Positions 1-64,000 of a stretch of 64,000 nt of DNA are shown here, piece after piece. Position 1 is the first letter of the stretch; every line of letters begins with the position of its first letter. Position numbers and translations under genes: made by a program. Source of the stretch: Geovibrio thiophilus (GTDB taxonomy: Bacteria > Chrysiogenota > Deferribacteres > Deferribacterales > Geovibrionaceae); contig NZ_CP035108.1 of assembly GCF_004087915.1 (NCBI RefSeq), positions 2,046,001 through 2,110,000 of the forward strand, written 5' to 3'. A model generated the notes under the pieces. It was not told the DNA's origin and did not search any database. It saw nothing but the letters and a program-made list of their open reading frames with translations.

Positions 1-299
1 CCGAAAACAACGTCCATTTCGGTTACATCTGTAGAGAATCCCATTTTATAGTATTGACCGTGAAGGTTCCTGCTGCCCCTGTTGTTCCAGTTCTGGCTCA
101 CGCATGTGGCGGGTCCGTGTATGAGATGCGCTGCGTCCCCCACGGGAAGAAGCACTATCTGCGATCCGTCAAAGGCGCATCCGCCCATTGTTGCCCCGGG
201 TGTGGGTTTGGCGCATTTTTTTACTTTTTCCGCTGTGCTTTTCTTTTTATTTTCAGAACAGCTGTCAACTTCGGTCAGATGGTCAAATTTTGCAGCCAT
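1..299 (-). CDS. nifE: NifE, FeMo-cofactor scaffold subunit (N-terminal part, runs off left edge)
   Basis: Only the first 99 codons are present; the frame is open at the window edge. NifE with NifN forms the scaffold on which the FeMo cofactor precursor is completed before transfer to NifD. The readable part contains the family's early cysteine-rich block: Cys29, the GGCAFDG motif with Cys41, and HGPATC with Cys66, in the same arrangement as the P-cluster side of NifD. The start is ATG at 299, preceded by AAGGAATG, which overlaps the end of nifT; the gap to the nifT stop is 11 bp, so the two are cotranscribed. The position after nifHDK-nifT is classic for nifE. NifD itself is excluded because a complete nifD lies nearby. 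Identification is firm, extent is not. Confidence 0.9.
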   Translation of the reverse strand, partial: MAAKFDHLTEVDSCSENKKKSTAEKVKKCAKPTPGATMGGCAFDGSQIVLLPVGDAAHLIHGPATCVSQNWNNRGSRNLHGQYYKMGFSTDVTEMDVVF

Positions 300-310
300 G
301 ACACATTCCT

Positions 311-517
311 TTATTTTGAGAGTACTTTTACCTCGAATGTAGCGGGGAGCTTAGGTACTTCCTCCAAAGCGGGAAATTCCAAAACCCAGCCGTTGTCAAG
401 TTCAAACACTCCGCCCCATGCCCCTGCCTGCTCAATTTTGATTACGTGCGCTTCAATGTCCTTCTTGGGAACGTAAATATTAATGCCTTTCGGTGTTTCT
501 CTAACTGTTACTTTCAT
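311..517 (-). CDS. nifT: NifT/FixU family protein
   Basis: A 68-residue protein matching the small NifT/FixU family, which is found directly downstream of nifK in many diazotrophs and whose role is unknown (usually dispensable). Visible family features are a basic first strand with VPKKDIEAHV, then the central WGGVFELDNGWVLEFP block and a terminal beta strand. There is no cysteine or membrane segment. The start ATG at 517 has an AGGG ribosome site nearby. It is separated from nifK by about 400 bp of duplicated GC-rich sequence rather than the usual short gap, so its transcription may depend on read-through of several hairpins. Confidence 0.88.
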   Translation of the reverse strand: MKVTVRETPKGINIYVPKKDIEAHVIKIEQAGAWGGVFELDNGWVLEFPALEEVPKLPATFEVKVLSK

Positions 518-542
518 TTTGCAGCCCTGCCTCTAATTAAAT

Positions 543-745
543 CATCGCCGAACCGGCGTCCTGCGGTTCGGCTGAAACCGCTCGCGCCTTGCAAAGCAAG
601 CCTCCGCTCCGGCACGGCGCAGTTCCATCCATGGAACCGGATAAAACGAGGGGCGGACTTTTGCCGCCGCCCCGCAGCGGTATATACTTTGTTATTGAAA
701 CTGTTTGTTATCTGATTACGTCGTAGCTCGTGGTGTACATCGTTT
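543..745. repeat. Copy 1 of a 212-bp-period tandem duplication between nifK and nifT
   Basis: This about 203-bp stretch is nearly identical to 755-957, at a constant offset of 212 bp. It holds several hairpins: CCGAACC/GGTTCGG (548-554 and 565-571), GTTCCAT/ATGGAAC (622-628 and 631-637) and GGGGCGG/CCGCCCC (650-656 and 667-673). Its right end, 708-745, is a second copy of the nifK 3' end, still spelling the terminal codons of nifK with one silent change but detached from the gene. I see no protein gene here. Confidence 0.9.
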
Positions 746-754
746 CCCACTTTC

Positions 755-957
755 CATCGCCGAACCTGCATCCTGCGGTTCGGCTGAAACCGCTCGCGCC
801 TTGCAAAGCAAGCCTTCGCTCCGGCACGGCGCAGTTCCATCCATGGAACCGGATAAAACGGGGGGCGGACTTTTGCCGCCGCCCCGCAGCGGTATATACT
901 TTGTTATTGAAACTGTTTGTTATCTGATTACGTCATAGCTCGTGGTGTACATCGTTT
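755..957. repeat. Copy 2 of the tandem duplication, overlapping the end of nifK
   Basis: Second copy of the 203-bp element, separated from copy 1 by 9 bp. Bases 920-957 are the genuine last codons and stop of nifK; the rest is the intergenic palindromic element. The few substitutions between copies, such as cctccgctcc against ccttcgctcc and acgag against acggg, show the duplication is not brand new. The order implies copy 1 arose by duplicating nifK tail plus downstream hairpins. Confidence 0.9.
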
Positions 958-2437
958 TCCTGTCTGTTTCGTCAAGGATTGTGTTGACGATCCAGTTGAG
1001 GAGGTTCAGACCGCCCATGTACCCTATTGTGGGGTATCTGTGGAGGAACTGTCTGTCAAACATGGGAAAACCGATTCTGATAAGCGGTATGCCCGTATCT
1101 CTCATAAGGTATTTTGCGAAGCTGTTCCCTATGATGAAATCGCAGGGGTCGGTTGCAAGCAGTGAGCGGAAGTGCCACATATCTTTATGAGCGTAAACTT
1201 CGGCCTCGCTGCCCTGAGGGCAAGAAGCAAGCAGCGCTTTAGTGTCTGCTTCCCAGTCCTTTGTACCGTTTGTAAGCAGAACATGCTTGATTTCGCCGCC
1301 GAGTTCCATAACCATGCGTGTAAGACCGAAGGCATAGTCAGGGTCAGCATTCAGAGAGAAGGTCTTGCCGTGTACCCAGTAGTATGAGTCGCCTATGGCA
1401 TCGACAAATCTGCCTCTTTCATTTTCGATTTCAGCAGGAATTTCCTTGCCGGTAAGTTCGGCTATTGCCATCATAAGGTCGTCTGAGCCTTTGATACCGA
1501 AGGGGTTAACCACTTTCACAGGGTGTCCCCATTCTTTCTCAATGAACTCTATTGTTTTAACAGTTGAGTATTTCTGAAGAAGAAGCGTAGCCTTGGAGTT
1601 GGGCGCGTCCTTCAGGTCAGCTATCTTAGTTCCGCCGTTGAACATTTTGTAATGTCCGTCGGTGGGGGAATCAAGGTTGTAGGAAGGATCGCTCAATATT
1701 ATGAAATCCACTCCGAACAGACCGAGAATCCTTTTTATCTCACGGAAGTTGCCTATATAGGTATCGAATCCGAGGATAACGTTGATTCTGTCTTTCACTT
1801 CGCCTGTTTTCTCGCCAACCTGAGCAAGCATGCTTGAGAGCATGTTGTCATAGCCGGTGATATGCGAACCCACGAAGGAAGGGGTGTGCGCATGGGTTAT
1901 AAGCGAGCCTTCGGGAACGTTGCCCTGCTCTTTGGCGTTTTTTACGAAGTTGTTAAGGTCATCCCCGATAACTTCCGCCATACATGAAGTGCATATGGCG
2001 ACCATGCTTGGCTTATAGAGCTTGTAAACATTGTCAAGCCCCACGTACATGTTATTGTGTCCGCCGAACACAGCGGCGTCTTCCGTCATTGAGTCGGAAA
2101 CAGCGGGGAAAGGCTCCTTGAAGTGACGGCAGAAGTGCGAGCGGAAATAAGCCGCACAGCCCTGTGAACCGTGCACATAGGGCATAGTGTCGTCAAAACC
2201 TATGGCAGCGTAAAGCGCGCCGAGAGGCTGGCATGACTTAAGAGGGTTTACAACAAGGTGCTCTCTTTTGAAGTTAAGCTCCTTGTATTCCTCGCCGAGA
2301 GTCCACTCAAGGGTCTTGGCAACCTCTTCTTTTGTAGCGGCGTTTTCGTAAAGCTCACGCTTTCTTTCAAACATTTCCGAGAAACGTTCATCGTTAAATA
2401 GGGTTATATGATCTTTTACTTTAATATCTTTGCTCAT
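920..2437 (-). CDS. nifK: Nitrogenase molybdenum-iron protein beta chain
   Basis: 505 residues. NifK pairs with NifD to form the MoFe protein, the site of N2 reduction in the cytoplasm. The three beta-side P-cluster cysteines are visible as Cys69 (NPLKSCQPLG), Cys94 (HGSQGCAAY) and Cys152 (ICTSCMAEVIGDD), each one position from the Azotobacter numbering (70, 95, 153). The SDSMTEDAAVFGG block follows. It is somewhat shorter than the 523-residue Azotobacter chain. The start ATG at 2437 has an AGAGGTAAG ribosome site and lies 29 bp after nifD, so the two are translated from one message. Its last 38 bases are repeated downstream as part of a tandem duplication. Confidence 0.98.
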   Translation of the reverse strand: MSKDIKVKDHITLFNDERFSEMFERKRELYENAATKEEVAKTLEWTLGEEYKELNFKREHLVVNPLKSCQPLGALYAAIGFDDTMPYVHGSQGCAAYFRSHFCRHFKEPFPAVSDSMTEDAAVFGGHNNMYVGLDNVYKLYKPSMVAICTSCMAEVIGDDLNNFVKNAKEQGNVPEGSLITHAHTPSFVGSHITGYDNMLSSMLAQVGEKTGEVKDRINVILGFDTYIGNFREIKRILGLFGVDFIILSDPSYNLDSPTDGHYKMFNGGTKIADLKDAPNSKATLLLQKYSTVKTIEFIEKEWGHPVKVVNPFGIKGSDDLMMAIAELTGKEIPAEIENERGRFVDAIGDSYYWVHGKTFSLNADPDYAFGLTRMVMELGGEIKHVLLTNGTKDWEADTKALLASCPQGSEAEVYAHKDMWHFRSLLATDPCDFIIGNSFAKYLMRDTGIPLIRIGFPMFDRQFLHRYPTIGYMGGLNLLNWIVNTILDETDRKTMYTTSYDVIR

Positions 2438-2466
2438 GACTTACCTCTCTTGTACGGCACTGATTA

Positions 2467-3909
2467 TCAGCTTTTCCACGGAGCTTTGATGTTTTTCCAA
2501 ACGGCTCCGTTAATTGCCATGTCCATATCTCTGGCGAATACTCCGAATCCTTCCACACCGTGGTAAGGACCTGAGTAATCCCATGAGTGCATCTGTCTGA
2601 AAGGGATGCCGGACTTCTGTGTCTGGTATTTTTCTTTAATACCTGAACCGAAGAGGTCGGGTTTATACTTCTCAAGGAAATTGTCCATCTCGAATTCCGA
2701 CATGTCGTCAACCATGATGGTCGTGCTGTCAAGGTATTCAAGGGTACGCTGGTAATCATCGCCGTGGGCGAACTCGTAACCAGTGAGCAGTATTTCAACA
2801 CCGAGATCCTGAAAGGCGGGCATTGTGTGTCTGGGTCTCAGACCGCCTACGAAAAGCATTGTTTTCTTCCCTTCAAGTCTGGGTCTGTATTTAGCGACAA
2901 TTTTCTCAAAGTAAGGCTGATATTTTTCAGCAATGACTTTTTCTGTCTGTTCCTTAATCTTGTCATCAAACATAGCGGCGATTTTGCGCATGGATTTGAT
3001 GATCTGCGTGGGTCCGAAGAAGTTGAACTCAAGCCACGGCACATTGTATTTTTCCTCAATGTAGCGTGAGATGTAGTTCATTGAGCGGTAGCAGTGGATA
3101 AGAACCACTTTAGCCTGCGCAACGTTTGCCAGTTCGCTGAAAGTACTGTCTCCGGTGGACTGGGCAACAAGGTTGAGCCCCATGTCCTCAATGATTTTTC
3201 TTGAAGACCATATATCACCGCCGATGTTGTAATCGCCGATGAGCGCCACATCGTAGGGACCTTTCTCGAATTTCTGACCGACCATGTCTTTTTCGTATAT
3301 CCAGTCACGGATGGTGTCGTTAGCTATGTGGTGACCGAGAGACTGTGAAACGCCTCTGAAACCTTCACAGCGGCAGGGGATAACGGGTTTGCCGATCTCT
3401 TTGGAAATGTCTTTGGAAACGGCTTCAATATCATCACCGATAAGACCGATGGGGCACTCTGAAAGCACGCTTAAGCCTCTGTTCAGAGGGAAAAGATTGT
3501 TAGCTTCCTTGAGAAGCCCTCTCAGCATCGCATCGCCGCCGAAAACTATGTCTTTTTCCTGAAAATCCGATGTGAACTGCATAGTGCCGAAGCTGTCTAT
3601 ACCCGTGGTGCCGTTGTAGTAGTTACGTCTGGAAGACCATGAGTACTGACCGCAGCCCACAGGACCGTGGCTCACGTTTATAATGTCTTTAATGGGACCC
3701 CAGACCACGCCTTTGGCACCCGCATATGCACAGCCTCTCATGGTGATAACGCCGGGGCGGGATTTCCTATTGGACTTAACTCCACATTTTTCCTGTCCGG
3801 GTTCTACAACCTCAATGTGGGTTTTCCTGTCCTTGTAGGTTTTCTCCTCGTACTGTGTTATGACCGACTCTATAAAATCTTCGGCCTGTTTTTTATCTAT
3901 AGTGCTCAT
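2467..3909 (-). CDS. nifD: Nitrogenase molybdenum-iron protein alpha chain
   Basis: 480 residues. NifD carries the FeMo cofactor. P-cluster cysteines are Cys60 ([16 protein letters not shown]), Cys86 ([10 protein letters not shown]) and Cys152 ([12 protein letters not shown]). The cofactor ligands are Cys273 ([10 protein letters not shown]) and His441 ([12 protein letters not shown]), with Gln189 and His193 in the GVSQSLGHH motif. All residues diagnostic of a molybdenum enzyme are in place, so it should be active. It lacks the insertion seen in clostridial-type NifD. It sits between nifH (132-bp gap containing an inverted repeat) and nifK (29 bp). Confidence 0.98.
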
Positions 3910-3952
3910 GCTGTCTACCTCGTTTTATTGCGGTCAAAGGTCTCAAATCTGC

Positions 3953-4026
3953 GCTTTCTTTCCGCATTCAGGCAGCTTCTGTGTCTTTCCCGTTGGGAAT
4001 ATGAGCGCCCGCGACCGAAAGAAAGC
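3953..4026 (-). other. Inverted repeat in the nifH-nifD gap
   Basis: GCTTTCTTTC at 3953-3962 pairs perfectly with GAAAGAAAGC at 4017-4026, with further small hairpins between. Stem-loops at this place are common in nifHDK operons, where they protect the abundant nifH message 3' end or reduce read-through into nifD. The position fits such a role; the function here is inferred. Confidence 0.5.
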
Positions 4027-4041
4027 CTTAATCCTGCGGAA

Positions 4042-4974
<933 letters not shown>

Positions 4975-5017
4975 TTATTGATAAACAAGAATTGTCATAT
5001 TTTGAGAGGTTTCAGTG

Positions 5018-5036
5018 ACAGGCGTTTGTAAGGTTT
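5018..5036 (-). promoter_or_regulatory. 19-bp motif shared with the nifA upstream region (copy A)
   Basis: Minus-strand reading AAACCTTACAAACGCCTGT, 18 of 19 bases identical to 9191-9209 upstream of nifA, in the same orientation relative to the gene. It lies about 110 bp before the nifH start, roughly where enhancer-type activator sites sit. The binding factor is unknown. Confidence 0.4.
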
Positions 5037-5074
5037 TTGTATGGTTTGAAGGGGTAAACTGACAAACCTTACAA
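5026..5074. promoter_or_regulatory. 11-bp inverted repeat between draG and nifH
   Basis: TTGTAAGGTTT (5026-5036) and AAACCTTACAA (5064-5074) are perfect inverted copies separated by 27 bp. The right arm overlaps the draG stop codon. There is no T-run, so an intrinsic terminator is not convincing; a dimeric or looped binding site upstream of the nifH promoter is the other possibility. Confidence 0.45.
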
Positions 5075-5959
5075 CAAAATCACGTTCATAGGGGCATTCA
5101 GCAGATCTTCGGTCTGTTTTGTAATAAGCCTTACAACATCCTGATCCAGCGCCCTGAGCCATTTCTGGGGTATGCCGTCCATGCCGTACAGAGCGCCCGC
5201 AAGCATCCCCGCTATGGCTCCGTTGGTGTCGGCGTCACCGCCCTGATTCACTGTTCTGACTACTGTTTCGTACAGGCTGTCTGAATCAAAGAAATAGTGC
5301 ATCACGGTTCTGAAAGTATCCTTAATATAGCCCGATGCCTCGCCGTTGTATTTTGAGTGTGAGAAGGTGGGGTCTTTTTTGATGAACTCGGACACAATAT
5401 CAAGTGCTGCCCTCTTGTCTCCCGTTTCGATGAGCGCCTTCACAACCTCGCCCAGAACAAGGGTTGCCATGTCGGACAGCTCGTTATTGTGAGTTATATG
5501 ACACTGGGATATTGTTATCTCCTCAAACCATACCCAGTCTTTCAGGCAATAGAGCACAACGGGAAAATTCCGCATGGCGGCGCCGTTTCCCGCTGAAAAT
5601 GTTGAGTAGAGAGACACTACAGAACGTTTTGTAACATAATTAACAATGCCCCTTCTCACTGTGCTGCCTATGTCCACAGGCTTTTTCTTCATCCATCTTG
5701 CGAAGCTTGCTGCCGCACCCTGAACAGTATAGCCTCCGTTTTCGATCAGGCTGTCGCCGATAGCCAGAGACATCTCCGTATCATCTGTAACATTCCCCGC
5801 CTTAAGGTGCAGCCACCCGCCGCCGATTATTTTATCGTGTATGCCGTATTTATCCCTGATTTCCCTCGGAAGCATGAATTCTGTAGTCGCTCCGAGAGCA
5901 TCACCGGCAGCAAAACAGAGATAAGCGGCAAGCGCTCTTTCAAAAACATCATTTTTCAT
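5069..5959 (-). CDS. draG: ADP-ribosyl-[dinitrogen reductase] hydrolase DraG
   Basis: 296 residues from ATG 5959, with AAGGAAG seven bases upstream (a TTG two codons earlier is less likely). DraG removes ADP-ribose from the NifH arginine and so reactivates nitrogenase when ammonium or darkness stress ends. Its dimanganese site is visible: Thr58-Asp59-Asp60 in GNVTDDTEM, and Asp242, Asp244 and Thr245 in NQGGDADTNGA. GDALG near the start and GNGAAMRN around residue 124 are also family hallmarks. It ends 157 bp before nifH. It is divergent from draT, whereas the common arrangement is a draT-draG operon on one strand. Confidence 0.92.
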   Translation of the reverse strand: MKNDVFERALAAYLCFAAGDALGATTEFMLPREIRDKYGIHDKIIGGGWLHLKAGNVTDDTEMSLAIGDSLIENGGYTVQGAAASFARWMKKKPVDIGSTVRRGIVNYVTKRSVVSLYSTFSAGNGAAMRNFPVVLYCLKDWVWFEEITISQCHITHNNELSDMATLVLGEVVKALIETGDKRAALDIVSEFIKKDPTFSHSKYNGEASGYIKDTFRTVMHYFFDSDSLYETVVRTVNQGGDADTNGAIAGMLAGALYGMDGIPQKWLRALDQDVVRLITKQTEDLLNAPMNVILL

Positions 5960-5994
5960 TTGCAAACTTCCTTTTGTCTTGGCATATTCCGATC

Positions 5995-6798
5995 ATGATA
6001 AATCTTGATGACAGCCACAAGGCAGGCGTTTATTACCACAGCACGAATAAAATCAATATACCCGCAAAGCTCTTTGTAAGCAGAGAGTACAATGTGGGCA
6101 TAATCCCTATTACTATTGACGGAGTGCTGGAATATCACCGCAGGCTTTTTGAGATCGCGGCAGCGGCAGGCAGCATTTCCGAGGCTTCCGTTTTCTTTGA
6201 AAACTACATGAACGAGCTCTTCGCTCTGGAAGAAAGTGTGAAAGGAAAAAAGGTCGGAAGCTACATAAGGCTTCTGAAAAGCTGGCTTTTTGATTCCAAC
6301 AACTCCGCCGGAGCCGTGCTCAAGGGCTGGGTGGAAAACCGCTTCGGGCTTATTCCGTTTTACCACGGACAGAGCATCCCCGGGCTTTATTCCAAAGAGT
6401 ACTATGATTACCTTCAGGAGTGGATGAACTCCAGAACCAACAAAAACAGCATGTTTTCGCAACTCGACCTGCTGTACACATACACGCAGACAATAATTAG
6501 GGCATACTGCGAAAATCATGTTCCCACCATAACCCTTTACAGGGGAGTGAACGATCTGAGTGACCATATTATCATTGATCAGCTCTCAAAAAGAAAATAC
6601 TGCATCGAACTGAACTCCCTCTCCTCGTTCACTTCTGAAAAGGAGATAGCAGAACAGTTCGGCAGTAAGATAATTAAGGCTGAAGTGCCTTACACAAAAA
6701 TCGTTTACTTCTCGGAAGCCCTGCCCCGAAGGTCATTCAGCGGTGAGCTGGAGTACCTTGTGATAGGCGGGCGCTACGATGTTGAAACCGTATTCTGA
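5995..6798 (+). CDS. draT: NAD(+)-dinitrogen-reductase ADP-D-ribosyltransferase DraT
   Basis: 267 residues from the ATG at 5995; a TTG at 5974 would add seven. DraT transfers ADP-ribose from NAD to Arg102 of NifH and blocks its docking on NifDK. The ribosyltransferase R-S-E signature can be traced: Arg in TLYRGVND, the serines of LNSLSSFTS, and glutamates in SFSGELEYLVIGG. The frame is intact. No strong ribosome site is seen. Only 35 bp separate its start from that of draG, so the two promoters must overlap. Its last 25 bp overlap nifZ on the other strand. Confidence 0.9.
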   Translation: MINLDDSHKAGVYYHSTNKINIPAKLFVSREYNVGIIPITIDGVLEYHRRLFEIAAAAGSISEASVFFENYMNELFALEESVKGKKVGSYIRLLKSWLFDSNNSAGAVLKGWVENRFGLIPFYHGQSIPGLYSKEYYDYLQEWMNSRTNKNSMFSQLDLLYTYTQTIIRAYCENHVPTITLYRGVNDLSDHIIIDQLSKRKYCIELNSLSSFTSEKEIAEQFGSKIIKAEVPYTKIVYFSEALPRRSFSGELEYLVIGGRYDVETVF

Positions 6799-7067
6799 GA
6801 ATCGTCCTTTTTAATTTTTATCCAGACCATTTCGTCCGGATCATAGTCTTCAATAATTTCAATCTCATGCTTCCTGAAGCCGACTTTTTTATTGGTTTCA
6901 AGAAAATGAACCACTACAACAGGCTCGAAGAGGAACTCCGTAATCTGGCAGACAAAACCTTCCTCTCCCTCTTCGGCGACCACTTTACCACGGTTGCAGC
7001 CTGCGCAGGTTCCGTCACTCTTAGTGCAGCCGAGAACTCTGATTTTCTGGTTTTCTCTGAATTCCAT
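6774..7067 (-). CDS. nifZ: NifZ-domain protein
   Basis: 97 residues. NifZ acts in maturation of the MoFe protein, assisting formation of the second P-cluster. The NifZ fold is suggested by TCAGCNRGKVVAEEGEEG followed by VVVVHFLETNKKVGFRKHEIE, the core strand-turn pattern of the family. Two cysteines near residues 14-24 (GCTKSDGTCAGC) add a CxxC that might bind metal. The ATG at 7067 lies one base after the fdxB stop, so it is translationally coupled to fdxB. The protein is at the short end for NifZ. Confidence 0.75.
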   Translation of the reverse strand: MEFRENQKIRVLGCTKSDGTCAGCNRGKVVAEEGEEGFVCQITEFLFEPVVVVHFLETNKKVGFRKHEIEIIEDYDPDEMVWIKIKKDDSQNTVSTS

Positions 7068-7068
7068 A

Positions 7069-7332
7069 TTATGCCTCCAGTGGTGCGTGGGTGAAACACT
7101 TCTTCGGACAAGCGACAGCGCAAGCCTTGCAGCCTACACAGGCATCATCGTTTTCGAGTACCATGTAGCGTTTCGCTGAATCGTCATCGTCGTCTTCGTG
7201 AAGTGAAAGGCAGCTAAAGCTGCAAGCTTTATAACAGCGTCCGCAGGCGATACATTTTGAGTTGTCGACAGCCATAACGAACTCGGGTGTCCATTTGCTG
7301 CCGCCTTTAGTAATTCCGGTGATGTAGGTCAT
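7069..7332 (-). CDS. fdxB: Nif-associated ferredoxin III (2[4Fe-4S])
   Basis: 87 residues. This family of nif-linked ferredoxins carries electrons to nitrogenase or to cofactor assembly. Two cluster motifs are visible: Cys27, 30, 33, 37 (CIACGRCYKAC) and Cys65, 68, 71, 75 (CVGCKACAVAC), followed by proline. The N-terminus TYITGITKGGSKWTPEF and an acidic loop between the clusters (residues 46-52) are typical of ferredoxin III. AAGGAGG precedes the ATG at 7332. It heads a short fdxB-nifZ unit driven by its own sigma-54 promoter and NifA site. Confidence 0.93.
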   Translation of the reverse strand: MTYITGITKGGSKWTPEFVMAVDNSKCIACGRCYKACSFSCLSLHEDDDDDSAKRYMVLENDDACVGCKACAVACPKKCFTHAPLEA

Positions 7333-7364
7333 TGTGTTCCTCCTTAAGCTTTTCAGTTACTGAT

Positions 7365-7380
7365 GCAAGCGGCGTGCCAA
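7365..7380 (-). promoter_or_regulatory. Sigma-54 promoter of fdxB-nifZ
   Basis: Minus strand TTGGCACGCCGCTTGC is a perfect match to TGGCACG-N4-TTGC. It lies 33 bp ahead of the fdxB start. Confidence 0.93.
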
Positions 7381-7439
7381 ATATGAAGAACCGCTTTATC
7401 AGCAACTTAGGAGGATCAATTCCCGTCTTGTTCAATTTT

Positions 7440-7455
7440 TGTAAGCTTACCTACA
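7440..7455 (-). promoter_or_regulatory. NifA upstream activator site
   Basis: TGTAAGCTTACCTACA has the exact TGT-N10-ACA form bound by NifA. Its centre is about 70 bp above the -24 element of the fdxB promoter, the usual distance for DNA looping to sigma-54 polymerase. It lies just beyond the end of nifA. Confidence 0.85.
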
Positions 7456-7477
7456 TTTATTGTAGGGTTTGTGTTTG

Positions 7478-9145
7478 TTATATTTTCTTCACTTCTATGC
7501 CGAATTTCATTATGCGGTAATTGATCTGGCGAACTGTCATGCCGAGAAGTCTGGCTGCCTTTGCCTGAACCCAGCCTGTTTTCTCAAGAGCGTCAATAAC
7601 CATCTGCTTTTCATCATCCACAGCAAGGGGTATTTCAGAGTGCGGCTTAGCCTGTCTGACAGACTCTTCTGCGGGTTTTTCGGCAGCTTTGGGATAGTGT
7701 TCGCAGAAAAATTTCTGTTCTCCGCCCGTATCCATATTGAGTGACTCAATACAGACCGCATGCTCGCCGCAGCCGGCGTGACCGTTGTTCTCCATAAGCT
7801 GGGCAAGACAGACCTCGCCTCTGGAGCATGTGAACTCGGCTGGTGTTATCTCATCGCTTGTTACGGAGAGGGCGGCACGCTCTATACAGTTTTCAAGCTC
7901 ACGTATGTTGCCCGGCCATGAGCATTTCATAAGCAGGGGGAATACATCCGGTGAGATCTTAAGCTTTGTGCCATAGTTTGTATTGAATTTGTCAAGGGCT
8001 GTCTTTGCGAGTTCGGGAATATCCTCCCTGCGTTTCCGCAGAGGCGGGAGGAAAATAGAGACGACATTCAGCCTGTAATAAAGATCCAGCCTGAAATCTC
8101 CTGAACGCACGGCGTTTTCAAGGTTTCTGTTCGTGGCGGCAATCACCCTCACGTCAATGGGTGTGGGCTCCGAACCGCCGACACGCTCTATGCTCATCTC
8201 CTGAAGAACACGGAGCAGTTTGCTTTGCGCCTCAAGGGGCATGTCGCCTATTTCGTCAAGGAATATAGTTCCGCCGTTTGCCAGCTCAAATTTGCCTTTT
8301 TTGTCGGCGATCGCTCCAGTGAAGGCGCCTTTTTTATAGCCGAAAAGCTCACTCTCTATAAGCTCTTTCGGGATCGCCGCGCAGTTGACGGCGACAAAGG
8401 GCTTCTGCGCGCGGTCGCCGGAGTAGTGAACGGCTTTCGCCACCATCTCCTTGCCGGTTCCGCTTTCGCCTCTGATAAGCACTGTTGTTTTTGTGCGGCA
8501 GACCTGAGAGATCTTCTTTAAGACCTCCTGCATCAGCTTGCTGCCGCCAACAAGACCCTTGACGGAGAATTTCACCGCAACTTCGCTCCGAAGCCGCTCC
8601 TTTTCCTCTATCAGCTCTTTCTTCTCGCTGTTTATAAGCGTCATCTTGTGCATGAACGAGGCGACAAGAGCGGAAATCATCTTCAGAATATCCACCTCAG
8701 CCTCATAGCTCACCACCTCACGGTAGTGCTTGTCCACAGCGAGAACGCCTATCTTCTCGTTTCCATGGCTGATGGGAACGGCGATAAAGCTTGTTTTCTC
8801 ATCATCCCTGCGCTTGATTTTATCCTTGAAATCGGGCTCAAGGCTTATGTCGTGGAGCATGATCGGGAAGCCGTATTTAAACACCTTCCCCACCATGCCT
8901 TCGCCGCTTTTATACACCATTTCCGCAAGAGCGGCTCTGCTGAGACCGTGCGAAGCCTTCGGCAGGAGCGCCCCTGTCTCCGGATCGGCAATAAGAATTG
9001 TACCGTTCTGAATATTGAGATTATTGCTCATAATATTCATCACGTTCTGGAGCGCCGCACTCTCGTTCACCTTTGAGTTCAGCTCAAGGCTTATGTCGTA
9101 TATTGTATTCAACAGAAGTTTATAATAGCTTAATCTCTTTTCCAT
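7478..9145 (-). CDS. nifA: NifA, sigma-54-dependent activator of nif genes
   Basis: 555 residues from ATG 9145 (a TTG at 9157 is an alternative; neither has a clear ribosome site). An N-terminal GAF domain (about 15-175) is followed by an AAA+ domain with GESGTGKE, the GAFTGA loop that contacts sigma-54 and the FLDEIGDMP Walker B, then a C-terminal Fis-type helix-turn-helix ([21 protein letters not shown]). The end of the AAA+ domain and the linker carry cysteines spaced C-X11-C-X19-C-X5-C, almost the C-X11-C-X19-C-X4-C pattern of oxygen-sensitive NifA. The linker is long and has three further cysteines. NifL is not in view, which suits direct oxygen sensing. Confidence 0.93.
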
Positions 9146-9190
9146 GGAGTATAACAAGCAATGCCTGTGCCATTGGGAAATCAGCGAAAA

Positions 9191-9209
9191 ACAGGCGTTT
9201 GGAAGGTTT
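9191..9209 (-). promoter_or_regulatory. 19-bp motif shared with the nifH upstream region (copy B)
   Basis: Minus-strand reading AAACCTTCCAAACGCCTGT, one mismatch to 5018-5036. It lies about 50 bp upstream of the nifA start, so it could lie at or just above the nifA promoter. The rest of the nifA/polyferredoxin divergent gap (9210-9444) is AT-rich with no other firm motif. Confidence 0.4.
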
Positions 9210-9349
9210 ATTACATTAATGATGATTAAATATTAATCGCTTTTAATTACATTCTTTACAATTTTAGCCGCATTGTTTTATTTCATCAACAAGTCCCTTA
9301 ATTATAAACATCTTATCCGTCATTGCCACTGACTATATTTTATACATTC

Positions 9350-9366
9350 ACGGGAACTTCTTTGCT
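9350..9366 (+). promoter_or_regulatory. Possible weak sigma-54 promoter of the polyferredoxin gene
   Basis: ACGGGAACTTCTTTGCT contains GG-N10-GC with a good TTGC half but a poor -24 half. It lies about 80 bp before the gene. No TGT-N10-ACA is seen above it, so this is tentative. Confidence 0.25.
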
Positions 9367-9444
9367 GTTTTTTGTTCGGGATCAATTATAGGAATAAAAT
9401 TTACGGCTACACTGCCCTAAAGATTTATTAAAGAGGAGATTTTA

Positions 9445-10431
9445 ATGAAACAGCTTCTGAGCTCGACCGCTCATTTTCTCAGGTCTGATAAAACGGCGGT
9501 AAGGCGTTTGATCCAATATTTATTCTTTGCAGCAACAGTTTATATCGGCATAAGATTTTACTTCTACTTATCCGCCCTTCAAGCGGGCGACATGTCGGCA
9601 GTGAAGCCCGGCGGCGTGGAGGCATTTCTGCCTATAAGCGCGCTGATGGGGCTCAAGCGCTTTGTGTTCAGCGGAAATTACGATATGATCCACCCTGCGG
9701 GACTGACGCTTCTCATTGTCTTTCTTTTAATCAGTATAATCTTCAAGCGCGGCTTCTGCGGATATATCTGCCCCATCGGGCTCATCTCCGAAACAATAGG
9801 CTCCGCAGGCAGAAATATCAAAATCCACAGGTTCATAGCCTACCCGCTGTCCTCTCTGAAATATCTCCTGCTGGGGTTCTTTGTTTATATCATCCTCATA
9901 CAAATGTCTCTGCCTGCCATAGAGGGTTTCCTCAATGCGCCTTACAACAAGGTTTCAGACGCAAAAATGATGCGCTTTTTCACAGAACCCTCCCGCACTA
10001 CCCTCATGGTTCTGGCTGTTCTCCTGATACTGGGGCTTCTTTTCCGCAACTTCTGGTGCAGATTTCTATGCCCTTACGGAGCGCTGATGGGGCTTGTGTC
10101 GCTCGTATCGCCTTTCAAAATAAAAAGAGAGAAGGATGCCTGCGTGAACTGCATGAAATGCACGAACATCTGCCCGATGGATATACAGGTGCATAAAGCC
10201 GGAACAGTCCATTCGCCGGAGTGTATAGGCTGTCACGACTGTGTCAGGGTTCGGGCTAACGATGAGTGTCTGAAAACTTACAAATCAGACTACAGATCCC
10301 TGACCCTTGCGGTATTTGCGGTATTCTGGATAAGCATAGCCGCCGCCACGCTCACCGGATTCTGGCGGTCGGAGGTATCAAGCGGGGAATATCTCTTCTG
10401 GCTGGAAAGGCTCGGTCAGCTCAGTCACTGA
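9445..10431 (+). CDS. Membrane 4Fe-4S polyferredoxin of the NapH/NosR/CcoG type
   Basis: 328 residues. About six membrane helices surround two CxxxCP motifs (GFCGYICPIG near residue 109 and WCRFLCPYGA near 208), followed by ferredoxin-like clusters CVNCMKCTNICP and CIGCHDCVRVRANDEC on the cytoplasmic side. In NapH, NosR and YccM relatives this layout moves electrons between the quinone pool and soluble or periplasmic partners. The second cluster has an irregular fourth-cysteine spacing. AGAGGAG precedes the ATG. It is divergent from nifA and tail-to-tail with a receiver-domain gene. An electron-supply role for nitrogenase is a guess from location only. Confidence 0.8.
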   Translation: MKQLLSSTAHFLRSDKTAVRRLIQYLFFAATVYIGIRFYFYLSALQAGDMSAVKPGGVEAFLPISALMGLKRFVFSGNYDMIHPAGLTLLIVFLLISIIFKRGFCGYICPIGLISETIGSAGRNIKIHRFIAYPLSSLKYLLLGFFVYIILIQMSLPAIEGFLNAPYNKVSDAKMMRFFTEPSRTTLMVLAVLLILGLLFRNFWCRFLCPYGALMGLVSLVSPFKIKREKDACVNCMKCTNICPMDIQVHKAGTVHSPECIGCHDCVRVRANDECLKTYKSDYRSLTLAVFAVFWISIAAATLTGFWRSEVSSGEYLFWLERLGQLSH

Positions 10432-10790
10432 CAGTTAAGGAGTCTGGTTACGCAGGAATAAACATCCGCGAAGCTGATCGGCTTAAAAAGAATTTCGCAG
10501 TCCTTCAGGGAGCATGTTTCCTCTCTGAAGGCTGTGGTTATTATAAATTTGGGCTTGCCGCCCTGCCCTCTTATCTTGTCCACAAGCTGAAAGCCGTCCA
10601 GATGGGGCATAGAGAGATCTGTTATGACAATATCCGGCTGTGTTTCCATAAAAATCTCAAAGCCTTCCCTGCCGTTCCCCGCCTCGTAAACATCACTGAA
10701 ATAGAGCCTGAGCTGGCGTACCATAAGCATTCTGGTGAGCGCCTCATCCTCTATGTACAATATTTTTGCCTTAACAGTTTCAGCCGTCAT
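10425..10790 (-). CDS. Single-domain response regulator (CheY-like receiver)
   Basis: 121 residues, only a receiver domain with no output domain. The acidic pocket is Glu14-Asp15, the phosphoacceptor Asp58 (VITDLSMPHLDGF), the Thr at FIITTA and Lys in LFKPIS. It overlaps the 3' end of the sensor kinase gene by 11 bp and is therefore its cotranscribed partner; such stand-alone receivers pass phosphate on or feed back on the kinase. It also overlaps the convergent polyferredoxin gene by 7 bp. Confidence 0.9.
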   Translation of the reverse strand: MTAETVKAKILYIEDEALTRMLMVRQLRLYFSDVYEAGNGREGFEIFMETQPDIVITDLSMPHLDGFQLVDKIRGQGGKPKFIITTAFREETCSLKDCEILFKPISFADVYSCVTRLLNCQ

Positions 10791-12984
10791 CTTTCACCGC
10801 CGCAGATCTGAGAACCAGTCTGAAAACAGCACAGCCATCCTTTGATTCGGCGGTCAGATACCCTTTCATATGCTGTTCCACTATATTTTTTGACATATAC
10901 AAACCAATGCCTGTTCCTTTACCCTCTTCCTTCGTAGTGAAATAGGGATCAAAAACTTTCTGAATCACGTTCTCAGGTATTCCGCCGCCGTTATCCTTAA
11001 TGCTGAGAACTATATTGTCGCCGCAGGCATCCAGATCAAATTCAATGAATCCCTGAAAGCCTTCCGCCTCACTTTGCCTTCTTTCGATTATAGCATCTCT
11101 TGCGTTGTGTATGATATTGAGCATAACCTGTTTGAATTCGCCTTCATAACCCCTGACAAGCGTCTTTCGACTCAGACACCCGGGGCTCTCCACAGAGTTT
11201 TCGCTGAAGTAAGAATCGTCGCCGCATCTGCATATTATGCGGTAATCGATGCTCGATGCCATAAGCTGTGCGCTGACCAGCCGAATGGTCTCCAGAACGG
11301 AGCGTATGATCTCGAAGGGCGCCGAGCTTTTATCGGGAGCAAAGAAGCGTCTGAAATCATCGATAGTGTCGGACATGTGGTTGATTATGTGCATGCAGTC
11401 CTTTTCGATCTGGTTTACGTATGAGTCATCAAGCCCCTGACTGAAGTGGGTCTCCCGCATATCCTGAACATACAGTCCCAGTGCGTTGAGAGGCTGGCGC
11501 CACTGGTGGGCTACAGCGTTTATCATCTGCCCCATGTCAATGAACTTTTTCTGTTCCATCATTATCTTTTCGCTGAAAAGCCTGCGTTCGGTCTCCTGAT
11601 CAACCTTCTTTTCAAGAGCTTCGTTGAGGGCTTTCAGTCTGTTTTCCGCGTCCTTGCGCTGGGTAATGTCCAGAACCACAGCCATAATAACCTCACGCCC
11701 TTCGACAAAGGTTTTCTGAATATGTATTTCAACAGGGTACAAGGTTCCGTCCTTACGCCTGTGAACTGTTTCAAACATTACCGTTTCCTTCTCCCCCTCT
11801 ATAACAGGCAGAATCTGTTTTCTGAACGACTGAAAAGTCATCTGAGGTTTGATGTCCAGAGTTGTCATCTGGAGGATTTCTTCATGAGAGTACCCGAGAT
11901 TTTTGCAGGCTCCGCGGTTTACTTCCACAAACCGGAGGGTGTCTATATCGTAAATAAAGATTTCATTCAATGAGTTAGCGATTATATCGCCGAGATAGTT
12001 TTCCCTTGATTTGCTTTCCTTATATTTTTTCTCAAGATCGCTTATTATCCGCATAAACGAATTTTTCATCATAAGAATGGTGAGACATATGAAAATAACT
12101 GCCATAATCACGGCAAGTCTCAGATAATGGGTGATCGCCATTTTCTCATTTGTTATATCCTGAAAGGTCACGAGACTGGCTATCTTCTGTCCGTTGTAGC
12201 CCTTAAGAAAATGATCCATGTGGACACGGTAGAATTTGCCGTCCTCATTAATCTCTGTTAAAACGCCTTTGGAGAAATCAGCCTTATTGAAAATCGTCAC
12301 AAAATCGTCATTGGATACATTGATCAGCCGTTCGCCGTCCAGACTTTCCGCCCGGGGCTCAAAGCAGAGGTTCTCAGCCTTATCCGCTGGAATGAACAGC
12401 CCCATTTCAAGATCCAGCGTGTTTTTCATGAGAGAGAGCAGATAGTCCACCCCAATGCCCACTTCGGCTATGCCTACAAAAACGCCCATATAGTAAACGG
12501 GTTCCGCGTATCTGTAGTGAAGTCCGTAGCAGCCGAGATCAAAACCGAAACGCGGCTCCTTTTTATCGGCTACCTCCTCAAGCATGGGTCTGGGGTAACC
12601 GGAATAGTTGAGATGTCCGGGCGCGTGCATCCGCATGAACGAGCTTCCGTTTTCATCATGAATATGTATGATTATTTCCGTGTGATACTCCGCCACGAGA
12701 GCGCCGTATTTTTCATTGAAATAAAGTCTGATTCTTTCCCTGTCCTTTGATGCCATCGCCTCACGAAGGTAATAGTCGGACAGAAGAGCCCTGAACCTGC
12801 TCCTCAGTGAGCGCTCAAGCTGATCAGACTGATAGCTGAGCATAAACTCTATTTTCTTATGCTTGTAATCTATTGCGGACGAAAGGTCATTACGCACATG
12901 GACAACGGTGAGAGCCGTAAACATGAAAATCGCCATCAAGACTATTAGAACGACTCCCAAAGTCGTCTGACGCGTAACTGACAA
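10780..12984 (-). CDS. Membrane sensor histidine kinase with Cache-like sensor and PAS domain
   Basis: 734 residues. Start TTG at 12984 is supported by GGGAG six bases upstream; there is no ATG near. Helix 1 is at about 8-28 and helix 2 at about 283-303, enclosing a 250-residue periplasmic double-Cache-like sensor. A PAS domain (about 330-450) and a short coiled coil follow, then the phosphoacceptor region AHQWRQPLNALGLYVQD and an ATPase domain with NIIHNARDA, DNGGGIPE and GKGTGIGLYMSK. The AHQWRQPL H-box is the family common in anaerobic sensor kinases. The ligand cannot be told from sequence. Its partner is the receiver gene downstream. Confidence 0.9.
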   Translation of the reverse strand: MSVTRQTTLGVVLIVLMAIFMFTALTVVHVRNDLSSAIDYKHKKIEFMLSYQSDQLERSLRSRFRALLSDYYLREAMASKDRERIRLYFNEKYGALVAEYHTEIIIHIHDENGSSFMRMHAPGHLNYSGYPRPMLEEVADKKEPRFGFDLGCYGLHYRYAEPVYYMGVFVGIAEVGIGVDYLLSLMKNTLDLEMGLFIPADKAENLCFEPRAESLDGERLINVSNDDFVTIFNKADFSKGVLTEINEDGKFYRVHMDHFLKGYNGQKIASLVTFQDITNEKMAITHYLRLAVIMAVIFICLTILMMKNSFMRIISDLEKKYKESKSRENYLGDIIANSLNEIFIYDIDTLRFVEVNRGACKNLGYSHEEILQMTTLDIKPQMTFQSFRKQILPVIEGEKETVMFETVHRRKDGTLYPVEIHIQKTFVEGREVIMAVVLDITQRKDAENRLKALNEALEKKVDQETERRLFSEKIMMEQKKFIDMGQMINAVAHQWRQPLNALGLYVQDMRETHFSQGLDDSYVNQIEKDCMHIINHMSDTIDDFRRFFAPDKSSAPFEIIRSVLETIRLVSAQLMASSIDYRIICRCGDDSYFSENSVESPGCLSRKTLVRGYEGEFKQVMLNIIHNARDAIIERRQSEAEGFQGFIEFDLDACGDNIVLSIKDNGGGIPENVIQKVFDPYFTTKEEGKGTGIGLYMSKNIVEQHMKGYLTAESKDGCAVFRLVLRSAAVKDDG

Positions 12985-13128
12985 TGAAAACTCCCTGACA
13001 CATATTCAAAAAAATGCACGCCTCTGGCTTCTGTACAGTTTTTCCGGGCGCTCAATGTTAAATATATGTCCTCTCTGTTTCTTAACAATAAATATTAGCA
13101 CCGGAGAGCGAACATAGCCTTAATAGTT

Positions 13129-16100
13129 TCACTGCTTTTTATCAATCAGGCGTTTGCAGTCCTCCATAATAGAATAAGCGCTGGGTACGAAAAGAAGCGC
13201 CACAATCGTTGTGAAAAGCACGCCGAAGGCTATGCTGACCGCCATGGGAATGAGAAACTGAACATGTATGGATGTTTCAAGTATCATAGGCGCCAGTCCG
13301 AAAAAGGTTGTGAGAGACGTCATTATTATAGGTCTGAATCTCCTTTTTGCCCCTTCCATGATGATTTCATCGTTTACATAGCCTTTATCCCGTCCGAACC
13401 TGTTTATAAAGTCCACCAGAACAAGGGAGTTATTCACCACCACACCGCTGACCGCCACCATGCCGAATATGCTCATGAGGCTCAGGGTAAGTCCCAGAAG
13501 CATATGTCCGGCTGCCGCTCCCACCAGCCCAAGAGGAATGGAAAACATTATAATAAGCGGCTGAACATAGCTTGCCAGAGGAACGGCAAGAAGAGCGTAT
13601 ACGATCAGCACGGCAAAAGTCATATTGTATTTCAGGCTGTCCATGGATTCCCTTCTGCTCTCCTCCTGACCTTCAAACTTCCACTCAAGACCGGGGAAGA
13701 GGCTCTGAACCTCCGGCATGGTATTTTCAGCCAGATCTCTCATTATCTCCTGCGGGTTTGAGAATACTCCGGCAGTGGCTATTACATTCACAACCCTGCG
13801 CCTGTTGGTGCGGTTTATCTCCGTGAGATCCTCAGTAAAGTAAACCTCAGCCACCGAGCTCAGTGGAACCTCCGAACCGGAAGGGGTTTTAATGTTAACA
13901 GCGTATACGTCACCCAGATATTTACGTCCGGAATAAGGATATTTCACCCTAACTGTCACCTCGTCCTGTCCTCTCTGATAAATAAGCGACTTTATTCCGA
14001 GAAAAGCCGGAGAAACCTGAGAGGCTATGGTCTCGTTCGTGAGTCCGAGAGATCTTCCGTAGCCGTTAAGCCTATAATGAATCTCCTGCTGCTTTGACGC
14101 AAAGGAGTCCTCAATATCATAAACCCCGCCGTATTCCGCCAGCTTATGCTTTATTATGCCGCTGGCTTCCCTCAGCACTTCCTCATTATCATGATCCAGA
14201 CGGACGGATATATTCGCGCCGAAATTTCTGAGCTGCGAATCGAAGCTCAGTGATTCCGCGGAGCTTATGCTGCCCACCGCCTCACGCCATTTTTCCTCAA
14301 ACAGCCCTGTACGGAAATTGCGGATTTCATATTCGTAAAGCATTACGTTGACAACGGCGCTGCCGTCTCTGCGTATGCCGCTGTTAACGTATTCTATAAA
14401 GCCCGTGTCGCTTCCTGTCTCCCTCATCATCTCCGCGTCAACCTTAAATGCCGTTTCCTCAAGCCTTTTCACCACCCTCTCAGTGACGGCTGCCGCAGTT
14501 CCTGTGGGCATTACCGCTGTCGCCCGCACTCTGTCTCCCTCAAGCGGAGCCATGAAACGGAACTTGAGATTGCCGGAGCCCACAATACCGGCAAAAATTA
14601 TGGTGATGGCAATGAAGACAGCCACAGTGGCGTATTTATACTCCATAGTCATCCGCAGGAACCTGTCAAAGGGTCCGTTCACGAACCTGTCCAGAGCGTT
14701 TCTTATTCCGTCTCGTATGCCAAGAGAGAACTTAGGCTTGGCGTCTCTCTCCCTGCCGCTGTTCATATGCGCGGGAAGAATAAAGAAGGACTCCATAAGC
14801 GAAACCAGCAGAACTGATATGACCACCACGGGGAGGGTGTTCATCAGAAGCCCCATGCTCCCCTCCACAAACAGAAGCGGAGCGAACGTGGCGACTGTGG
14901 TAAGCACTGAGAAGGTCACGGCGCTGAGCATCTCCTTTGTTCCGTCAACTGCCGCCCTGTATCTGGTTTTGCCGGACTTGTAATGGGTGTGTATATTTTC
15001 ACCCACGACTATGGCGTCGTCCACCGCTATACCCAAGGTCATTATGAAGGCGAAGGTTGTTATCATGTTTATGGAGGCGCCCGCCAGATTCAGAAAATAG
15101 AAGGAGCCGAAAACGGAAATAGGTATGCCCAGTGCCACCCAGAGAGCGACACGGGTTTCAAGAAACACAGCAAGAATAAGCACCACCAGAGACAGACCGA
15201 AGGCGGCGTTTTTCATCAGAAGATCTATGCGGTTCTGAAGCTGCTCCGACCTGTCATCCCATATGACAACTTTTACTGATTCGGGGAAAGAGGCGGTTAT
15301 CTTATCAATAGTTTCGTGAACCCGTTCGGACACGCTTGCCGGAGTCTGCTTGCCCACCCTGTAAACATCTATGGAGATTGACGGAGCGCCGTTAAAGCGC
15401 TCAAGTATATCCTGCTCCTCAAAGCCGTCGCTTATTTCCGCAATATCGCCCAGAAGAACTGTGCCGCCGCCCGCTGAGGATACGACAGGGATACTCCCGA
15501 ACTCACTTCCTATTCGGCGTTTATCGTACATCCTGAGCTTTATGTCACCCGATTCGGTTTCAAGTGTTCCCGAAGGGTAGTCCATGGAGTTTCCTCGCAG
15601 TGCGTCCGAAACATCCCTGAGAGTGAGGCTGTACTTTCTCAGTGTTTCCTCCGGTATCCAGACGGCTATCTCCCTGTCCTTCACGGCCACATACTCAAGC
15701 TGGGTTATGCCTTCCGTGGCAAGGAGCCCGTTTTTTATCCGATCAGCGTAAAAACGCAGAGCCTCTTCGTTCACATCACCGTACACGCTGACTGTGAGAA
15801 CTTCTCTGCGCCGTATCTCAAGCTCCACATCAGGCGTTTCCGCCTCGTCCGGATACGTGGATATTTTATCCACCTCAGACTTAACATCCTGAAGCGCCTG
15901 CTGCCTGTCCATTCCCTTGATAAGCTCAATGCTCACCGAGCCTGAGCCTTCACCTGCCACGGAGGTTATCTTATTTACAAAGTGAAGACTGCTGACGGCA
16001 TCCTCCGTGGGAAGAACCATCCCTTCTTCTATTTCGGAAGGGGAAGCGCCTGTGTATTCAAAAGTAATGTTTATTATATCCTTTTCAGAATCGGGAAAAA

Positions 16101-16218
16101 CCTCCTGTTTGGTGTTCAGCATCATGAAGATACCGCCCACAAGCAGGAAAAGCATCAGCAGATTGGAGGCGACCTTATTCTTCGCCATCCATGCTACGGC
16201 GCCGCCCCTGAGCATCAT
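13129..16218 (-). CDS. RND efflux pump, inner-membrane subunit (HAE1 type)
   Basis: 1029 residues, the full length of an AcrB-like pump. It has twelve predicted helices (1, then 2-6 after a large periplasmic loop, then the repeat) and the TM4 proton-relay motif GIAVDDAIVVGEN. It takes drugs, detergents or lipophilic compounds from membrane or periplasm and passes them to the outer-membrane channel, driven by protons. The start overlaps the end of the adaptor gene (ATGA), so the three-gene unit from 18808 to 13129 is tightly coupled. Substrate is not deducible. Confidence 0.93.
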   Translation of the reverse strand: MMLRGGAVAWMAKNKVASNLLMLFLLVGGIFMMLNTKQEVFPDSEKDIINITFEYTGASPSEIEEGMVLPTEDAVSSLHFVNKITSVAGEGSGSVSIELIKGMDRQQALQDVKSEVDKISTYPDEAETPDVELEIRRREVLTVSVYGDVNEEALRFYADRIKNGLLATEGITQLEYVAVKDREIAVWIPEETLRKYSLTLRDVSDALRGNSMDYPSGTLETESGDIKLRMYDKRRIGSEFGSIPVVSSAGGGTVLLGDIAEISDGFEEQDILERFNGAPSISIDVYRVGKQTPASVSERVHETIDKITASFPESVKVVIWDDRSEQLQNRIDLLMKNAAFGLSLVVLILAVFLETRVALWVALGIPISVFGSFYFLNLAGASINMITTFAFIMTLGIAVDDAIVVGENIHTHYKSGKTRYRAAVDGTKEMLSAVTFSVLTTVATFAPLLFVEGSMGLLMNTLPVVVISVLLVSLMESFFILPAHMNSGRERDAKPKFSLGIRDGIRNALDRFVNGPFDRFLRMTMEYKYATVAVFIAITIIFAGIVGSGNLKFRFMAPLEGDRVRATAVMPTGTAAAVTERVVKRLEETAFKVDAEMMRETGSDTGFIEYVNSGIRRDGSAVVNVMLYEYEIRNFRTGLFEEKWREAVGSISSAESLSFDSQLRNFGANISVRLDHDNEEVLREASGIIKHKLAEYGGVYDIEDSFASKQQEIHYRLNGYGRSLGLTNETIASQVSPAFLGIKSLIYQRGQDEVTVRVKYPYSGRKYLGDVYAVNIKTPSGSEVPLSSVAEVYFTEDLTEINRTNRRRVVNVIATAGVFSNPQEIMRDLAENTMPEVQSLFPGLEWKFEGQEESRRESMDSLKYNMTFAVLIVYALLAVPLASYVQPLIIMFSIPLGLVGAAAGHMLLGLTLSLMSIFGMVAVSGVVVNNSLVLVDFINRFGRDKGYVNDEIIMEGAKRRFRPIIMTSLTTFFGLAPMILETSIHVQFLIPMAVSIAFGVLFTTIVALLFVPSAYSIMEDCKRLIDKKQ

Positions 16219-17399
16219 TTAAGGCTCCCGGAAAGGGTGGAATTATCAGCCGTGCGGACAGTGACATCCATGCCGTCAATGGCGCCTCTGAGTCTTGAGA
16301 CTATCAACTCCTCTCCGCCTCCAAGACCAGAGGACAAAAGCACCCTGTCCGCCTTGTAGGAATGGACTGAGACAGGAATTATGCGGAGCTTTCCGCTCTC
16401 CACAGCCCAAACCTGTGAGCCTTCCCTGAGAGCGGCTTCGGGTATGACAACCCTCTCTTCCGGCTCTCTTGTGCGGAGAACGGTTTTTATATTCATCCCG
16501 ATTGCGGGATAGGGTTTATCTTTTAAATTTTCAGGTGTGAGAGGAAGCCTCACGACGGCTCTGACCATTCCGGTGGTTTCATCAGCCCCGGGAAGAAGCT
16601 TTGCCAGATAGCCTCTGTACTCCCATGAGCTCTGTCCGTCTTTCAGTATGACGGAGGCGGGCGAAGCCTCAGTCTCGTTCAGCGAGAAGCGGAAATCCAC
16701 CGACACGGAAGCGGGGAAAGGCACAACGACCTCGTAAAGCCGGCTGCCCGCCAGAGAACCCAGCACATCGCCGGATTTCACGACGCTTCCGTTCTGTATG
16801 GAGGATGAAACAACCACAGCACTGAATGGCGCATAGTAAACAGTTTTGGCAAGGGTGTTTTTCGCTGACCTCAGATCATTCTCAGCCTGAGCCAGCTTCG
16901 CCTGAGCTTCGGCTTTCTGAAGCTCATAATCAGCAAGCCGTCCGGGTTTCTCCGGCCGTTCCTTGCCTTCGTTCCAGAGCTCCCACTCTTTGGCGGTTAT
17001 GTCAGCGGAGTGCTCTATTTCGGCGAGATTGAGTCTGGCTGTCGCCACCGCAGTTTCCGCAGCGCTCAGTTCCGCCTCGTAGGAGACAGATTCCAGCCTG
17101 AAGAGAACCTCGCCCTGCCTCACCCTGCCTCCCTCTTCAAACGAAGGGTTCTTATATATAACTGTTCCGCCTGTTTCGGTTTTTATCTCTATTGTTTTTT
17201 CAGCCTGAATACGCCCGTATCCTTCCCTTTCAAGGGGTATAAAGGTTCTGGAACACACCTCGGTTATCACGACAGGCGGAATCCTCGCAGGCTCTGTCTT
17301 TTCGGGAACGGGAATGTTGGACATATAATATTTCCAGACCAATAGCGATACTCCGATCACCGCCACCGGCAGCAGAATTTTGATTATGCTCTTCCTCAT
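16215..17399 (-). CDS. RND periplasmic adaptor (membrane fusion protein)
   Basis: 394 residues with a single N-terminal membrane anchor (about 7-27) and no lipobox. A lipoyl-type half (ETGGTVIYKNPSFEEGGRV), an alpha-helical hairpin rich in Ala and Glu (about 110-190), the second lipoyl half (APFSAVVVSSSIQNGSVV), beta-barrel and membrane-proximal domains follow. It bridges the pump to the TolC-like channel in the periplasm. It overlaps the outer-membrane gene upstream and the pump gene downstream by 4 bp each. Confidence 0.9.
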   Translation of the reverse strand: MRKSIIKILLPVAVIGVSLLVWKYYMSNIPVPEKTEPARIPPVVITEVCSRTFIPLEREGYGRIQAEKTIEIKTETGGTVIYKNPSFEEGGRVRQGEVLFRLESVSYEAELSAAETAVATARLNLAEIEHSADITAKEWELWNEGKERPEKPGRLADYELQKAEAQAKLAQAENDLRSAKNTLAKTVYYAPFSAVVVSSSIQNGSVVKSGDVLGSLAGSRLYEVVVPFPASVSVDFRFSLNETEASPASVILKDGQSSWEYRGYLAKLLPGADETTGMVRAVVRLPLTPENLKDKPYPAIGMNIKTVLRTREPEERVVIPEAALREGSQVWAVESGKLRIIPVSVHSYKADRVLLSSGLGGGEELIVSRLRGAIDGMDVTVRTADNSTLSGSLK

Positions 17400-18808
17400 T
17401 TCCCGTCTCCTGATTTATCTGCTATATATTTCTCTTCCCATCCGCTGCCTAAGGCGCGTATGAGGCTTATTCTGGCGCTCACAAGCTCACGCTCAGCACC
17501 GAGAAGCGAAATCTCCTGCTCCAGCATGCTTGTTTCCGCGGCAATCACGCTCCTGATGGGGATAAGACCACCTTTAAACTTCAGACTGCCAAGCTCATAA
17601 AGCGACCTGTTTTTCTCCGCCGTGCGCTTAAGCTCCTCCAAGGATTTCTCCCTGTAGGCGTTCTCCAGCAGTCCCTTTTCTATGTCGTGCAGGGCGGCGA
17701 GAACCGCTTGTCTGTATTTAAGAATATATGAATCAAGCTCCAGCTCCTTCACCGTCACAGCGGTTCTCTTCTTTCCGCCGTCAAACACCGTGAACAGAGC
17801 ATCCGCCACCAGAGAAAAAGCGAAAGCCTCCGGACGGATGAGCGATGAAACGCTGTCCGAACCGTAGACTCCGGCGGCTGAAAGGGAGAGTGACGGATAC
17901 CTGTCCGCAATGGCTGCGGCAAGCTGTCTGTCTGTTCTGTAGATTGCGTATTGAGCCGCCTTTATATCCGCTCTGGCGGCAATCACCTCAGCGGGAATGG
18001 CATAGGGCACATCAGGAATCCTCACGTGCCACCCCTGCGGCAGCTCGGGCAGCTCTGCTCCCTTTATCGCCAGCATGAGGGCTATCTCTTCCCTGAGGCT
18101 CATGAGGGTAGATTCGGATGATGCCCTGCTTATCCGTACTGTTTCCAGCTTCTTTTCGGATTCGTATATATCTTCAAGGCTGCCAAGCCCTGATTTAAAG
18201 GCGTTTCTGTCCGCCGTGACCAGTTTTTCGTAAAGTTTTTCAAGGGCTGTGAGTTTTCCGAGGCGCTCGGTTTCGTAGCGGTACAGGAAATATCTGTCAG
18301 CGAGTTCCGCCGACAGGGACAGGTACTGCCCGCGAAGAGTCATTCCTGCGTATGCCGCGTCATATTCGGCGGCTGATACAAGGCTTGAGTTTCTGCCCCA
18401 TATGTCCGCCTCCCACGAGGCTCTGGCGGAGAGTTCATACTCGTCCTGCCATCTCCTGCCGCCGTCTGCTTCACGGGAGGTATCCGAAACGCCGACCCCC
18501 GCTGTCAAGGTCGGCAGTCTGTCCGCACGGGCGGATTTTACGCCCGCACGCTTTATCTCAAGGGATACATAGGTATCCTCAAGCTCATAGTTTTTGGCAA
18601 ACATTTCACGGATCAGCCCGTCAAGGGCAGTGTCATCAAAAACATTCCACCACTCAGAAGAAAAATCCGGCACATATCCGGAGGAAACATTCACAAAGCT
18701 TTCAGGAGCGCCGGTATTAAGCTCTTTCACTTTCAGCGACTGCTCCCTAGCTCCGCAGGCAGAGAGTACCGCTGAGACAGCAAACAAAAAAATAACAGTA
18801 TACTTCAT
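17396..18808 (-). CDS. NodT/OprM-type outer-membrane factor lipoprotein
   Basis: 470 residues from ATG 18808; the preceding ATG at 18814 sits directly on the GGGAAGGG ribosome site and is less likely. The signal peptide ends in the lipobox LSAC, giving a lipid-anchored N-terminus. Two outer-membrane-efflux repeats with long Ala/Glu/Leu helices follow. It is the exit duct of the tripartite pump. It is first in the operon, divergent from an OmpR-type regulator with a CpxR-like box between them. Confidence 0.9.
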   Translation of the reverse strand: MKYTVIFLFAVSAVLSACGAREQSLKVKELNTGAPESFVNVSSGYVPDFSSEWWNVFDDTALDGLIREMFAKNYELEDTYVSLEIKRAGVKSARADRLPTLTAGVGVSDTSREADGGRRWQDEYELSARASWEADIWGRNSSLVSAAEYDAAYAGMTLRGQYLSLSAELADRYFLYRYETERLGKLTALEKLYEKLVTADRNAFKSGLGSLEDIYESEKKLETVRISRASSESTLMSLREEIALMLAIKGAELPELPQGWHVRIPDVPYAIPAEVIAARADIKAAQYAIYRTDRQLAAAIADRYPSLSLSAAGVYGSDSVSSLIRPEAFAFSLVADALFTVFDGGKKRTAVTVKELELDSYILKYRQAVLAALHDIEKGLLENAYREKSLEELKRTAEKNRSLYELGSLKFKGGLIPIRSVIAAETSMLEQEISLLGAERELVSARISLIRALGSGWEEKYIADKSGDGK

Positions 18809-18885
18809 AATCATCCCTTCCCCGCGGAATAATAAAACTCTACTCTACATTGACCGTTATTATCCAGAAAAGTCCGGCCTGTATG

Positions 18886-18900
18886 GTAAATTTTTGTAAA
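18886..18900. promoter_or_regulatory. CpxR-type operator between the RND operon and the two-component genes
   Basis: GTAAATTTTTGTAAA matches the GTAAA-N5-GTAAA CpxR consensus exactly. It lies about 80 bp from the efflux operon start and about 66 bp before the regulator start, so the regulator could control both. Confidence 0.6.
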
Positions 18901-18966
18901 GCGGCAGAGAACCGCTTAACTTAAATTAACGTGATTTTATTGCGGTTTACTTTTATAATTGTATCT

Positions 18967-19653
18967 ATGAATTTTATAAATGCAAATATACTGATTATAG
19001 ACGATGATACGGAACTTTGCGAACTTCTTGAAACCTATCTCGGAGAAGAGGGTTTCGGAGTGGAGAGCGTACATGAGGGAAAATCAGGACTGGCAAAGGC
19101 TCAGGACGGCGGCTTTTCCCTGATCATTCTTGACGTGATGCTCCCCGGGATGGACGGCTTCGCCATACTCCGCGAACTCCGCAAAACAAATGACACTCCT
19201 GTTTTCATGCTCACAGCCAGAGGTGAGGAAACCGACAGAATCTCCGGCATTGAAAACGGCGCCGACGACTACCTGCCCAAACCCTTCAACCCGCGAGAGC
19301 TCATAGTGAGAATAAAAGCCATACTAAGAAGAACTGGAAGACAGACAGCGGGAGTTACAATAGAGGCAGGCACGCTGCGAATAAACACATTACGCCTCAG
19401 CGCATACGCCGGCGGGCAGGAAATCACACTGACATCCGCCGAATTTCAAATACTCGAAATGCTTATGCGCAGCGCAGGCAAAACAGTGAGCAGGGATGAT
19501 ATATCAAAATGCGTATTTGAACGAGAGCTCAACTCCTTTGACCGAAGCATAGACGTTCACATAAGCAACATCCGTAAAAAAATCGGCGACCCCGACATTA
19601 TAAAAAGCATCAGGGGCGCAGGCTACATTCTGACGGCAGAGGTTAAAAATTGA
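18967..19653 (+). CDS. OmpR-family response regulator (CpxR-like)
   Basis: 228 residues from ATG 18967; an upstream GTG would add a hydrophobic stretch unlike the family. The receiver domain has Asp12-14, phosphoacceptor Asp56 (LIILDVMLPGMDGF) and Lys in YLPKPFNPREL. The C-terminal winged helix contains EFQILEMLMRSAGKTVSRD and the IRGAGYIL end. It overlaps the kinase gene (TTGA). The neighbouring CpxR-type box and Spy-like gene point to envelope stress, but similarity to CpxR is a judgement by eye. Confidence 0.88.
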   Translation: MNFINANILIIDDDTELCELLETYLGEEGFGVESVHEGKSGLAKAQDGGFSLIILDVMLPGMDGFAILRELRKTNDTPVFMLTARGEETDRISGIENGADDYLPKPFNPRELIVRIKAILRRTGRQTAGVTIEAGTLRINTLRLSAYAGGQEITLTSAEFQILEMLMRSAGKTVSRDDISKCVFERELNSFDRSIDVHISNIRKKIGDPDIIKSIRGAGYILTAEVKN

Positions 19654-21020
19654 GGCTGGGCAAAGGCGGAATCTTCCTTAAAATTTTCATTTCATTCTGG
19701 ATAAGCCTCATAGCGTTCAGCATACTTAGCATATTTCTCTATGTTATGTCAGATAAGGATTTTATACGTATTCTATCAATAAAGGCGCAGCACTCAAACG
19801 AAATCAACCTCAATATTCTTTTTGTCGACAGACACCTGACAATGGACACGGACAGCTTCATAAAATATGTGAGAAAGGTCTCCGCTAAATCTCCGAACAA
19901 GACGTATATTTTTGACAAAAATCTTGAAGAGATAACCGGACAGCCCTTCTCTGAGGAAGCGATGGAAACCGTGACCACGCTTGCCAAACAGAAGCTCCGT
20001 GTTGTCAGGCAGATAAGCGACAGTCAAATTCTCAATGCGTTTGTTCTGCGGGATTCAGCAGGCAATATGCCGGAAAAAGCCTCATATCTGCTCACAGTTT
20101 ATAACAGACCGGAGAGAAGAGTGATTGCAATGGTGTGGTTCAAAGAGTATTTTCAGGAGATTATGCTGCACATCATAATTATATCCCTGATCAGCTTCTA
20201 CCTCGCCAGACACCTTACCATACCCCTGAAAGAGATCAACGAAGCATCTGACAGAATATCGCAAGGCTCATTCGACATATCACTCAGTGAAGTCGCACAC
20301 AGGAATGATGAATTCGGCGAGCTTGCCCACAAGTTCATGCTGATGGCGGAACGCCTTGAGGAGAACAGGCAGCAGCAGATAAGGATGTTCAGGGATATTT
20401 CCCACGAGTTGAGATCCCCCCTCACCAGAATGCGCCTTGCCATAGAGCTGGCGCTTGCCAAAGCGGATCAGCCCACCGCCAAGCTGCTTAACCGCATAGA
20501 AACAGAGTGGAACAGGATGGGGACGATGATAGCCGACCTTAAGGCAGTTTCTGACTGTACCGGAAAGCAGATACAGTTTGAGCATTTCGATCTCTGCTCT
20601 CTCATAGAAAACCTCATGCCCGATTTTCACTTTGAAGCGGAAGCCTCAGGAAAGAAAATAATCTTCAACGGATGTTCCTGCTGCAAAATTCACGGTAATA
20701 AAAGACTGCTCTCAAGCGCTATAGAAAATATAGTCAGAAACTCCCTTAGATATGCTGCGGGAAGGATAGAAATAATTGTTAACACGGATGATCTTTTTTT
20801 CACAGTTGAAGTTCTGGACGACGGACACGGAGTTCAGGAAGAAAATCTTGAAAGGATATTCGTTCCCTTTTTCAGGGAAAACTCAGACAGAGACAGGCAG
20901 ACCGGAGGAACCGGACTGGGGCTTGCCATAGCTAAACGCGCGGCAGACCTCCACAGGGGAGAGCTTTACGCCGCCAATACAGACAAAGGCTTCTGTATAA
21001 CAATGAAGCTTCCTGTGTAG
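19650..21020 (+). CDS. Sensor histidine kinase (CpxA-like)
   Basis: 456 residues. It starts with TTG overlapping the regulator stop, with GAGG nearby. One helix at 12-32, a periplasmic sensor of about 140 residues, a second helix at about 174-193, a HAMP linker, and the H-box FRDISHELRSPLTRMR follow. The ATPase domain has NIVRNSLRYA, DDGHGVQEE and GGTGLGLAIAKRAADLH. The layout and the H-box are those of CpxA and its kin, which sense misfolded envelope proteins or metals. A Spy-like gene lies directly behind on the other strand. Confidence 0.88.
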   Translation: MRLGKGGIFLKIFISFWISLIAFSILSIFLYVMSDKDFIRILSIKAQHSNEINLNILFVDRHLTMDTDSFIKYVRKVSAKSPNKTYIFDKNLEEITGQPFSEEAMETVTTLAKQKLRVVRQISDSQILNAFVLRDSAGNMPEKASYLLTVYNRPERRVIAMVWFKEYFQEIMLHIIIISLISFYLARHLTIPLKEINEASDRISQGSFDISLSEVAHRNDEFGELAHKFMLMAERLEENRQQQIRMFRDISHELRSPLTRMRLAIELALAKADQPTAKLLNRIETEWNRMGTMIADLKAVSDCTGKQIQFEHFDLCSLIENLMPDFHFEAEASGKKIIFNGCSCCKIHGNKRLLSSAIENIVRNSLRYAAGRIEIIVNTDDLFFTVEVLDDGHGVQEENLERIFVPFFRENSDRDRQTGGTGLGLAIAKRAADLHRGELYAANTDKGFCITMKLPV

Positions 21021-21041
21021 AGAGATTCACCGCGCCGCCTG

Positions 21042-21461
21042 TTACGGTCTGTCTGGAAAAGGCGGAGGGGGCGGAGGTCCGAACCCGCCCGTCGGCGGAG
21101 GAGGGGGCGGGGTTTTCTTGAACCTTTCATGAAGCTCATACAGTTTTTTCATCTGTCCTTCATCCAGAACTTCATTCATTTTTCTGAAAGCTTCTTCAAA
21201 AATTTCATCGGCCTCACGCTTCGTTTTATCCCTGAGCGCATCTGCCTTCGGGCGCGCCTCGTCAAGAATACGCCTTACATCGGCAGACTGCTCAGGAGTG
21301 AGCTTAAGCTCCCGTTCAAGCATGGAGTGAATTTTTGCCGCCACATCGTGCGGCTCTTTACGCATATGATTAAACTGTGCTATGCGGTAAATATTCATGG
21401 CAATTGCGCCTGCCACAAAACCAATAAGAAATATAACAACAAAATAAGCAGACTTTTTCAT
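21042..21461 (-). CDS. Membrane-anchored Spy/CpxP-like protein with proline-rich tail
   Basis: 139 residues. An N-terminal helix (4-24) anchors a periplasmic, helical, highly charged domain containing LTPEQSADVRRIL, the LTxxQ motif of Spy, CpxP and metal-resistance sensors. The end is a polyproline tail (PPPPPP then FGPPPPPPFP). Such proteins act as periplasmic chaperones or damp a kinase. It is the last gene of an ECF sigma operon and sits tail-to-tail with the CpxA-like kinase, so it could link both systems. Confidence 0.75.
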   Translation of the reverse strand: MKKSAYFVVIFLIGFVAGAIAMNIYRIAQFNHMRKEPHDVAAKIHSMLERELKLTPEQSADVRRILDEARPKADALRDKTKREADEIFEEAFRKMNEVLDEGQMKKLYELHERFKKTPPPPPPTGGFGPPPPPPFPDRP

Positions 21462-21468
21462 GGCATAC

Positions 21469-21756
21469 CTAGATCACTACGCCTGAGACACCGGTCACAA
21501 GCAGTTCCATGAGATAAAGCGTCTTTTCCTGCACCATATAGTTTTCGGTAATGAAAAGAACAGCCAGAAGAACGCACAAAACAGGTACAAGCACCGCGAA
21601 TGCCGGTGTTTTCACCATCGAGATCTCAGCCTCTTCCGCCATGCTTTCAAGCGCCTTTCTGTAGGCTCTGTCAGCAAAGCCCTCATCCGGCGCAGTGTTT
21701 CTGCCTGCCCTGCTAGCCGCAGCAAGTTCTTCCGTCAGTCGTTTTTTCTCACTCAT
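21469..21756 (-). CDS. Small single-helix membrane protein, possible anti-sigma factor
   Basis: 95 residues: a charged N-terminal half (1-50) and one or two helices (about 51-68 and 80-94). It overlaps the ECF sigma gene by 8 bp. Position and layout resemble short anti-sigma factors, which hold the sigma at the membrane, but no zinc anti-sigma motif (HxxxCxxC) is present. I do not recognise a family. Confidence 0.5.
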   Translation of the reverse strand: MSEKKRLTEELAAASRAGRNTAPDEGFADRAYRKALESMAEEAEISMVKTPAFAVLVPVLCVLLAVLFITENYMVQEKTLYLMELLVTGVSGVVI

Positions 21757-22357
21757 AATTACTGTCCCTGATTCCCATTCTTTTAAGTGCGTCTGAAAGC
21801 TTTTTCTTTGCGCGGAAGGCTCTGACTTTGACCCCCGCTCTTGTCATATTCATAACGTCCGCAGCCTCCGCAGCGGAGACTCCGTCAAAGTATACCAGCT
21901 CCATCAGTATTCTGTCCTTGGGAGAAAGAACGAGCATAGCTCTGTCGAGAATCATCCTCAGGTGCGTCTGCCTGCTTTTTCTCTCAAACTCATCGCCCGC
22001 GCTTTCGGATTCCAGCCTTTCAAGCAGGTTTCCGCCCTCATAGCTCAGACTGCTGAGGGAAGTTTCGTTCTTTCTGTATTCCCGCCGCCAGTAGTCACAG
22101 CAGCAGTTTATGCTCACTTTTTTGAGCCAGCCTTTGACTTTTTCAGAATTATCCAGTGTTTTCAATGACTTGAAAACTTTTATAAAAACTTCCTGTGCAA
22201 CATCTTCGGTCATGTCCTCCGGAACATGTCTTCCCACGGTTTCAAAAACCAGCGACTCGAATCTTTTAACAAAGACTCTGAAATATTCGTATTCCCCGCA
22301 GACAAGCCTTTCTATCAGCTCTCTGTCGGAAATATCAGGCTGTAGTTTGCTGCACAT
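21749..22357 (-). CDS. ECF-type RNA polymerase sigma factor
   Basis: 202 residues. Region 2 has YEYFRVFVKRFESLVFETV and DMTEDVAQEVFIKVFKSL with WLKKVSINCCCDYWRR; region 4 has LSPKDRILMELVYFDGVSAAEAADVMNMTRAGVKVRAFRAKKKL. These are the promoter-recognising domains of RpoE-like factors. A 20-residue acidic linker joins them. It heads an operon with a small membrane protein and the Spy-like protein, so an envelope signal is likely. Confidence 0.9.
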   Translation of the reverse strand: MCSKLQPDISDRELIERLVCGEYEYFRVFVKRFESLVFETVGRHVPEDMTEDVAQEVFIKVFKSLKTLDNSEKVKGWLKKVSINCCCDYWRREYRKNETSLSSLSYEGGNLLERLESESAGDEFERKSRQTHLRMILDRAMLVLSPKDRILMELVYFDGVSAAEAADVMNMTRAGVKVRAFRAKKKLSDALKRMGIRDSNYE

Positions 22358-22410
22358 TCAAAATAACATTCTTCCGCGTTTACCTTATTCAGTCAATTAT
22401 TAAATTTATT

Positions 22411-22446
22411 GGGGCGGAGGGAACTCTGTCTATCCCGCTCCGCCCC
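22411..22446 (-). terminator. GC-rich hairpin downstream of the acidic protein gene
   Basis: GGGGCGGAG (22411-22419) and CTCCGCCCC (22438-22446) form a perfect 9-bp stem. There is no long T-run on the minus side, so termination may be weak. Confidence 0.45.
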
Positions 22447-22500
22447 TTTCGGGTGGTGTGCGTCCTGTCCGAACCTTGCATCTTTAACTGTCATTAATCC

Positions 22501-23226
22501 TTACGCTTCGCCGAAAAGAAGTGAGTTCATCATCATGGAGTATTTGTACTCAAAAGATCCCTTCTCCTCATCGGTCGATGTCATTTTTTCCAGCGCGCTG
22601 AGCAGCATCTCTGAAATCTGACTGAGATTCTCCTCTTCCGCAACTGTTTCGGCTGTTTCTTCGGCTTCCTCGGATTCATCCGTCTCGGAAACACTCAGAG
22701 TTGTTTCCGTTTCAGTGTCCTCTCCGGCTTCCGCAAGCGCTTCCAGAAGGCTCAGAAGAGTTTCGTCAGTGGTTGTTTCCTCGGATTCACCCATCGGGGG
22801 CATTCCGCCGGGAGGAGGTCCTCCGGCAGGTTTCCCGCCCTGCATGCCGTACATCCCTTCCTGAGGGGCGTTCTGGTGCATGTCATACGCCTGCTGAGCC
22901 ATTTCGGTGAGGCTTACGCCCTGCTCTTCGGCATAGGTTTTCAGTTCTTCCGAGGCTGATTCAGCAACGCTCTCCGCGCTGAACTCCTCTTCGCTTTCCG
23001 CTGCTTCCTTGATGGCGTTTCTGAAGTCTTCCATGTCTGTCTGAAGCTCTTCGGGCATGTTCACCATGAAGCTGCCCATTTTGCTTATCTCTGCCTTATC
23101 TACAGAGGAAAGTGATGCAAAACGGCTGTCTTCGCTGTTTTCTTCGGTTTTGCTGCCGGAGGAAACCTGTGTGAGCCCGCTGATCTTCAGGTTTTCATAA
23201 AGACCGCTTGAAGCAGAAATTATCAT
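22501..23226 (-). CDS. Acidic, glutamate-rich protein of unknown function
   Basis: 241 residues, with a clear GGGAGGATG ribosome site before ATG 23226. No signal peptide or membrane segment. The first 30 residues (SASSGLYENLKISGLTQVSS) look like a soluble lead, followed by long Glu/Ser/Ala stretches, a central Gly/Pro/Met patch (MYGMQGGKPAGGPPPGGMPPMG) and a final helical section ending FEYKYSMMMNSLLFGEA. Low-complexity composition prevents assignment. It stands alone between the ECF operon and perR. Confidence 0.6.
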   Translation of the reverse strand: MIISASSGLYENLKISGLTQVSSGSKTEENSEDSRFASLSSVDKAEISKMGSFMVNMPEELQTDMEDFRNAIKEAAESEEEFSAESVAESASEELKTYAEEQGVSLTEMAQQAYDMHQNAPQEGMYGMQGGKPAGGPPPGGMPPMGESEETTTDETLLSLLEALAEAGEDTETETTLSVSETDESEEAEETAETVAEEENLSQISEMLLSALEKMTSTDEEKGSFEYKYSMMMNSLLFGEA

Positions 23227-23352
23227 GTGTCATCCTCCCTGAAGTTGTATTCGGCATCCTGCCTGATACCACCTTAGACGAAGGTGAGTTTTCAGCGGTT
23301 ACATTTGTTTTGATCTGATAAAATAAATTAATGATATTTTTTTCGTATTGAC

Positions 23353-23381
23353 TTGACCTGCGGCATTTTAATAATTAAAAT
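23353..23381 (+). promoter_or_regulatory. Promoter of perR-katA
   Basis: TTGACC (23353-23358) and TAAAAT (23376-23381) with a 17-bp spacer. The -10 box overlaps the palindrome TTTTAATAATTAAAA (23366-23380), a possible second regulator half-site. Confidence 0.7.
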
Positions 23382-23385
23382 CAAT

Positions 23386-23400
23386 TTATAATGATTACAA
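23386..23400 (+). promoter_or_regulatory. PerR box
   Basis: TTATAATGATTACAA differs in one base from the PerR consensus TTATAATNATTATAA. It covers the expected transcription start of perR-katA, the position for repression lifted by peroxide. Confidence 0.8.
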
Positions 23401-23431
23401 ACTTGTTTTCATTATAGCTAAGAAGGAGCAT

Positions 23432-23866
23432 ATGAAACACAGCAACGAAGAAACTGCGGCAGAGCTTATGAACCGGAATATCAGACCCTCATTCCAAAGG
23501 GTGCGTATTCTGGTGTATATGCAGGAGAACCTCTGTCACCCCACAGTGGAGAAAATCTTCAATGATCTGCACACCGAAATCCCCTCTCTCTCAAAAACCA
23601 CCGTTTACAACACCCTCAGTCTTTTTGTTGAGGCTGGTCTGGTGCGGATTCTGAACATTGAGGACAATGAAACAAGGTACGACATAATTATGAAAAATCA
23701 CGGACACTTCAAATGCGAATCCTGCGGTGAAATATTCAATTTCAGGATAAACCTTGACGACTTTACCGCAGACGAACTAGGCGGTTTCATAATAAACGAC
23801 AAAAACGTTTATTTTAAAGGCATTTGCCCTAAATGCAGGAAAGAAAAAATTAAGGAGGCAGAGTAA
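23432..23866 (+). CDS. perR: PerR-type peroxide-sensing repressor (Fur family)
   Basis: 144 residues. The N-terminal winged helix includes [17 protein letters not shown] and [19 protein letters not shown]. The metal-binding half has [16 protein letters not shown], with CxxC, and a second pair in GICPKCRKE, forming the structural zinc site. It overlaps the catalase start and has a PerR box in its promoter, so it represses itself and catalase until peroxide oxidises its metal site. PerR rather than Fur is chosen from the box and the catalase partner. Confidence 0.88.
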
Positions 23867-25329
23867 TGGACAAAAAGAAAAAGAAAAAACTTACAACCGT
23901 TGCAGGCGCACCCGTAGTTGATAACCAGAATGTTCAGACCGCCGGTCCCAGAGGTCCTATGCTGCTTCAGGATGTTTGGTATCTTGAAAAACTCGCTCAT
24001 TTTGACAGGGAAGTGATACCCGAAAGAAGAATGCACGCCAAAGGCTCAGGCGCCTTCGGCACATTCACCGTTACACATGATATAACTAAATACACAAAGG
24101 CTAAAATATTTTCAAAAATCGGCAAAAAAACCGATATGTTCGCGCGCTTTTCAACCGTTGCGGGGGAAAGGGGCGCAGCGGACGCGGAAAGGGACATCAG
24201 GGGATTTGCCATGAAATTCTACACAGAAGAAGGCAACTGGGACCTTGTCGGCAACAACACCCCTGTTTTCTTCCTGCGTGACCCGCTGAAGTTCCCCGAC
24301 CTTAACCACGCAGTCAAGCGTGATCCCAGAACAAACATGAGAAGCGCTAAAAATAACTGGGATTTCTGGACATCTCTCCCCGAAGCTCTGCATCAGGTCA
24401 CGATTACGATGAGTGAAAGAGGGATTCCCCAGTCATACCGCCATATGCACGGCTTCGGCAGCCACACTTTCAGCATGATTAACGACAAAAACAAGCGTGT
24501 ATGGGTCAAGTTCCACTTTGTTTCACAGCAGGGCATCAAAAACCTCACGGATGAAGAAGCGGAAAAAGTCATAGGTAAATGCCGTGAAAGCCACCAGAGA
24601 GACCTGCTTGAAAGCATCGACAAGGGCGACTTCCCCAAATGGAAGATGTTCATTCAGGTTATGACGGAGGAAGAGGCGAAGAAAATGCCCTACAATCCGT
24701 TTGACCTTACAAAAGTCTGGTTTAAAAAAGATTTCCCGCTTATTGAGGTAGGCTGCTTCGAGCTGAATAAAAACCCCGAAAACTACTTTCAGGATGTCGA
24801 GCAGGCAGCTTTCAACCCTGCGAACATTGTCCCCGGAATAGGCTTTTCACCGGATAAAATGCTTCAGGGCAGGCTGTTCTCCTACGGTGATACACAGCGC
24901 TACAGGCTCGGCGTGAACCACCACCAGATTCCCGTAAATGCTCCCAGATGCCCGTTCAACAGCTACCACAGAGACGGACAGATGCGCACAGACGGCAATC
25001 AGGGCTCCACTCTTCACTATGAGCCGAACAGCTACGGCGAATGGCAGGAGCAGCCGAAATTCCGTGAGCCTGTGCTTGAGCTTGAGGGCGGAGCATGGAA
25101 CTGGAATTTCAGGGAAGACGATGACGACTACTACACTCAGCCCGGTCTGCTTTTCAGGCTCATGAGCCCCGCTCAGCAGAAGGTTCTCTTCGAGAACACG
25201 GCAAGAGCCATGGGAGACGCTCCTGAAAAAATAAAGGTGCGGCACATCGGCAACTGCATGAAGGCGGATCCCGAATACGGCAAAGGCGTTGCCAAGGCTA
25301 TGAAAATCGATATTAAAAAGGTTAAATAA
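23866..25329 (+). CDS. katA: Heme catalase (clade 3, small subunit)
   Basis: 487 residues. It splits hydrogen peroxide to water and oxygen in the cytoplasm. The distal His57 ([12 protein letters not shown]), Asn130 ([10 protein letters not shown]) and the proximal heme ligand Tyr340 ([14 protein letters not shown]) are present. The length is that of small-subunit catalases. A lysine run at residues 3-8 is an unusual start. It is cotranscribed with perR (TAATG overlap) and closed by a strong terminator. In a nitrogen fixer it protects oxygen-labile enzymes. Confidence 0.96.
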
Positions 25330-25395
25330 CTAAGAGATTGCTTCACTAAAGTTCGCAATGACGGCAAATTACTTCACTGCGAGGCAGTCTCAGTT
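25330..25395. repeat. Degenerate dispersed-repeat fragment behind katA
   Basis: The pieces GAGATTGCTTCACT, TTCGCAATGACG and ACTTCACTGCGAGGCAG are shared in shuffled or degenerate form with 52155-52245. This looks like remnants of a dispersed non-coding repeat family. Confidence 0.45.
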
Positions 25396-25417
25396 TTTTA
25401 CTTTTGTCAACAACTTC

Positions 25418-25447
25418 AGAGGCGGGTTTCCCCCGCCTCTCTCTTTT
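25418..25447 (+). terminator. Terminator of perR-katA
   Basis: AGAGGCGGG and CCCGCCTCT form a 9-bp stem, followed by CTCTTTTT. Confidence 0.85.
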
Positions 25448-25495
25448 TATCCGCATGCTTAACCGACTTTAATGGATAAAATTTGAAAATTACCT

Positions 25496-26110
25496 TTACT
25501 TCCGGCAGATTACCCAGCCGCCACAGTCATTTTGAAATATTTCAGTGAGACCGCCGAGTTGGTTGAAGGTGTCCGCTATGGTTTGCGGAGTATGTTCCGC
25601 CCCTGTTTTCTTTTTGACCTTTTTGGGCCACTCGGGACTTCTTTCCCTCATTTTTTCGATTACAGCCTGTTTCACCCTCTGCTTGCCGAAACCGCTGCCG
25701 ATAAAGATTATTCCGCCCGGAGCGAGAACCCGCATAAGCTCTCCGAAAGCTCCGAGATGATCATCCCAGAACCAGACTGAGCTTCTGCTCACTATAAGGT
25801 CAAACGAACCGTCCGCAAACGGGAGACTGTGCACCCCCGCTACAACCGCTTCGGCTATGCAGGAAAAACCCCAGCCGCCCACTCTTTTGCGGGCAAGCTC
25901 AACGGCATCCGCAGAAATATCCGCAAGAACAAGACGCATATCGACCATTCTGGCTATCTCAAGCCCCAAATGCCCGCCTCCGCAGCCTATATCAAGGCAC
26001 GTTCCGCTCTCTTTTCCGGTGATTTGCAGAATCTGTTCCGCAACAACAGGATAAAGGGGGGCAAACACCTCTTCGGCTATGGAGTCAAATTCCTGCGCCT
26101 TGTTCTGCAT
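25496..26110 (-). CDS. Class I SAM-dependent methyltransferase
   Basis: 204 residues. The SAM-binding motif I is CLDIGCGGGHLGLEIA (about 37-52), followed by LVLADISADAVELAR (motif II acid) and FDLIVSRSSVWFWDD, then RVLAPGGIIFIG. It resembles small-molecule methyltransferases of the UbiE/ArsM-like fold. It has few cysteines, so an arsenite methylase is unlikely. Its start lies 11 bp after the ABC ATPase gene, making it the fourth gene of the ModE-controlled operon; the substrate is unknown. Confidence 0.85.
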   Translation of the reverse strand: MQNKAQEFDSIAEEVFAPLYPVVAEQILQITGKESGTCLDIGCGGGHLGLEIARMVDMRLVLADISADAVELARKRVGGWGFSCIAEAVVAGVHSLPFADGSFDLIVSRSSVWFWDDHLGAFGELMRVLAPGGIIFIGSGFGKQRVKQAVIEKMRERSPEWPKKVKKKTGAEHTPQTIADTFNQLGGLTEIFQNDCGGWVICRK

Positions 26111-26121
26111 AAGTTATCACC

Positions 26122-27156
26122 TCAAAGTGCTTTTTCTGCAAGACCGAGGAACTCCTCCATCCCGAAATCTATTTTTTTGCCTGCTCTCAGCATGTTTCTT
26201 ATGCTGAGGATTTTAGCGTCATAGGCTTCCAGAACAGAGAGATTCTCCTTCTCCTTTTCTCCTGTTTCGATAACAGCGGATATGCCTCCGTTGCTTATGG
26301 CTATGCGTCTGTTACCCATAAGAGCCAGAATCGGGTCATGGGTGGACATGAGCACGATCTTTTCTTTTTTCACAAGAAGATCCAGAGCTTTTTTTCTGTC
26401 AATACCTGCGTTTTCTATCTCGTCAATAAGCACAATCGGTGATGAGCTGAGCAGAGCCGTATCTGCTATCATCAGCGCTCTGGACTGACCGCCGGAAAGC
26501 TGCGTCAGCGCCGTTGTGCGCTCGAATTTCTCGCCGGCAAGCTCGTTGGCGCACTCTATGACGGCCGCAACGGTATTTTCTATATCCACAACCATGCGGC
26601 TTGAGGCGTGCATGGCGACAAAGTTTTCCGCATTAAGATCAACCACGAAGTTCATATTCTGCGAAAGCTGCGCCACAAGCTTGTTCTCAAAGCGGAAGCG
26701 CTCCTCCTGCGAAGGGGTTTTTCCGTCTATGAGGATTGTCCTGCCAGTAGGCGTATCCTTCTGGGCGAAGCATTCAATATCTGCCAGAAGACGGCTTTTT
26801 CCTGATCCGGTGGGACCGACAATGCACATTATGTCACCCGGGCGGAGCTCAAGCTCCACATTCTCCGCACGTCCGTTTTTATCTGTTCCGCCTATTACAG
26901 TAAGAGAGTTAAGCCTGCGTCTTGAGCCCTTCATAAGCGCAGACGCCTGCTCCATAAACTCAAGGAAATGGGTGCGCATCTGCTCGTGAGAGAGTCCGGC
27001 GTCCTCCATTGTTTCCTCATCAACGGATTCTATGAGCTCAGCCGGAGTCAGGAGGCTGTCCTTCCATGAAAGACCGATGGAACGGAAATAATCTCCTGCG
27101 TAAGGGTGCTCCTGAAGCAGCCTGCCGAACGGCACTTTAAGAAGATGATTATTCAT
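26122..27156 (-). CDS. Stand-alone ABC ATPase with N-terminal DUF1858-like module
   Basis: 344 residues from ATG 27156, overlapping the GTPase gene by 8 bp. Residues 5-75 form a small helical domain (VPFGRLLQEHPYAGDYFRSIGL) like the N-terminus of the first gene in the operon. The ATPase core has Walker A GPTGSGKS (114-121), LSGGQSRAL signature, Walker B IVLIDEIENAGID and H-loop MSTHDP. There is no membrane domain and no permease gene nearby, so it is not an ordinary importer subunit; it more resembles ATPases that power remodelling of a soluble partner. It is cotranscribed with the binding-protein-like and GTPase genes under a ModE-type operator. Confidence 0.75.
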   Translation of the reverse strand: MNNHLLKVPFGRLLQEHPYAGDYFRSIGLSWKDSLLTPAELIESVDEETMEDAGLSHEQMRTHFLEFMEQASALMKGSRRRLNSLTVIGGTDKNGRAENVELELRPGDIMCIVGPTGSGKSRLLADIECFAQKDTPTGRTILIDGKTPSQEERFRFENKLVAQLSQNMNFVVDLNAENFVAMHASSRMVVDIENTVAAVIECANELAGEKFERTTALTQLSGGQSRALMIADTALLSSSPIVLIDEIENAGIDRKKALDLLVKKEKIVLMSTHDPILALMGNRRIAISNGGISAVIETGEKEKENLSVLEAYDAKILSIRNMLRAGKKIDFGMEEFLGLAEKAL

Positions 27157-27853
27157 TCGGCACCGCCTCTTTGAATGCCATTTTCTTAACATTGCCCTTC
27201 TGATGGGCTACGCCTATATCCGTTTCCCCCACGCAGTAGGGACAGATCGCGGCGGGAATGGAGAAGCGGAGCCTTGCCCCCTCAAGAGAAGTGACCTCGG
27301 AGGCCTCATCAAACGAGAAGCTCAGGTCATAGGCGCCCTGTCCGGTAATGCCGTTAACAAACATCACCGCCGCCTTAGGGTTAGCCTGACGGACACGGAA
27401 AGCGAAAACCTCCCTTTCCGCCTGAGAAACTATGTCTCCCTTGGTGATAACGGCTATGTCTGCGTAACGGAGCATAGGACCAATCTTCTGCGGTGTGTCC
27501 ACCCCTGAGAGACAGTCCACAACACAAACGGCTGTAACGCCCTTTATGTGGGGCGCACAGCGGTTGCAGAGTCCGGCGCTTTCGCTTATGAGCACGTCAA
27601 AACCTTTCTCCAAGCCCCACTGAACACAGTCATCAATATTGCTGACAAAGTAATGGTCGGGACACAGATTGCCGGAAAGTCCGGTGACAACCGTCAGACC
27701 CGCTTCCGTATACAGCCTGTGGTCAAGGGCGGAGAGGCAGTCGAATTTGACTATCCCTATTTTCCCTTTGTATTTACTGAGGTATTCTGCTGTTTTTATA
27801 ATAACCGAGGTTTTCCCCGCGGACGGGGGTCCCGCAACTGTAATAAGCTTCAT
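27149..27853 (-). CDS. P-loop GTPase of the HypB/UreG/CobW type with cysteine pairs
   Basis: 234 residues. P-loop GPPSAGKT (8-15), the switch area GIVKFDCLSALDHR and a G4-like TKGD (137-140). Possible metal ligands are Cys64 (GNLCPDH), Cys96-x2-Cys99 (ESAGLCNRCAPH) and Cys204-x2-Cys207 (ICPYC). Related GTPases insert nickel, cobalt or other metal into enzymes. It lies 18 bp behind the binding-protein-like gene and overlaps the ABC ATPase gene. With the molybdate operator upstream, a role in molybdenum or a Mo enzyme is suggested, but not shown. Confidence 0.75.
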   Translation of the reverse strand: MKLITVAGPPSAGKTSVIIKTAEYLSKYKGKIGIVKFDCLSALDHRLYTEAGLTVVTGLSGNLCPDHYFVSNIDDCVQWGLEKGFDVLISESAGLCNRCAPHIKGVTAVCVVDCLSGVDTPQKIGPMLRYADIAVITKGDIVSQAEREVFAFRVRQANPKAAVMFVNGITGQGAYDLSFSFDEASEVTSLEGARLRFSIPAAICPYCVGETDIGVAHQKGNVKKMAFKEAVPNE

Positions 27854-27871
27854 TTATCTTCCTTTGATTTA

Positions 27872-29113
27872 TCAGCGGATAACTACGTGGAGCTTTTTGC
27901 CCTGCTCTTTCCTGTGCTGCCTGAGTTTTTCCATGAACCTGTCGTTCATTTCGTCAGAAAATTCCTTCATGTCCCTTTCCCTGATGAAGTCCCAGCCGAG
28001 CCATTTGATTTTTGCCCCTTCAGGGAGATGGTTGTTCGCCTCAGGGTGGACAGAAGGGAAGAATGAGGAAGCCATAATGTCCGCCAGTTCAGTTCCTGTC
28101 ATATAGTCTATAATTGGTTTCAGCCTTTCCTTTTCACTCTTTTTGACAAGCATATACATGGGGCTTGCCATTGCGCCGTCCTCAGGCCAGATTATCTCCG
28201 TATGCTCGGTATTCGGGCAGGATTTGGCGAAAAACCACGGCAGAACATAAATAGCCGCTCCGGTCGACATGGAGCTTCCGGCTGCTTTTGCCATCTGAGA
28301 GGCATGCCAGCCGTCCTTGATATTGGGCAGAAGCATGTCCAGCCCCTCCTGACCGTAATCCTTCCAGATGTTTACGAGGAGAACCTCACTGATGTAATCG
28401 TCACTGCCGCCGACTATGATATTGTTTTTATACTCAGGCTTGAGCAGATCGCTCCATCTGCGGGGAACGGGAAGATCTTTGAGTTTTTTGTAGTCCACAA
28501 GAATGATGTAAGTATAGACAGCGTAAACAGTATAAACACCAAGCGGATCTTCGATTCCCGCGGATGCGAAGGGCTCGGGCATCGGCTTCATCTGGCAGGA
28601 TTCATAATGACCGCTGTCCAGAAAGCGGGAGGTAAACTGACTGCGGTAGAAGGAGCCGAAACCTATGGAACCTACAATATCGGGCAACTCGTCTATGTTG
28701 TGCGACTGCCATATATCTTCATACGGATCCGCCCCGCCGCAGCCCATCGGCACAAAGCTGACGAATTGTTCCCCTGTTTTTTCAAGGTGTTTCAACATCG
28801 CTTCCTCGTATGACTCCTTGAAAAGATGCTTAACGGGGCACACCATGTAGCCGAGAAAATCCGGCTTCACGGGGGGCGCGTCCTCTGTGTAAAGCATGGG
28901 AGTTTCGCACGCTTCTATACGCTTTTCCAGAAGCGGAAGGAAAATTTCGGGGTTAAGCTCTCTCATCTTCATAAATGAATCAAGAGTAAGGGTTTTTAGA
29001 AACGCTTCATTCTCCGAGAAAGTACCGAGACCGTTCATGATAAACAGTTCTCCGGTTTCGGGAAATTTTGCGAAAATGTCTGAAATACTCATTTCAGGCT
29101 TAATATTTTTCAA
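27872..29113 (-). CDS. Solute-binding-type protein without signal peptide, with DUF1858-like N-terminus
   Basis: 413 residues. Residues 1-70 are a helical module (MSISDIFAKFPETGELFIMNGLG) of the DUF1858/ScdA-N kind. From about 85 the chain looks like an iron- or oxyanion-type periplasmic binding protein (family 1): YAVYTYIILVDYKKL, PRRWSDLLKPEYKNNIIVGG and SPMYMLVKKSEKERLKPIIDYMTG are family-like blocks. There is no signal peptide or lipobox, so it should stay in the cytoplasm. Cysteines in YMVCPVKH, PMGCGGADPYED and YESCQMK could bind a metal. It is first in the ModE-controlled operon. The distinct name for this arrangement, if one exists, is not known to me. Confidence 0.7.
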   Translation of the reverse strand: MKNIKPEMSISDIFAKFPETGELFIMNGLGTFSENEAFLKTLTLDSFMKMRELNPEIFLPLLEKRIEACETPMLYTEDAPPVKPDFLGYMVCPVKHLFKESYEEAMLKHLEKTGEQFVSFVPMGCGGADPYEDIWQSHNIDELPDIVGSIGFGSFYRSQFTSRFLDSGHYESCQMKPMPEPFASAGIEDPLGVYTVYAVYTYIILVDYKKLKDLPVPRRWSDLLKPEYKNNIIVGGSDDYISEVLLVNIWKDYGQEGLDMLLPNIKDGWHASQMAKAAGSSMSTGAAIYVLPWFFAKSCPNTEHTEIIWPEDGAMASPMYMLVKKSEKERLKPIIDYMTGTELADIMASSFFPSVHPEANNHLPEGAKIKWLGWDFIRERDMKEFSDEMNDRFMEKLRQHRKEQGKKLHVVIR

Positions 29114-29187
29114 GACTGCCTCCTTGAAACCGCACGCTCACGACGCACGTAGATAATATAGCCTGATCCGTCACTTAAAATAACGAC

Positions 29188-29215
29188 ATCGCTATGAAGT
29201 AAACTATATAGCGAC
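29188..29215 (-). promoter_or_regulatory. ModE-type molybdate operator
   Basis: ATCGCTATGAA-N6-TATATAGCGAC is an imperfect palindrome with the same 11-6-11 layout as the E. coli ModE consensus ATCGCTATATA-N6-TATATAACGAT. The outer arms TCGCTAT/ATAGCGA are perfect. It covers the -10 box of the operon promoter, predicting repression when molybdate is plentiful. Confidence 0.75.
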
Positions 29216-29231
29216 CTTATTAAATTATCAA
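29203..29231 (-). promoter_or_regulatory. Promoter of the molybdate-responsive operon
   Basis: Minus strand TTGATA (29226-29231) and TATAGT (29203-29208) with a 17-bp spacer, about 90 bp before the first start codon. The -10 box lies within the ModE-type operator. Confidence 0.65.
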
Positions 29232-29370
29232 TAAAAAATCTGTGTATCGTTTTATGTTCTGAATAGTATCTATTTTATCCCTTTTGCACTGTTTGTCCAT
29301 AACAAAGGGCATAATACAGGTTGCATTTGGCAGACGTTTTACCTAGTCTTGGATTTCAAGGGGAACAATT

Positions 29371-29700
29371 ATGAATATTTTCAGCACAGTTGGGCTTTTT
29401 GTAATTACAGGTCTGGCGGAGATTACAGGCTGTTATCTGCCCTATCTCTGGCTTAAAAAAGGTGCTTCTGCATGGCTGCTTATTCCCGCAGCGCTTAGCC
29501 TTGCTCTTTTCGCATGGCTGCTCACGCTGCACCCTGCCGCCGCAGGCAGGGTTTACGCTGCTTACGGCGGAATCTATGTAACAGTCGCCCTTGTGTGGCT
29601 CTGGCTTGTGGACGGGATTAAGCCGCATCTGTGGGACTACGTGGGAGTAGCGGTAACCCTCTGCGGAATGGCGATTATTTTTCTCGCTCCAAGGGGATGA
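29371..29700 (+). CDS. YnfA/UPF0060 family membrane protein
   Basis: 109 residues forming four membrane helices, the full length of the UPF0060 family, which resembles small multidrug transporters; the physiological substrate is not established. Family blocks include [31 protein letters not shown] and [21 protein letters not shown] precedes the ATG. Its stop lies on the first base of a 32-bp repeat, and it must once have overlapped the end of the adjacent efflux gene on the other strand. Confidence 0.9.
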
Positions 29701-29731
29701 GCACACCCGCGGTTTTCCGCAGTTCAGCCGC
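29700..29731. repeat. 32-bp direct repeat, left copy (island boundary)
   Basis: Perfect copy of 32595-32626, which is the 3' end of the RND-TolC gene. Here it follows ynfA directly. Read on the minus strand, the efflux frame continues from this copy through [10 protein letters not shown] to a stop inside ynfA, suggesting this was the original end of that gene. Confidence 0.92.
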
Positions 29732-29748
29732 GAGGCTGAACCAATTAT

Positions 29749-30780
29749 CTAATTACTTTTCACTTCCACTACTTCTTCTATATTAAAGTAATATTTACTG
29801 CCATCTTTTATAAACGGAATTTTCCCGTCCGATTCTCTTTCAACGTATAACTTTTTTCCTTCAACAAATAAAAAAGGTCTGTAATCATCATAAAGAAAAA
29901 ACTTGTTTTTGAGGTATGTTTTTTCACCTACTTTCTCTAAATAATAATATTTTGTATACCCGTTATGTTTAAAAACATTTCCACCCAAGCTCATTACATT
30001 AAATGCAAAATAGCCGTTTGCCCTCATTCTAACTACAAGCGGAACATCTTCTTCAGAATTTTCTCCATATACAAAATACTCATCCACATAGAGTAACCCA
30101 TTTTTGTATTCACCGGAATCAGGGATAACCAGAACTTCTTCTAAATCACTTTTATAATTGGGGTGATATTTACCAACAGGAAGAGTTGACAACCCGTGTT
30201 GATTGGCCACAAGAGATAATTTAGTATAGTCAGTTCCAGTATTCACTGCAACTGTAACTGCGGAAACAATGATACTCACTATACTACTAGTATCAATTAC
30301 TCTGGCTGAATAAGCATAAGCATTGCTTCTCCATATTTCTTTCTCGGTCGCAGTATTTACAATAGCGTATGACAAACCAACATCAACATTACTTGAAATA
30401 ACATTATAACCAGTATCCCATGCATTTATGTCAATATAAACTATTGCATCAGCATTAAATACCTCTTTAAGTTTTGAAATTGGAATATTTCTTATCAGTT
30501 CATTCTCAACAATATTCTCGCTTTTAAAAAAAGCATCAACAAGATGTACAGGGTATACATAATATCCCCTTTCAGCCAGAGGTTGCGTAATAGAATATCT
30601 AAAATGTTCTGCTGCATCAGCTGCTGTTGTCGTATTTCTTGCCGGTAAAACGAGAATTGATGTAGGGTGGGTATTAAAGTAAGATTTGTAGTAATCACCC
30701 TTTTTGACAGAAGATGACGTTGCACACCCTGAAAACACAAAACTTAAAAAAGAAATTATTAAAATCAGTTTTTTATTCAT
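29749..30780 (-). CDS. DUF799 (GNA1162-type) lipoprotein with C-terminal extension
   Basis: 343 residues. The signal peptide ends in FSGC, followed by the DUF799 body: SILVLPARNTTTAADAAEHFRYSITQPLAERGYYVYPVHL and FNADAIVYIDINAWDTGY. GNA1162-like proteins are about 215 residues; here an extra 130 residues of beta-rich sequence (about 215-343) follow. The family is genetically tied to CsgG-like and DUF4810 lipoproteins, as here, and is thought to form an outer-membrane-associated complex of unknown purpose. Start 2 bp after the DUF4810 stop. Confidence 0.8.
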   Translation of the reverse strand: MNKKLILIISFLSFVFSGCATSSSVKKGDYYKSYFNTHPTSILVLPARNTTTAADAAEHFRYSITQPLAERGYYVYPVHLVDAFFKSENIVENELIRNIPISKLKEVFNADAIVYIDINAWDTGYNVISSNVDVGLSYAIVNTATEKEIWRSNAYAYSARVIDTSSIVSIIVSAVTVAVNTGTDYTKLSLVANQHGLSTLPVGKYHPNYKSDLEEVLVIPDSGEYKNGLLYVDEYFVYGENSEEDVPLVVRMRANGYFAFNVMSLGGNVFKHNGYTKYYYLEKVGEKTYLKNKFFLYDDYRPFLFVEGKKLYVERESDGKIPFIKDGSKYYFNIEEVVEVKSN

Positions 30781-30782
30781 AC

Positions 30783-31139
30783 CTAATTCTCCGAATAAAG
30801 TTTAGATACTATTCTGTTTATAAAAACTTCTGACTCAGGATACGTTGTTTTTTCAAGTTCAAAAAATTTCCTGGCCTCGTTTCTTTGTTCATTTTCATAA
30901 AGAAGCTGCCCGTACTCGGCGTATAATCCTGGAGCAACTCTCCTTTTTTGACTGTCGGATGTTTCTATAACTTTCCTGAGTTCTTCTATATGCTTCTGAG
31001 TATACTCCTTGTCAGCGCTTTTCATTGCATAATTAACTGAAGATTTAGGATAATCTCCCCAATAATAGAGAGAAGTATTTGTTGCACAAGCAACAACACT
31101 GAAAGCAATTAATAAAGCGAATATCAAACTTTTGATCAT
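30783..31139 (-). CDS. DUF4810 lipoprotein
   Basis: 118 residues with lipobox VVAC, then the family block SLYYWGDYPKSSVNYAMK and a TPR-like helical end (GLYAEYGQLLYENEQRNEARKFFELEKTTYPES). It is the usual partner of DUF799 and CsgG-like lipoproteins. Its start overlaps the upstream gene's stop by 4 bp. Confidence 0.85.
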   Translation of the reverse strand: MIKSLIFALLIAFSVVACATNTSLYYWGDYPKSSVNYAMKSADKEYTQKHIEELRKVIETSDSQKRRVAPGLYAEYGQLLYENEQRNEARKFFELEKTTYPESEVFINRIVSKLYSEN

Positions 31140-31498
31140 GGCAATTTTACCTCATAAGTGCTATTTGAACCCAAGTAAATTTCTTTTGACATAATGAGTA
31201 AATTATCTTTTGTGTATACTTTCAGTTCAACCTTACCACTTTGAACTTCGTAGACTGTGTTACTGTTGCTGTCTATGCATTCATTCTCAGCTAACTCTGC
31301 CTCATTCCGTTTAATAGTGCAATGTTCAAGCTCAAAAGTATACCTTTCATTAACTGTTATCTTATATGTAGCAAACGCACTTTTATAAAATTTGAGATAA
31401 CCAATATCTCTGGACTGAACAGTTGCTTCTCTATAACCGCACCCAACTAGTATAAATGTAACGAAAATAAAAAATATGAGAACCTTACTTTTCAACAT
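31136..31498 (-). CDS. Small lipoprotein of unknown function
   Basis: 120 residues. Signal peptide with lipobox LVGC, then a predicted all-beta domain with two cysteines (EHCTIKR and NECIDS) that could form a disulfide. It overlaps its neighbours by 14 and 4 bp. It is an addition to the usual CsgG-DUF4810-DUF799 trio; I do not recognise the family. Confidence 0.7.
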   Translation of the reverse strand: MLKSKVLIFFIFVTFILVGCGYREATVQSRDIGYLKFYKSAFATYKITVNERYTFELEHCTIKRNEAELAENECIDSNSNTVYEVQSGKVELKVYTKDNLLIMSKEIYLGSNSTYEVKLP

Positions 31499-32423
31499 AT
31501 AAATCCTCCAGATTCAGTTTTGAAAAATTACCTTCTTCAATAATGCAAACAGAACCTTCGTCAGTGTAGTTGGAACCAAACAGTTGCACGACCTTTATCT
31601 TGCCAAGTTTAGTTCCTGGAAGCTCAATCAGAGTACCAGTCTGAGGATTCTTGATTTTTTTACCCTTTTCATACACATTGAATATTTCTCCAACAATAAT
31701 ACCTTGATTCTGCCCTCCAGCAATAGTAATTGTCGATTCATCAAACGTAAGAATATATGAACGCCATGGTTTATTAAGAAGATTGTTCATTAACCCATCA
31801 ACAACGCTGTTGATTGCTGCAGAAATGGCCTTGTCGTTCAGGGTTGAATCATAACCTACATGTTTACCCACGCCGAAAGCAGAACCTGCTTCACTTAAAG
31901 CTTCACCACTGCCTTCCTGTGCAAAAATAATAATACCAGTTTTTACATCAATGAGTCGAACACTTACTTTCGCATAAGCAACCTGTTGTATGGAACGAGA
32001 GAAAACACCAGTTTCTGAAACAGTTTTTCTTCCAAACTCACTTACAGACCCAACAATAAGGTAATCAGCGTTAATTTTCAGTGATTCAAGGCGATGAGCA
32101 TCTATTTCTTTTTTAAGGAGTTCATCATCACTACGCTCAAGAAGGATAAACTTTCCTGATTGTGTAAGCTTTGCAGACAAAATATCTGTGGCTTGTTTTT
32201 CAGCATTGTAGTCATTATTTAAGCCGAAAAGAGCAGATTTTGAATACATTGCTTCGTTTCCAAATCGAGCAATAGCAACCTTCCTCTTGAGGATATGTTG
32301 TTCTTTCCCAATAACTTGAGGCTGAACAACTGTAGGTACATCAATTTTAATTACTGTTGGCGTAGTAGTACACCCAAGCAAAAATAGCATTAAAAACATA
32401 AGTAAAATATTAAGCTTAGACAT
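31485..32423 (-). CDS. CsgG-like outer-membrane lipoprotein
   Basis: 312 residues from ATG 32423 (GGAGG just upstream; an in-frame start 11 codons earlier lacks a signal-like beginning). The lipobox is LLGC. The CsgG domain spans about 40-230: KVAIARFGNEAMYS, LSAKLTQSGKFILLERSD, NADYLIVGSVSEFGR and KVSVRLIDVKTGIIIFAQEGSGEA. CsgG itself is the curli secretion pore, but no curli subunit genes are nearby and relatives in CsgG-DUF4810-DUF799 sets have an unknown role. A C-terminal beta-rich stretch (GGQNQGIIVGEIFNVYEKG) follows. Confidence 0.8.
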   Translation of the reverse strand: MSKLNILLMFLMLFLLGCTTTPTVIKIDVPTVVQPQVIGKEQHILKRKVAIARFGNEAMYSKSALFGLNNDYNAEKQATDILSAKLTQSGKFILLERSDDELLKKEIDAHRLESLKINADYLIVGSVSEFGRKTVSETGVFSRSIQQVAYAKVSVRLIDVKTGIIIFAQEGSGEALSEAGSAFGVGKHVGYDSTLNDKAISAAINSVVDGLMNNLLNKPWRSYILTFDESTITIAGGQNQGIIVGEIFNVYEKGKKIKNPQTGTLIELPGTKLGKIKVVQLFGSNYTDEGSVCIIEEGNFSKLNLEDLYVEK

Positions 32424-32578
32424 TTCCTCCCCCTGTCTCTTGTGTTTTTTGACCAATTATTTATTATTCACAAATAAACAAGATATGTCTATACGAAAAA
32501 TATATTCACAGAGTTCTTTTATTGTTTAAAGTGAGAAATGAACATTAGTAAAAAAATACAATCTGCTACTAACTCATT

Positions 32579-35500
32579 TCAATTTGCCAATACCAGCACA
32601 CCCGCGGTTTTCCGCAGTTCAGCCGCAGTCAGGAGAAGGTTCAGCCTTGCCGCCCTCATATCGTAGAGAGCCTTTTCCGCTGCCGCTCCCGCCTGCATAT
32701 ACTTGGATTCGCTCACCAGTCCGGCTCTGAGCCTGTCCTTCATCTGGCGGAAGCTCTCCATCCCCAGTTCCGCCGCTTTCTCGGCTGTTTTCAGTGCGCC
32801 AGCGGCATATTCAAGCCTGCCGCTCAGCCTGTTCAGCTCCACATCAAGCCTGCCCCGCACGTTGCGCAGGTTTTCCGAAGCCTGAGTCACCTGTGCGTTT
32901 CTCTGCCCCACCAAACCCTTGCGTTTGCCCCAGTCAAAAACGTTCCACTCAGCCTGCACGCCGAAGGTGGTTATGCTGCTGTCAACAAACGGTACTCCGT
33001 CCTGATAGGTATGCCTGACGAACAGACCCAAATCGGGGATATATTCATCCTTCGCGGCGCTTCTGGCGTGCATTGTTTTTTTCAGCGCATACTCAGCCGC
33101 CTGAACATCAGGGGAGGTCAGATAAGCCTCTGCCGATGTGATATTCACATTTTCAGGTTCATCATCAAATGTGTCTGAAAGAACGATTTCCGTGTCCTTA
33201 GGCAGGTTCAGCAGATCTCTGAACTGAGCCCTGAGATCCGAAAGCCGTGTCTCAGCGGCTATGACGTTCTGCCTGCTGTTGAGGAGCCCTGTTTCAGCCT
33301 CCATCACTGCGGATTCCAGCACATTGCCCGCATTGAAAGCGTCACGGGCTTCCATAACGGCATGCTCAAAGGCTCCGACATACACTCTGTAAACTGCCGA
33401 CTGCTGCTCCGCCAGAAGAATGCCGTAATAAAGCTGCCGCACGGCAAAGGCTGTTTCGTTCACAGCCTTTCTCTGCTCCGCTCCGGCTTTTTTAAGATCG
33501 GCGTCTGCGGCGCCTGCGCCCTCATTTATTTTAAAAAGCTGTGTCAGCGGCTGTTTTAAGGTAGTGCTTACAATAAACAGGGAATTGCTTCCCTGATCTA
33601 TCTCAAGGTCTTCCGTGGGAAACCCGCCGAGACCGGGCACTGTGCCCAGCGCGCCTTTGTCTATTGTCACTACGCCGTTGTTGCTCGTCTGAGTATACAT
33701 GGATTCCACTGACAGCATGGGAAAATAATCCGCCCGTGCCGTCAGTTTCGCCGCCGCCTGCTCCTGTATTTTCGCCTCGGTTATTTTCAGGTTCCGGCTG
33801 TTTTTAAGGGCATATTCCTCCGCCTGTTTCAGAGTGAAGGTTTCGGCATTTGCCGTGCCCGCAAACAACAGCAGAACTAAAACGGCAGCGGTTGATGTTC
33901 TGCCTTTCCTTGACATAACAACTACATACAGCACAGGGACAACAAGAAGCGTAAAGAACATGGAGAATACAAGCCCCACGGCGATAACACTTGCCAGCGG
34001 GCTCCAGAGGCTTGAACCGGAGAGAATCATGGGAGTAACCCCGACCGCCGCCGCCATTGTGGTAAGAAATATGGGACGGAGCCTGCGTTCACCCGCTTCC
34101 GTAGCCGCACGCTCCAGACTGTGCCCCTCGGCGGTTTTCTCCTTTATGTAGTCCACAAGGATTATGGCGTTTCTCACCACTATTCCGCAGAGGCTGATCA
34201 GCCCCATGAACGCCGTGAAACCGAAGGGATTGTTTGTGATAAACAGCCCGAACATAGCGCCCGGCAGCGCAAGAGGTATGGACGACATAACCACAAGCGG
34301 CTCTCTGATATTTTTAAACTGCACAAGAAGGACGAAGAATATCGCGGCAAGGCTTATGCCGAGAGCAACCACCATCTGCGGAAAGGTCTCCTCCCTGTTC
34401 AGCAGTTCGCCGCCGTAGCTGATTTTATATCCTGCGGGAAGCTTTATAGCCTCCACTGCAGGGCGCACATCACCAAGAAGAGCTGAGGCGTAATAACCTT
34501 CCTTAACAAAAGCCCTCACAGTAAGCGTGGGGACTCCGTTTCTGCGGACTATGCGGCTTGCCTGAAGCTCCGGTTTGAGCTCCGCAACTGATCGCACGGG
34601 AACCTTTGCGCCTGTCAAGGGAGAGGTTATGTAATAATCCCCGATGTCTGAGAAGCTTTTCCTGTTCTCCTCATTAAGCCGCAGCACGACGGGAATCACT
34701 CGCTCCCCTTCCCTGTAGTCGGTGACTGACAGACCGTCAAACCCGCCGTAGAGATAGCCTGCTATGGCTGATGCGGGAATACCCAGCCTTGCGGCGGCGT
34801 CCGTATCCACATCAACATCTATCATCATGGAATCATTGAAGAAATCCGTATGCACGAAGTCGGAGTAAGGCACTGCGGATATGATTCCGCTTATCTCCGC
34901 GCCGATGCGCTTAAGCTCCTGAATATCATACCCGCTTATACGCACCTCAACAGGAGCCTCAAGGAGATTGCCCTGCTGAAGCTCCTTCACTATCACAAGC
35001 GCTTCCGGCGCCGTTTCCGCCAGAGTTCTTCGCAGTTCATACACAAGAGCGGATGTTGCCTCCTCTGAGGCAGTATTCACTATGAACTGACCGTATGCAG
35101 GGTCCGGCTGCTGAGGATTCACGTTGTAATAGAATCTCGGTGCGCTTCTGCCCGCAAATGAGGCAAAATGACTAATATCCTTGCGGCTGCCGAGTGCTTT
35201 TTCTATGCGGCGCATAATATCGTCTGTCGTCTCTATTCTGGAGCCCTGCGGCATCCATACATCAATCACAAACTGGTTGCGCTCGGCAGACGGAAAGAAC
35301 TGCTGAGGAACATACCTGAAATACAGCCCGCCCAGAAGAACAGCGGATATGCCCACCACGGCGGCAAGGTATTTGCGCTTCATGAATATGCTGATTGTAA
35401 CGGCGTAGGCATTCTGAACCCTGTCAAGCACTGTGCGTTTCCGCTTTCTGCCCGCTGTTTCATCATGCAGCCCCTTTTTGATGAAGAACCTGCACATAAT

Positions 35501-36961
35501 CGGAGTCAGCATGACGGCGACAATGAACGAAACAGACAGGGCAATGGATACTGTTTTCGGCAGAGCGGAGATAAATTCGCCCACCGAGCCTGTGAGTATG
35601 AGCAAGGGCAGGAAAGAGAAAATAATTGTCAGAGTCGCCGTGAGCACGGGAACGAAAACATCCCCCGCAGAACGCCACGCCGTATCCTCCTTCGGCACCT
35701 TTCTGTCCAGCAGTTCCACATAGTTATCCGCTATCACTATGGCGTCATCCACCACAATTCCCAGCACCATTATGAGAGAGGCTATGGAAACCTGATGGAG
35801 CGCTATCTCAAAGGTGTTCATTAAACCCAAAGTAGCGCATAGGGTTACGGGAATAGCGACAGCCGCTATGACAGCTACGCGAATAGGCAGCAGAATGATC
35901 GTTACGAGTATTACAGAGGCTATGGCGAGCATAAACTCATGGGTGAGAGTGCTCATCCGTTCCCTGACAACTGTCGGCTGATCCGCCACGAGATCAAGTG
36001 ACAAGTCCGGAGGGAGTATGCTTTTCAGCTCCGTAAAAACCCTTCCGATTGATTCGCCCAGTTCGACTATGTTTTTCCCTTCCTGCATCTCAACGGAGAG
36101 CAGAAGAGCCGCTTCGCCGTCATAACGCACCATGAATGAAGGGTCTTCGTACACCCGTTGGACATCCGCCACATCTTTCAGATAGATAGGGTGTCCTGTT
36201 GTGCGGGAAACATCTATCAGCGTGTTTCTGACATCATCCTCGGCACTGAAAAACCCGCCGGTTTTGATTGGAATCTTGTTTTCCGCCGATTCAAAACTGC
36301 CGGAAAAGCCTGTCACGTTCCGTTCCTTCAGCGCACGGGCGATCTTCATCGGGTCTGCGGCATATGCGGAAAGCCTTTCGGAATCAGTAGAAACAGTTAT
36401 CTGCTCCTGCTGCCTGCCGTATACGGCGAGCTTGCCCACTTCCCGCACTGAGCGGAGTCCGTCCTTTATTTTATCAGCGTAATCACTCAGCTCCCTGTAG
36501 CCGTACTTTCTGCCGTGAACGGCTATAAGCATCGCCACGGTGTCGCCGAAATCGGAGTTTACAGACACTCCGGCGACCCCTTCGGGGAACTCGGAGCGGG
36601 CTTCCGTAAGCTCATTACGCAGCTTCGCCCAGAAGAGATCCGCCTCGGTGACGTAATCCTCAAGCTCAACATTTATCACAGCCAAACCCGGACGGCTGGT
36701 TGAATAGGTTTTACCCTTTCTGATCTCGGGAAACTTGAAAATATGCTCCTCAAGCTTTACAGTGAGCCGGCGTTCCACCTCCTCTGAGGTTGCGCCCGGA
36801 TATACCGCAAATACAAGACCTGTGCGGATAGTGATTGAGGGGTCTTCGGTTCTGGGCATCTTCATAAAGGCGTGGATGCCCGCTATCACCACGGCAAGGG
36901 TAATAACGACCGTAACTATAGGGTGGTTCAGGGAGCTTTTGATGAATTTCATAACCGTCAC
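32579..36961 (-). CDS. Single-frame fusion of RND inner-membrane pump and TolC-type outer-membrane factor
   Basis: 1460 codons without interruption. Residues 1 to about 1015 are a complete RND pump with the relay motif GIVVDDAIVIADN in TM4 and twelve helices. At residue 1016 a methionine begins MSRKGRTSTAAVLVLLLFAG, followed by TANA and then ETFTLKQAEEYALKNS, a textbook signal peptide with an AxA site after 1039. Residues 1040-1460 are a TolC-family channel. No Shine-Dalgarno is seen before the internal ATG (33916). Because an RND C-terminus is cytoplasmic, the joint would act as helix 13 and could be cut by signal peptidase, giving two proteins from one. The last codons were altered by the neighbouring insertion. 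Confidence 0.85.
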   Translation of the reverse strand: MTVMKFIKSSLNHPIVTVVITLAVVIAGIHAFMKMPRTEDPSITIRTGLVFAVYPGATSEEVERRLTVKLEEHIFKFPEIRKGKTYSTSRPGLAVINVELEDYVTEADLFWAKLRNELTEARSEFPEGVAGVSVNSDFGDTVAMLIAVHGRKYGYRELSDYADKIKDGLRSVREVGKLAVYGRQQEQITVSTDSERLSAYAADPMKIARALKERNVTGFSGSFESAENKIPIKTGGFFSAEDDVRNTLIDVSRTTGHPIYLKDVADVQRVYEDPSFMVRYDGEAALLLSVEMQEGKNIVELGESIGRVFTELKSILPPDLSLDLVADQPTVVRERMSTLTHEFMLAIASVILVTIILLPIRVAVIAAVAIPVTLCATLGLMNTFEIALHQVSIASLIMVLGIVVDDAIVIADNYVELLDRKVPKEDTAWRSAGDVFVPVLTATLTIIFSFLPLLILTGSVGEFISALPKTVSIALSVSFIVAVMLTPIMCRFFIKKGLHDETAGRKRKRTVLDRVQNAYAVTISIFMKRKYLAAVVGISAVLLGGLYFRYVPQQFFPSAERNQFVIDVWMPQGSRIETTDDIMRRIEKALGSRKDISHFASFAGRSAPRFYYNVNPQQPDPAYGQFIVNTASEEATSALVYELRRTLAETAPEALVIVKELQQGNLLEAPVEVRISGYDIQELKRIGAEISGIISAVPYSDFVHTDFFNDSMMIDVDVDTDAAARLGIPASAIAGYLYGGFDGLSVTDYREGERVIPVVLRLNEENRKSFSDIGDYYITSPLTGAKVPVRSVAELKPELQASRIVRRNGVPTLTVRAFVKEGYYASALLGDVRPAVEAIKLPAGYKISYGGELLNREETFPQMVVALGISLAAIFFVLLVQFKNIREPLVVMSSIPLALPGAMFGLFITNNPFGFTAFMGLISLCGIVVRNAIILVDYIKEKTAEGHSLERAATEAGERRLRPIFLTTMAAAVGVTPMILSGSSLWSPLASVIAVGLVFSMFFTLLVVPVLYVVVMSRKGRTSTAAVLVLLLFAGTANAETFTLKQAEEYALKNSRNLKITEAKIQEQAAAKLTARADYFPMLSVESMYTQTSNNGVVTIDKGALGTVPGLGGFPTEDLEIDQGSNSLFIVSTTLKQPLTQLFKINEGAGAADADLKKAGAEQRKAVNETAFAVRQLYYGILLAEQQSAVYRVYVGAFEHAVMEARDAFNAGNVLESAVMEAETGLLNSRQNVIAAETRLSDLRAQFRDLLNLPKDTEIVLSDTFDDEPENVNITSAEAYLTSPDVQAAEYALKKTMHARSAAKDEYIPDLGLFVRHTYQDGVPFVDSSITTFGVQAEWNVFDWGKRKGLVGQRNAQVTQASENLRNVRGRLDVELNRLSGRLEYAAGALKTAEKAAELGMESFRQMKDRLRAGLVSESKYMQAGAAAEKALYDMRAARLNLLLTAAELRKTAGVLVLAN
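32595..32626. repeat. 32-bp direct repeat, right copy, inside the efflux gene 3' end
   Basis: Identical to 29700-29731. It encodes most of the final [10 protein letters not shown] of the fusion protein; beyond it the present gene ends VLAN, different from the tail predicted by the left copy. Confidence 0.92.
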
Positions 36962-38139
36962 TCCGCTGCCGGCTTAACGCCGTTTCCGTCCCTGAGCCTT
37001 TCCTGTCCGGCTGAAACTATTGTTTCATCACCTTTCAGACCGTTTTTTATCTCTATGGATGTTTTATAAAGCCTGCCTGTCTCCACTTTGACGGCATAGG
37101 CTCTGTTTTCTTTGACTACAAAAACCGCCGGAGCGCCCTGAGCATCCCGCACTATGGTGTTAAGCGGCACAGTGAGCATGTCCGCCCGCTCGGATGTCTT
37201 AACGGAAACATCCGCAGCCATTCCTATTTTCAGTAGCTTGCGGGGATTCTGCACTTCGATCTTCACAAGGTATGTTCTGGTGGCGGGATCAGCGGAAACA
37301 TTCACAAGCCGCACAATACCCTCAAAAACCTGTTCAGGCAGAGCAGCAAGGCGCACCTCCGCTACCTGACCTGCCTCCAGCAGGCGTATATCCTTCTCGG
37401 GAACGCCTGCGCTCACATCCACAGGGTCAAGCTTCACAATCTCAGCAACTGGGGAACCGGCTGAAACTGTTTCTCCTTCGGAGACGAACCTTTTGGACAT
37501 ATATCCGTCACTGACGGCGTAAAGCTTTGTGTCGCCTAAACTCTTACGTACGGAAGACAGAGCCGCCTCAGCCTGCCTCAGCGCCGCCTTAGCCTGCTGT
37601 TTGTCCTCTTTCTGTCCGCCGTTTTTTGCCATTTCGTACTGGCGTTCCGCAGATTCGTAAGCTGCCCTGAATTTCAGATAATCATTCGGGGCGAGACTGC
37701 CCGAATCATAAAGCGTTTTCATTCTTGCATGCTCATCCTTTGCCCGCTCGCAGGCTATGCGTGCCTGCTCAAGCTGTTCGGGGCGCACGGGACTGTCCGC
37801 CTTTTCGTATGCCGCTTTCGCCATCTCAGCCTGTGCCTCCGCCCTCTGCACCGCAAGCCTGTAGTCGGTCGGATCAAGCTCTGCTATGAGTTCCCCCCTG
37901 CGGACAAACTCCCCCTCGCCGGGGACAATCCTCATGACTCTGCCGGAAACAAGGAATGACAGCTTCGCCGGAGCATCCTGAGAGGTCACTGCTCCCCCTG
38001 CCGAAACTGTGAGATTGTCATTAACATGCGTCACTTCTGCTGTCTTCACCGGAATATATGTTTCATTATCCGTTTCCCTTTTATCTCCGCACCCCCATAA
38101 AACAAACAGAATCATAAGCAGTGTCAATGACTTTTCCAT
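36958..38139 (-). CDS. RND periplasmic adaptor lipoprotein
   Basis: 393 residues. Signal peptide with lipobox LWGC anchors it by lipid. The lipoyl halves (LSFLVSGRVMRIVPGEGEFVRRGEL and LYAVSDGYMSKRFVSEGETV) flank a long helical hairpin rich in Ala, Glu and Lys (about 105-195). It overlaps the pump-channel fusion gene by 4 bp, so the full tripartite pump is made from only two genes. Upstream lie CATATG repeats that may be a regulator site. Confidence 0.9.
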   Translation of the reverse strand: MEKSLTLLMILFVLWGCGDKRETDNETYIPVKTAEVTHVNDNLTVSAGGAVTSQDAPAKLSFLVSGRVMRIVPGEGEFVRRGELIAELDPTDYRLAVQRAEAQAEMAKAAYEKADSPVRPEQLEQARIACERAKDEHARMKTLYDSGSLAPNDYLKFRAAYESAERQYEMAKNGGQKEDKQQAKAALRQAEAALSSVRKSLGDTKLYAVSDGYMSKRFVSEGETVSAGSPVAEIVKLDPVDVSAGVPEKDIRLLEAGQVAEVRLAALPEQVFEGIVRLVNVSADPATRTYLVKIEVQNPRKLLKIGMAADVSVKTSERADMLTVPLNTIVRDAQGAPAVFVVKENRAYAVKVETGRLYKTSIEIKNGLKGDETIVSAGQERLRDGNGVKPAAE

Positions 38140-38337
38140 GCTTTTACCTCTCTTGCGTTTAAGCCGCTGAAACCGCAGGCTATACAGTATTTATATCATC
38201 GCACTTTGAGTATGTCATTTCAACAATATAGTCAATAAAGTTGTCAATTATCAATTTTCTAAACAGTGATATTTTTATCATTCGTAAACTGTCGAAATAT
38301 TTTCAGGACACGGAAACGCACTATTAAGCATACAGTT

Positions 38338-38383
38338 CATATGTGAGTTATTATTTTCATATGACTATTAATATAATCATATG
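38338..38383. promoter_or_regulatory. Three CATATG motifs at exact 20-bp spacing
   Basis: CATATG occurs at 38338, 38358 and 38378, always 20 bp apart (two helical turns), in the gap between the divergent adaptor and chemoreceptor genes. CATATG is also the core of the ArsR-type operator at 40576-40605. The rest of the 297-bp gap is AT-rich without other firm motifs. Confidence 0.5.
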
Positions 38384-38436
38384 AATCTTTTTAAAAAGGT
38401 GTTATAGTTGACAAATTTTATTCGCAGGGGATCGTC

Positions 38437-40461
38437 ATGAAAATTTCATTCAGAATGAAAATTCTGCTTCCGGTAACGGTAAGCGTAATCATCGCTTTCC
38501 TGTTCACGGGAATAGCCTCCTACAGGGCTGTCAACAGGGAAACGGTCATAATCGCGCAGAACGATGTGCGTAATATGACATACAGATACGGTCATCTGAT
38601 CAAAAGCAGCGTGGAGCAGGCTCTCAGCACATCGCTTACTCTTTCCGCTTCCGCCGGAGCCTTATCTGAGAACGGCGGCGCCATACCCCGCAAAAAGATT
38701 GCCGACATGCTGAAAAAAGCGGTCGAGGATAACCCCGGTCTGTTTGACGCATGGATAGTCTGGGAACCGGATATGTTTGACGGAAAAGACGCTGAGTTTG
38801 ACGGTACAAACACCGCAGGCACAGGGGAAAACGGGCAGTTTGCTCCTTTCGCCGTGCGCCTCGGCGGTGCAGTCAGGCTTGCGGCAGCAGGCGGTATGTA
38901 CGAGTCCGACTGGTCATCGGACTGGTATCAGAAACCGTTTCAAACAGGAAAACCACACATAGGCGAGCCGATCACCCGTGATATTGGTGATGAAGTTGTC
39001 ACAACTGTATCAATAGGTGTTCCCTTCACGGTAAACGGGAAAACAGCCGGAGTAGCCGGAGTGGACATATCCGTCGCGCTGTTTGACGGGCTGCTTTCAG
39101 GCGTAAATGTATATGATTCCGGATACACATTCATGCTCTCCAAAAACTACACAGTTCTTGTTCACCCCGTCGGTGAGCTTGTGGGCACAAGAGCCCGCCT
39201 TGCCGACACCATAAGCCCGTATCTGGACAACGGCGATGAATACTTCGTGGAGACTGTCTCCTCCCAAACCGGCAAAACCTCGTACACCCTCTACTCTCCC
39301 ATTGAGATAAACGGAACGGACTACAGCTATTTCATAGGCTTAAGCGTTCCGATAGATGAAATAATGAAAGCCGTCCAAGTGATTGAGATTACAATAGCCG
39401 TTGCGGCTGTAATTGCGGTGATTGTCATCATTGCCGTTATACTCCTCATTGTCGGTTTTCTGGTGCGTCAGCTCGGCGGGGAACCGCATGAGGTTGTGGA
39501 AACAGTCCACCGCATAGCGGGCGGAGACTTCACAACTGATATTAAAACCGCGGTAAACGACACCTCAAGCCTCACGTACGCTATCAAGGAGATGGTAGCT
39601 GGCTTAAGCGGGATGATAAATAACGTAACGGAAGCGGCTGACAGACTGCGGGAAGCCAGCATAAACCTCTCGGCAGGAGCTCAGCAGCTTTCCAGCGGCA
39701 TGACGGAGCAGACTGAACGCTCGGGGCTTATCACCATCGCCTCAAACGAAATGAGCTCAACAACGGGCGACATAGCGAAAAACCTCACGGAGATAACATC
39801 CTTCGCCCAGCAGACAACGGAAAAAGCCGTCAACGGAGACAAGGTTGTCAGTACCTCCCTGAAAGCTGTGGAAAAGATAAAGGATACAGTTGATCAGTCC
39901 GCTGTGCTTGTGCACTCCCTCGGCGAAAAATCACAGGAAATCAAGGATATTGTCAACGTAATCAGCGATATAGCCGACCAGACAAACCTCCTTGCCCTCA
40001 ACGCCGCCATAGAAGCCGCCAGAGCGGGCGAAGCGGGCAGAGGCTTTGCGGTGGTGGCGGATGAGGTACGCAAGCTCGCCGAACGCACTCAGAAGGCAAC
40101 CACCGAGATCTCAAACCTTGTTCAGGGAACTCAGACAGAAATGAACAACGTTATTGTGTCCATGGAAGGGGTTACATCGCAGGTGCATCAGGGAGTGGAA
40201 TCCTCCCGTCTCATAGGCGCTGTTCTGAAGGAAATTCAGGAGGGTGTCGCCATGCTCCAGTCCATGGTGGAGAATATTTCCAGCGCCACGCAGGAGATGG
40301 CATCCACCAGCTCGCAGATTCAGCAGGACATAAGCTCCATCTCCTCCGTTTCCAATGAGGTTAAAACCACCTCCGACCATCTGGCGGAAAGCGCCTCCGG
40401 TCTGGAGCACATCTCAGACAGTCTCAGAAAGCTGATGAGACGGTTCAGATTAAAGGCATAA
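38437..40461 (+). CDS. Methyl-accepting chemotaxis protein with dCache-type sensor
   Basis: 674 residues. Helix 1 (9-29), a periplasmic double-Cache domain (about 35-310, with [22 protein letters not shown] and VAGVDISV), helix 2 (about 318-345), HAMP, and the signalling hairpin with [24 protein letters not shown]. Cache sensors bind small molecules such as amino or organic acids. No CheB/CheR tether pentapeptide at the end. It lies between two metal or drug export units and is closed by a good terminator. Confidence 0.93.
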
Positions 40462-40471
40462 ACATTTTCCG

Positions 40472-40507
40472 GCTCCTGCGGCAAAAACGCTTCAGGAGCT
40501 TTTTTTT
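40472..40507 (+). terminator. Terminator of the chemoreceptor gene
   Basis: GCTCCTG (40472-40478) and CAGGAGC (40493-40499), then a run of eight T. Confidence 0.88.
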
Positions 40508-40549
40508 ATTTTGATCCTCAAATTATTTTCTATATCTGCGTTTTATCGA

Positions 40550-40577
40550 TTGACTTCATCTGCGCTCCTGTTATCAT
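40550..40577 (+). promoter_or_regulatory. Promoter of the arsR-P1B ATPase operon
   Basis: TTGACT (40550-40555) and TATCAT (40572-40577) with a 16-bp spacer; the start of transcription would fall inside the adjacent palindrome. Confidence 0.65.
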
Positions 40578-40605
40578 TACATATGAACATATAAGCATAT
40601 GTAAT
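40576..40605 (+). promoter_or_regulatory. ArsR/SmtB-type operator
   Basis: ATTACATATG and CATATGTAAT are perfect 10-bp inverted arms around AACATATAAG. This resembles the ATA-rich palindromes of SmtB, CadC and ZiaR. It overlaps the transcription start and lies 20 bp before the repressor gene. Confidence 0.8.
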
Positions 40606-40624
40606 GGCATAACGGAGCGCCGCA

Positions 40625-40999
40625 ATGGTTAAAGAAACAGAAAAAGACCTGTGTGATGAAAAATGTATCCACCCGCAGTCCATATGCCTTGTCAGGCAGA
40701 GCATGCTTGATGAGAACACAATATACGATCTCTCGGAAATGTTTAAGGTGCTCAGTGAGCCTTCAAGGATAAGAATACTCCACGCCCTTTCAAGACGTGA
40801 GCTCTGCGTCTGCGATCTTGCGGAGGCGCTGGGCATGAACCAATCGGCAATCTCCCACCAGCTCAGGATACTCCGCAACGCCAGACTGGTCAAATTCCGT
40901 AAGGAGGGCAAAGAGGCTTGGTACTCTCTGGATGATGAGCACGTTATAACCCTTATGTGTCAGGGGATTGAACATATCTCACACGGAAAAGGAAAATGA
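40625..40999 (+). CDS. ArsR/SmtB-family metal-responsive repressor
   Basis: 124 residues with a winged helix (LSEPSRIRILHALSRRELCVCDLAEALGMNQSAISHQLR). The ELCVCDL metal motif on the recognition-proximal helix is that of CadC/ArsR, and the N-terminal cysteines (DLCDEKCIHPQSIC) are like the CadC arm that binds Cd, Pb or Zn. Metal binding should free the operator and turn on the ATPase gene, which overlaps it by 4 bp. Confidence 0.9.
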   Translation: MVKETEKDLCDEKCIHPQSICLVRQSMLDENTIYDLSEMFKVLSEPSRIRILHALSRRELCVCDLAEALGMNQSAISHQLRILRNARLVKFRKEGKEAWYSLDDEHVITLMCQGIEHISHGKGK

Positions 41000-43407
41000 G
41001 CATGATAAAATTCAAACATCTTAATAACAAATGCGCCGATGCCTGCTGCTCGGGCATACACGGAAATGAAATGCCTCACAGAGATACAGAGGTGAAACAG
41101 ACACGCTCCGCATCCCTTAACATACAGGGGCTGGACTGCGCAGACTGCGCCGCGAAGCTTGAGGGCGCAATACAACGCATGGCGGGAGTGACCGAAGCGC
41201 AGATAAATTTCGCCGCCGCCAAGTTGAAGGTGGTTTTCGATGAAGCTGTTCTGAGCATAGATGAAATAATAGGAACAGTCACAGGCTTCGGCTACAGAGC
41301 ATCCGAAAAAACAGAAAACGGAATAACCGCTGTTTTCAAGCTCTCAGGGCTCGACTGCGCTGACTGCGCCGCGAAGCTGGAAAAACGCATAAGCTCTATA
41401 AAGGGTGTGAGTTCCGCCAAGGTAAATTTCAGCACATCCAAAATGACAGTCACCCACTCCGTTCAGGAGGAGGAAATAATAAACGCAGTCAGGCAGGCAG
41501 GCTATCAGGCTGTGAAACACGGCGAAAAGGCTATGGTTAAAACATGGCGGCAGCAGCCGAGAATGCTTTCGGTTATCGCAGCGGGATTCATTCTGGTTTT
41601 TGCGGCAGTTCTTGATAAATCAGGTTCAAATGATTCCGTGGTAACGGCTCTCTATGCCCTTGTGATGGCGCTCGGCGGCTTTCATGTGGCAAAAAGCGGT
41701 TTCTACGCCCTGAAAAGCATGACCCTTGACATGAACTTTCTCATGATAACAGCGGCAGTCGGCGCCGCGGCTATCGGAGAGTGGAGCGAAGGGGCGACTG
41801 TTGTTTTCCTCTTCTCCCTCGGCAATGCTCTTCAGGCTTACACTATGGACAAAACCCGCAGCTCCATCAGAGCTCTTATGGAGCTCGCCCCGCCGGAAGC
41901 CCTCGTCCGCAAGAACGGAGCTGAAACATTGATGCGTGTGGAAAACATTGATATAGGCGATATTGTCATCGTCAAACCCGGCGAGAGAATAGCGGTTGAC
42001 GGAACCGTCTCCGGCGGCTCATCCGCAGTGAATCAGGCGGCAATAACAGGCGAATCCATGCCTGCGGATAAAAACGCTGGCGATTCGGTATACGCCGGAA
42101 CAGTGAATACTCACGGCGCTCTGGAGATTACCGTCACCAGAAAGGCGGAAGATTCCACGCTCTCAAAAATAATGCACGCCGTTGAGGAAGCTCAGGCACA
42201 GAAAGCGCCCATGCAGCAGTTTGTGGACGTTTTCGCAAAATATTACACCCCTGCGGTGATACTCGGCGCAGCGGCTGTAGCCGTTATACCTCCCCTGCTT
42301 TTAGGGGCGGAGTTCGGTACATGGTTCTACCGTGCCCTTGTTCTTCTTGTTATATCCTGCCCGTGCGCACTTGTAATATCCACACCGGTTTCAATAGTTT
42401 CCGCCATAGGCAACTCATCCAGAAACGGCGTACTGATCAAGGGCGGGGCATACATGGAGAAACTTGGTCAGGTCAAGGCGATTGCCTTCGACAAAACAGG
42501 AACCCTCACTCACGGCAGACCGCAGATTACCGATATTGTCCCACTCAGTCCGTCCTTCTCGGAGCAGGATATTCTTACACTCGCCGCTGCTGTTGAAAAA
42601 TGGTCGGAGCATCCCATAGCGAAGGCTGTCACAGCCGGAGCATCGGAATACTCGGTTCAGTATTCCGAAAATTTCAGGGCATTCCCGGGCAAGGGAGCAA
42701 AAGCCGATGTGAACGGAAAAACTGTTTACGTTGGCAGCGTCAGGCTTTTTGAAGAAGCCGGACAAAGCGCAGCCGCTCATGAGGAAACCCTCCGCAGGCT
42801 GGAGGAACAGGGCAAAACGGTGATATTCATCGGCTCCGCAAATGAAATATTCGGCGCTGTCGCAGTGGCGGACACTCTCAGACACAACAGCAGTGACGCA
42901 GTGCAGGCACTGAGAAAAACAGGGATAACCCATATAGCCATGCTCACCGGAGATAACAGAAGGGTAGCGGAGGCTGTAGCCGCCGATCTTGACATAGACA
43001 GCATATACAGCAGTCTCCTTCCGGAGGATAAGTCCTCCGCAATGAAGGAGCTTAAGAAAAAATACGGAACAGCCGCCATGGTTGGCGACGGTGTGAATGA
43101 CGCCCCTGCCCTTGCCGTTTCGGACATTGGCATAGCCATGGGTGTGGCAGGCTCCGACACTGCCCTTGAAACAGCAGACATAGCGCTGATGGCGGACGAC
43201 TTAGGCAAGCTCTCATACGTGATAAGGCTGAGCCGGAAGACCCTTGCGGTTATAAAGCAGAACATCACATTCTCCATAGCGGTGAAGGTGCTCTTCATTG
43301 CCGGAACCTTCTTCGGATTCGTGAACCTCTGGCTCGCCGTACTTGCCGATATGGGGGCATCGCTTCTTGTCACGCTGAACGGAATGAGGCTTATCAAAAA
43401 GGTCTGA
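40996..43407 (+). CDS. P1B-type heavy-metal ATPase (Zn/Cd/Pb class)
   Basis: 803 residues. Two N-terminal metal domains carry GLDCADCAAK (about 47 and 120), an additional Cys-rich start (CADACCSG) precedes them, and the membrane site is SCPCALVIS. The catalytic loop has DKTGTLTHG, the HP motif SEHPIAKAV and GDGVNDAPAL. The DCADC form of the metal domain and the CPC site point to ZntA/CadA rather than copper pumps. It exports soft divalent metals across the inner membrane. It is cotranscribed with the ArsR-type repressor. Confidence 0.93.
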   Translation: MSMIKFKHLNNKCADACCSGIHGNEMPHRDTEVKQTRSASLNIQGLDCADCAAKLEGAIQRMAGVTEAQINFAAAKLKVVFDEAVLSIDEIIGTVTGFGYRASEKTENGITAVFKLSGLDCADCAAKLEKRISSIKGVSSAKVNFSTSKMTVTHSVQEEEIINAVRQAGYQAVKHGEKAMVKTWRQQPRMLSVIAAGFILVFAAVLDKSGSNDSVVTALYALVMALGGFHVAKSGFYALKSMTLDMNFLMITAAVGAAAIGEWSEGATVVFLFSLGNALQAYTMDKTRSSIRALMELAPPEALVRKNGAETLMRVENIDIGDIVIVKPGERIAVDGTVSGGSSAVNQAAITGESMPADKNAGDSVYAGTVNTHGALEITVTRKAEDSTLSKIMHAVEEAQAQKAPMQQFVDVFAKYYTPAVILGAAAVAVIPPLLLGAEFGTWFYRALVLLVISCPCALVISTPVSIVSAIGNSSRNGVLIKGGAYMEKLGQVKAIAFDKTGTLTHGRPQITDIVPLSPSFSEQDILTLAAAVEKWSEHPIAKAVTAGASEYSVQYSENFRAFPGKGAKADVNGKTVYVGSVRLFEEAGQSAAAHEETLRRLEEQGKTVIFIGSANEIFGAVAVADTLRHNSSDAVQALRKTGITHIAMLTGDNRRVAEAVAADLDIDSIYSSLLPEDKSSAMKELKKKYGTAAMVGDGVNDAPALAVSDIGIAMGVAGSDTALETADIALMADDLGKLSYVIRLSRKTLAVIKQNITFSIAVKVLFIAGTFFGFVNLWLAVLADMGASLLVTLNGMRLIKKV

Positions 43408-43416
43408 AAAAAATAC

Positions 43417-43453
43417 ACGCCCTCCGCCGCAAAAAGCCGCAGGGCGTTTTTTT
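43417..43453 (+). terminator. Terminator of the metal-resistance operon
   Basis: ACGCCCT and AGGGCGT stem with loop, followed by seven T. Confidence 0.88.
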
Positions 43454-43544
43454 ATGACGGAAATCACATTTATTCATACTGAGAGGGTTAATAACATGGT
43501 AATCTATACGATAAAACATACATAAAAAATATTAAGGATGTTCC

Positions 43545-44312
43545 ATGATCTGCACTGAGGAAACACTGAACTCATTAAGCAGAAAAGACCTCACAGAAGC
43601 GCTCTGTTTCATGGATGACTGCCTTAAATGCGAAAATGACAGAGAGTTCGACAGCCTTCTCAGGGATTTCGGCTCTTATCTCGGTTTTGAATATGTTCTC
43701 TGCTGTTATATGCACTCCACCTACCGCAGAGCAAACAAGGTAAATATACTCAACATATCCAACCCTGCTGAATGGATGGATGAATACGAAAAAGAAAATT
43801 ATGTGCAGGACGATCCTGTGCGGTATGAGCTGGAGCAGCGGCTGAGCAATAACGAAACGGTTTCCTTCATCCACTGGGACGAATACGAACGCTCCCTCTC
43901 CCCAAAGGAGCTACAAATAATTGAACGGAGAAGGCACTACGGACTGAACTACGGTTGCTCCGTTTACACCAATTCGCAGTCGAAGGATTTTACATTTCTC
44001 ATCTCTCTTGCCGATAAAGAAAAGGAAGTCGACAGGCGGACTGAAATTCTCTCAACTCTGCTTATCCAGCACATGATGAACGCCAAGAAAAGGCTGGACA
44101 CCACCGCCCTTGTAAACGCTCTCACCAAGAGGGAGAAAAGCGTTGCTGACTGGATTCTGGACGGCAAAACCAACTGGGAGATAGCCGCGATACTCAACAT
44201 CAGCGAAAACACCGTGAAATATCACGTAAAAAACATCTATATCAAGCTTAAAGTCTCCGGCAGGCAGGAAGCCATAGCGGTAATGCTGGCGGTGAGATAC
44301 TTAAGCCTGTAA
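43545..44312 (+). CDS. LuxR-type regulator with autoinducer-binding-like domain (LuxR solo)
   Basis: 255 residues. The N-terminal domain (about 15-175) has the NPAEWMDEYEKENYVQDDPV pattern typical of acyl-homoserine-lactone sensors, and the C-terminal helix-turn-helix is LTKREKSVADWILDGKTNWEIAAILNISENTVKYHVKNI. No luxI-type synthase is seen in the window, so it is a solo that may hear other cells or another small molecule. A ribosome site AAGGATG lies before ATG 43545. Confidence 0.85.
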   Translation: MICTEETLNSLSRKDLTEALCFMDDCLKCENDREFDSLLRDFGSYLGFEYVLCCYMHSTYRRANKVNILNISNPAEWMDEYEKENYVQDDPVRYELEQRLSNNETVSFIHWDEYERSLSPKELQIIERRRHYGLNYGCSVYTNSQSKDFTFLISLADKEKEVDRRTEILSTLLIQHMMNAKKRLDTTALVNALTKREKSVADWILDGKTNWEIAAILNISENTVKYHVKNIYIKLKVSGRQEAIAVMLAVRYLSL

Positions 44313-44361
44313 TCTTCCGCTGCCTCACGAAATTAGACGTATCAAATTTTTTTCGCTCTTC

Positions 44362-44375
44362 TTAATCTATATCAA
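44362..44375 (+). promoter_or_regulatory. FNR/CRP-like site
   Basis: TTAATCTATATCAA differs by one base from the FNR consensus TTGAT-N4-ATCAA. It lies about 57 bp before the DUF438 gene, fitting activation under low oxygen or nitrosative signals. Confidence 0.5.
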
Positions 44376-44431
44376 GTTTATCTCTCAGGATGGATGCTAT
44401 CTTACCAATATCACGTTACGGAGGATGCACT

Positions 44432-45832
44432 ATGAAAATCACAAAGGAAATGACAGTCTACAAGGTTGTCTCAGAGTACCCGCATCTGAAAGAGATTTTT
44501 ATAGAATCTGGCTTCAAAAGCATTACTGACCCAATCAAGTTCAACACAGTCGCCAAGGTTATCAGCCTTGAAAACGCATGCAGGATGAAGGATGTTGACC
44601 CGGCAGCCTTCCTTGAAAAGCTTAATAATGCTGTGGGCGGAGGCTATGACAAATCAGCGGAAATGGAACGCCATATTGATATTGATAAGTCAAGAGCGGA
44701 TAAAATAGCGGCAATTGTACACAAATTCTTTGACGGAGCGGACAAGACTCTCCTGCAAAAGAAATATGACACAATAGCGCCAGTCACGGCGGCAGAATTT
44801 GCCTATGCCGAACAGCTTATATCCGATGCCGGAGTTCCGGACAGCAAATTTGAGAATGAAATAGGCGGAATCATATCCCTTTTCCGCTCGTCCCTTGAGA
44901 GTAGCGCAATTCCCGTACTGCCCGCAGGACACCCCGTATCAACATATATCAGAGAAAATGCCGAGATACTCAAGCTCACAGCAGAAGTCAGAAAGGAGCT
45001 TGAAACAATCACCCCTGACAGGGAGAACCTGCTCCGGCTTTATAAAAAGCTTAAGGATGTCAACCTGCACTTCATCCGCAAGGAAACACAGCTTTTCCCC
45101 TATCTTGAGAAAAAAGGATTCGACAAGCCCACAACTGTTATGTGGTCACTCCATGACAGGATAAGAAAGGGGATCAAGGACAGCATAACAGCACTTGAGC
45201 ACGGAAGGCTTGACGAGTTTCTTAAGATTCAGGAATCACTGCCCGAAGAAATAGACGGTATGACCTTCAAAGAGGAGAAGATCCTTTTCCCCACTGCGCT
45301 TATGATGCTGAGCGAGGATGAGTGGAAGCTGATAAGAAGCAATGAAAAAGAGCTTGATTACTGCCTCATCGGGCAGCCCGAGGAATGGGGCGGAAGCATA
45401 CAGGCAGCCGGAACGGATTTGAACGGATTTGTTAATCTCGGTGAAGGTATCCTCTCCTTTGAACAGCTTAACGCCGTTTTCAGCCACCTTCCGTTCGATA
45501 TATCATTCGTTGACGAAAACGACAGAGTAAAATTCTACAATGCCGCTCCGAACAGAATTTTCCCCCGCAGTCCGGATGTTATAGGGCGTGAGGTCAAATA
45601 CTGCCATCCGCCGAAAAGCGTTGCCACTGTCATGGAAATTCTGGATTCATTCAGAAACGGCGGGAAAGACAAGGCGGAATTCTGGCTCACCCTGCACGGC
45701 AGATTCCTTCATATCAGATATTTCGCCGTGAGGAATGCAGGCGGCGGATACATGGGCACACTGGAAGTGATGCAGGATGCCACGGAAGTCAGACAGCTTG
45801 AAGGAAGCAGAACCCTGCTCTCGTGGGAGTGA
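44432..45832 (+). CDS. DUF1858-DUF438-hemerythrin-like-PAS protein
   Basis: 466 residues from ATG 44432 (GGAGG upstream; the longer frame lacks one). Residues 1-60 are a DUF1858-like module (MTVYKVVSEYPHLKEIFIESGF), then a DUF438 helical part, and a hemerythrin-like region with HPVSTYIRENAEIL, LHFIRKETQLFPYLEKKG, WSLHDRIRKG and EEKILFPTALMM. The C-terminus (about 345-460) is a PAS domain. The His and Glu pattern suggests a di-iron site, as in Ric/ScdA and related NO or oxygen-stress proteins. A FNR-like site precedes it. Role inferred: sensing or repair under NO or oxygen. Confidence 0.82.
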   Translation: MKITKEMTVYKVVSEYPHLKEIFIESGFKSITDPIKFNTVAKVISLENACRMKDVDPAAFLEKLNNAVGGGYDKSAEMERHIDIDKSRADKIAAIVHKFFDGADKTLLQKKYDTIAPVTAAEFAYAEQLISDAGVPDSKFENEIGGIISLFRSSLESSAIPVLPAGHPVSTYIRENAEILKLTAEVRKELETITPDRENLLRLYKKLKDVNLHFIRKETQLFPYLEKKGFDKPTTVMWSLHDRIRKGIKDSITALEHGRLDEFLKIQESLPEEIDGMTFKEEKILFPTALMMLSEDEWKLIRSNEKELDYCLIGQPEEWGGSIQAAGTDLNGFVNLGEGILSFEQLNAVFSHLPFDISFVDENDRVKFYNAAPNRIFPRSPDVIGREVKYCHPPKSVATVMEILDSFRNGGKDKAEFWLTLHGRFLHIRYFAVRNAGGGYMGTLEVMQDATEVRQLEGSRTLLSWE

Positions 45833-45939
45833 GTGAGGACAGGTTTTGCAGCATAAGCTTATTACCTTGATAATCAGATACTTAAAACAGTATAATGGGG
45901 GTGGTTTTTATTCTACCCTCAGGTTATCAGGTGCGCGGC

Positions 45940-46962
45940 ATGGGAAAAACGTTACCAAGGTTCAATACATTAATATATAAATGCGCGGCGGTTTTTATGC
46001 TGACCCTGCTGCCGGCTGCGCCGCAGAAAGCCTTTGCTGCGGGCGATGGTCTTAACGGCACACTGAGCCTTGTCATTGAAAACGACATTTTTTACAGTGA
46101 CCAGTATTACACTAACGGAGTGCGTGCCTCGTGGACTACCGCTGCGGACAAAAAACCTGACTGGGCGCTGAACGCCGCCCGTCTGTTCCCGTTTTTCCCT
46201 GATAATTCCTCTGTGCGGACTAACTACGCCATAGGTCAGAACATGTACACCCCGAAAGAAACCGATTCCAAGAATCCGCCTTCGGATGACCACCCCTATG
46301 CGGGCTGGCTGTACGGTTCTGTGGGTTTAATAGCCGAAAACGGTCGGCAGCTTGACCAGATCGAGCTTACTCTCGGAATAGTCGGTTCCGTGTCACTCGC
46401 CGAACAAACTCAGAAATTTGTTCATAAAGTCAGAGGTATTGACATACCCCAAGGCTGGGATACCCAGCTTAAAAACGAACCCGGAATTGTTCTCACTTAC
46501 CAGCGAAGCTGGAGAAGCTATGTTTCAAAATCATTTATCGGAGTGCCCTTTGACCTCACACCTCACGCAGGCGGAGCGTTAGGCAATGTTTTCACATACG
46601 CAAATACGGGGATTACCCTGCGTTACGGAAAAGGGCTGCCTGTCGACTACGGACCTCCGAGAATCCAGCCAAGCCTCCCCGGTTCAGGATTCTTTGTTTC
46701 ACAGAAGGATTTCAGCTGGTATCTTTTCGCAGGGGTAGAAGGCAGATACATCGCCCGCAATATATTCTTAGACGGCAACAGCTTTACCGACAGCCGGAGC
46801 GTGGACAAGGAGCCGTTTGTCGGCGATCTTCAGATGGGTGTGGTTGTGACAAAAGGCAACGTGCGTCTTGGATATACCAAAGTATTACGTACACGGGAAT
46901 TCAAAAGCCAATCCTCCGACAGGCAGGACTTCGGCGCATTCAGCCTTTCCATGCAGTTTTGA
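45940..46962 (+). CDS. LpxR-like (DUF2219) outer-membrane lipid A deacylase family protein
   Basis: 340 residues from ATG 45940; a start at 45895 is possible but would place extra residues before the signal peptide (about 10-33, ending AFA). The mature chain begins LSLVIENDIFYSDQYYTNGVR, the LpxR block with the Asn-Asp pair used in catalysis, and DDHPYAGWLYGSVGL, with alternating strands of a 12-stranded barrel ending in Phe. LpxR removes the 3'-acyl group of lipid A. Activity here is not shown. Confidence 0.8.
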   Translation: MGKTLPRFNTLIYKCAAVFMLTLLPAAPQKAFAAGDGLNGTLSLVIENDIFYSDQYYTNGVRASWTTAADKKPDWALNAARLFPFFPDNSSVRTNYAIGQNMYTPKETDSKNPPSDDHPYAGWLYGSVGLIAENGRQLDQIELTLGIVGSVSLAEQTQKFVHKVRGIDIPQGWDTQLKNEPGIVLTYQRSWRSYVSKSFIGVPFDLTPHAGGALGNVFTYANTGITLRYGKGLPVDYGPPRIQPSLPGSGFFVSQKDFSWYLFAGVEGRYIARNIFLDGNSFTDSRSVDKEPFVGDLQMGVVVTKGNVRLGYTKVLRTREFKSQSSDRQDFGAFSLSMQF

Positions 46963-47077
46963 GGGATGGTGGGCTATTTATAGACCGTGCTGTGATCTCA
47001 GATATTTATTGGAATAATCTTTTCTTTACTGTTGAATTTTCTCTTGATTTTGTTCTCACTTTTGTTAGCTCATAAAA

Positions 47078-47242
47078 ATGAAATGGCACATAGAATTTGT
47101 TAATGATATTGTTGAGCAGGACACTTTGGAGTAGTCGGCAGATATACTTGAGAATTTACTTCATATATTTGAACTGATTGAGAGAAATGGAATAAATTTA
47201 GGCAAGCATTATATAAAATCTATGTCTGGTCAAGCATGCTAA
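47078..47242 (+). pseudogene. Broken RelE/HigB-like toxin gene
   Basis: Starting at ATG 47078 the frame reads MKWHIEFVNDIVEQDTLE, stops at TAG (47132), and continues as ADILENLLHIFELIERNG then INLGKHYIKSMSGQ before a second stop at 47240. This is the N-terminal two thirds of a RelE/Gp49-type mRNA-interferase; the C-terminal catalytic strand is lost. No antitoxin gene follows. The surrounding gap (46963-47338) is AT-rich and otherwise empty. Confidence 0.6.
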
Positions 47243-47338
47243 GACTGAGGAACTGAACTGAAAATATTTGTGGGCTGATGAGCTTAAAAAGGCGGAGCTT
47301 GCAGCTCCGTTGGGGGTAGTTATTACAGGGGGCAAACA

Positions 47339-47776
47339 ATGAAAGATAAATTTATTGAACAGTTTAAAGAAAGAATAGTATCGATAATTCTAACACCTGT
47401 TTTCATTTTCTTCTTGTGGAGCTTGCAGCAGCTTACCAATGGTCTGTATGGGAAGATAGAACCTATTATCCTTGAACATATCTCAAAAAGATTGCTTTGG
47501 GTTGTTGTAATTATGGAAGCAGTAATGATTATCATATTACTATTCGTTGTTTATATCCTAAAACCAAAGGGAATGAGTTTAAAATATGGTATTTATTGGG
47601 ATAAAGACAAAAACCCTCATTGTCCAAGCTGTAAAAAACCTCTGAATAGCTATGATGACTACGGCATAAATGGTATTGGATTTTATTGTAATAGTTGCAA
47701 GTTAGTTCATCCAATGTCCAAAAAAGGAATTTATTTAACAATTTCTGACGCAAGGAAAATCATGGATAATATGTAG
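47339..47776 (+). CDS. Small membrane protein with zinc-ribbon-like end
   Basis: 145 residues with two helices (about 13-33 and 53-73) and a C-terminal soluble part with CPSC and CNSC pairs spaced like a zinc ribbon (HCPSCKKPLNSYDDYG, GFYCNSCKLVHP). AT-rich like the neighbouring toxin remnant. A GGGGGC site precedes the ATG. Family not recognised; possibly acquired. Confidence 0.6.
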   Translation: MKDKFIEQFKERIVSIILTPVFIFFLWSLQQLTNGLYGKIEPIILEHISKRLLWVVVIMEAVMIIILLFVVYILKPKGMSLKYGIYWDKDKNPHCPSCKKPLNSYDDYGINGIGFYCNSCKLVHPMSKKGIYLTISDARKIMDNM

Positions 47777-47883
47777 AAAATAATAGTATAAATTGTATAC
47801 ATAAAGAAAAGACTACATCTTTCTCTTAAAGTGTGCAAAACAAAAACTACAATCATAAATAATTGATAAAAAAAGAAAAAAAA

Positions 47884-47957
47884 TCGGGGAAACAGGATTC
47901 GAACCTGCGACCCCCTGTGCCCAAGACAGGTACGCTACCAAACTGCGCTATTCCCCG
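47884..47957 (-). tRNA. tRNA-Pro (anticodon TGG)
   Basis: Cloverleaf on the minus strand: acceptor CGGGGAA/TTCCCCG, anticodon loop CTTGGGC between CCTGT and ACAGG, and T-arm GCAGGTTCGAATCCTGT. CCA is not encoded. Confidence 0.95.
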
Positions 47958-48008
47958 ATTATTTAAGGAAGGGAACTATACTATTCCCGTTTATCTCTGT
48001 CAATAGAT

Positions 48009-48041
48009 AAAAAAAGAGGCGGAAGCACCCTGCCTCCGCCT
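48009..48041 (-). terminator. Terminator of korAB
   Basis: On the minus strand AGGCGGA and TCCGCCT form a stem followed by CTTTTTTT, 14 bp after the korB stop. Confidence 0.85.
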
Positions 48042-48054
48042 TCTGTATCCCTCT

Positions 48055-48888
48055 CTAAACAAGCTCTTCGAGAAGAGCCGTCACATCTCTTTTGCGAACC
48101 TGCGCCTTTTCGATTTCGGGGTGCATCTCATTGTAGGAAGGATGCCCCTCTGCCTTGTAGAAAAGCCCGATGGGAAGCTTATCCTTTGTTTTTGAGAGCT
48201 TTAATGCAGCATCAGCGTCCGTCACATCGTGGTTTTCGATTTTAACAACCCTTTCCTGATAATACTCATACTGGTATTTTCCGCCGAAGGTTACGCACGG
48301 CTGAAAAACATCTATCAGCGCAAAGCCGTTGTGGTTCAGCCCGCCGAGGATAAGCTCCGCAAGCTGCTCCGAATCGCCGGAAAAGCCTCTGGCAACGTAT
48401 GTCGCTCCGGCATCTATTGCGATTGCGATGGGGTTAAGCGGCTCATCCACAACGCCGAACGGAGTGGATTTGCTGGGCGAGCCTACATCATTGGTGGGGG
48501 ATGCCTGTCCGGTTGTGAGACCGTACACCTTGTTATTATGCACAATATAGGTGAGGTCGACATTGCGGCGCATAGAGTGGACGAAGTGTCCCACACCCAT
48601 GCCGTAGCCGTCCCCGTCGCCGCCGTTTACGAGAACCTTCATATCAGGGTTGGCAAGCCTTATCCCCGTGGCAACGGGCATTGTTCTGCCGTGGAGCCCG
48701 TGGAAGCCGTATGCGCGCACATGGTTTATCATTTTGCCTGAACAGCCTATACCAGAGACAAGCGCGAGCCTATGCGGTTCTACACCAGCTTCGGCAAGGG
48801 CTTTCTTTATGCTGTTCCAGATGGCGAAGTTACCGCAGCCCGGACACCATACGGGTTTTTGTCCTGTGTTGTAATCGAGTGCTTTCAT
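48055..48888 (-). CDS. korB: 2-oxoacid:ferredoxin oxidoreductase, beta subunit
   Basis: 277 residues. The TPP- and cluster-binding subunit: WCPGCGNFA near the start, GIGCSGK, the TPP motif GDGDGYGMG and NNKVYGLTTGQASPT. It oxidises 2-oxoglutarate (or a similar keto acid) to acyl-CoA and reduces ferredoxin, which could feed nitrogenase. It overlaps korA by 4 bp. Substrate between 2-oxoglutarate and others is not certain. Confidence 0.9.
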   Translation of the reverse strand: MKALDYNTGQKPVWCPGCGNFAIWNSIKKALAEAGVEPHRLALVSGIGCSGKMINHVRAYGFHGLHGRTMPVATGIRLANPDMKVLVNGGDGDGYGMGVGHFVHSMRRNVDLTYIVHNNKVYGLTTGQASPTNDVGSPSKSTPFGVVDEPLNPIAIAIDAGATYVARGFSGDSEQLAELILGGLNHNGFALIDVFQPCVTFGGKYQYEYYQERVVKIENHDVTDADAALKLSKTKDKLPIGLFYKAEGHPSYNEMHPEIEKAQVRKRDVTALLEELV

Positions 48889-50573
48889 TTCGCCGCCTCC
48901 TCTGCAAAGCTTACAATCTCTTCATTGAAAAACGGTCTGCCGTCGTATTTAAGGAAAGTTTTTTCAATTATTATGCCCGTATTCTCGGCGATTATGCCTC
49001 TGAGCTGGGCTGTGTAGTTGTTTTCCATCACACAGAGGTTTCTTCCCTCAAGCATTTTCTTAACCTTGTCCCAATTAAGGGGAATGACGGCGGGAAAATG
49101 TATAAAGTTGAATTTATCGGTATGTTTCATGGCTTCAAGCAGCATCATCTTCACCGAGCCGAAGCATACGAAGGTAAGCGGCGCGTCCTTTTTGCCGAAA
49201 AGCTCAGGGTGCGGCATATCGTCAGTGAGAGGCTTAAGCTTGCGGAAGCGTCTTTCCACCTGACTTTTGCGTACGTCCGCCTTATCGCTCACGAAGCCTT
49301 CGTCTGTGTGCTCGTTACTGCTGGCTATGTATAGCCCGCCCTTAGTCCCGGGGATAACTCGCACACCCACACCGTCTTTCTTTTCGGTGAATCGGTTGAA
49401 GTATGCCATGGGTTCTTCCTCATTCCCTTCAAATATATAACCACGGTTAACCTCACCTGTTTCAGGCATTTTTTCAGCCATGAAGTGGGATTCGGAAAGG
49501 AATTTATCCAGAAGCACAAAAACGGGAATGTGATATTTATCAGCGAGGTTCAGAGCATCAAAGGTAAATTTGTAGCACTCCTCCACACTGCCGGGGGAGT
49601 AGACAGCTCTGATAAACTCGCCCTGAGAGGCGTTGATGATATATTTGAGATCCCCCTGCTCCGTCCATGTCGCCATGCCCGTTGCGGGTCCCGGTCTCTG
49701 TGAAACGGCAAGTACGATGGGAACCTCAGTGATCGCCGCCAGTCCGAGACCTTCGTTCATTAGGCTGAAGCCGCCGCCCGCCGTGCCTGTCATGGCTCTT
49801 GCCCCTGCGAAGGATGCTCCCACAGCCATGTTTATTCCGGATATTTCGTCCTCCGTATGCTTAACCACCAGTCCGTGCTCTCTGGTGCATTTGGCAAGGT
49901 AGTGAAGTATGGATGAGGCGGGGGTCATGGGATATGTGCTGAAGAATGTCAGACCGCCTGCTACGGCGCCGATTGAAGTTGCCTCATTCCCTGTAACATA
50001 AAGAGCGGGAGCGCATTTGTCCGGCGAAGGTTTACAGACAACGGAATAACGCTCCTTAACAGATTCATAGCCTTTTTTTGCCGCATCAACGTTTATTTTT
50101 GCCACCTTTTCCTTGTAGGCTGCCATAAGGTTTTTCTCAAGCAGCGCAAAATCAAGACCGAGCAGAGCAGCGGCAGCGCCGAGGGCGACGGAGTTTCTCA
50201 TTATGTCCGGTCCGTCCATCTCTTTGACTATGTCCATAAGCGGAACATCGATTTTCTTGGCTTTAATGTCTCCGGCATTTTTCAGATTGGCGAAATCGCC
50301 TATAACATAAGTGCCTTCCTCAAACATTTCCCTGTTGAAGCATTCATCGGAAAGCGCAACGTACATATCGATCTTTTTGTAGGGAGCGGTGACCTCAGTG
50401 TCTCCGAACGCTATCTGATAGCAGTTGTAGCCGCCTCTTATCAGCGAAGGGTACTCAGGGTAACCATGCACATGGTATCCGCTCGCCTTAAGGACTTTGG
50501 CAAACATAGGACCGGTGGTCATAATGCCGAATCCGGCAGGACCGCCGATTTTCCAAACGTAAACAGAACTCAT
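48885..50573 (-). CDS. korA: 2-oxoacid:ferredoxin oxidoreductase, alpha subunit (gamma-alpha fusion)
   Basis: 562 residues. Residues 1-180 are the gamma domain (GGPAGFGIMTTGPMFAKVL, YPEYPSLIRGGYNCYQI), then the alpha pyrimidine-binding domain from about 190 (GNEATSIGAVAGG, YPMTPASSILHYL, DEISGINMAVGASFAGARAMTGTAGGG). The gamma-alpha fusion is typical of KorA/VorA types. With KorB it forms a two-subunit enzyme of the reductive or oxidative TCA cycle. Confidence 0.9.
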   Translation of the reverse strand: MSSVYVWKIGGPAGFGIMTTGPMFAKVLKASGYHVHGYPEYPSLIRGGYNCYQIAFGDTEVTAPYKKIDMYVALSDECFNREMFEEGTYVIGDFANLKNAGDIKAKKIDVPLMDIVKEMDGPDIMRNSVALGAAAALLGLDFALLEKNLMAAYKEKVAKINVDAAKKGYESVKERYSVVCKPSPDKCAPALYVTGNEATSIGAVAGGLTFFSTYPMTPASSILHYLAKCTREHGLVVKHTEDEISGINMAVGASFAGARAMTGTAGGGFSLMNEGLGLAAITEVPIVLAVSQRPGPATGMATWTEQGDLKYIINASQGEFIRAVYSPGSVEECYKFTFDALNLADKYHIPVFVLLDKFLSESHFMAEKMPETGEVNRGYIFEGNEEEPMAYFNRFTEKKDGVGVRVIPGTKGGLYIASSNEHTDEGFVSDKADVRKSQVERRFRKLKPLTDDMPHPELFGKKDAPLTFVCFGSVKMMLLEAMKHTDKFNFIHFPAVIPLNWDKVKKMLEGRNLCVMENNYTAQLRGIIAENTGIIIEKTFLKYDGRPFFNEEIVSFAEEAAK

Positions 50574-50600
50574 GACCTCTCCTTTGTTTATTTGATTTGC

Positions 50601-50615
50601 ATATCCATTGGATAT
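50601..50615. promoter_or_regulatory. Short palindrome upstream of korA
   Basis: ATATCCATTGGATAT has perfect 6-bp arms around ATT, 28 bp upstream of the korA start. A regulator site is possible but unidentified. Confidence 0.25.
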
Positions 50616-50628
50616 TATAACATAAAAT

Positions 50629-51240
50629 TTATTGTTTGATCCTCACAACAGGCAGCCCCCACTTTCTGCGGAGCGAAATCATCCTCAGACTGAAAACAAA
50701 TGATGTAACCAGTATAAAGCTTATGCTTTTGTTGATTCCTGCGTAATGACAGAGGCAATAGATTATGCCGCCGAGCATGGCGGCGCTGGCGTAAATCTCC
50801 TTCTGGAGCACGAGCGGTATCTCCTTTGAGAGTATGTCCCTGAACATGCCGCCGAAGGTTCCCGTGATTACCGCAAGCATCACCGCGCCCGCCCAGCCCA
50901 CATCATAAGCCAGACCCACGGAAACACCCGTAACTGTGAATACGCCGAGACCGAGAGCATCCATAGTGAGGAAGAGGTGCATCTTGCTTTCGAAATGCTT
51001 GTGATAGAAAAACACTGCGAATGAAACAACTACCGAAACTATCAGATAGTTGTAATCTGCGAAGATGATAGGCGGGATTTTGCCCACCATTATGTCACGG
51101 GTGGTTCCGCCCCCGACAGCGGTTACAAGGGCGAGGAAAGTCACCCCGTAAAAGTCCATCTCTTTACGCACGCCCACCAGCGCACCGCTGACGGCGAAGG
51201 CGACTGTTCCGATCATGTCCAGAATATACGGTATTGTCAT
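50629..51240 (-). CDS. TRIC-family cation channel protein (YicG/UPF0126)
   Basis: 203 residues with about seven membrane helices. The duplicated half motif is visible: GALVGVRKEMDFYGVTFLALVTAVGGGTTRDIMVGKIPP and the matching GGMFRDILSKEIPLVL. Prokaryotic TRIC proteins are potassium-permeable trimeric channels. The gene lies alone, 55 bp after korA. Confidence 0.88.
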   Translation of the reverse strand: MTIPYILDMIGTVAFAVSGALVGVRKEMDFYGVTFLALVTAVGGGTTRDIMVGKIPPIIFADYNYLIVSVVVSFAVFFYHKHFESKMHLFLTMDALGLGVFTVTGVSVGLAYDVGWAGAVMLAVITGTFGGMFRDILSKEIPLVLQKEIYASAAMLGGIIYCLCHYAGINKSISFILVTSFVFSLRMISLRRKWGLPVVRIKQ

Positions 51241-51408
51241 AAAAGCATTATATCAGGCAGCAGCTATTTTGAAAACGGGGAAAAGATTAATGGGGAATTA
51301 AATATTACATTACTCCGGGCAACTTTCTTAATGCTAAATTTATTTGATTCAACGAAATTATTTTGATAGTATTTATCAAAATAAATAATAATACACTGCC
51401 TGTAGGCT

Positions 51409-51645
51409 GTGTATACTTATGTGCAGGATAAACCCGCCAAGACAAAGGTTACAAAAGATAATACATCAAATGTCAAAATCACTTACAGAGATTCCAGCGG
51501 CAACTACGCCGAGCACTTTCCGCAGATCGTTACTGAAATGCTGAACAAAGGCACGCTGAACCCTGTGGAGCTGGATAATGAGACATGGGAAGAATACGTA
51601 AACTCAGTAAACGAAATGCGGACGGAGAGATTCGGTAAAAATTGA
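51409..51645 (+). CDS. Small unknown soluble protein
   Basis: 78 residues with GTG start (51409; another GTG at 51421). Strand-rich NVKITYRDSSGNYAEHFP is followed by a helical end (ETWEEYVNSVNEMRTERFG). No signal peptide, no cysteine. Codon use resembles neighbours. Family not recognised. Confidence 0.5.
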   Translation: MYTYVQDKPAKTKVTKDNTSNVKITYRDSSGNYAEHFPQIVTEMLNKGTLNPVELDNETWEEYVNSVNEMRTERFGKN

Positions 51646-51690
51646 CGCTGCTCAATGTTCTTTTGCCTGAAAATGTACTATCATTCGGGT

Positions 51691-51990
51691 ATGAAGAAGG
51701 AAAAACGGGTAATTAAGGACGAAAAGATTTTACGCCGTTTCATAGGCGTTTTCTGTCGTGAAAACCACGGCAGCGGAAAGGAACTTTGCCCCGAGTGCGC
51801 GGAGTTGCTTGCCTATGCGCTCAAACGGAATGAGAAATGCCCCCTTGACCCTAAGCCGAAGTGCAGGGACTGCAAAATACACTGCTACAAGGCGGAAATG
51901 CGCAGGAAGATACGGGAAGTAATGAAGTTCAGCGGTATCTGGCACATTAAGCGCGGTCGACTGGACTGGGTGCTGCATTATTTTTGGTGA
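51691..51990 (+). CDS. YgbA-like (nitrous oxide-stimulated promoter) family protein
   Basis: 99 residues from ATG 51691. The family's cysteine-rich centre is plain: VFCRENHG, LCPECAELLAYALKRNEKCP and CRDCKIHCYKAEMRRKIREVMKFSG, ending WVLHYFW-like. In enterics YgbA is induced by nitrosative stress through NsrR and protects growth under NO. Cysteines may hold a metal or Fe-S site. An upstream in-frame start at 51655 is less likely. Confidence 0.8.
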   Translation: MKKEKRVIKDEKILRRFIGVFCRENHGSGKELCPECAELLAYALKRNEKCPLDPKPKCRDCKIHCYKAEMRRKIREVMKFSGIWHIKRGRLDWVLHYFW

Positions 51991-52059
51991 AGATGTTTCT
52001 GAGTTCTTCAATAACACAATAACTGCTTGGTTTTATAGAATTTAATGTTTGATGTTGTT

Positions 52060-52245
52060 GTAGCAGCCCCAAGGATGGGGCTGCGCCGTGTACAGTGAAG
52101 CCGAACAGTGTTCGGCGCGGGCGTGTACATCAAACTGACAGGATGACGCATTACCGTGTCACTGCGAGGAGCGACGCGACGCGGCAGTATCTAAAATATA
52201 CTGAGAGATCACTTCACTCTTTCAGGGTTCGCAATGACGCAAAAC
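52060..52245. repeat. Gene-free stretch with hairpins and dispersed-repeat fragments
   Basis: The 334-bp gap after the YgbA gene holds GCAGCCCC/GGGGCTGC (52063-52084), GCCGAAC/GTTCGGC (52100-52116), and a segment from about 52155 with CACTGCGAGGAGCG, GATCACTTCACT and TTCGCAATGACG, related to 25330-25395. The first hairpin could end transcription, but there is no T-run. Confidence 0.5.
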
Positions 52246-52324
52246 AGTCCCGAAAGAAGAAATCCCCATCCGATCCCCCTTTATAAAGAGGGAAGTCATT
52301 GCTGTTAAAAACCCCCTTTTCAGG

Positions 52325-54484
52325 CTATTTCCTGATGAAAACTTCAACCGATTTATGAAGCTGATCCATGGAGTCTTTCATTTCGGTGAAGATACCGAGA
52401 AGGTCGTTAACTGTAGCGGTGCTCTGGCTGACCATAGTTCCGGAGCTCTGCACCATTTCGTTCACACTGCCGATTGCCCTGTCCCTTTCATTAAGCGTCT
52501 GCTGCATGGTGAGAAAGGTTGTATTGAGAGATTCGCCTGATTTCACGATCCCTTCAAATACTTCCCTTGTTTTCGCCATGACCTCCGCACCCTCCGCCAC
52601 CTTGTCCTCAGTGGTGCGCATATCGTTCAGGATACCGGTGATGTCAGCGTTAAAGCCGCCTATGATGTCACCTATATTTTTAGTGGCGTTGCGTGTTTTC
52701 TCCGCCAGCTTACGCACCTCATCAGCAACCACGGCAAAGCCTCTGCCGTGTTCTCCTGCCCTTGCCGCTTCTATTGCAGCATTGAGAGCGAGAAGATTTA
52801 TCTGGTCGGTGATGTCGTCTATCACACTGAGAATGCTCCCCACCTCTCGGGATGATTCCCCGAAAAGGAGGAGCTTACCGCCGAGCTGCTCAACAGAAGT
52901 GCCTATACCCTCCATCTGGTCGGATAGAACATTCATATTCTGTCGTCCGCCGGAGGTGCGTTTTTCTGTCTCCTGAGTAACTTCCCTCGTCAAATCAAGG
53001 TTGCGGCGCATCTCAAGCCCTGCGGATTTTACCTTATCCATTTCCTTAAGCAGGAGCGAAAGATTTCCCTCCTGTCTGCCCAAAACCTTTGTGAGTTCAG
53101 TCTTCTTCCTGTCGAACTGACTGAAATCCTCCTCTGTCCTCACGGAGATCTCGTATATTTTTTTCACAAGCTCATCCAGTCTTTCCAGAAAACTGTTCAT
53201 GTGGTTAGAGATGTTCGCAATTTCGTCCTTGTAGAAAACAGGGATGCGTTTTGAAAGGTCACTGCCGATGGAATTGATCTCTTTTCCGATGAAGTCCAGC
53301 CTTTTAAAGGCTATGCGGTCAAACATGAGATACAGGACGGCAAGTATTACAAGAAAAGTCAGTCCGGCGTAGAAGAAAACACCGCCGATCAGACTGCGTA
53401 TCTGCGCCAGCATCTGACTTCTGTCCATCTTGATTACGATGTCAAAGCTTTTACCCAAAAATTCCGCACGATCCTTGGAGAAGATATAGCCGTTTCTGCC
53501 TGCGTCAGTTATCTCATCGGTGAGTGAAGTTTGCGGCAGCGCGGCGAATTTCAGTGTTTCGGGATCGTCCGCACCGGCAGGCATGTTCATCAGAAGACCT
53601 GATTTATCCAGCAGGCGCAGATAGGTGTGTTCATCTATTCTCTCCGGCAGAAGCGACATTACAGTGTCTCTGCTGAGTGTCACAATGACAATCCCTGTTC
53701 GTATATCATCAGCGTTTATATGCCTAGCCATGTAGGCAACAGGTCTGCCGCCGTCAATTTCAGACGGTTCAAAGTCGGTAAAAAGTGTCTCGGTAACGGG
53801 CATTGAAAGAGCATTCCCGAATGTTTTTCCCAGAAAGCTGTCCTTGTGCACACCTGTGATAAGATTTGTTGCAAAAGCGTGGTTCCTGTCAGAAGAGAAG
53901 ATTATCACACCCTCACTGTCCACTATGTACATAGAATATATGTGATACGGCTCCATGAGAAGCCTGAAGCTGTCGTAATAATTTGAATAGACAAAGTTGA
54001 ACTCTACCGGAAACTGCATGGTTTCCATCTCGTCCAGACCTGCTATGTTTGTGTATTGCAGTACAAGCTGGCGGAAGTCCTCATCGGTTGAGAAGTCAGC
54101 TCTGTCCATCCAGTTCAGCATCTGCCTGTTTCCGGTCTTCTCAAAGAAAGCTCTGAGCCCCGGAGCCATCATCTCCGGATCAAGGGAGGGGCGTTTGTTC
54201 AGCTTGTAATAAGCAGAAGCTATGCTGTAAAAGCCCTCGGTTACGTAACCGTTTTTCGCAAAGCCGGTCAGAAACCTGTCCACCGAGCCGAGATAGCCAG
54301 TGAACCGCTCGGACATGACTTTTTTGAGTATTTCCGCCTGCTGCCCCTTACTCTTTGCAAGTTCCCCTTTTCCCTTCTGAATCAGCACCGAAGATGAAAC
54401 AAACGTAATAAGCAGAAGCGAGCAGACAAGCATGGCGCTTATCTTCACTTTCAGGCTTAAGTTTCTGATTATCCCTTTTTTCAT
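52325..54484 (-). CDS. Methyl-accepting chemotaxis protein with large periplasmic sensor
   Basis: 719 residues. Helix 1 (about 14-34), a 330-residue periplasmic double-Cache-like sensor ([40 protein letters not shown]), helix 2 (about 368-388), HAMP, a coiled coil and the hairpin [26 protein letters not shown]. It lies just behind the pst-pho genes in reverse order of transcription; its ligand is unknown. Confidence 0.93.
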
Positions 54485-54620
54485 GTATATCCCTTCCGTA
54501 ACAGCTTTTGTTATTACAATGTTATGAATGGGATCGGAAGTTATCAGATAAATGTTAAATTAATGTAAAAGCTTGGTAATTAAGATTTATATAGTGATTA
54601 AGTAGATAAGAGACGGTTTA

Positions 54621-54650
54621 AACCATGCGGGCGTCAATACCCGCATGGTT
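54621..54650 (-). terminator. Hairpin after phoU
   Basis: AACCATGCGGG (54621-54631) and CCCGCATGGTT (54640-54650) form a perfect 11-bp stem, about 28 bp after the phoU stop; on the minus strand it is followed by TTTAAACC, a weak T-run. Confidence 0.55.
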
Positions 54651-54678
54651 ATAAGGTCGGGGGGTTATGGTCCTGAGA

Positions 54679-55353
54679 TTATTTATCGGACTTTATTTCT
54701 CCGTCCGGTACATTTTTGATAACCTTTCCGGTGGCGTAGTAATACGAATGTTCGGCGATGGTGACGGCATGGTCAGCAGCTCTCTCAAGGCATCTGGTGA
54801 TGAATATGAAGGAGACGGTTTTGTCCGCCCTGTCGCCGAATGCTGCCATGTTTTCAACAGCTTTTTTCAGAATTTTCCTGTGGAGTCTGTCCACCCTGTC
54901 ATCCCTTTCGATAATCCGGAGAGCGAGCTGCGAATCGCATTTATAGAACGCGCCTATGCTGTCTTTGATCATATTGGCGGTTTCATTCACCATTTTAGGG
55001 AATCTTTTCATGTCGAACTCATAAAGAGGTCCGCCGGCGCGCATAACTTCCTTGGCTATATCAGTGCAGTAATCAGCTATTGATTCCAGTTCGCCCACTA
55101 TATTGAGGGATGATATAACATAACGGAGGTCGCTCGCTTTCGGCTCAAACAGACCAAGAAGGGATATGCACACTTTGCTTGTCTCCCCTTCCAGCCTTAG
55201 CGCCGCCTTGCCTTCGCTGACTATTTTCTGGGCAAGTTCCTCGTCATACCCGTTCAGCAGAACGCTCACATCCTCAACGATGCCGGACACAAGAGCGGTA
55301 AGCTTGTTCAGGTTATCTTTTAGGGCTATATACTGAATTTCAGCGTTGTTCAT
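54679..55353 (-). CDS. phoU: Phosphate-signalling protein PhoU
   Basis: 224 residues, all helical, with the two repeated PhoU three-helix bundles (EKMSE-like EIDSIADYCTDIAKEV and CLERAADHAVTIAEHSYYYATG). It links PstSCAB activity to the Pho two-component system and damps phosphate uptake. It is last in the pst operon, 13 bp after pstB. Confidence 0.93.
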   Translation of the reverse strand: MNNAEIQYIALKDNLNKLTALVSGIVEDVSVLLNGYDEELAQKIVSEGKAALRLEGETSKVCISLLGLFEPKASDLRYVISSLNIVGELESIADYCTDIAKEVMRAGGPLYEFDMKRFPKMVNETANMIKDSIGAFYKCDSQLALRIIERDDRVDRLHRKILKKAVENMAAFGDRADKTVSFIFITRCLERAADHAVTIAEHSYYYATGKVIKNVPDGEIKSDK

Positions 55354-55366
55354 CTCGCATCCTCCC

Positions 55367-56173
55367 TTAACCGAATCTTCCGGTTACGTAGTCCTGAGTC
55401 TGCTGTTTGTCAGGGTTGGTGAATATCTTCTCTGTGGTGTTGTACTCCACCATCTCTCCCATGTAGAAGAATGAAGTGTATTCAGAGATCCTTGCAGCCT
55501 GCTGCATGCTGTGGGTAACTATGATTATGGTGAACTTCTCTTTCAGCTCAAAGATAAGCTCCTCTATTTTAGCTGTGGCAATGGGGTCAAGAGCCGAAGC
55601 GGGTTCGTCCATAAGCAGAACATCAGGCTCCATTGCGATTGCCCGTGCTATGCAGAGCCTCTGCTGCTGACCGCCGGAGAGGGTTGTTGCCATATTGTCC
55701 ATCCTGTCGGAAACCTCATTCCAGAGACCGGCTCTCCTGAGAGCGTTCTCCACAAGGTCATCCATGTCACGCCCTTTTCTGACTCTTCCGTGAATCTTAG
55801 GGGCATAGGCTATGTTGTCATATATACTTTTGGGAAAGGGATTCGGCTTCTGAAAAACCATACCGACTTTGGTGCGTATATCCACAACATCTATGGAACT
55901 GTTGTATATGTCAATATCGTCAAGGAGTATGGTTCCGTCCACCCTTATGCCGGGAACAAGGTCGTTCATACGGTTGAGGCAGCGCAGCAGTGTTGATTTT
56001 CCGCAGCCGGAGGGTCCGATCATAGCCACAACGTGCTTTTCGGGGAAATCGATATTAACGTTTTTAAGAGCGTTGAAGTCTCCGTAATAGAAGTCCAGAT
56101 CACGTACGGACATCTTCATTTTAAGGTCCTTCATCTGTTTGATTTTCTCAGCGGGTGCCGCCTGTATACTCAT
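55367..56173 (-). CDS. pstB: Phosphate ABC transporter ATPase PstB
   Basis: 268 residues. Walker [10 protein letters not shown], the Q-loop [12 protein letters not shown], signature LSGGQQQRL and Walker [14 protein letters not shown] with H-loop THSM. The family's [20 protein letters not shown] is present. Energises phosphate uptake with PstCA. Confidence 0.97.
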
Positions 56174-56191
56174 AGGTTTAAACCTCCGGAA

Positions 56192-57355
56192 TTACCATTT
56201 GCGTTCATATTTGTTTCTGAGCCAGATTGCCGTAAAGTTCAGCGCGAGAAGAACAGTGAGCAGCACCAGTATGCCCGCCGCTGTCCTTTCAACATAAGGG
56301 CGGAGACTCGTTGCCGACCATGTGTATATCTGAGCGGGAAGAACCGTTGTAGCACTTGTCACGCCTGAGGGAACATCTGGAATATACGCCATCATGCCCA
56401 CTATGAGAAGCGGCGCTGTCTCGCCCATTGCTCTGGCAAGACCGATGATCCATCCGGTGAGTATACCGGGCATCGAAACGGGCAGAACATGATGCCACAC
56501 GACCTGCCAAGGCGAAGCGCCTACACCGTAAGCGCCGTGACGTATGGATTCGGGAACAGCCCTCAGAGCCGCTCTTGTGCTTATTATCATAACGGGAAGT
56601 GTCATAAGCGCCAGAGTGAGCCCGCCTACCAGTGCGGAGGAGCGCGGCACGTTAAAGAAGTTTATGAAAATGGCAAGCCCAAGAAGACCGAATATAATTG
56701 AGGGGATTGCGGCGAGGTTGTTGATATTCACCTCAATAAGCTGGGTGAATTTATTGTCCGGCGCAAACTCCTCAAGATAAATAGCGGTCATAACCCCCAG
56801 AGGGACACTGAGCAGCATGGTAACCACAAGAACCAGAATAGTTCCCATCATAGCGGCGTATATCCCCGCTATTTCAGGCATCTTGGAATCTCCGGTGGTA
56901 AAAAAGCCTGTGTTGAACGCAAGGCGTATCTTATCCGCACCCCTGAGATTGCTTATGTACTCGATCTCTCTGTCATTAAGCCTGTTGGGTTTGTTTTTCA
57001 TATACTGGTCAACATCACCCTTGGCAACTACCCAGAGAGTTTGTGTGGTGTTCATATATTCAGGATGCTCCTCAACTACCTGAGGCAGAATGCGGAGAAA
57101 GCCTCTGGAAAGAACATCCCTGTCGGCCTTTGAGACTGCCCTGTTGGGCATCTGGAGAGTCTCTTCATTGAAAGTGACTTCGGCTTTTATCTCAGTCTGA
57201 GAGAAAGCCGTATAGCCTGTTTTTATCATATCATAAAAGAAGAAAACAAGAAAAGCGACCGCCAGCAGAAGCGCCGCCTTGCCGTAAAGCTGAAAGCGTT
57301 TTTCCGCAGCGTATCTTTTCTTAAGTTTCTTATCGTGTTCGTTTAAATAAGCCAT
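56192..57355 (-). CDS. pstA: Phosphate ABC transporter permease PstA, extended N-terminus
   Basis: 387 residues, about 100 longer than usual. A first helix (27-47) and a periplasmic stretch (about 50-160) precede the standard permease domain, which has GVMTAIYLEEFAPDNKFTQLIEVNINNLAAIPSIIFGLLGLA and the EAA-like loop PESIRHGAYGVGASPWQVVWHHVLP. The added part resembles the DUF3333-type lead of some PstA proteins. It starts 13 bp after pstC. Confidence 0.93.
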   Translation of the reverse strand: MAYLNEHDKKLKKRYAAEKRFQLYGKAALLLAVAFLVFFFYDMIKTGYTAFSQTEIKAEVTFNEETLQMPNRAVSKADRDVLSRGFLRILPQVVEEHPEYMNTTQTLWVVAKGDVDQYMKNKPNRLNDREIEYISNLRGADKIRLAFNTGFFTTGDSKMPEIAGIYAAMMGTILVLVVTMLLSVPLGVMTAIYLEEFAPDNKFTQLIEVNINNLAAIPSIIFGLLGLAIFINFFNVPRSSALVGGLTLALMTLPVMIISTRAALRAVPESIRHGAYGVGASPWQVVWHHVLPVSMPGILTGWIIGLARAMGETAPLLIVGMMAYIPDVPSGVTSATTVLPAQIYTWSATSLRPYVERTAAGILVLLTVLLALNFTAIWLRNKYERKW

Positions 57356-57368
57356 TAGCCCGCCCCCC

Positions 57369-58604
57369 TTACTCGTAAATCTTGCGGTATCTGCGTACTA
57401 TGTACGTGGAGACAAGGTTGATGATAAATGTGAATATCAGAAGCACAAGTCCCAGACCGAACGCCGACAGAGTCGCAAGGCTGTCAAATGCCTGATCTCC
57501 CGTGAGTGCGTCAACTATCTGCACCGTAACGGTCGTCATGCCTTCAAGAGGGTTCCATGTGAGGTTAGGACGAAGCCCCGCCGCCATCACCACAATCATC
57601 GTTTCGCCCACTGCGCGGGAAACTGCAAGAAGTATGGCGGAAACTATCCCGGGCATCGCCGCGGGGAGAATAATCTGTTTTATCGTCTCGGATTTGGTTG
57701 TACCGAGAGCGAGACCGCCCTCTCTCAGACTCTGGGGAACGGCGTTTATAACGTCATCGGAGAGGGAAGATATGAAGGGAATAATCATGATCCCCATCAC
57801 AAGACCCGGAGCGAGAGCGTTTGTGTAATCGGCCTGAAGACCGAAGAAGCCGGCAACCTTAACAACCAGAGGGCTCACGGTAAGTGCGGCGAAGAAGCCG
57901 TAAACAACCGTAGGTATACCTGCGAGGATTTCCAGCACGGGTTTGAAAACCTTTCTGAAATTGTTTGACGCGTATTCCGAAAGGAAAATCGCCGCAAACA
58001 GCCCCACAGGGACGGAAACGGAAAGCGAGATAAGAGTTATCATGAATGTTCCGGCGAATATAGGCGCGGAACCGAACTCCGGCTTGGCTGCGTGCTCAGA
58101 CTCTCTGCCGGCGCCTTCAAGGAAAGCCGTGTCAGGGTTCCATGAGGTTCCGGTAAGGAAGTCTATTACGTTCACATGTTTGAAGAAAATAATTGCCTCA
58201 AAAAGAATAGAAAACACAATGCCGACTGTAGTGAGAATAGATACAAGAGATGCGGCTATCAGCAGGTATCTGATATGCTTCTCAACTATCACTCTGGCAT
58301 TTAAAAGAGGCGAAAACTTTTTGGAGGAGATGATGAATCCCGCAATAACAAGCAGGGCGGAACAGGCGAGAACCACGGCGGGCGAAATAACCGCTATTTT
58401 AGTGGTTTTCAGCAAAAGCGCTGCGAAAAGAAGCAGCCATGAAGGAACGGTGAACTTTATCACCGCATACCATGCGTAGTGACCGGGTCTTGAGCTTAGC
58501 CGCTGCTTTGAATCCTCCCATACTTTTGCCCTGTGAGCTCCGTATGCGAAAGACAGTCCAGACAGCACCGCCAGTATTATGATTATTGTAATCAGCATCA
58601 GCAA
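57369..58604 (-). CDS. pstC: Phosphate ABC transporter permease PstC, extended N-terminus
   Basis: 411 residues (TTG 58604 with GGAG upstream; ATG 58598 is also possible). About three additional helices (1-20, 48-66, 70-92) come before the canonical six-helix permease with FAAIFLSEYASNNFRKVFKPVLEILAGIPTVVYGFFA and EGGLALGTTKSETIKQIILPAAMPG. Standard PstC is about 300-320 residues. The gene is separated from pstS by a strong hairpin. Confidence 0.93.
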   Translation of the reverse strand: MLMLITIIIILAVLSGLSFAYGAHRAKVWEDSKQRLSSRPGHYAWYAVIKFTVPSWLLLFAALLLKTTKIAVISPAVVLACSALLVIAGFIISSKKFSPLLNARVIVEKHIRYLLIAASLVSILTTVGIVFSILFEAIIFFKHVNVIDFLTGTSWNPDTAFLEGAGRESEHAAKPEFGSAPIFAGTFMITLISLSVSVPVGLFAAIFLSEYASNNFRKVFKPVLEILAGIPTVVYGFFAALTVSPLVVKVAGFFGLQADYTNALAPGLVMGIMIIPFISSLSDDVINAVPQSLREGGLALGTTKSETIKQIILPAAMPGIVSAILLAVSRAVGETMIVVMAAGLRPNLTWNPLEGMTTVTVQIVDALTGDQAFDSLATLSAFGLGLVLLIFTFIINLVSTYIVRRYRKIYE

Positions 58605-58640
58605 TGCGCTCCGATGTAGTTTATGTTTTTACACAACAAA

Positions 58641-58666
58641 ACGGATCGGAAAGCTATCCGATCCGT
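58641..58666 (-). terminator. Hairpin between pstS and pstC
   Basis: ACGGATCGGA and TCCGATCCGT are perfect 10-bp arms, followed on the minus strand by TTTTGTTGTGT. It lies 25 bp after the pstS stop and would partly terminate, giving more binding protein than transporter. Confidence 0.75.
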
Positions 58667-58690
58667 TCTGCTTGTTATTTATGCTATGTC

Positions 58691-59704
58691 TTATTTCACG
58701 TCGTTGAGAGAAAGAGCCTTGCGGGCTTTCCAGTCTGCTCTGACTTTTTCTCTTTCTGTTTTAGAAAGAGGAATGAGTCCGATTTCTGTAAGGAAACCGC
58801 CTTCGCCTATCATTTTCTCAGAAAGGAAAAGATCAACATACTGCTCCATGCCTTTTACCTTGCCGAGGTGATCGCCTTTAACATAGAAGAAAAGGCTTCT
58901 TGATATGGGGTAGCTGCTGTTAAGAACGTTCTCAGGAGAAGGGAGAACACCGTTGACTGCCACGCCTTTAATTCTGTCGGCGTTTTCCTGAAGGAAGCTG
59001 TAGCCGAAGATACCGATTGCGTTTTTGTCTTTAACGAGTCTCTGAACTATAAGGTTATCGTTCTCGCCTGAGGGAACATAAACGCCGTCCTGACGGATTT
59101 TTTTGTAGGGCTTGCCGTATTCTTTGATTTTGCCTGTAGCGCCTTCCATAACAAGCTCTTCAAAGGCGTCACGAGTGCCTGAGGATGTGGGAGGACCGTA
59201 AACAAGAATGTCTGCGTTGGGAAGACTTTTATCTATATCAGACCATTTTTTGTAGGGGTTTTTTACAAGCTGACCGTTTACAGGCACTTCCTCAGCAACT
59301 GCGAGCGCAAGCTGAGCGAGTGTAAGGCTGAAATCAGCTCCGCTCTTGTTGTGAGCTATTGCTATGCCGTCATAACCGATTTTTATTTCGATTACCTGTG
59401 TTATACCTGCCTTGAGATCTGCTTCAAGCTCGCTTTTTTTGATTCTGCGAGAAGAGTTTGTAATATCAGCAGTATCAAGACCTACGCCTGCGGCAAAAAG
59501 CTTGTGTCCGCCGCCGGAACCTACTGATTCAACAACGGGAGTGGGGCTTTTTGTTGTTGCGCCGAATTCTTCAGCAACATAGCTGGAAAAAGGGAACACT
59601 GTTGAAGAGCCGACAATTCTGATCTGGTCGCGTGCGAATGCGAAACCCGCAGTAAGTGCCGTCATAAGAAGGGCAATTGCGATAAGCTTCATAGTTTTTT
59701 TCAT
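58691..59704 (-). CDS. pstS: Periplasmic phosphate-binding protein PstS
   Basis: 337 residues with signal peptide cut after AFA (about 24). The mature start RDQIRIVGSSTVFPFSSYVAEEFG and the phosphate-binding loops GSGGGHKLF and PTSSGTRDAFEELV are present. It hands phosphate to PstCA. It is the first gene of the operon. AGGTAGG is the ribosome site. The 340 bp upstream hold no perfect Pho box that I can defend. Confidence 0.95.
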   Translation of the reverse strand: MKKTMKLIAIALLMTALTAGFAFARDQIRIVGSSTVFPFSSYVAEEFGATTKSPTPVVESVGSGGGHKLFAAGVGLDTADITNSSRRIKKSELEADLKAGITQVIEIKIGYDGIAIAHNKSGADFSLTLAQLALAVAEEVPVNGQLVKNPYKKWSDIDKSLPNADILVYGPPTSSGTRDAFEELVMEGATGKIKEYGKPYKKIRQDGVYVPSGENDNLIVQRLVKDKNAIGIFGYSFLQENADRIKGVAVNGVLPSPENVLNSSYPISRSLFFYVKGDHLGKVKGMEQYVDLFLSEKMIGEGGFLTEIGLIPLSKTEREKVRADWKARKALSLNDVK

Positions 59705-60044
59705 TTCCTACCTCCGAGTGAGATGACTTCTTAGGTCAGGTATATAAAAGTTTATTTTTGTGAGGTTCTGATTACGGAAATGTCAGAAAAAAGTTAAATC
59801 GCAAAAGCTCTGTTTTCGTAAGAGAGGTTACCACTTTCTCTTGATCACACACACGGCAGGAAGTAGAATTTAATAGTGATTATACTTTTCATTATTGAAT
59901 CCTAAATTTGTCGGTAATGCCGGCTGCATACACAATTCGGACGATATTAAAAAATCATCAACTCAGCAAATGCTTAGTTATTTTTTACCAATAGTGCGTA
60001 AAAACTTTGAAGTCAATAAAACTGATTTGTAAGGAGAGCAGGGA
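59705..60044. other. Gene-free divergent gap between pstS and the propeller lipoprotein
   Basis: 340 bp, AT-rich. CTGACATTTCC and TTTAACTTTTTTCTGACA near 59770-59795 (minus strand) hint at a degenerate Pho box but do not match a direct repeat. AAGGAGAGCAGGGA before 60045 is the ribosome site of the lipoprotein gene. No RNA gene or repeat seen. Confidence 0.4.
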
Positions 60045-62276
60045 ATGAGAAAAAAACTGTTATTGGTATTTGTATTTATTTTATCACTGTCTGTGTTCGG
60101 CTGCAACGGATCATCAGGCGGGTCAAACAATGATCCGGGAGCAGGCGATGAGACTTCGGTGTATGCTTTTGACACCACCTACGCGGGTATCCGCTTCAGG
60201 ACAGATAACGTATCAGAAATGTTAATGTACAACTCGAATAATTACGGCAAAATAAACAGCTTGGCGACATCCGGCGAAGATGTGTACGCCGTCGGGGAAG
60301 GCGCTCTGTGGGTCAACGGAGTGCTTGATACAAACATCGAGGCGGCTCTGGCTGAACACAATGTCAATTCTCTTTACCTCCTTTCGGTTGCCGCCTCTGA
60401 AGACAAGGTGTATATAACGGGAACAAGCGGCAACAGGGCGCTTCTCATTGAAATAAAAGGCGTTGAAATCACATTTTTTGATCTGCCGACAGAAATCTCG
60501 GAATCGGGGCAGTCCAGCGTTCGTTCTGTTGTTGCCGGTGCTGACGGAAAGGTGTACGCCGCAGGAACATATTATGTCAATATGTTTGACCCCCGTGCGT
60601 TTCTTGTTGAAATAGACGGAAACAGCACCACACTCCTCAACATTCATGATGAATTATCCGGCGCGCTGACCTCTCGGGGATACGCTGTGACAGTCGCTTC
60701 AGACGGCAGTGTCTATATGGCGGGAGGCTATGACGACGGCAGCAACAAGGCTTTTCTTCTGAAAAGAAACGGAGGCGCCTTTTCACAGCTCACTCTTCCT
60801 GCGGAGCTTGCCGGTTTAACGACCATCAACGCCATGACAGCCGGAAATGGTAAGATTTATCTGACCGGAAGCGATTCAACGGCAACGGCATTCCTCGCGG
60901 AAATAAACAGCAGCGATACGGTTTCAATGATAATCCTCCCAGCCGCTATCACGGGTTCAGGTATTTCCAGCGGAAACTCAGTCGCTGTCGGCAATGACGG
61001 AACAGTTTATGCGGCAATCGATAACAGCGGCGGAAATCAGGCGGCTCTGGTTACTGTCACCGGAGGAACCGCGGCATTCACCGACATACACAGCTTATTC
61101 ACAGGAGCAGCATATTCACATGCCAATGCCGCAGCAGCAGACAGCAGCGGCAAGGTTCATATAGCGGGGTACCATCATGACAACTTCAGCAGTACTGCAT
61201 ACCTTCTTGAAGTAAGCAGCGGCACTCCGGCGTCTGTTGCGCTGGAAGTTCCGGATAACGCACTTGCGAACACCTATGCGTATACCATGGCTGTGGCAGA
61301 TAACGGCACGGTTTATATGGGAATAGGATACTCTGATTACAGCACATCGAGTGCTAAAGCCGCAATTATCAGGAAAAGCGGAAGTGAAACCGAATTAATA
61401 GACTTCAGCGGGCAGTTGACAGACGCAACGGACATTTATATCCGCTCTTTGGCAGTTGGAGATGATGGAAGAGTCTACGCCGCAGCATATTACTATGACA
61501 GCAGCTACGATACTAAGGCATTCGTTGCGGAAATAGACGGCAGCACTGCCGCGATCATTGATATTCACAGCGAAATCACGGGAGCCGCAACATCCGCCGC
61601 CCACTCCGTCACGCTGGACAGCGACGGCAAAATTTATACCGCAGGGCAATATGATGACGGCAGCAATAAAGCGTTTATTGCCGAAATTGATAACGGAACT
61701 GTTACAGTCACTGATCTGCACAGCGAGTTCACTGGAGCAACCTTTTCCCGTGTTAATGTCATTGTAGCGGGTACAGACGGCAAAATCTACGCCGCAGGCT
61801 ATTATCGGGACAGCAGCAACACCACAAGAGCATTTCTTATGGAAATAAACGGCGGAGCTGTTACTGTCTTTGATCTGCACGACGAGATCGCCGGAGCGGA
61901 ATCTTCCGTAGTTTACTCGGTGGCAGTCGGCAAAAATGGAAAGGTTTATGTCACAGGAGATTGTTATGACGGCAGCAACGATAAAATATTCATTGCGGAA
62001 TTGAGCGGCGGCACACTTTCACTGCTGACTCAGCCCGATGAAATTACCGGAACCGATGAGGCATACACATCCAGTATAAATGTCAGCGCAGACGGTAAAA
62101 TTTACGTCGGAGGAACTTATTACAACGGCAGTATCTATCAGCCATATCTCATTGAAATAAACGGCGGGACTGCACAGATGGCAGAACTGAATCCCCCCGC
62201 TTCTCCGAATGATTTTGTCGACATTATAACATGGGACGGATCAGGCGATATGTACTTAATGTACGTATCGTTCTGA
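60045..62276 (+). CDS. Repetitive, propeller-like surface or periplasmic lipoprotein
   Basis: 743 residues. Signal peptide with lipobox SVFGC (Cys20), a short Gly/Ser/Asn spacer, then about a dozen degenerate repeats of 50-60 residues with the theme V..dGkvYaaGyy.dgs..aFlaEIdgg....dlh.eitGa. Each repeat looks like one four-stranded blade, suggesting one or two beta-propellers. No catalytic residues known to me. Internal repeats are similar at DNA level too (for example around 60733 and 61658), so copy number may vary. Ends at a strong terminator. Confidence 0.75.
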   Translation: MRKKLLLVFVFILSLSVFGCNGSSGGSNNDPGAGDETSVYAFDTTYAGIRFRTDNVSEMLMYNSNNYGKINSLATSGEDVYAVGEGALWVNGVLDTNIEAALAEHNVNSLYLLSVAASEDKVYITGTSGNRALLIEIKGVEITFFDLPTEISESGQSSVRSVVAGADGKVYAAGTYYVNMFDPRAFLVEIDGNSTTLLNIHDELSGALTSRGYAVTVASDGSVYMAGGYDDGSNKAFLLKRNGGAFSQLTLPAELAGLTTINAMTAGNGKIYLTGSDSTATAFLAEINSSDTVSMIILPAAITGSGISSGNSVAVGNDGTVYAAIDNSGGNQAALVTVTGGTAAFTDIHSLFTGAAYSHANAAAADSSGKVHIAGYHHDNFSSTAYLLEVSSGTPASVALEVPDNALANTYAYTMAVADNGTVYMGIGYSDYSTSSAKAAIIRKSGSETELIDFSGQLTDATDIYIRSLAVGDDGRVYAAAYYYDSSYDTKAFVAEIDGSTAAIIDIHSEITGAATSAAHSVTLDSDGKIYTAGQYDDGSNKAFIAEIDNGTVTVTDLHSEFTGATFSRVNVIVAGTDGKIYAAGYYRDSSNTTRAFLMEINGGAVTVFDLHDEIAGAESSVVYSVAVGKNGKVYVTGDCYDGSNDKIFIAELSGGTLSLLTQPDEITGTDEAYTSSINVSADGKIYVGGTYYNGSIYQPYLIEINGGTAQMAELNPPASPNDFVDIITWDGSGDMYLMYVSF

Positions 62277-62310
62277 GAAAAAGACGGAATTAGGTAAACC
62301 GAAAACTGAC

Positions 62311-62339
62311 AGAGGAAGCCTCAAACGGCTTCCTCTTTT
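62311..62339 (+). terminator. Terminator of the propeller lipoprotein gene
   Basis: GAGGAAGCC and GGCTTCCTC 9-bp stem followed by TTTT. Confidence 0.85.
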
Positions 62340-62424
62340 CTGCCGATATAAATCAGACAGAATGTACTGATTTCCGCATACGCTGAGGATGACGCATAAA
62401 TGCCGTCCTTAGGGCTGTTTATAT

Positions 62425-63984
62425 CTAGCTTTCCATAAATTTGATTAAGTTGTCCGTCATAGTCCATACGCCGCAGGGGCATACTCCTGCACAGATGCCG
62501 CAGCCGATACACTTTGAGGCGCTGGAAACATATTCAAATTTGTCGTCCGCCTCAGTTCTTGTTATCGCCTGCTGAGGACATATGTCAAGGCAGAAACCGC
62601 AGTCACGGCAGAAGCCGCAGCTCATGCAGCGCTTGGTTTCGTCCTCTGCCGGCATCTCCTCAAGGCGTGTGGAATTCATCGGGTGATAGAACTCATCCTT
62701 AACCTTGTCCTGCGGAATCATAGGCGCCTTTTTGAAGGCATCCAGAGGTCTGCCCTTGAGCAGCCTGTCTATGTTGATCGCAGCCTTGCGCCCATCGCCG
62801 AGAGCGTGGGTGAAGAGACCCTGCTTTATCGTGTCTCCCGTGACGAAAACCTTCTCATTCGCTGGAGACTGCATGAAATCGTTCACCAGCGTCATGCCCC
62901 TCTCGTTGAGGTATTCCCTGCCGAGAAAGGAGACATCCGGTCTGTCGCCGATGGAGATTATAACCGTATCCGCCTCTATGAATGAGCCGTCCTTAAAGTG
63001 TATGCCTTTGTCGGTCACCTTATCGGTAAATTTGGGGAAAAGTATTTTCGCTCCGAGTTTTTCGGCGTGTTCTATTTCCTTTTCAAAGGCTGCGGGTCTC
63101 TGAATATCAACAGCGGTGACTTCCTCCGCACCCATCTGATAAGCTCCTATGACAACGTCCATAGCGGCGTTGCCTGCGCCTATCACCACAACCTTTTTAC
63201 CCACTGCCGGTTTTTCGCCCCTGTTGATTTTTTTGAGGAAATCAAGACCCTTGACAAGCCTTTCGTGCCCTTCAAACGGGATAACCACGGGATTGTGAGC
63301 ACCCACGGCAACCACAACGGCATCGTATTTTCCGCAGAGATCAGCGAACATATCCTTATCAACACGGGTGTCTGTTTTCACGTTCACACCTGTGTCCAGT
63401 ATTCTTTTTATTTCGGCTTTAAGAACATCTCTCGCCAGCCTGTCTTCGGGGATAACCTGCATCAGCTTACCGCCGATTACGCTGTCCGCCTCAAGAATAT
63501 CAACTGCATAGCCCATCCTTTTCAGGTGGAAGCCAGCGGTAAGACCCGCAGCGCCCGCACCTATCACCGCCACCTTGCAGCCGTTATCGGCCGCAGCGGC
63601 GGGAAGTGTGACATCCCTGCTGAGCATGCCCATTTCCTTTATTTTTACAGGCACATCCACATGAAGCCTGCTGCATTCGTCCTGACAAAGGTTCGGGCAG
63701 ACCTGACCGCAAACGGACGCGGGGAACGGGCTGTGCTCAAGCACAAGCTCCAGCGCCTCTTTCACCTTGCCCTGACGAAGAAGAGCTATCCTCTTCTGAG
63801 TGGGGATGAACACGGGGCAGTTATATTCACACGGTGCGGAGTATTTAGCGTTGCGCCACTCGGGAATGCGCAGCCTGTTTGCTCCCGTCTCCACATAGTC
63901 TGTTACCTTGAAATCTTCCTGAACCAGATCGCCGAAGATTCCTCCTTCCACCCATTTTTTCAGGCGGAAGTCTCTTGCTGACAT
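62425..63984 (-). CDS. GltD-type FAD/NAD(P) oxidoreductase with ferredoxin domain (may extend past right edge)
   Basis: 519 residues from ATG 63984, but the frame stays open upstream to the edge (HEVRY precedes), so this may be the C-terminal part of a longer protein. Residues 50-120 are the Fe-S dihydropyrimidine/GltD N-domain (CEYNCPVFIPTQ, CGQVCPNLCQDECSR). Two Rossmann folds follow: VAVIGAGAAGLTAGFHLKR for FAD and VVVIGAGNAAMDVVIGAY for NAD(P). The C-terminus adds a 2[4Fe-4S] ferredoxin (CMSCGFCRDCGFCLDICP and CIGCGICAGVCP). Such proteins move electrons between NAD(P)H and ferredoxin or serve glutamate synthase. Exact partner unknown. Confidence 0.85.
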   Translation of the reverse strand: MSARDFRLKKWVEGGIFGDLVQEDFKVTDYVETGANRLRIPEWRNAKYSAPCEYNCPVFIPTQKRIALLRQGKVKEALELVLEHSPFPASVCGQVCPNLCQDECSRLHVDVPVKIKEMGMLSRDVTLPAAAADNGCKVAVIGAGAAGLTAGFHLKRMGYAVDILEADSVIGGKLMQVIPEDRLARDVLKAEIKRILDTGVNVKTDTRVDKDMFADLCGKYDAVVVAVGAHNPVVIPFEGHERLVKGLDFLKKINRGEKPAVGKKVVVIGAGNAAMDVVIGAYQMGAEEVTAVDIQRPAAFEKEIEHAEKLGAKILFPKFTDKVTDKGIHFKDGSFIEADTVIISIGDRPDVSFLGREYLNERGMTLVNDFMQSPANEKVFVTGDTIKQGLFTHALGDGRKAAINIDRLLKGRPLDAFKKAPMIPQDKVKDEFYHPMNSTRLEEMPAEDETKRCMSCGFCRDCGFCLDICPQQAITRTEADDKFEYVSSASKCIGCGICAGVCPCGVWTMTDNLIKFMES

Positions 63985-64000
63985 ATATCTGACTTCGTGT

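Follow-up and report, generated by a model that had tools for sequence, protein, structure and literature searches.

One reading frame of Geovibrio thiophilus encodes an RND efflux permease and a TolC-type channel joined by a predicted internal signal peptide

The window analyzed here is a stretch of 64,000 nucleotides from Geovibrio thiophilus. On its minus strand, an adaptor gene lies directly upstream of a single frame in which an RND permease, a joint and an outer membrane factor (OMF) follow one another without a stop, so that two genes encode a tripartite pump (Table 1). The frame comprises 1460 codons if read from its GTG, in which case it shares 4 bases with the adaptor frame. The ATG at 36952 is the likelier start, because it is preceded by a GGAG-type Shine-Dalgarno-like site (duplex energy -6.1); it gives a protein of 1457 amino acids, and the adaptor start has an anti-Shine-Dalgarno duplex energy of -8.9. 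An earlier sequence-only reading of this DNA had proposed that an RND pump and a TolC-type channel share one frame and that only two genes yield the tripartite pump. Both proposals agree with the Pfam assignments, which place ACR_tran and OEP in one protein, and with the position of the adaptor gene, whereas its numbering of the internal methionine as residue 1016 is correct when counted from the GTG and becomes 1013 from the likelier ATG. The operon is adjoined by a low-GC (about 35%) lipoprotein-like cluster (window positions 29749-32456) containing a CsgG-like gene, two small genes and a gene for a GNA1162-like lipoprotein. A chemotaxis receptor gene is divergent from the pump operon, and an SBP_bac_6 solute-binding protein, encoded at 27872-29113 on the minus strand, has a DUF1858-like domain in front and no obvious signal peptide.

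Table 1. Features of the pump operon in window coordinates; residues are numbered from the ATG at 36952, and a slash marks the predicted cut
Feature	Position	Strand	Remarks
Whole fused frame	32579..36961	-	GTG start 36961; likelier ATG start 36952; stop 32579-32581
Periplasmic adaptor (membrane fusion protein, HlyD_D23/HlyD_3)	36958..38139	-	Pfam; first gene of the two-gene operon
RND permease part, TriC/MexK-like, 12 predicted transmembrane helices	33917..36952	-	Residues 1-1012; D402/D403 in TM4
Joint, predicted internal signal peptide MSRKGRTSTAAVLVLLLFAGTANA	33845..33916	-	Residues 1013-1036; basic n-region, hydrophobic core, A-x-A site
Predicted signal peptidase I site A1034-N-A1036/E1037	33842..33853	-	Both Ala conserved among fused relatives
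Mature outer membrane factor (OMF), TolC fold in the model	32582..33844	-	Residues 1037-1457

The pump and channel parts are themselves of ordinary kinds. The first is matched over the full domain by PF00873 (ACR_tran, positions 1-1020 of 1021, at residues 3-1012), and its hydrophobic peaks are consistent with 12 helices. D402 and D403, invariant in an alignment of seven fused proteins, are presumably the proton-relay aspartate pair of TM4 known from AcrB. The NCBIfam model RND_permease_2 scores 523 bits against a curated cut-off of 1250, so the RND half is related to that subfamily but lies outside it. Its closest solved relatives, aligned over residues 12-1011, are PDB 6vej (E about 1e-143), which we take to be TriC although the entry itself says only probable RND efflux transporter, and MexK of Pseudomonas aeruginosa (E about 1e-142). 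Since TriC and MexK are the nearest solved relatives, hydrophobic compounds are our best guess for the substrate. The fused operon of Geomonas has a divergent neighbour upstream of its adaptor gene, which encodes a sigma-54-dependent activator with a GAF-like domain (L038, 2282-3964, minus strand) and may be a regulator.

The second half contains OEP (PF02321) in two stretches, beginning at residue 1041. A sequence search of this part against the PDB gave no match, and a fold search was therefore used: the structure model of the mature OMF has a TolC fold (mean pLDDT 82), and the best Foldseek matches are TolC structures (E about 2e-17). In this model the first barrel strand begins at mature residue 45, i.e., 44 residues past the cut. 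The model of the RND part with the joint was too poor for use (pLDDT 60, under 50 in the joint). The lipobox cysteine of lipidated OMFs of the OprM/NodT type is absent from the cut site, which reads A-N-A/E.

A search for the same fusion in relatives, as suggested with the sequence-only reading, was carried out on whole genomes and recovered it uninterrupted in both congeners (at 89 and 84% identity) and, at 55%, in three sister-genus genomes; in the remaining family genomes the only RND genes are ordinary ones with about 29% identity. Two Geomonas species carry the fusion at 57% identity, and in their class, the Desulfuromonadia, about 30 of 277 genomes contain a copy, counted at scores above 2000 bits, whose single frame begins at the RND start, crosses the joint and continues into the OMF. 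None of these copies is split at the joint; one (G260) is shortened within the OMF and another (G256) leaves the contig end. At greater distance, full-length fusions are carried by Gemmatirosa plasmids, by Persicobacter and by two additional genomes from the Geomonas phylum, and no fused copies were detected in three further phyla at E 1e-200. Three long matches from the family search (L104, L105 and L108) turned out to be adjoining separate genes. Every full-length relative recovered has an open joint. About 40 species, distributed over several phyla, have retained this same fused gene, and the fusion is therefore real and functional.

The joint reads ...VPVLYVVV-MSRKGRTST-AAVLVLLLFA-GTANA/ETFTLKQAEEYALK; basic residues come after the internal ATG (residue 1013), then a hydrophobic core spanning about 1022-1031 and finally the site A1034-N-A1036/E1037. 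The positive start, hydrophobic core and TANA/E site had already been described as a complete signal peptide, and this anatomy proved to be shared: each of 41 joints combines a stretch of net positive charge with a hydrophobic core of some 10 or more residues and a small-x-small cut site. With cut sites chosen by a rule that favours Ala, this residue occupies position -3 in 39 joints and position -1 in 40 (A-x-A in 39), and +1 is usually Glu; independently of the rule, A1034 and A1036 are invariant in the seven-sequence alignment. The shortest joint has 24 codons and the longest 38; mapped on the RND tree, these lengths require at least 14 changes, each by whole codons. Because dN/dS is low in the RND (0.04-0.09) and OMF (0.06-0.18) halves, and higher but below 1 in the joint (0.2-0.6), both halves are functional and under purifying selection, and the joint drifts like signal peptides do.

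Taken together, we infer from the sequence export through the joint, cleavage after A1036 and 1:1 output. The ribosome would make a single RND-OMF chain, the RND part of which would insert with 12 helices and a cytoplasmic C-terminus. The basic joint with its short hydrophobic core would then form a thirteenth segment running in-to-out and function as an internal Sec signal peptide that exports the TolC-type part. The orientation fits export: the RND part has its end in the cytoplasm, and the core, after a positive n-region, heads outward. Signal peptidase I would cut after A1036; the mature channel could then be assembled in the outer membrane, and what stays behind would be a normal RND subunit, perhaps still bearing a signal-peptide stub. 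A single chain that is subsequently cut would give RND and channel 1:1, in line with the 3:6:3 ratio of MexAB-OprM, in which the membranes are about 23 nm apart and RND and OMF are without contact (PMC4754349). To release a C-terminal domain experimentally, a published construct has made use of a signal peptidase I site positioned behind the final helix of a polytopic protein (PMC5449189). We consider it very probable that the window gene encodes a natural polyprotein of this kind, cut by signal peptidase I to give pump and channel in equal numbers. There is a small chance that cleavage is slow or regulated, and that the uncut precursor serves as an assembly intermediate in which three exported channel chains stay beside the RND trimer until they are handed over to the adaptor and the assembly machinery; the fusion would then couple the assembly of pump and channel, beyond their amounts alone.

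Less probable is that the OMF is made mainly by an internal start at the ATG at 33916, the fused frame being incidental. An in-frame ATG does stand just before the signal peptide in the window, the congeners, the sister genus and a minority of the Desulfuromonadia, and initiation may be independent of a Shine-Dalgarno sequence where this ATG exists, but most Desulfuromonadia joints have Lys in place of the internal Met. The ATG of the window is without a Shine-Dalgarno site, as the sequence-only reading had noted (duplex energy +0.9, against -6.1 at the RND start and -8.9 at the adaptor start). The anti-Shine-Dalgarno energies gave no support to an internal ribosome start among the relatives either: start candidates in the joints (-2.45) resemble in-frame codons of the RND body (-2.58), compared with -6.62 at true RND starts. 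Moreover, a gene read in this way would need neither a stop-free joint nor at least 14 frame-keeping changes of length. Separate initiation of the OMF is thus unlikely, given that the internal ATG lacks a ribosome site and that most relatives do not have this ATG at all.

Cleavage can also be weighed against an uncut chain, in which the joint would be a permanent thirteenth helix tethering the channel to the pump. The hydrophobicity of the joint and the conservation of the fusion suit such a tether, but the A-x-A at the core exit is conserved, the core is short for a membrane helix, and the fast-changing joint behaves like a signal peptide. Because the 44 residues leading to the first barrel strand extend over at most about 15-16 nm when fully stretched, against 23 nm between the membranes, the OMF model indicates that in a MexAB-OprM-like pump the outer membrane would be out of reach for an uncut channel, and we regard the tether as very improbable. 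Finally, a sequencing or assembly error that deleted the stop between two ordinary genes has a negligible chance of being the explanation. In its favour, distant relatives among the Bacteroidota encode the two proteins by separate genes, which frequently overlap by 4 bases; an artefact is nevertheless ruled out, since some 40 species sequenced independently of one another all show this frame without interruption.

In trees of the RND part, the window sequence falls inside a strongly supported, all-fused clade with the Desulfuromonadia. The nearest split relatives are mostly Bacteroidota (35-50% identity), whose separate RND and OMF genes either overlap or are spaced by anything from a few bases to tens of bases. 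A frameshift or missed stop, or clearly separate genes with an independent ribosome site in relatives, had been named in advance as evidence against the fusion; neither applies among close relatives, which are all fused without a stop at the joint, and two genes occur at the distance of the Bacteroidota. As these more distant relatives have two genes, the fusion is either derived or was secondarily split in Bacteroidota. The RND tree requires three changes between the fused and split states, and both one old fusion with later fissions and two to three fusions would fit. The presence of the fusion in only some genera of the family, together with the nesting beside the Desulfuromonadia, suggests horizontal transfer of the fused gene. 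Two divergent full-length RND-OMF fusions (L132 and L133, from genomes G760 and G796) group with the split Bacteroidota genes, a placement that suggests repeated fusion or fission. In one MAG from the same order (L106, 2251-6750, plus strand; G026:C71), an unrelated AcrB-like RND and a lipoprotein-type OMF share a single frame of 1500 residues whose joint carries the lipobox LITGC. Their orthologues are encoded by separate genes in G017 and in G019, a congener of this MAG; the frame is either a second fusion of recent origin or the result of a base error confined to this MAG.

Tripartite pumps normally consist of three proteins from three genes, and the channel is often shared. Here, one reading frame would hold channel and motor at a 1:1 ratio in dozens of species, which provides a natural system for internal signal-peptide processing after a 12-helix protein and allows one to ask whether pumps benefit from fixed pump:channel ratios. 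No paper describing a natural RND-OMF fusion was found in the open-access library searched. The full-length fusion of Persicobacter psychrovividus (WP_338399011.1; 1467 amino acids, 38% identity to the window protein) follows an adaptor gene, as in the window, and its annotation, "efflux RND transporter permease subunit", names the permease alone, so that its channel goes uncounted.

Among known systems, the MFP-RND-OMF operons of Bacteroidota (e.g., Parabacteroides L102, L040 and L083) have the RND family and gene order in common with the window, and their OMF, like that of the window by prediction, has a signal peptide of its own; their RND and OMF, however, are separate genes. The solved chains of TriC (6vej) and MexK stop after TM12 (1022-1031 residues), unlike the window protein, and the OMF of these pumps is a separate protein. 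The OEP domain and the TolC fold are common to the window OMF and to E. coli TolC, CusC and OprM, at only about 15% identity; in contrast to these proteins, the window OMF is the C-terminal part of an RND gene, and its predicted signal peptide is internal. The FbcH polyprotein of Bradyrhizobium resembles the window gene in that a polytopic membrane protein and an exported protein, cytochromes b and c1, come from one gene and are parted at an internal signal peptide; it differs in that it serves a respiratory complex and both of its products remain in the inner membrane.
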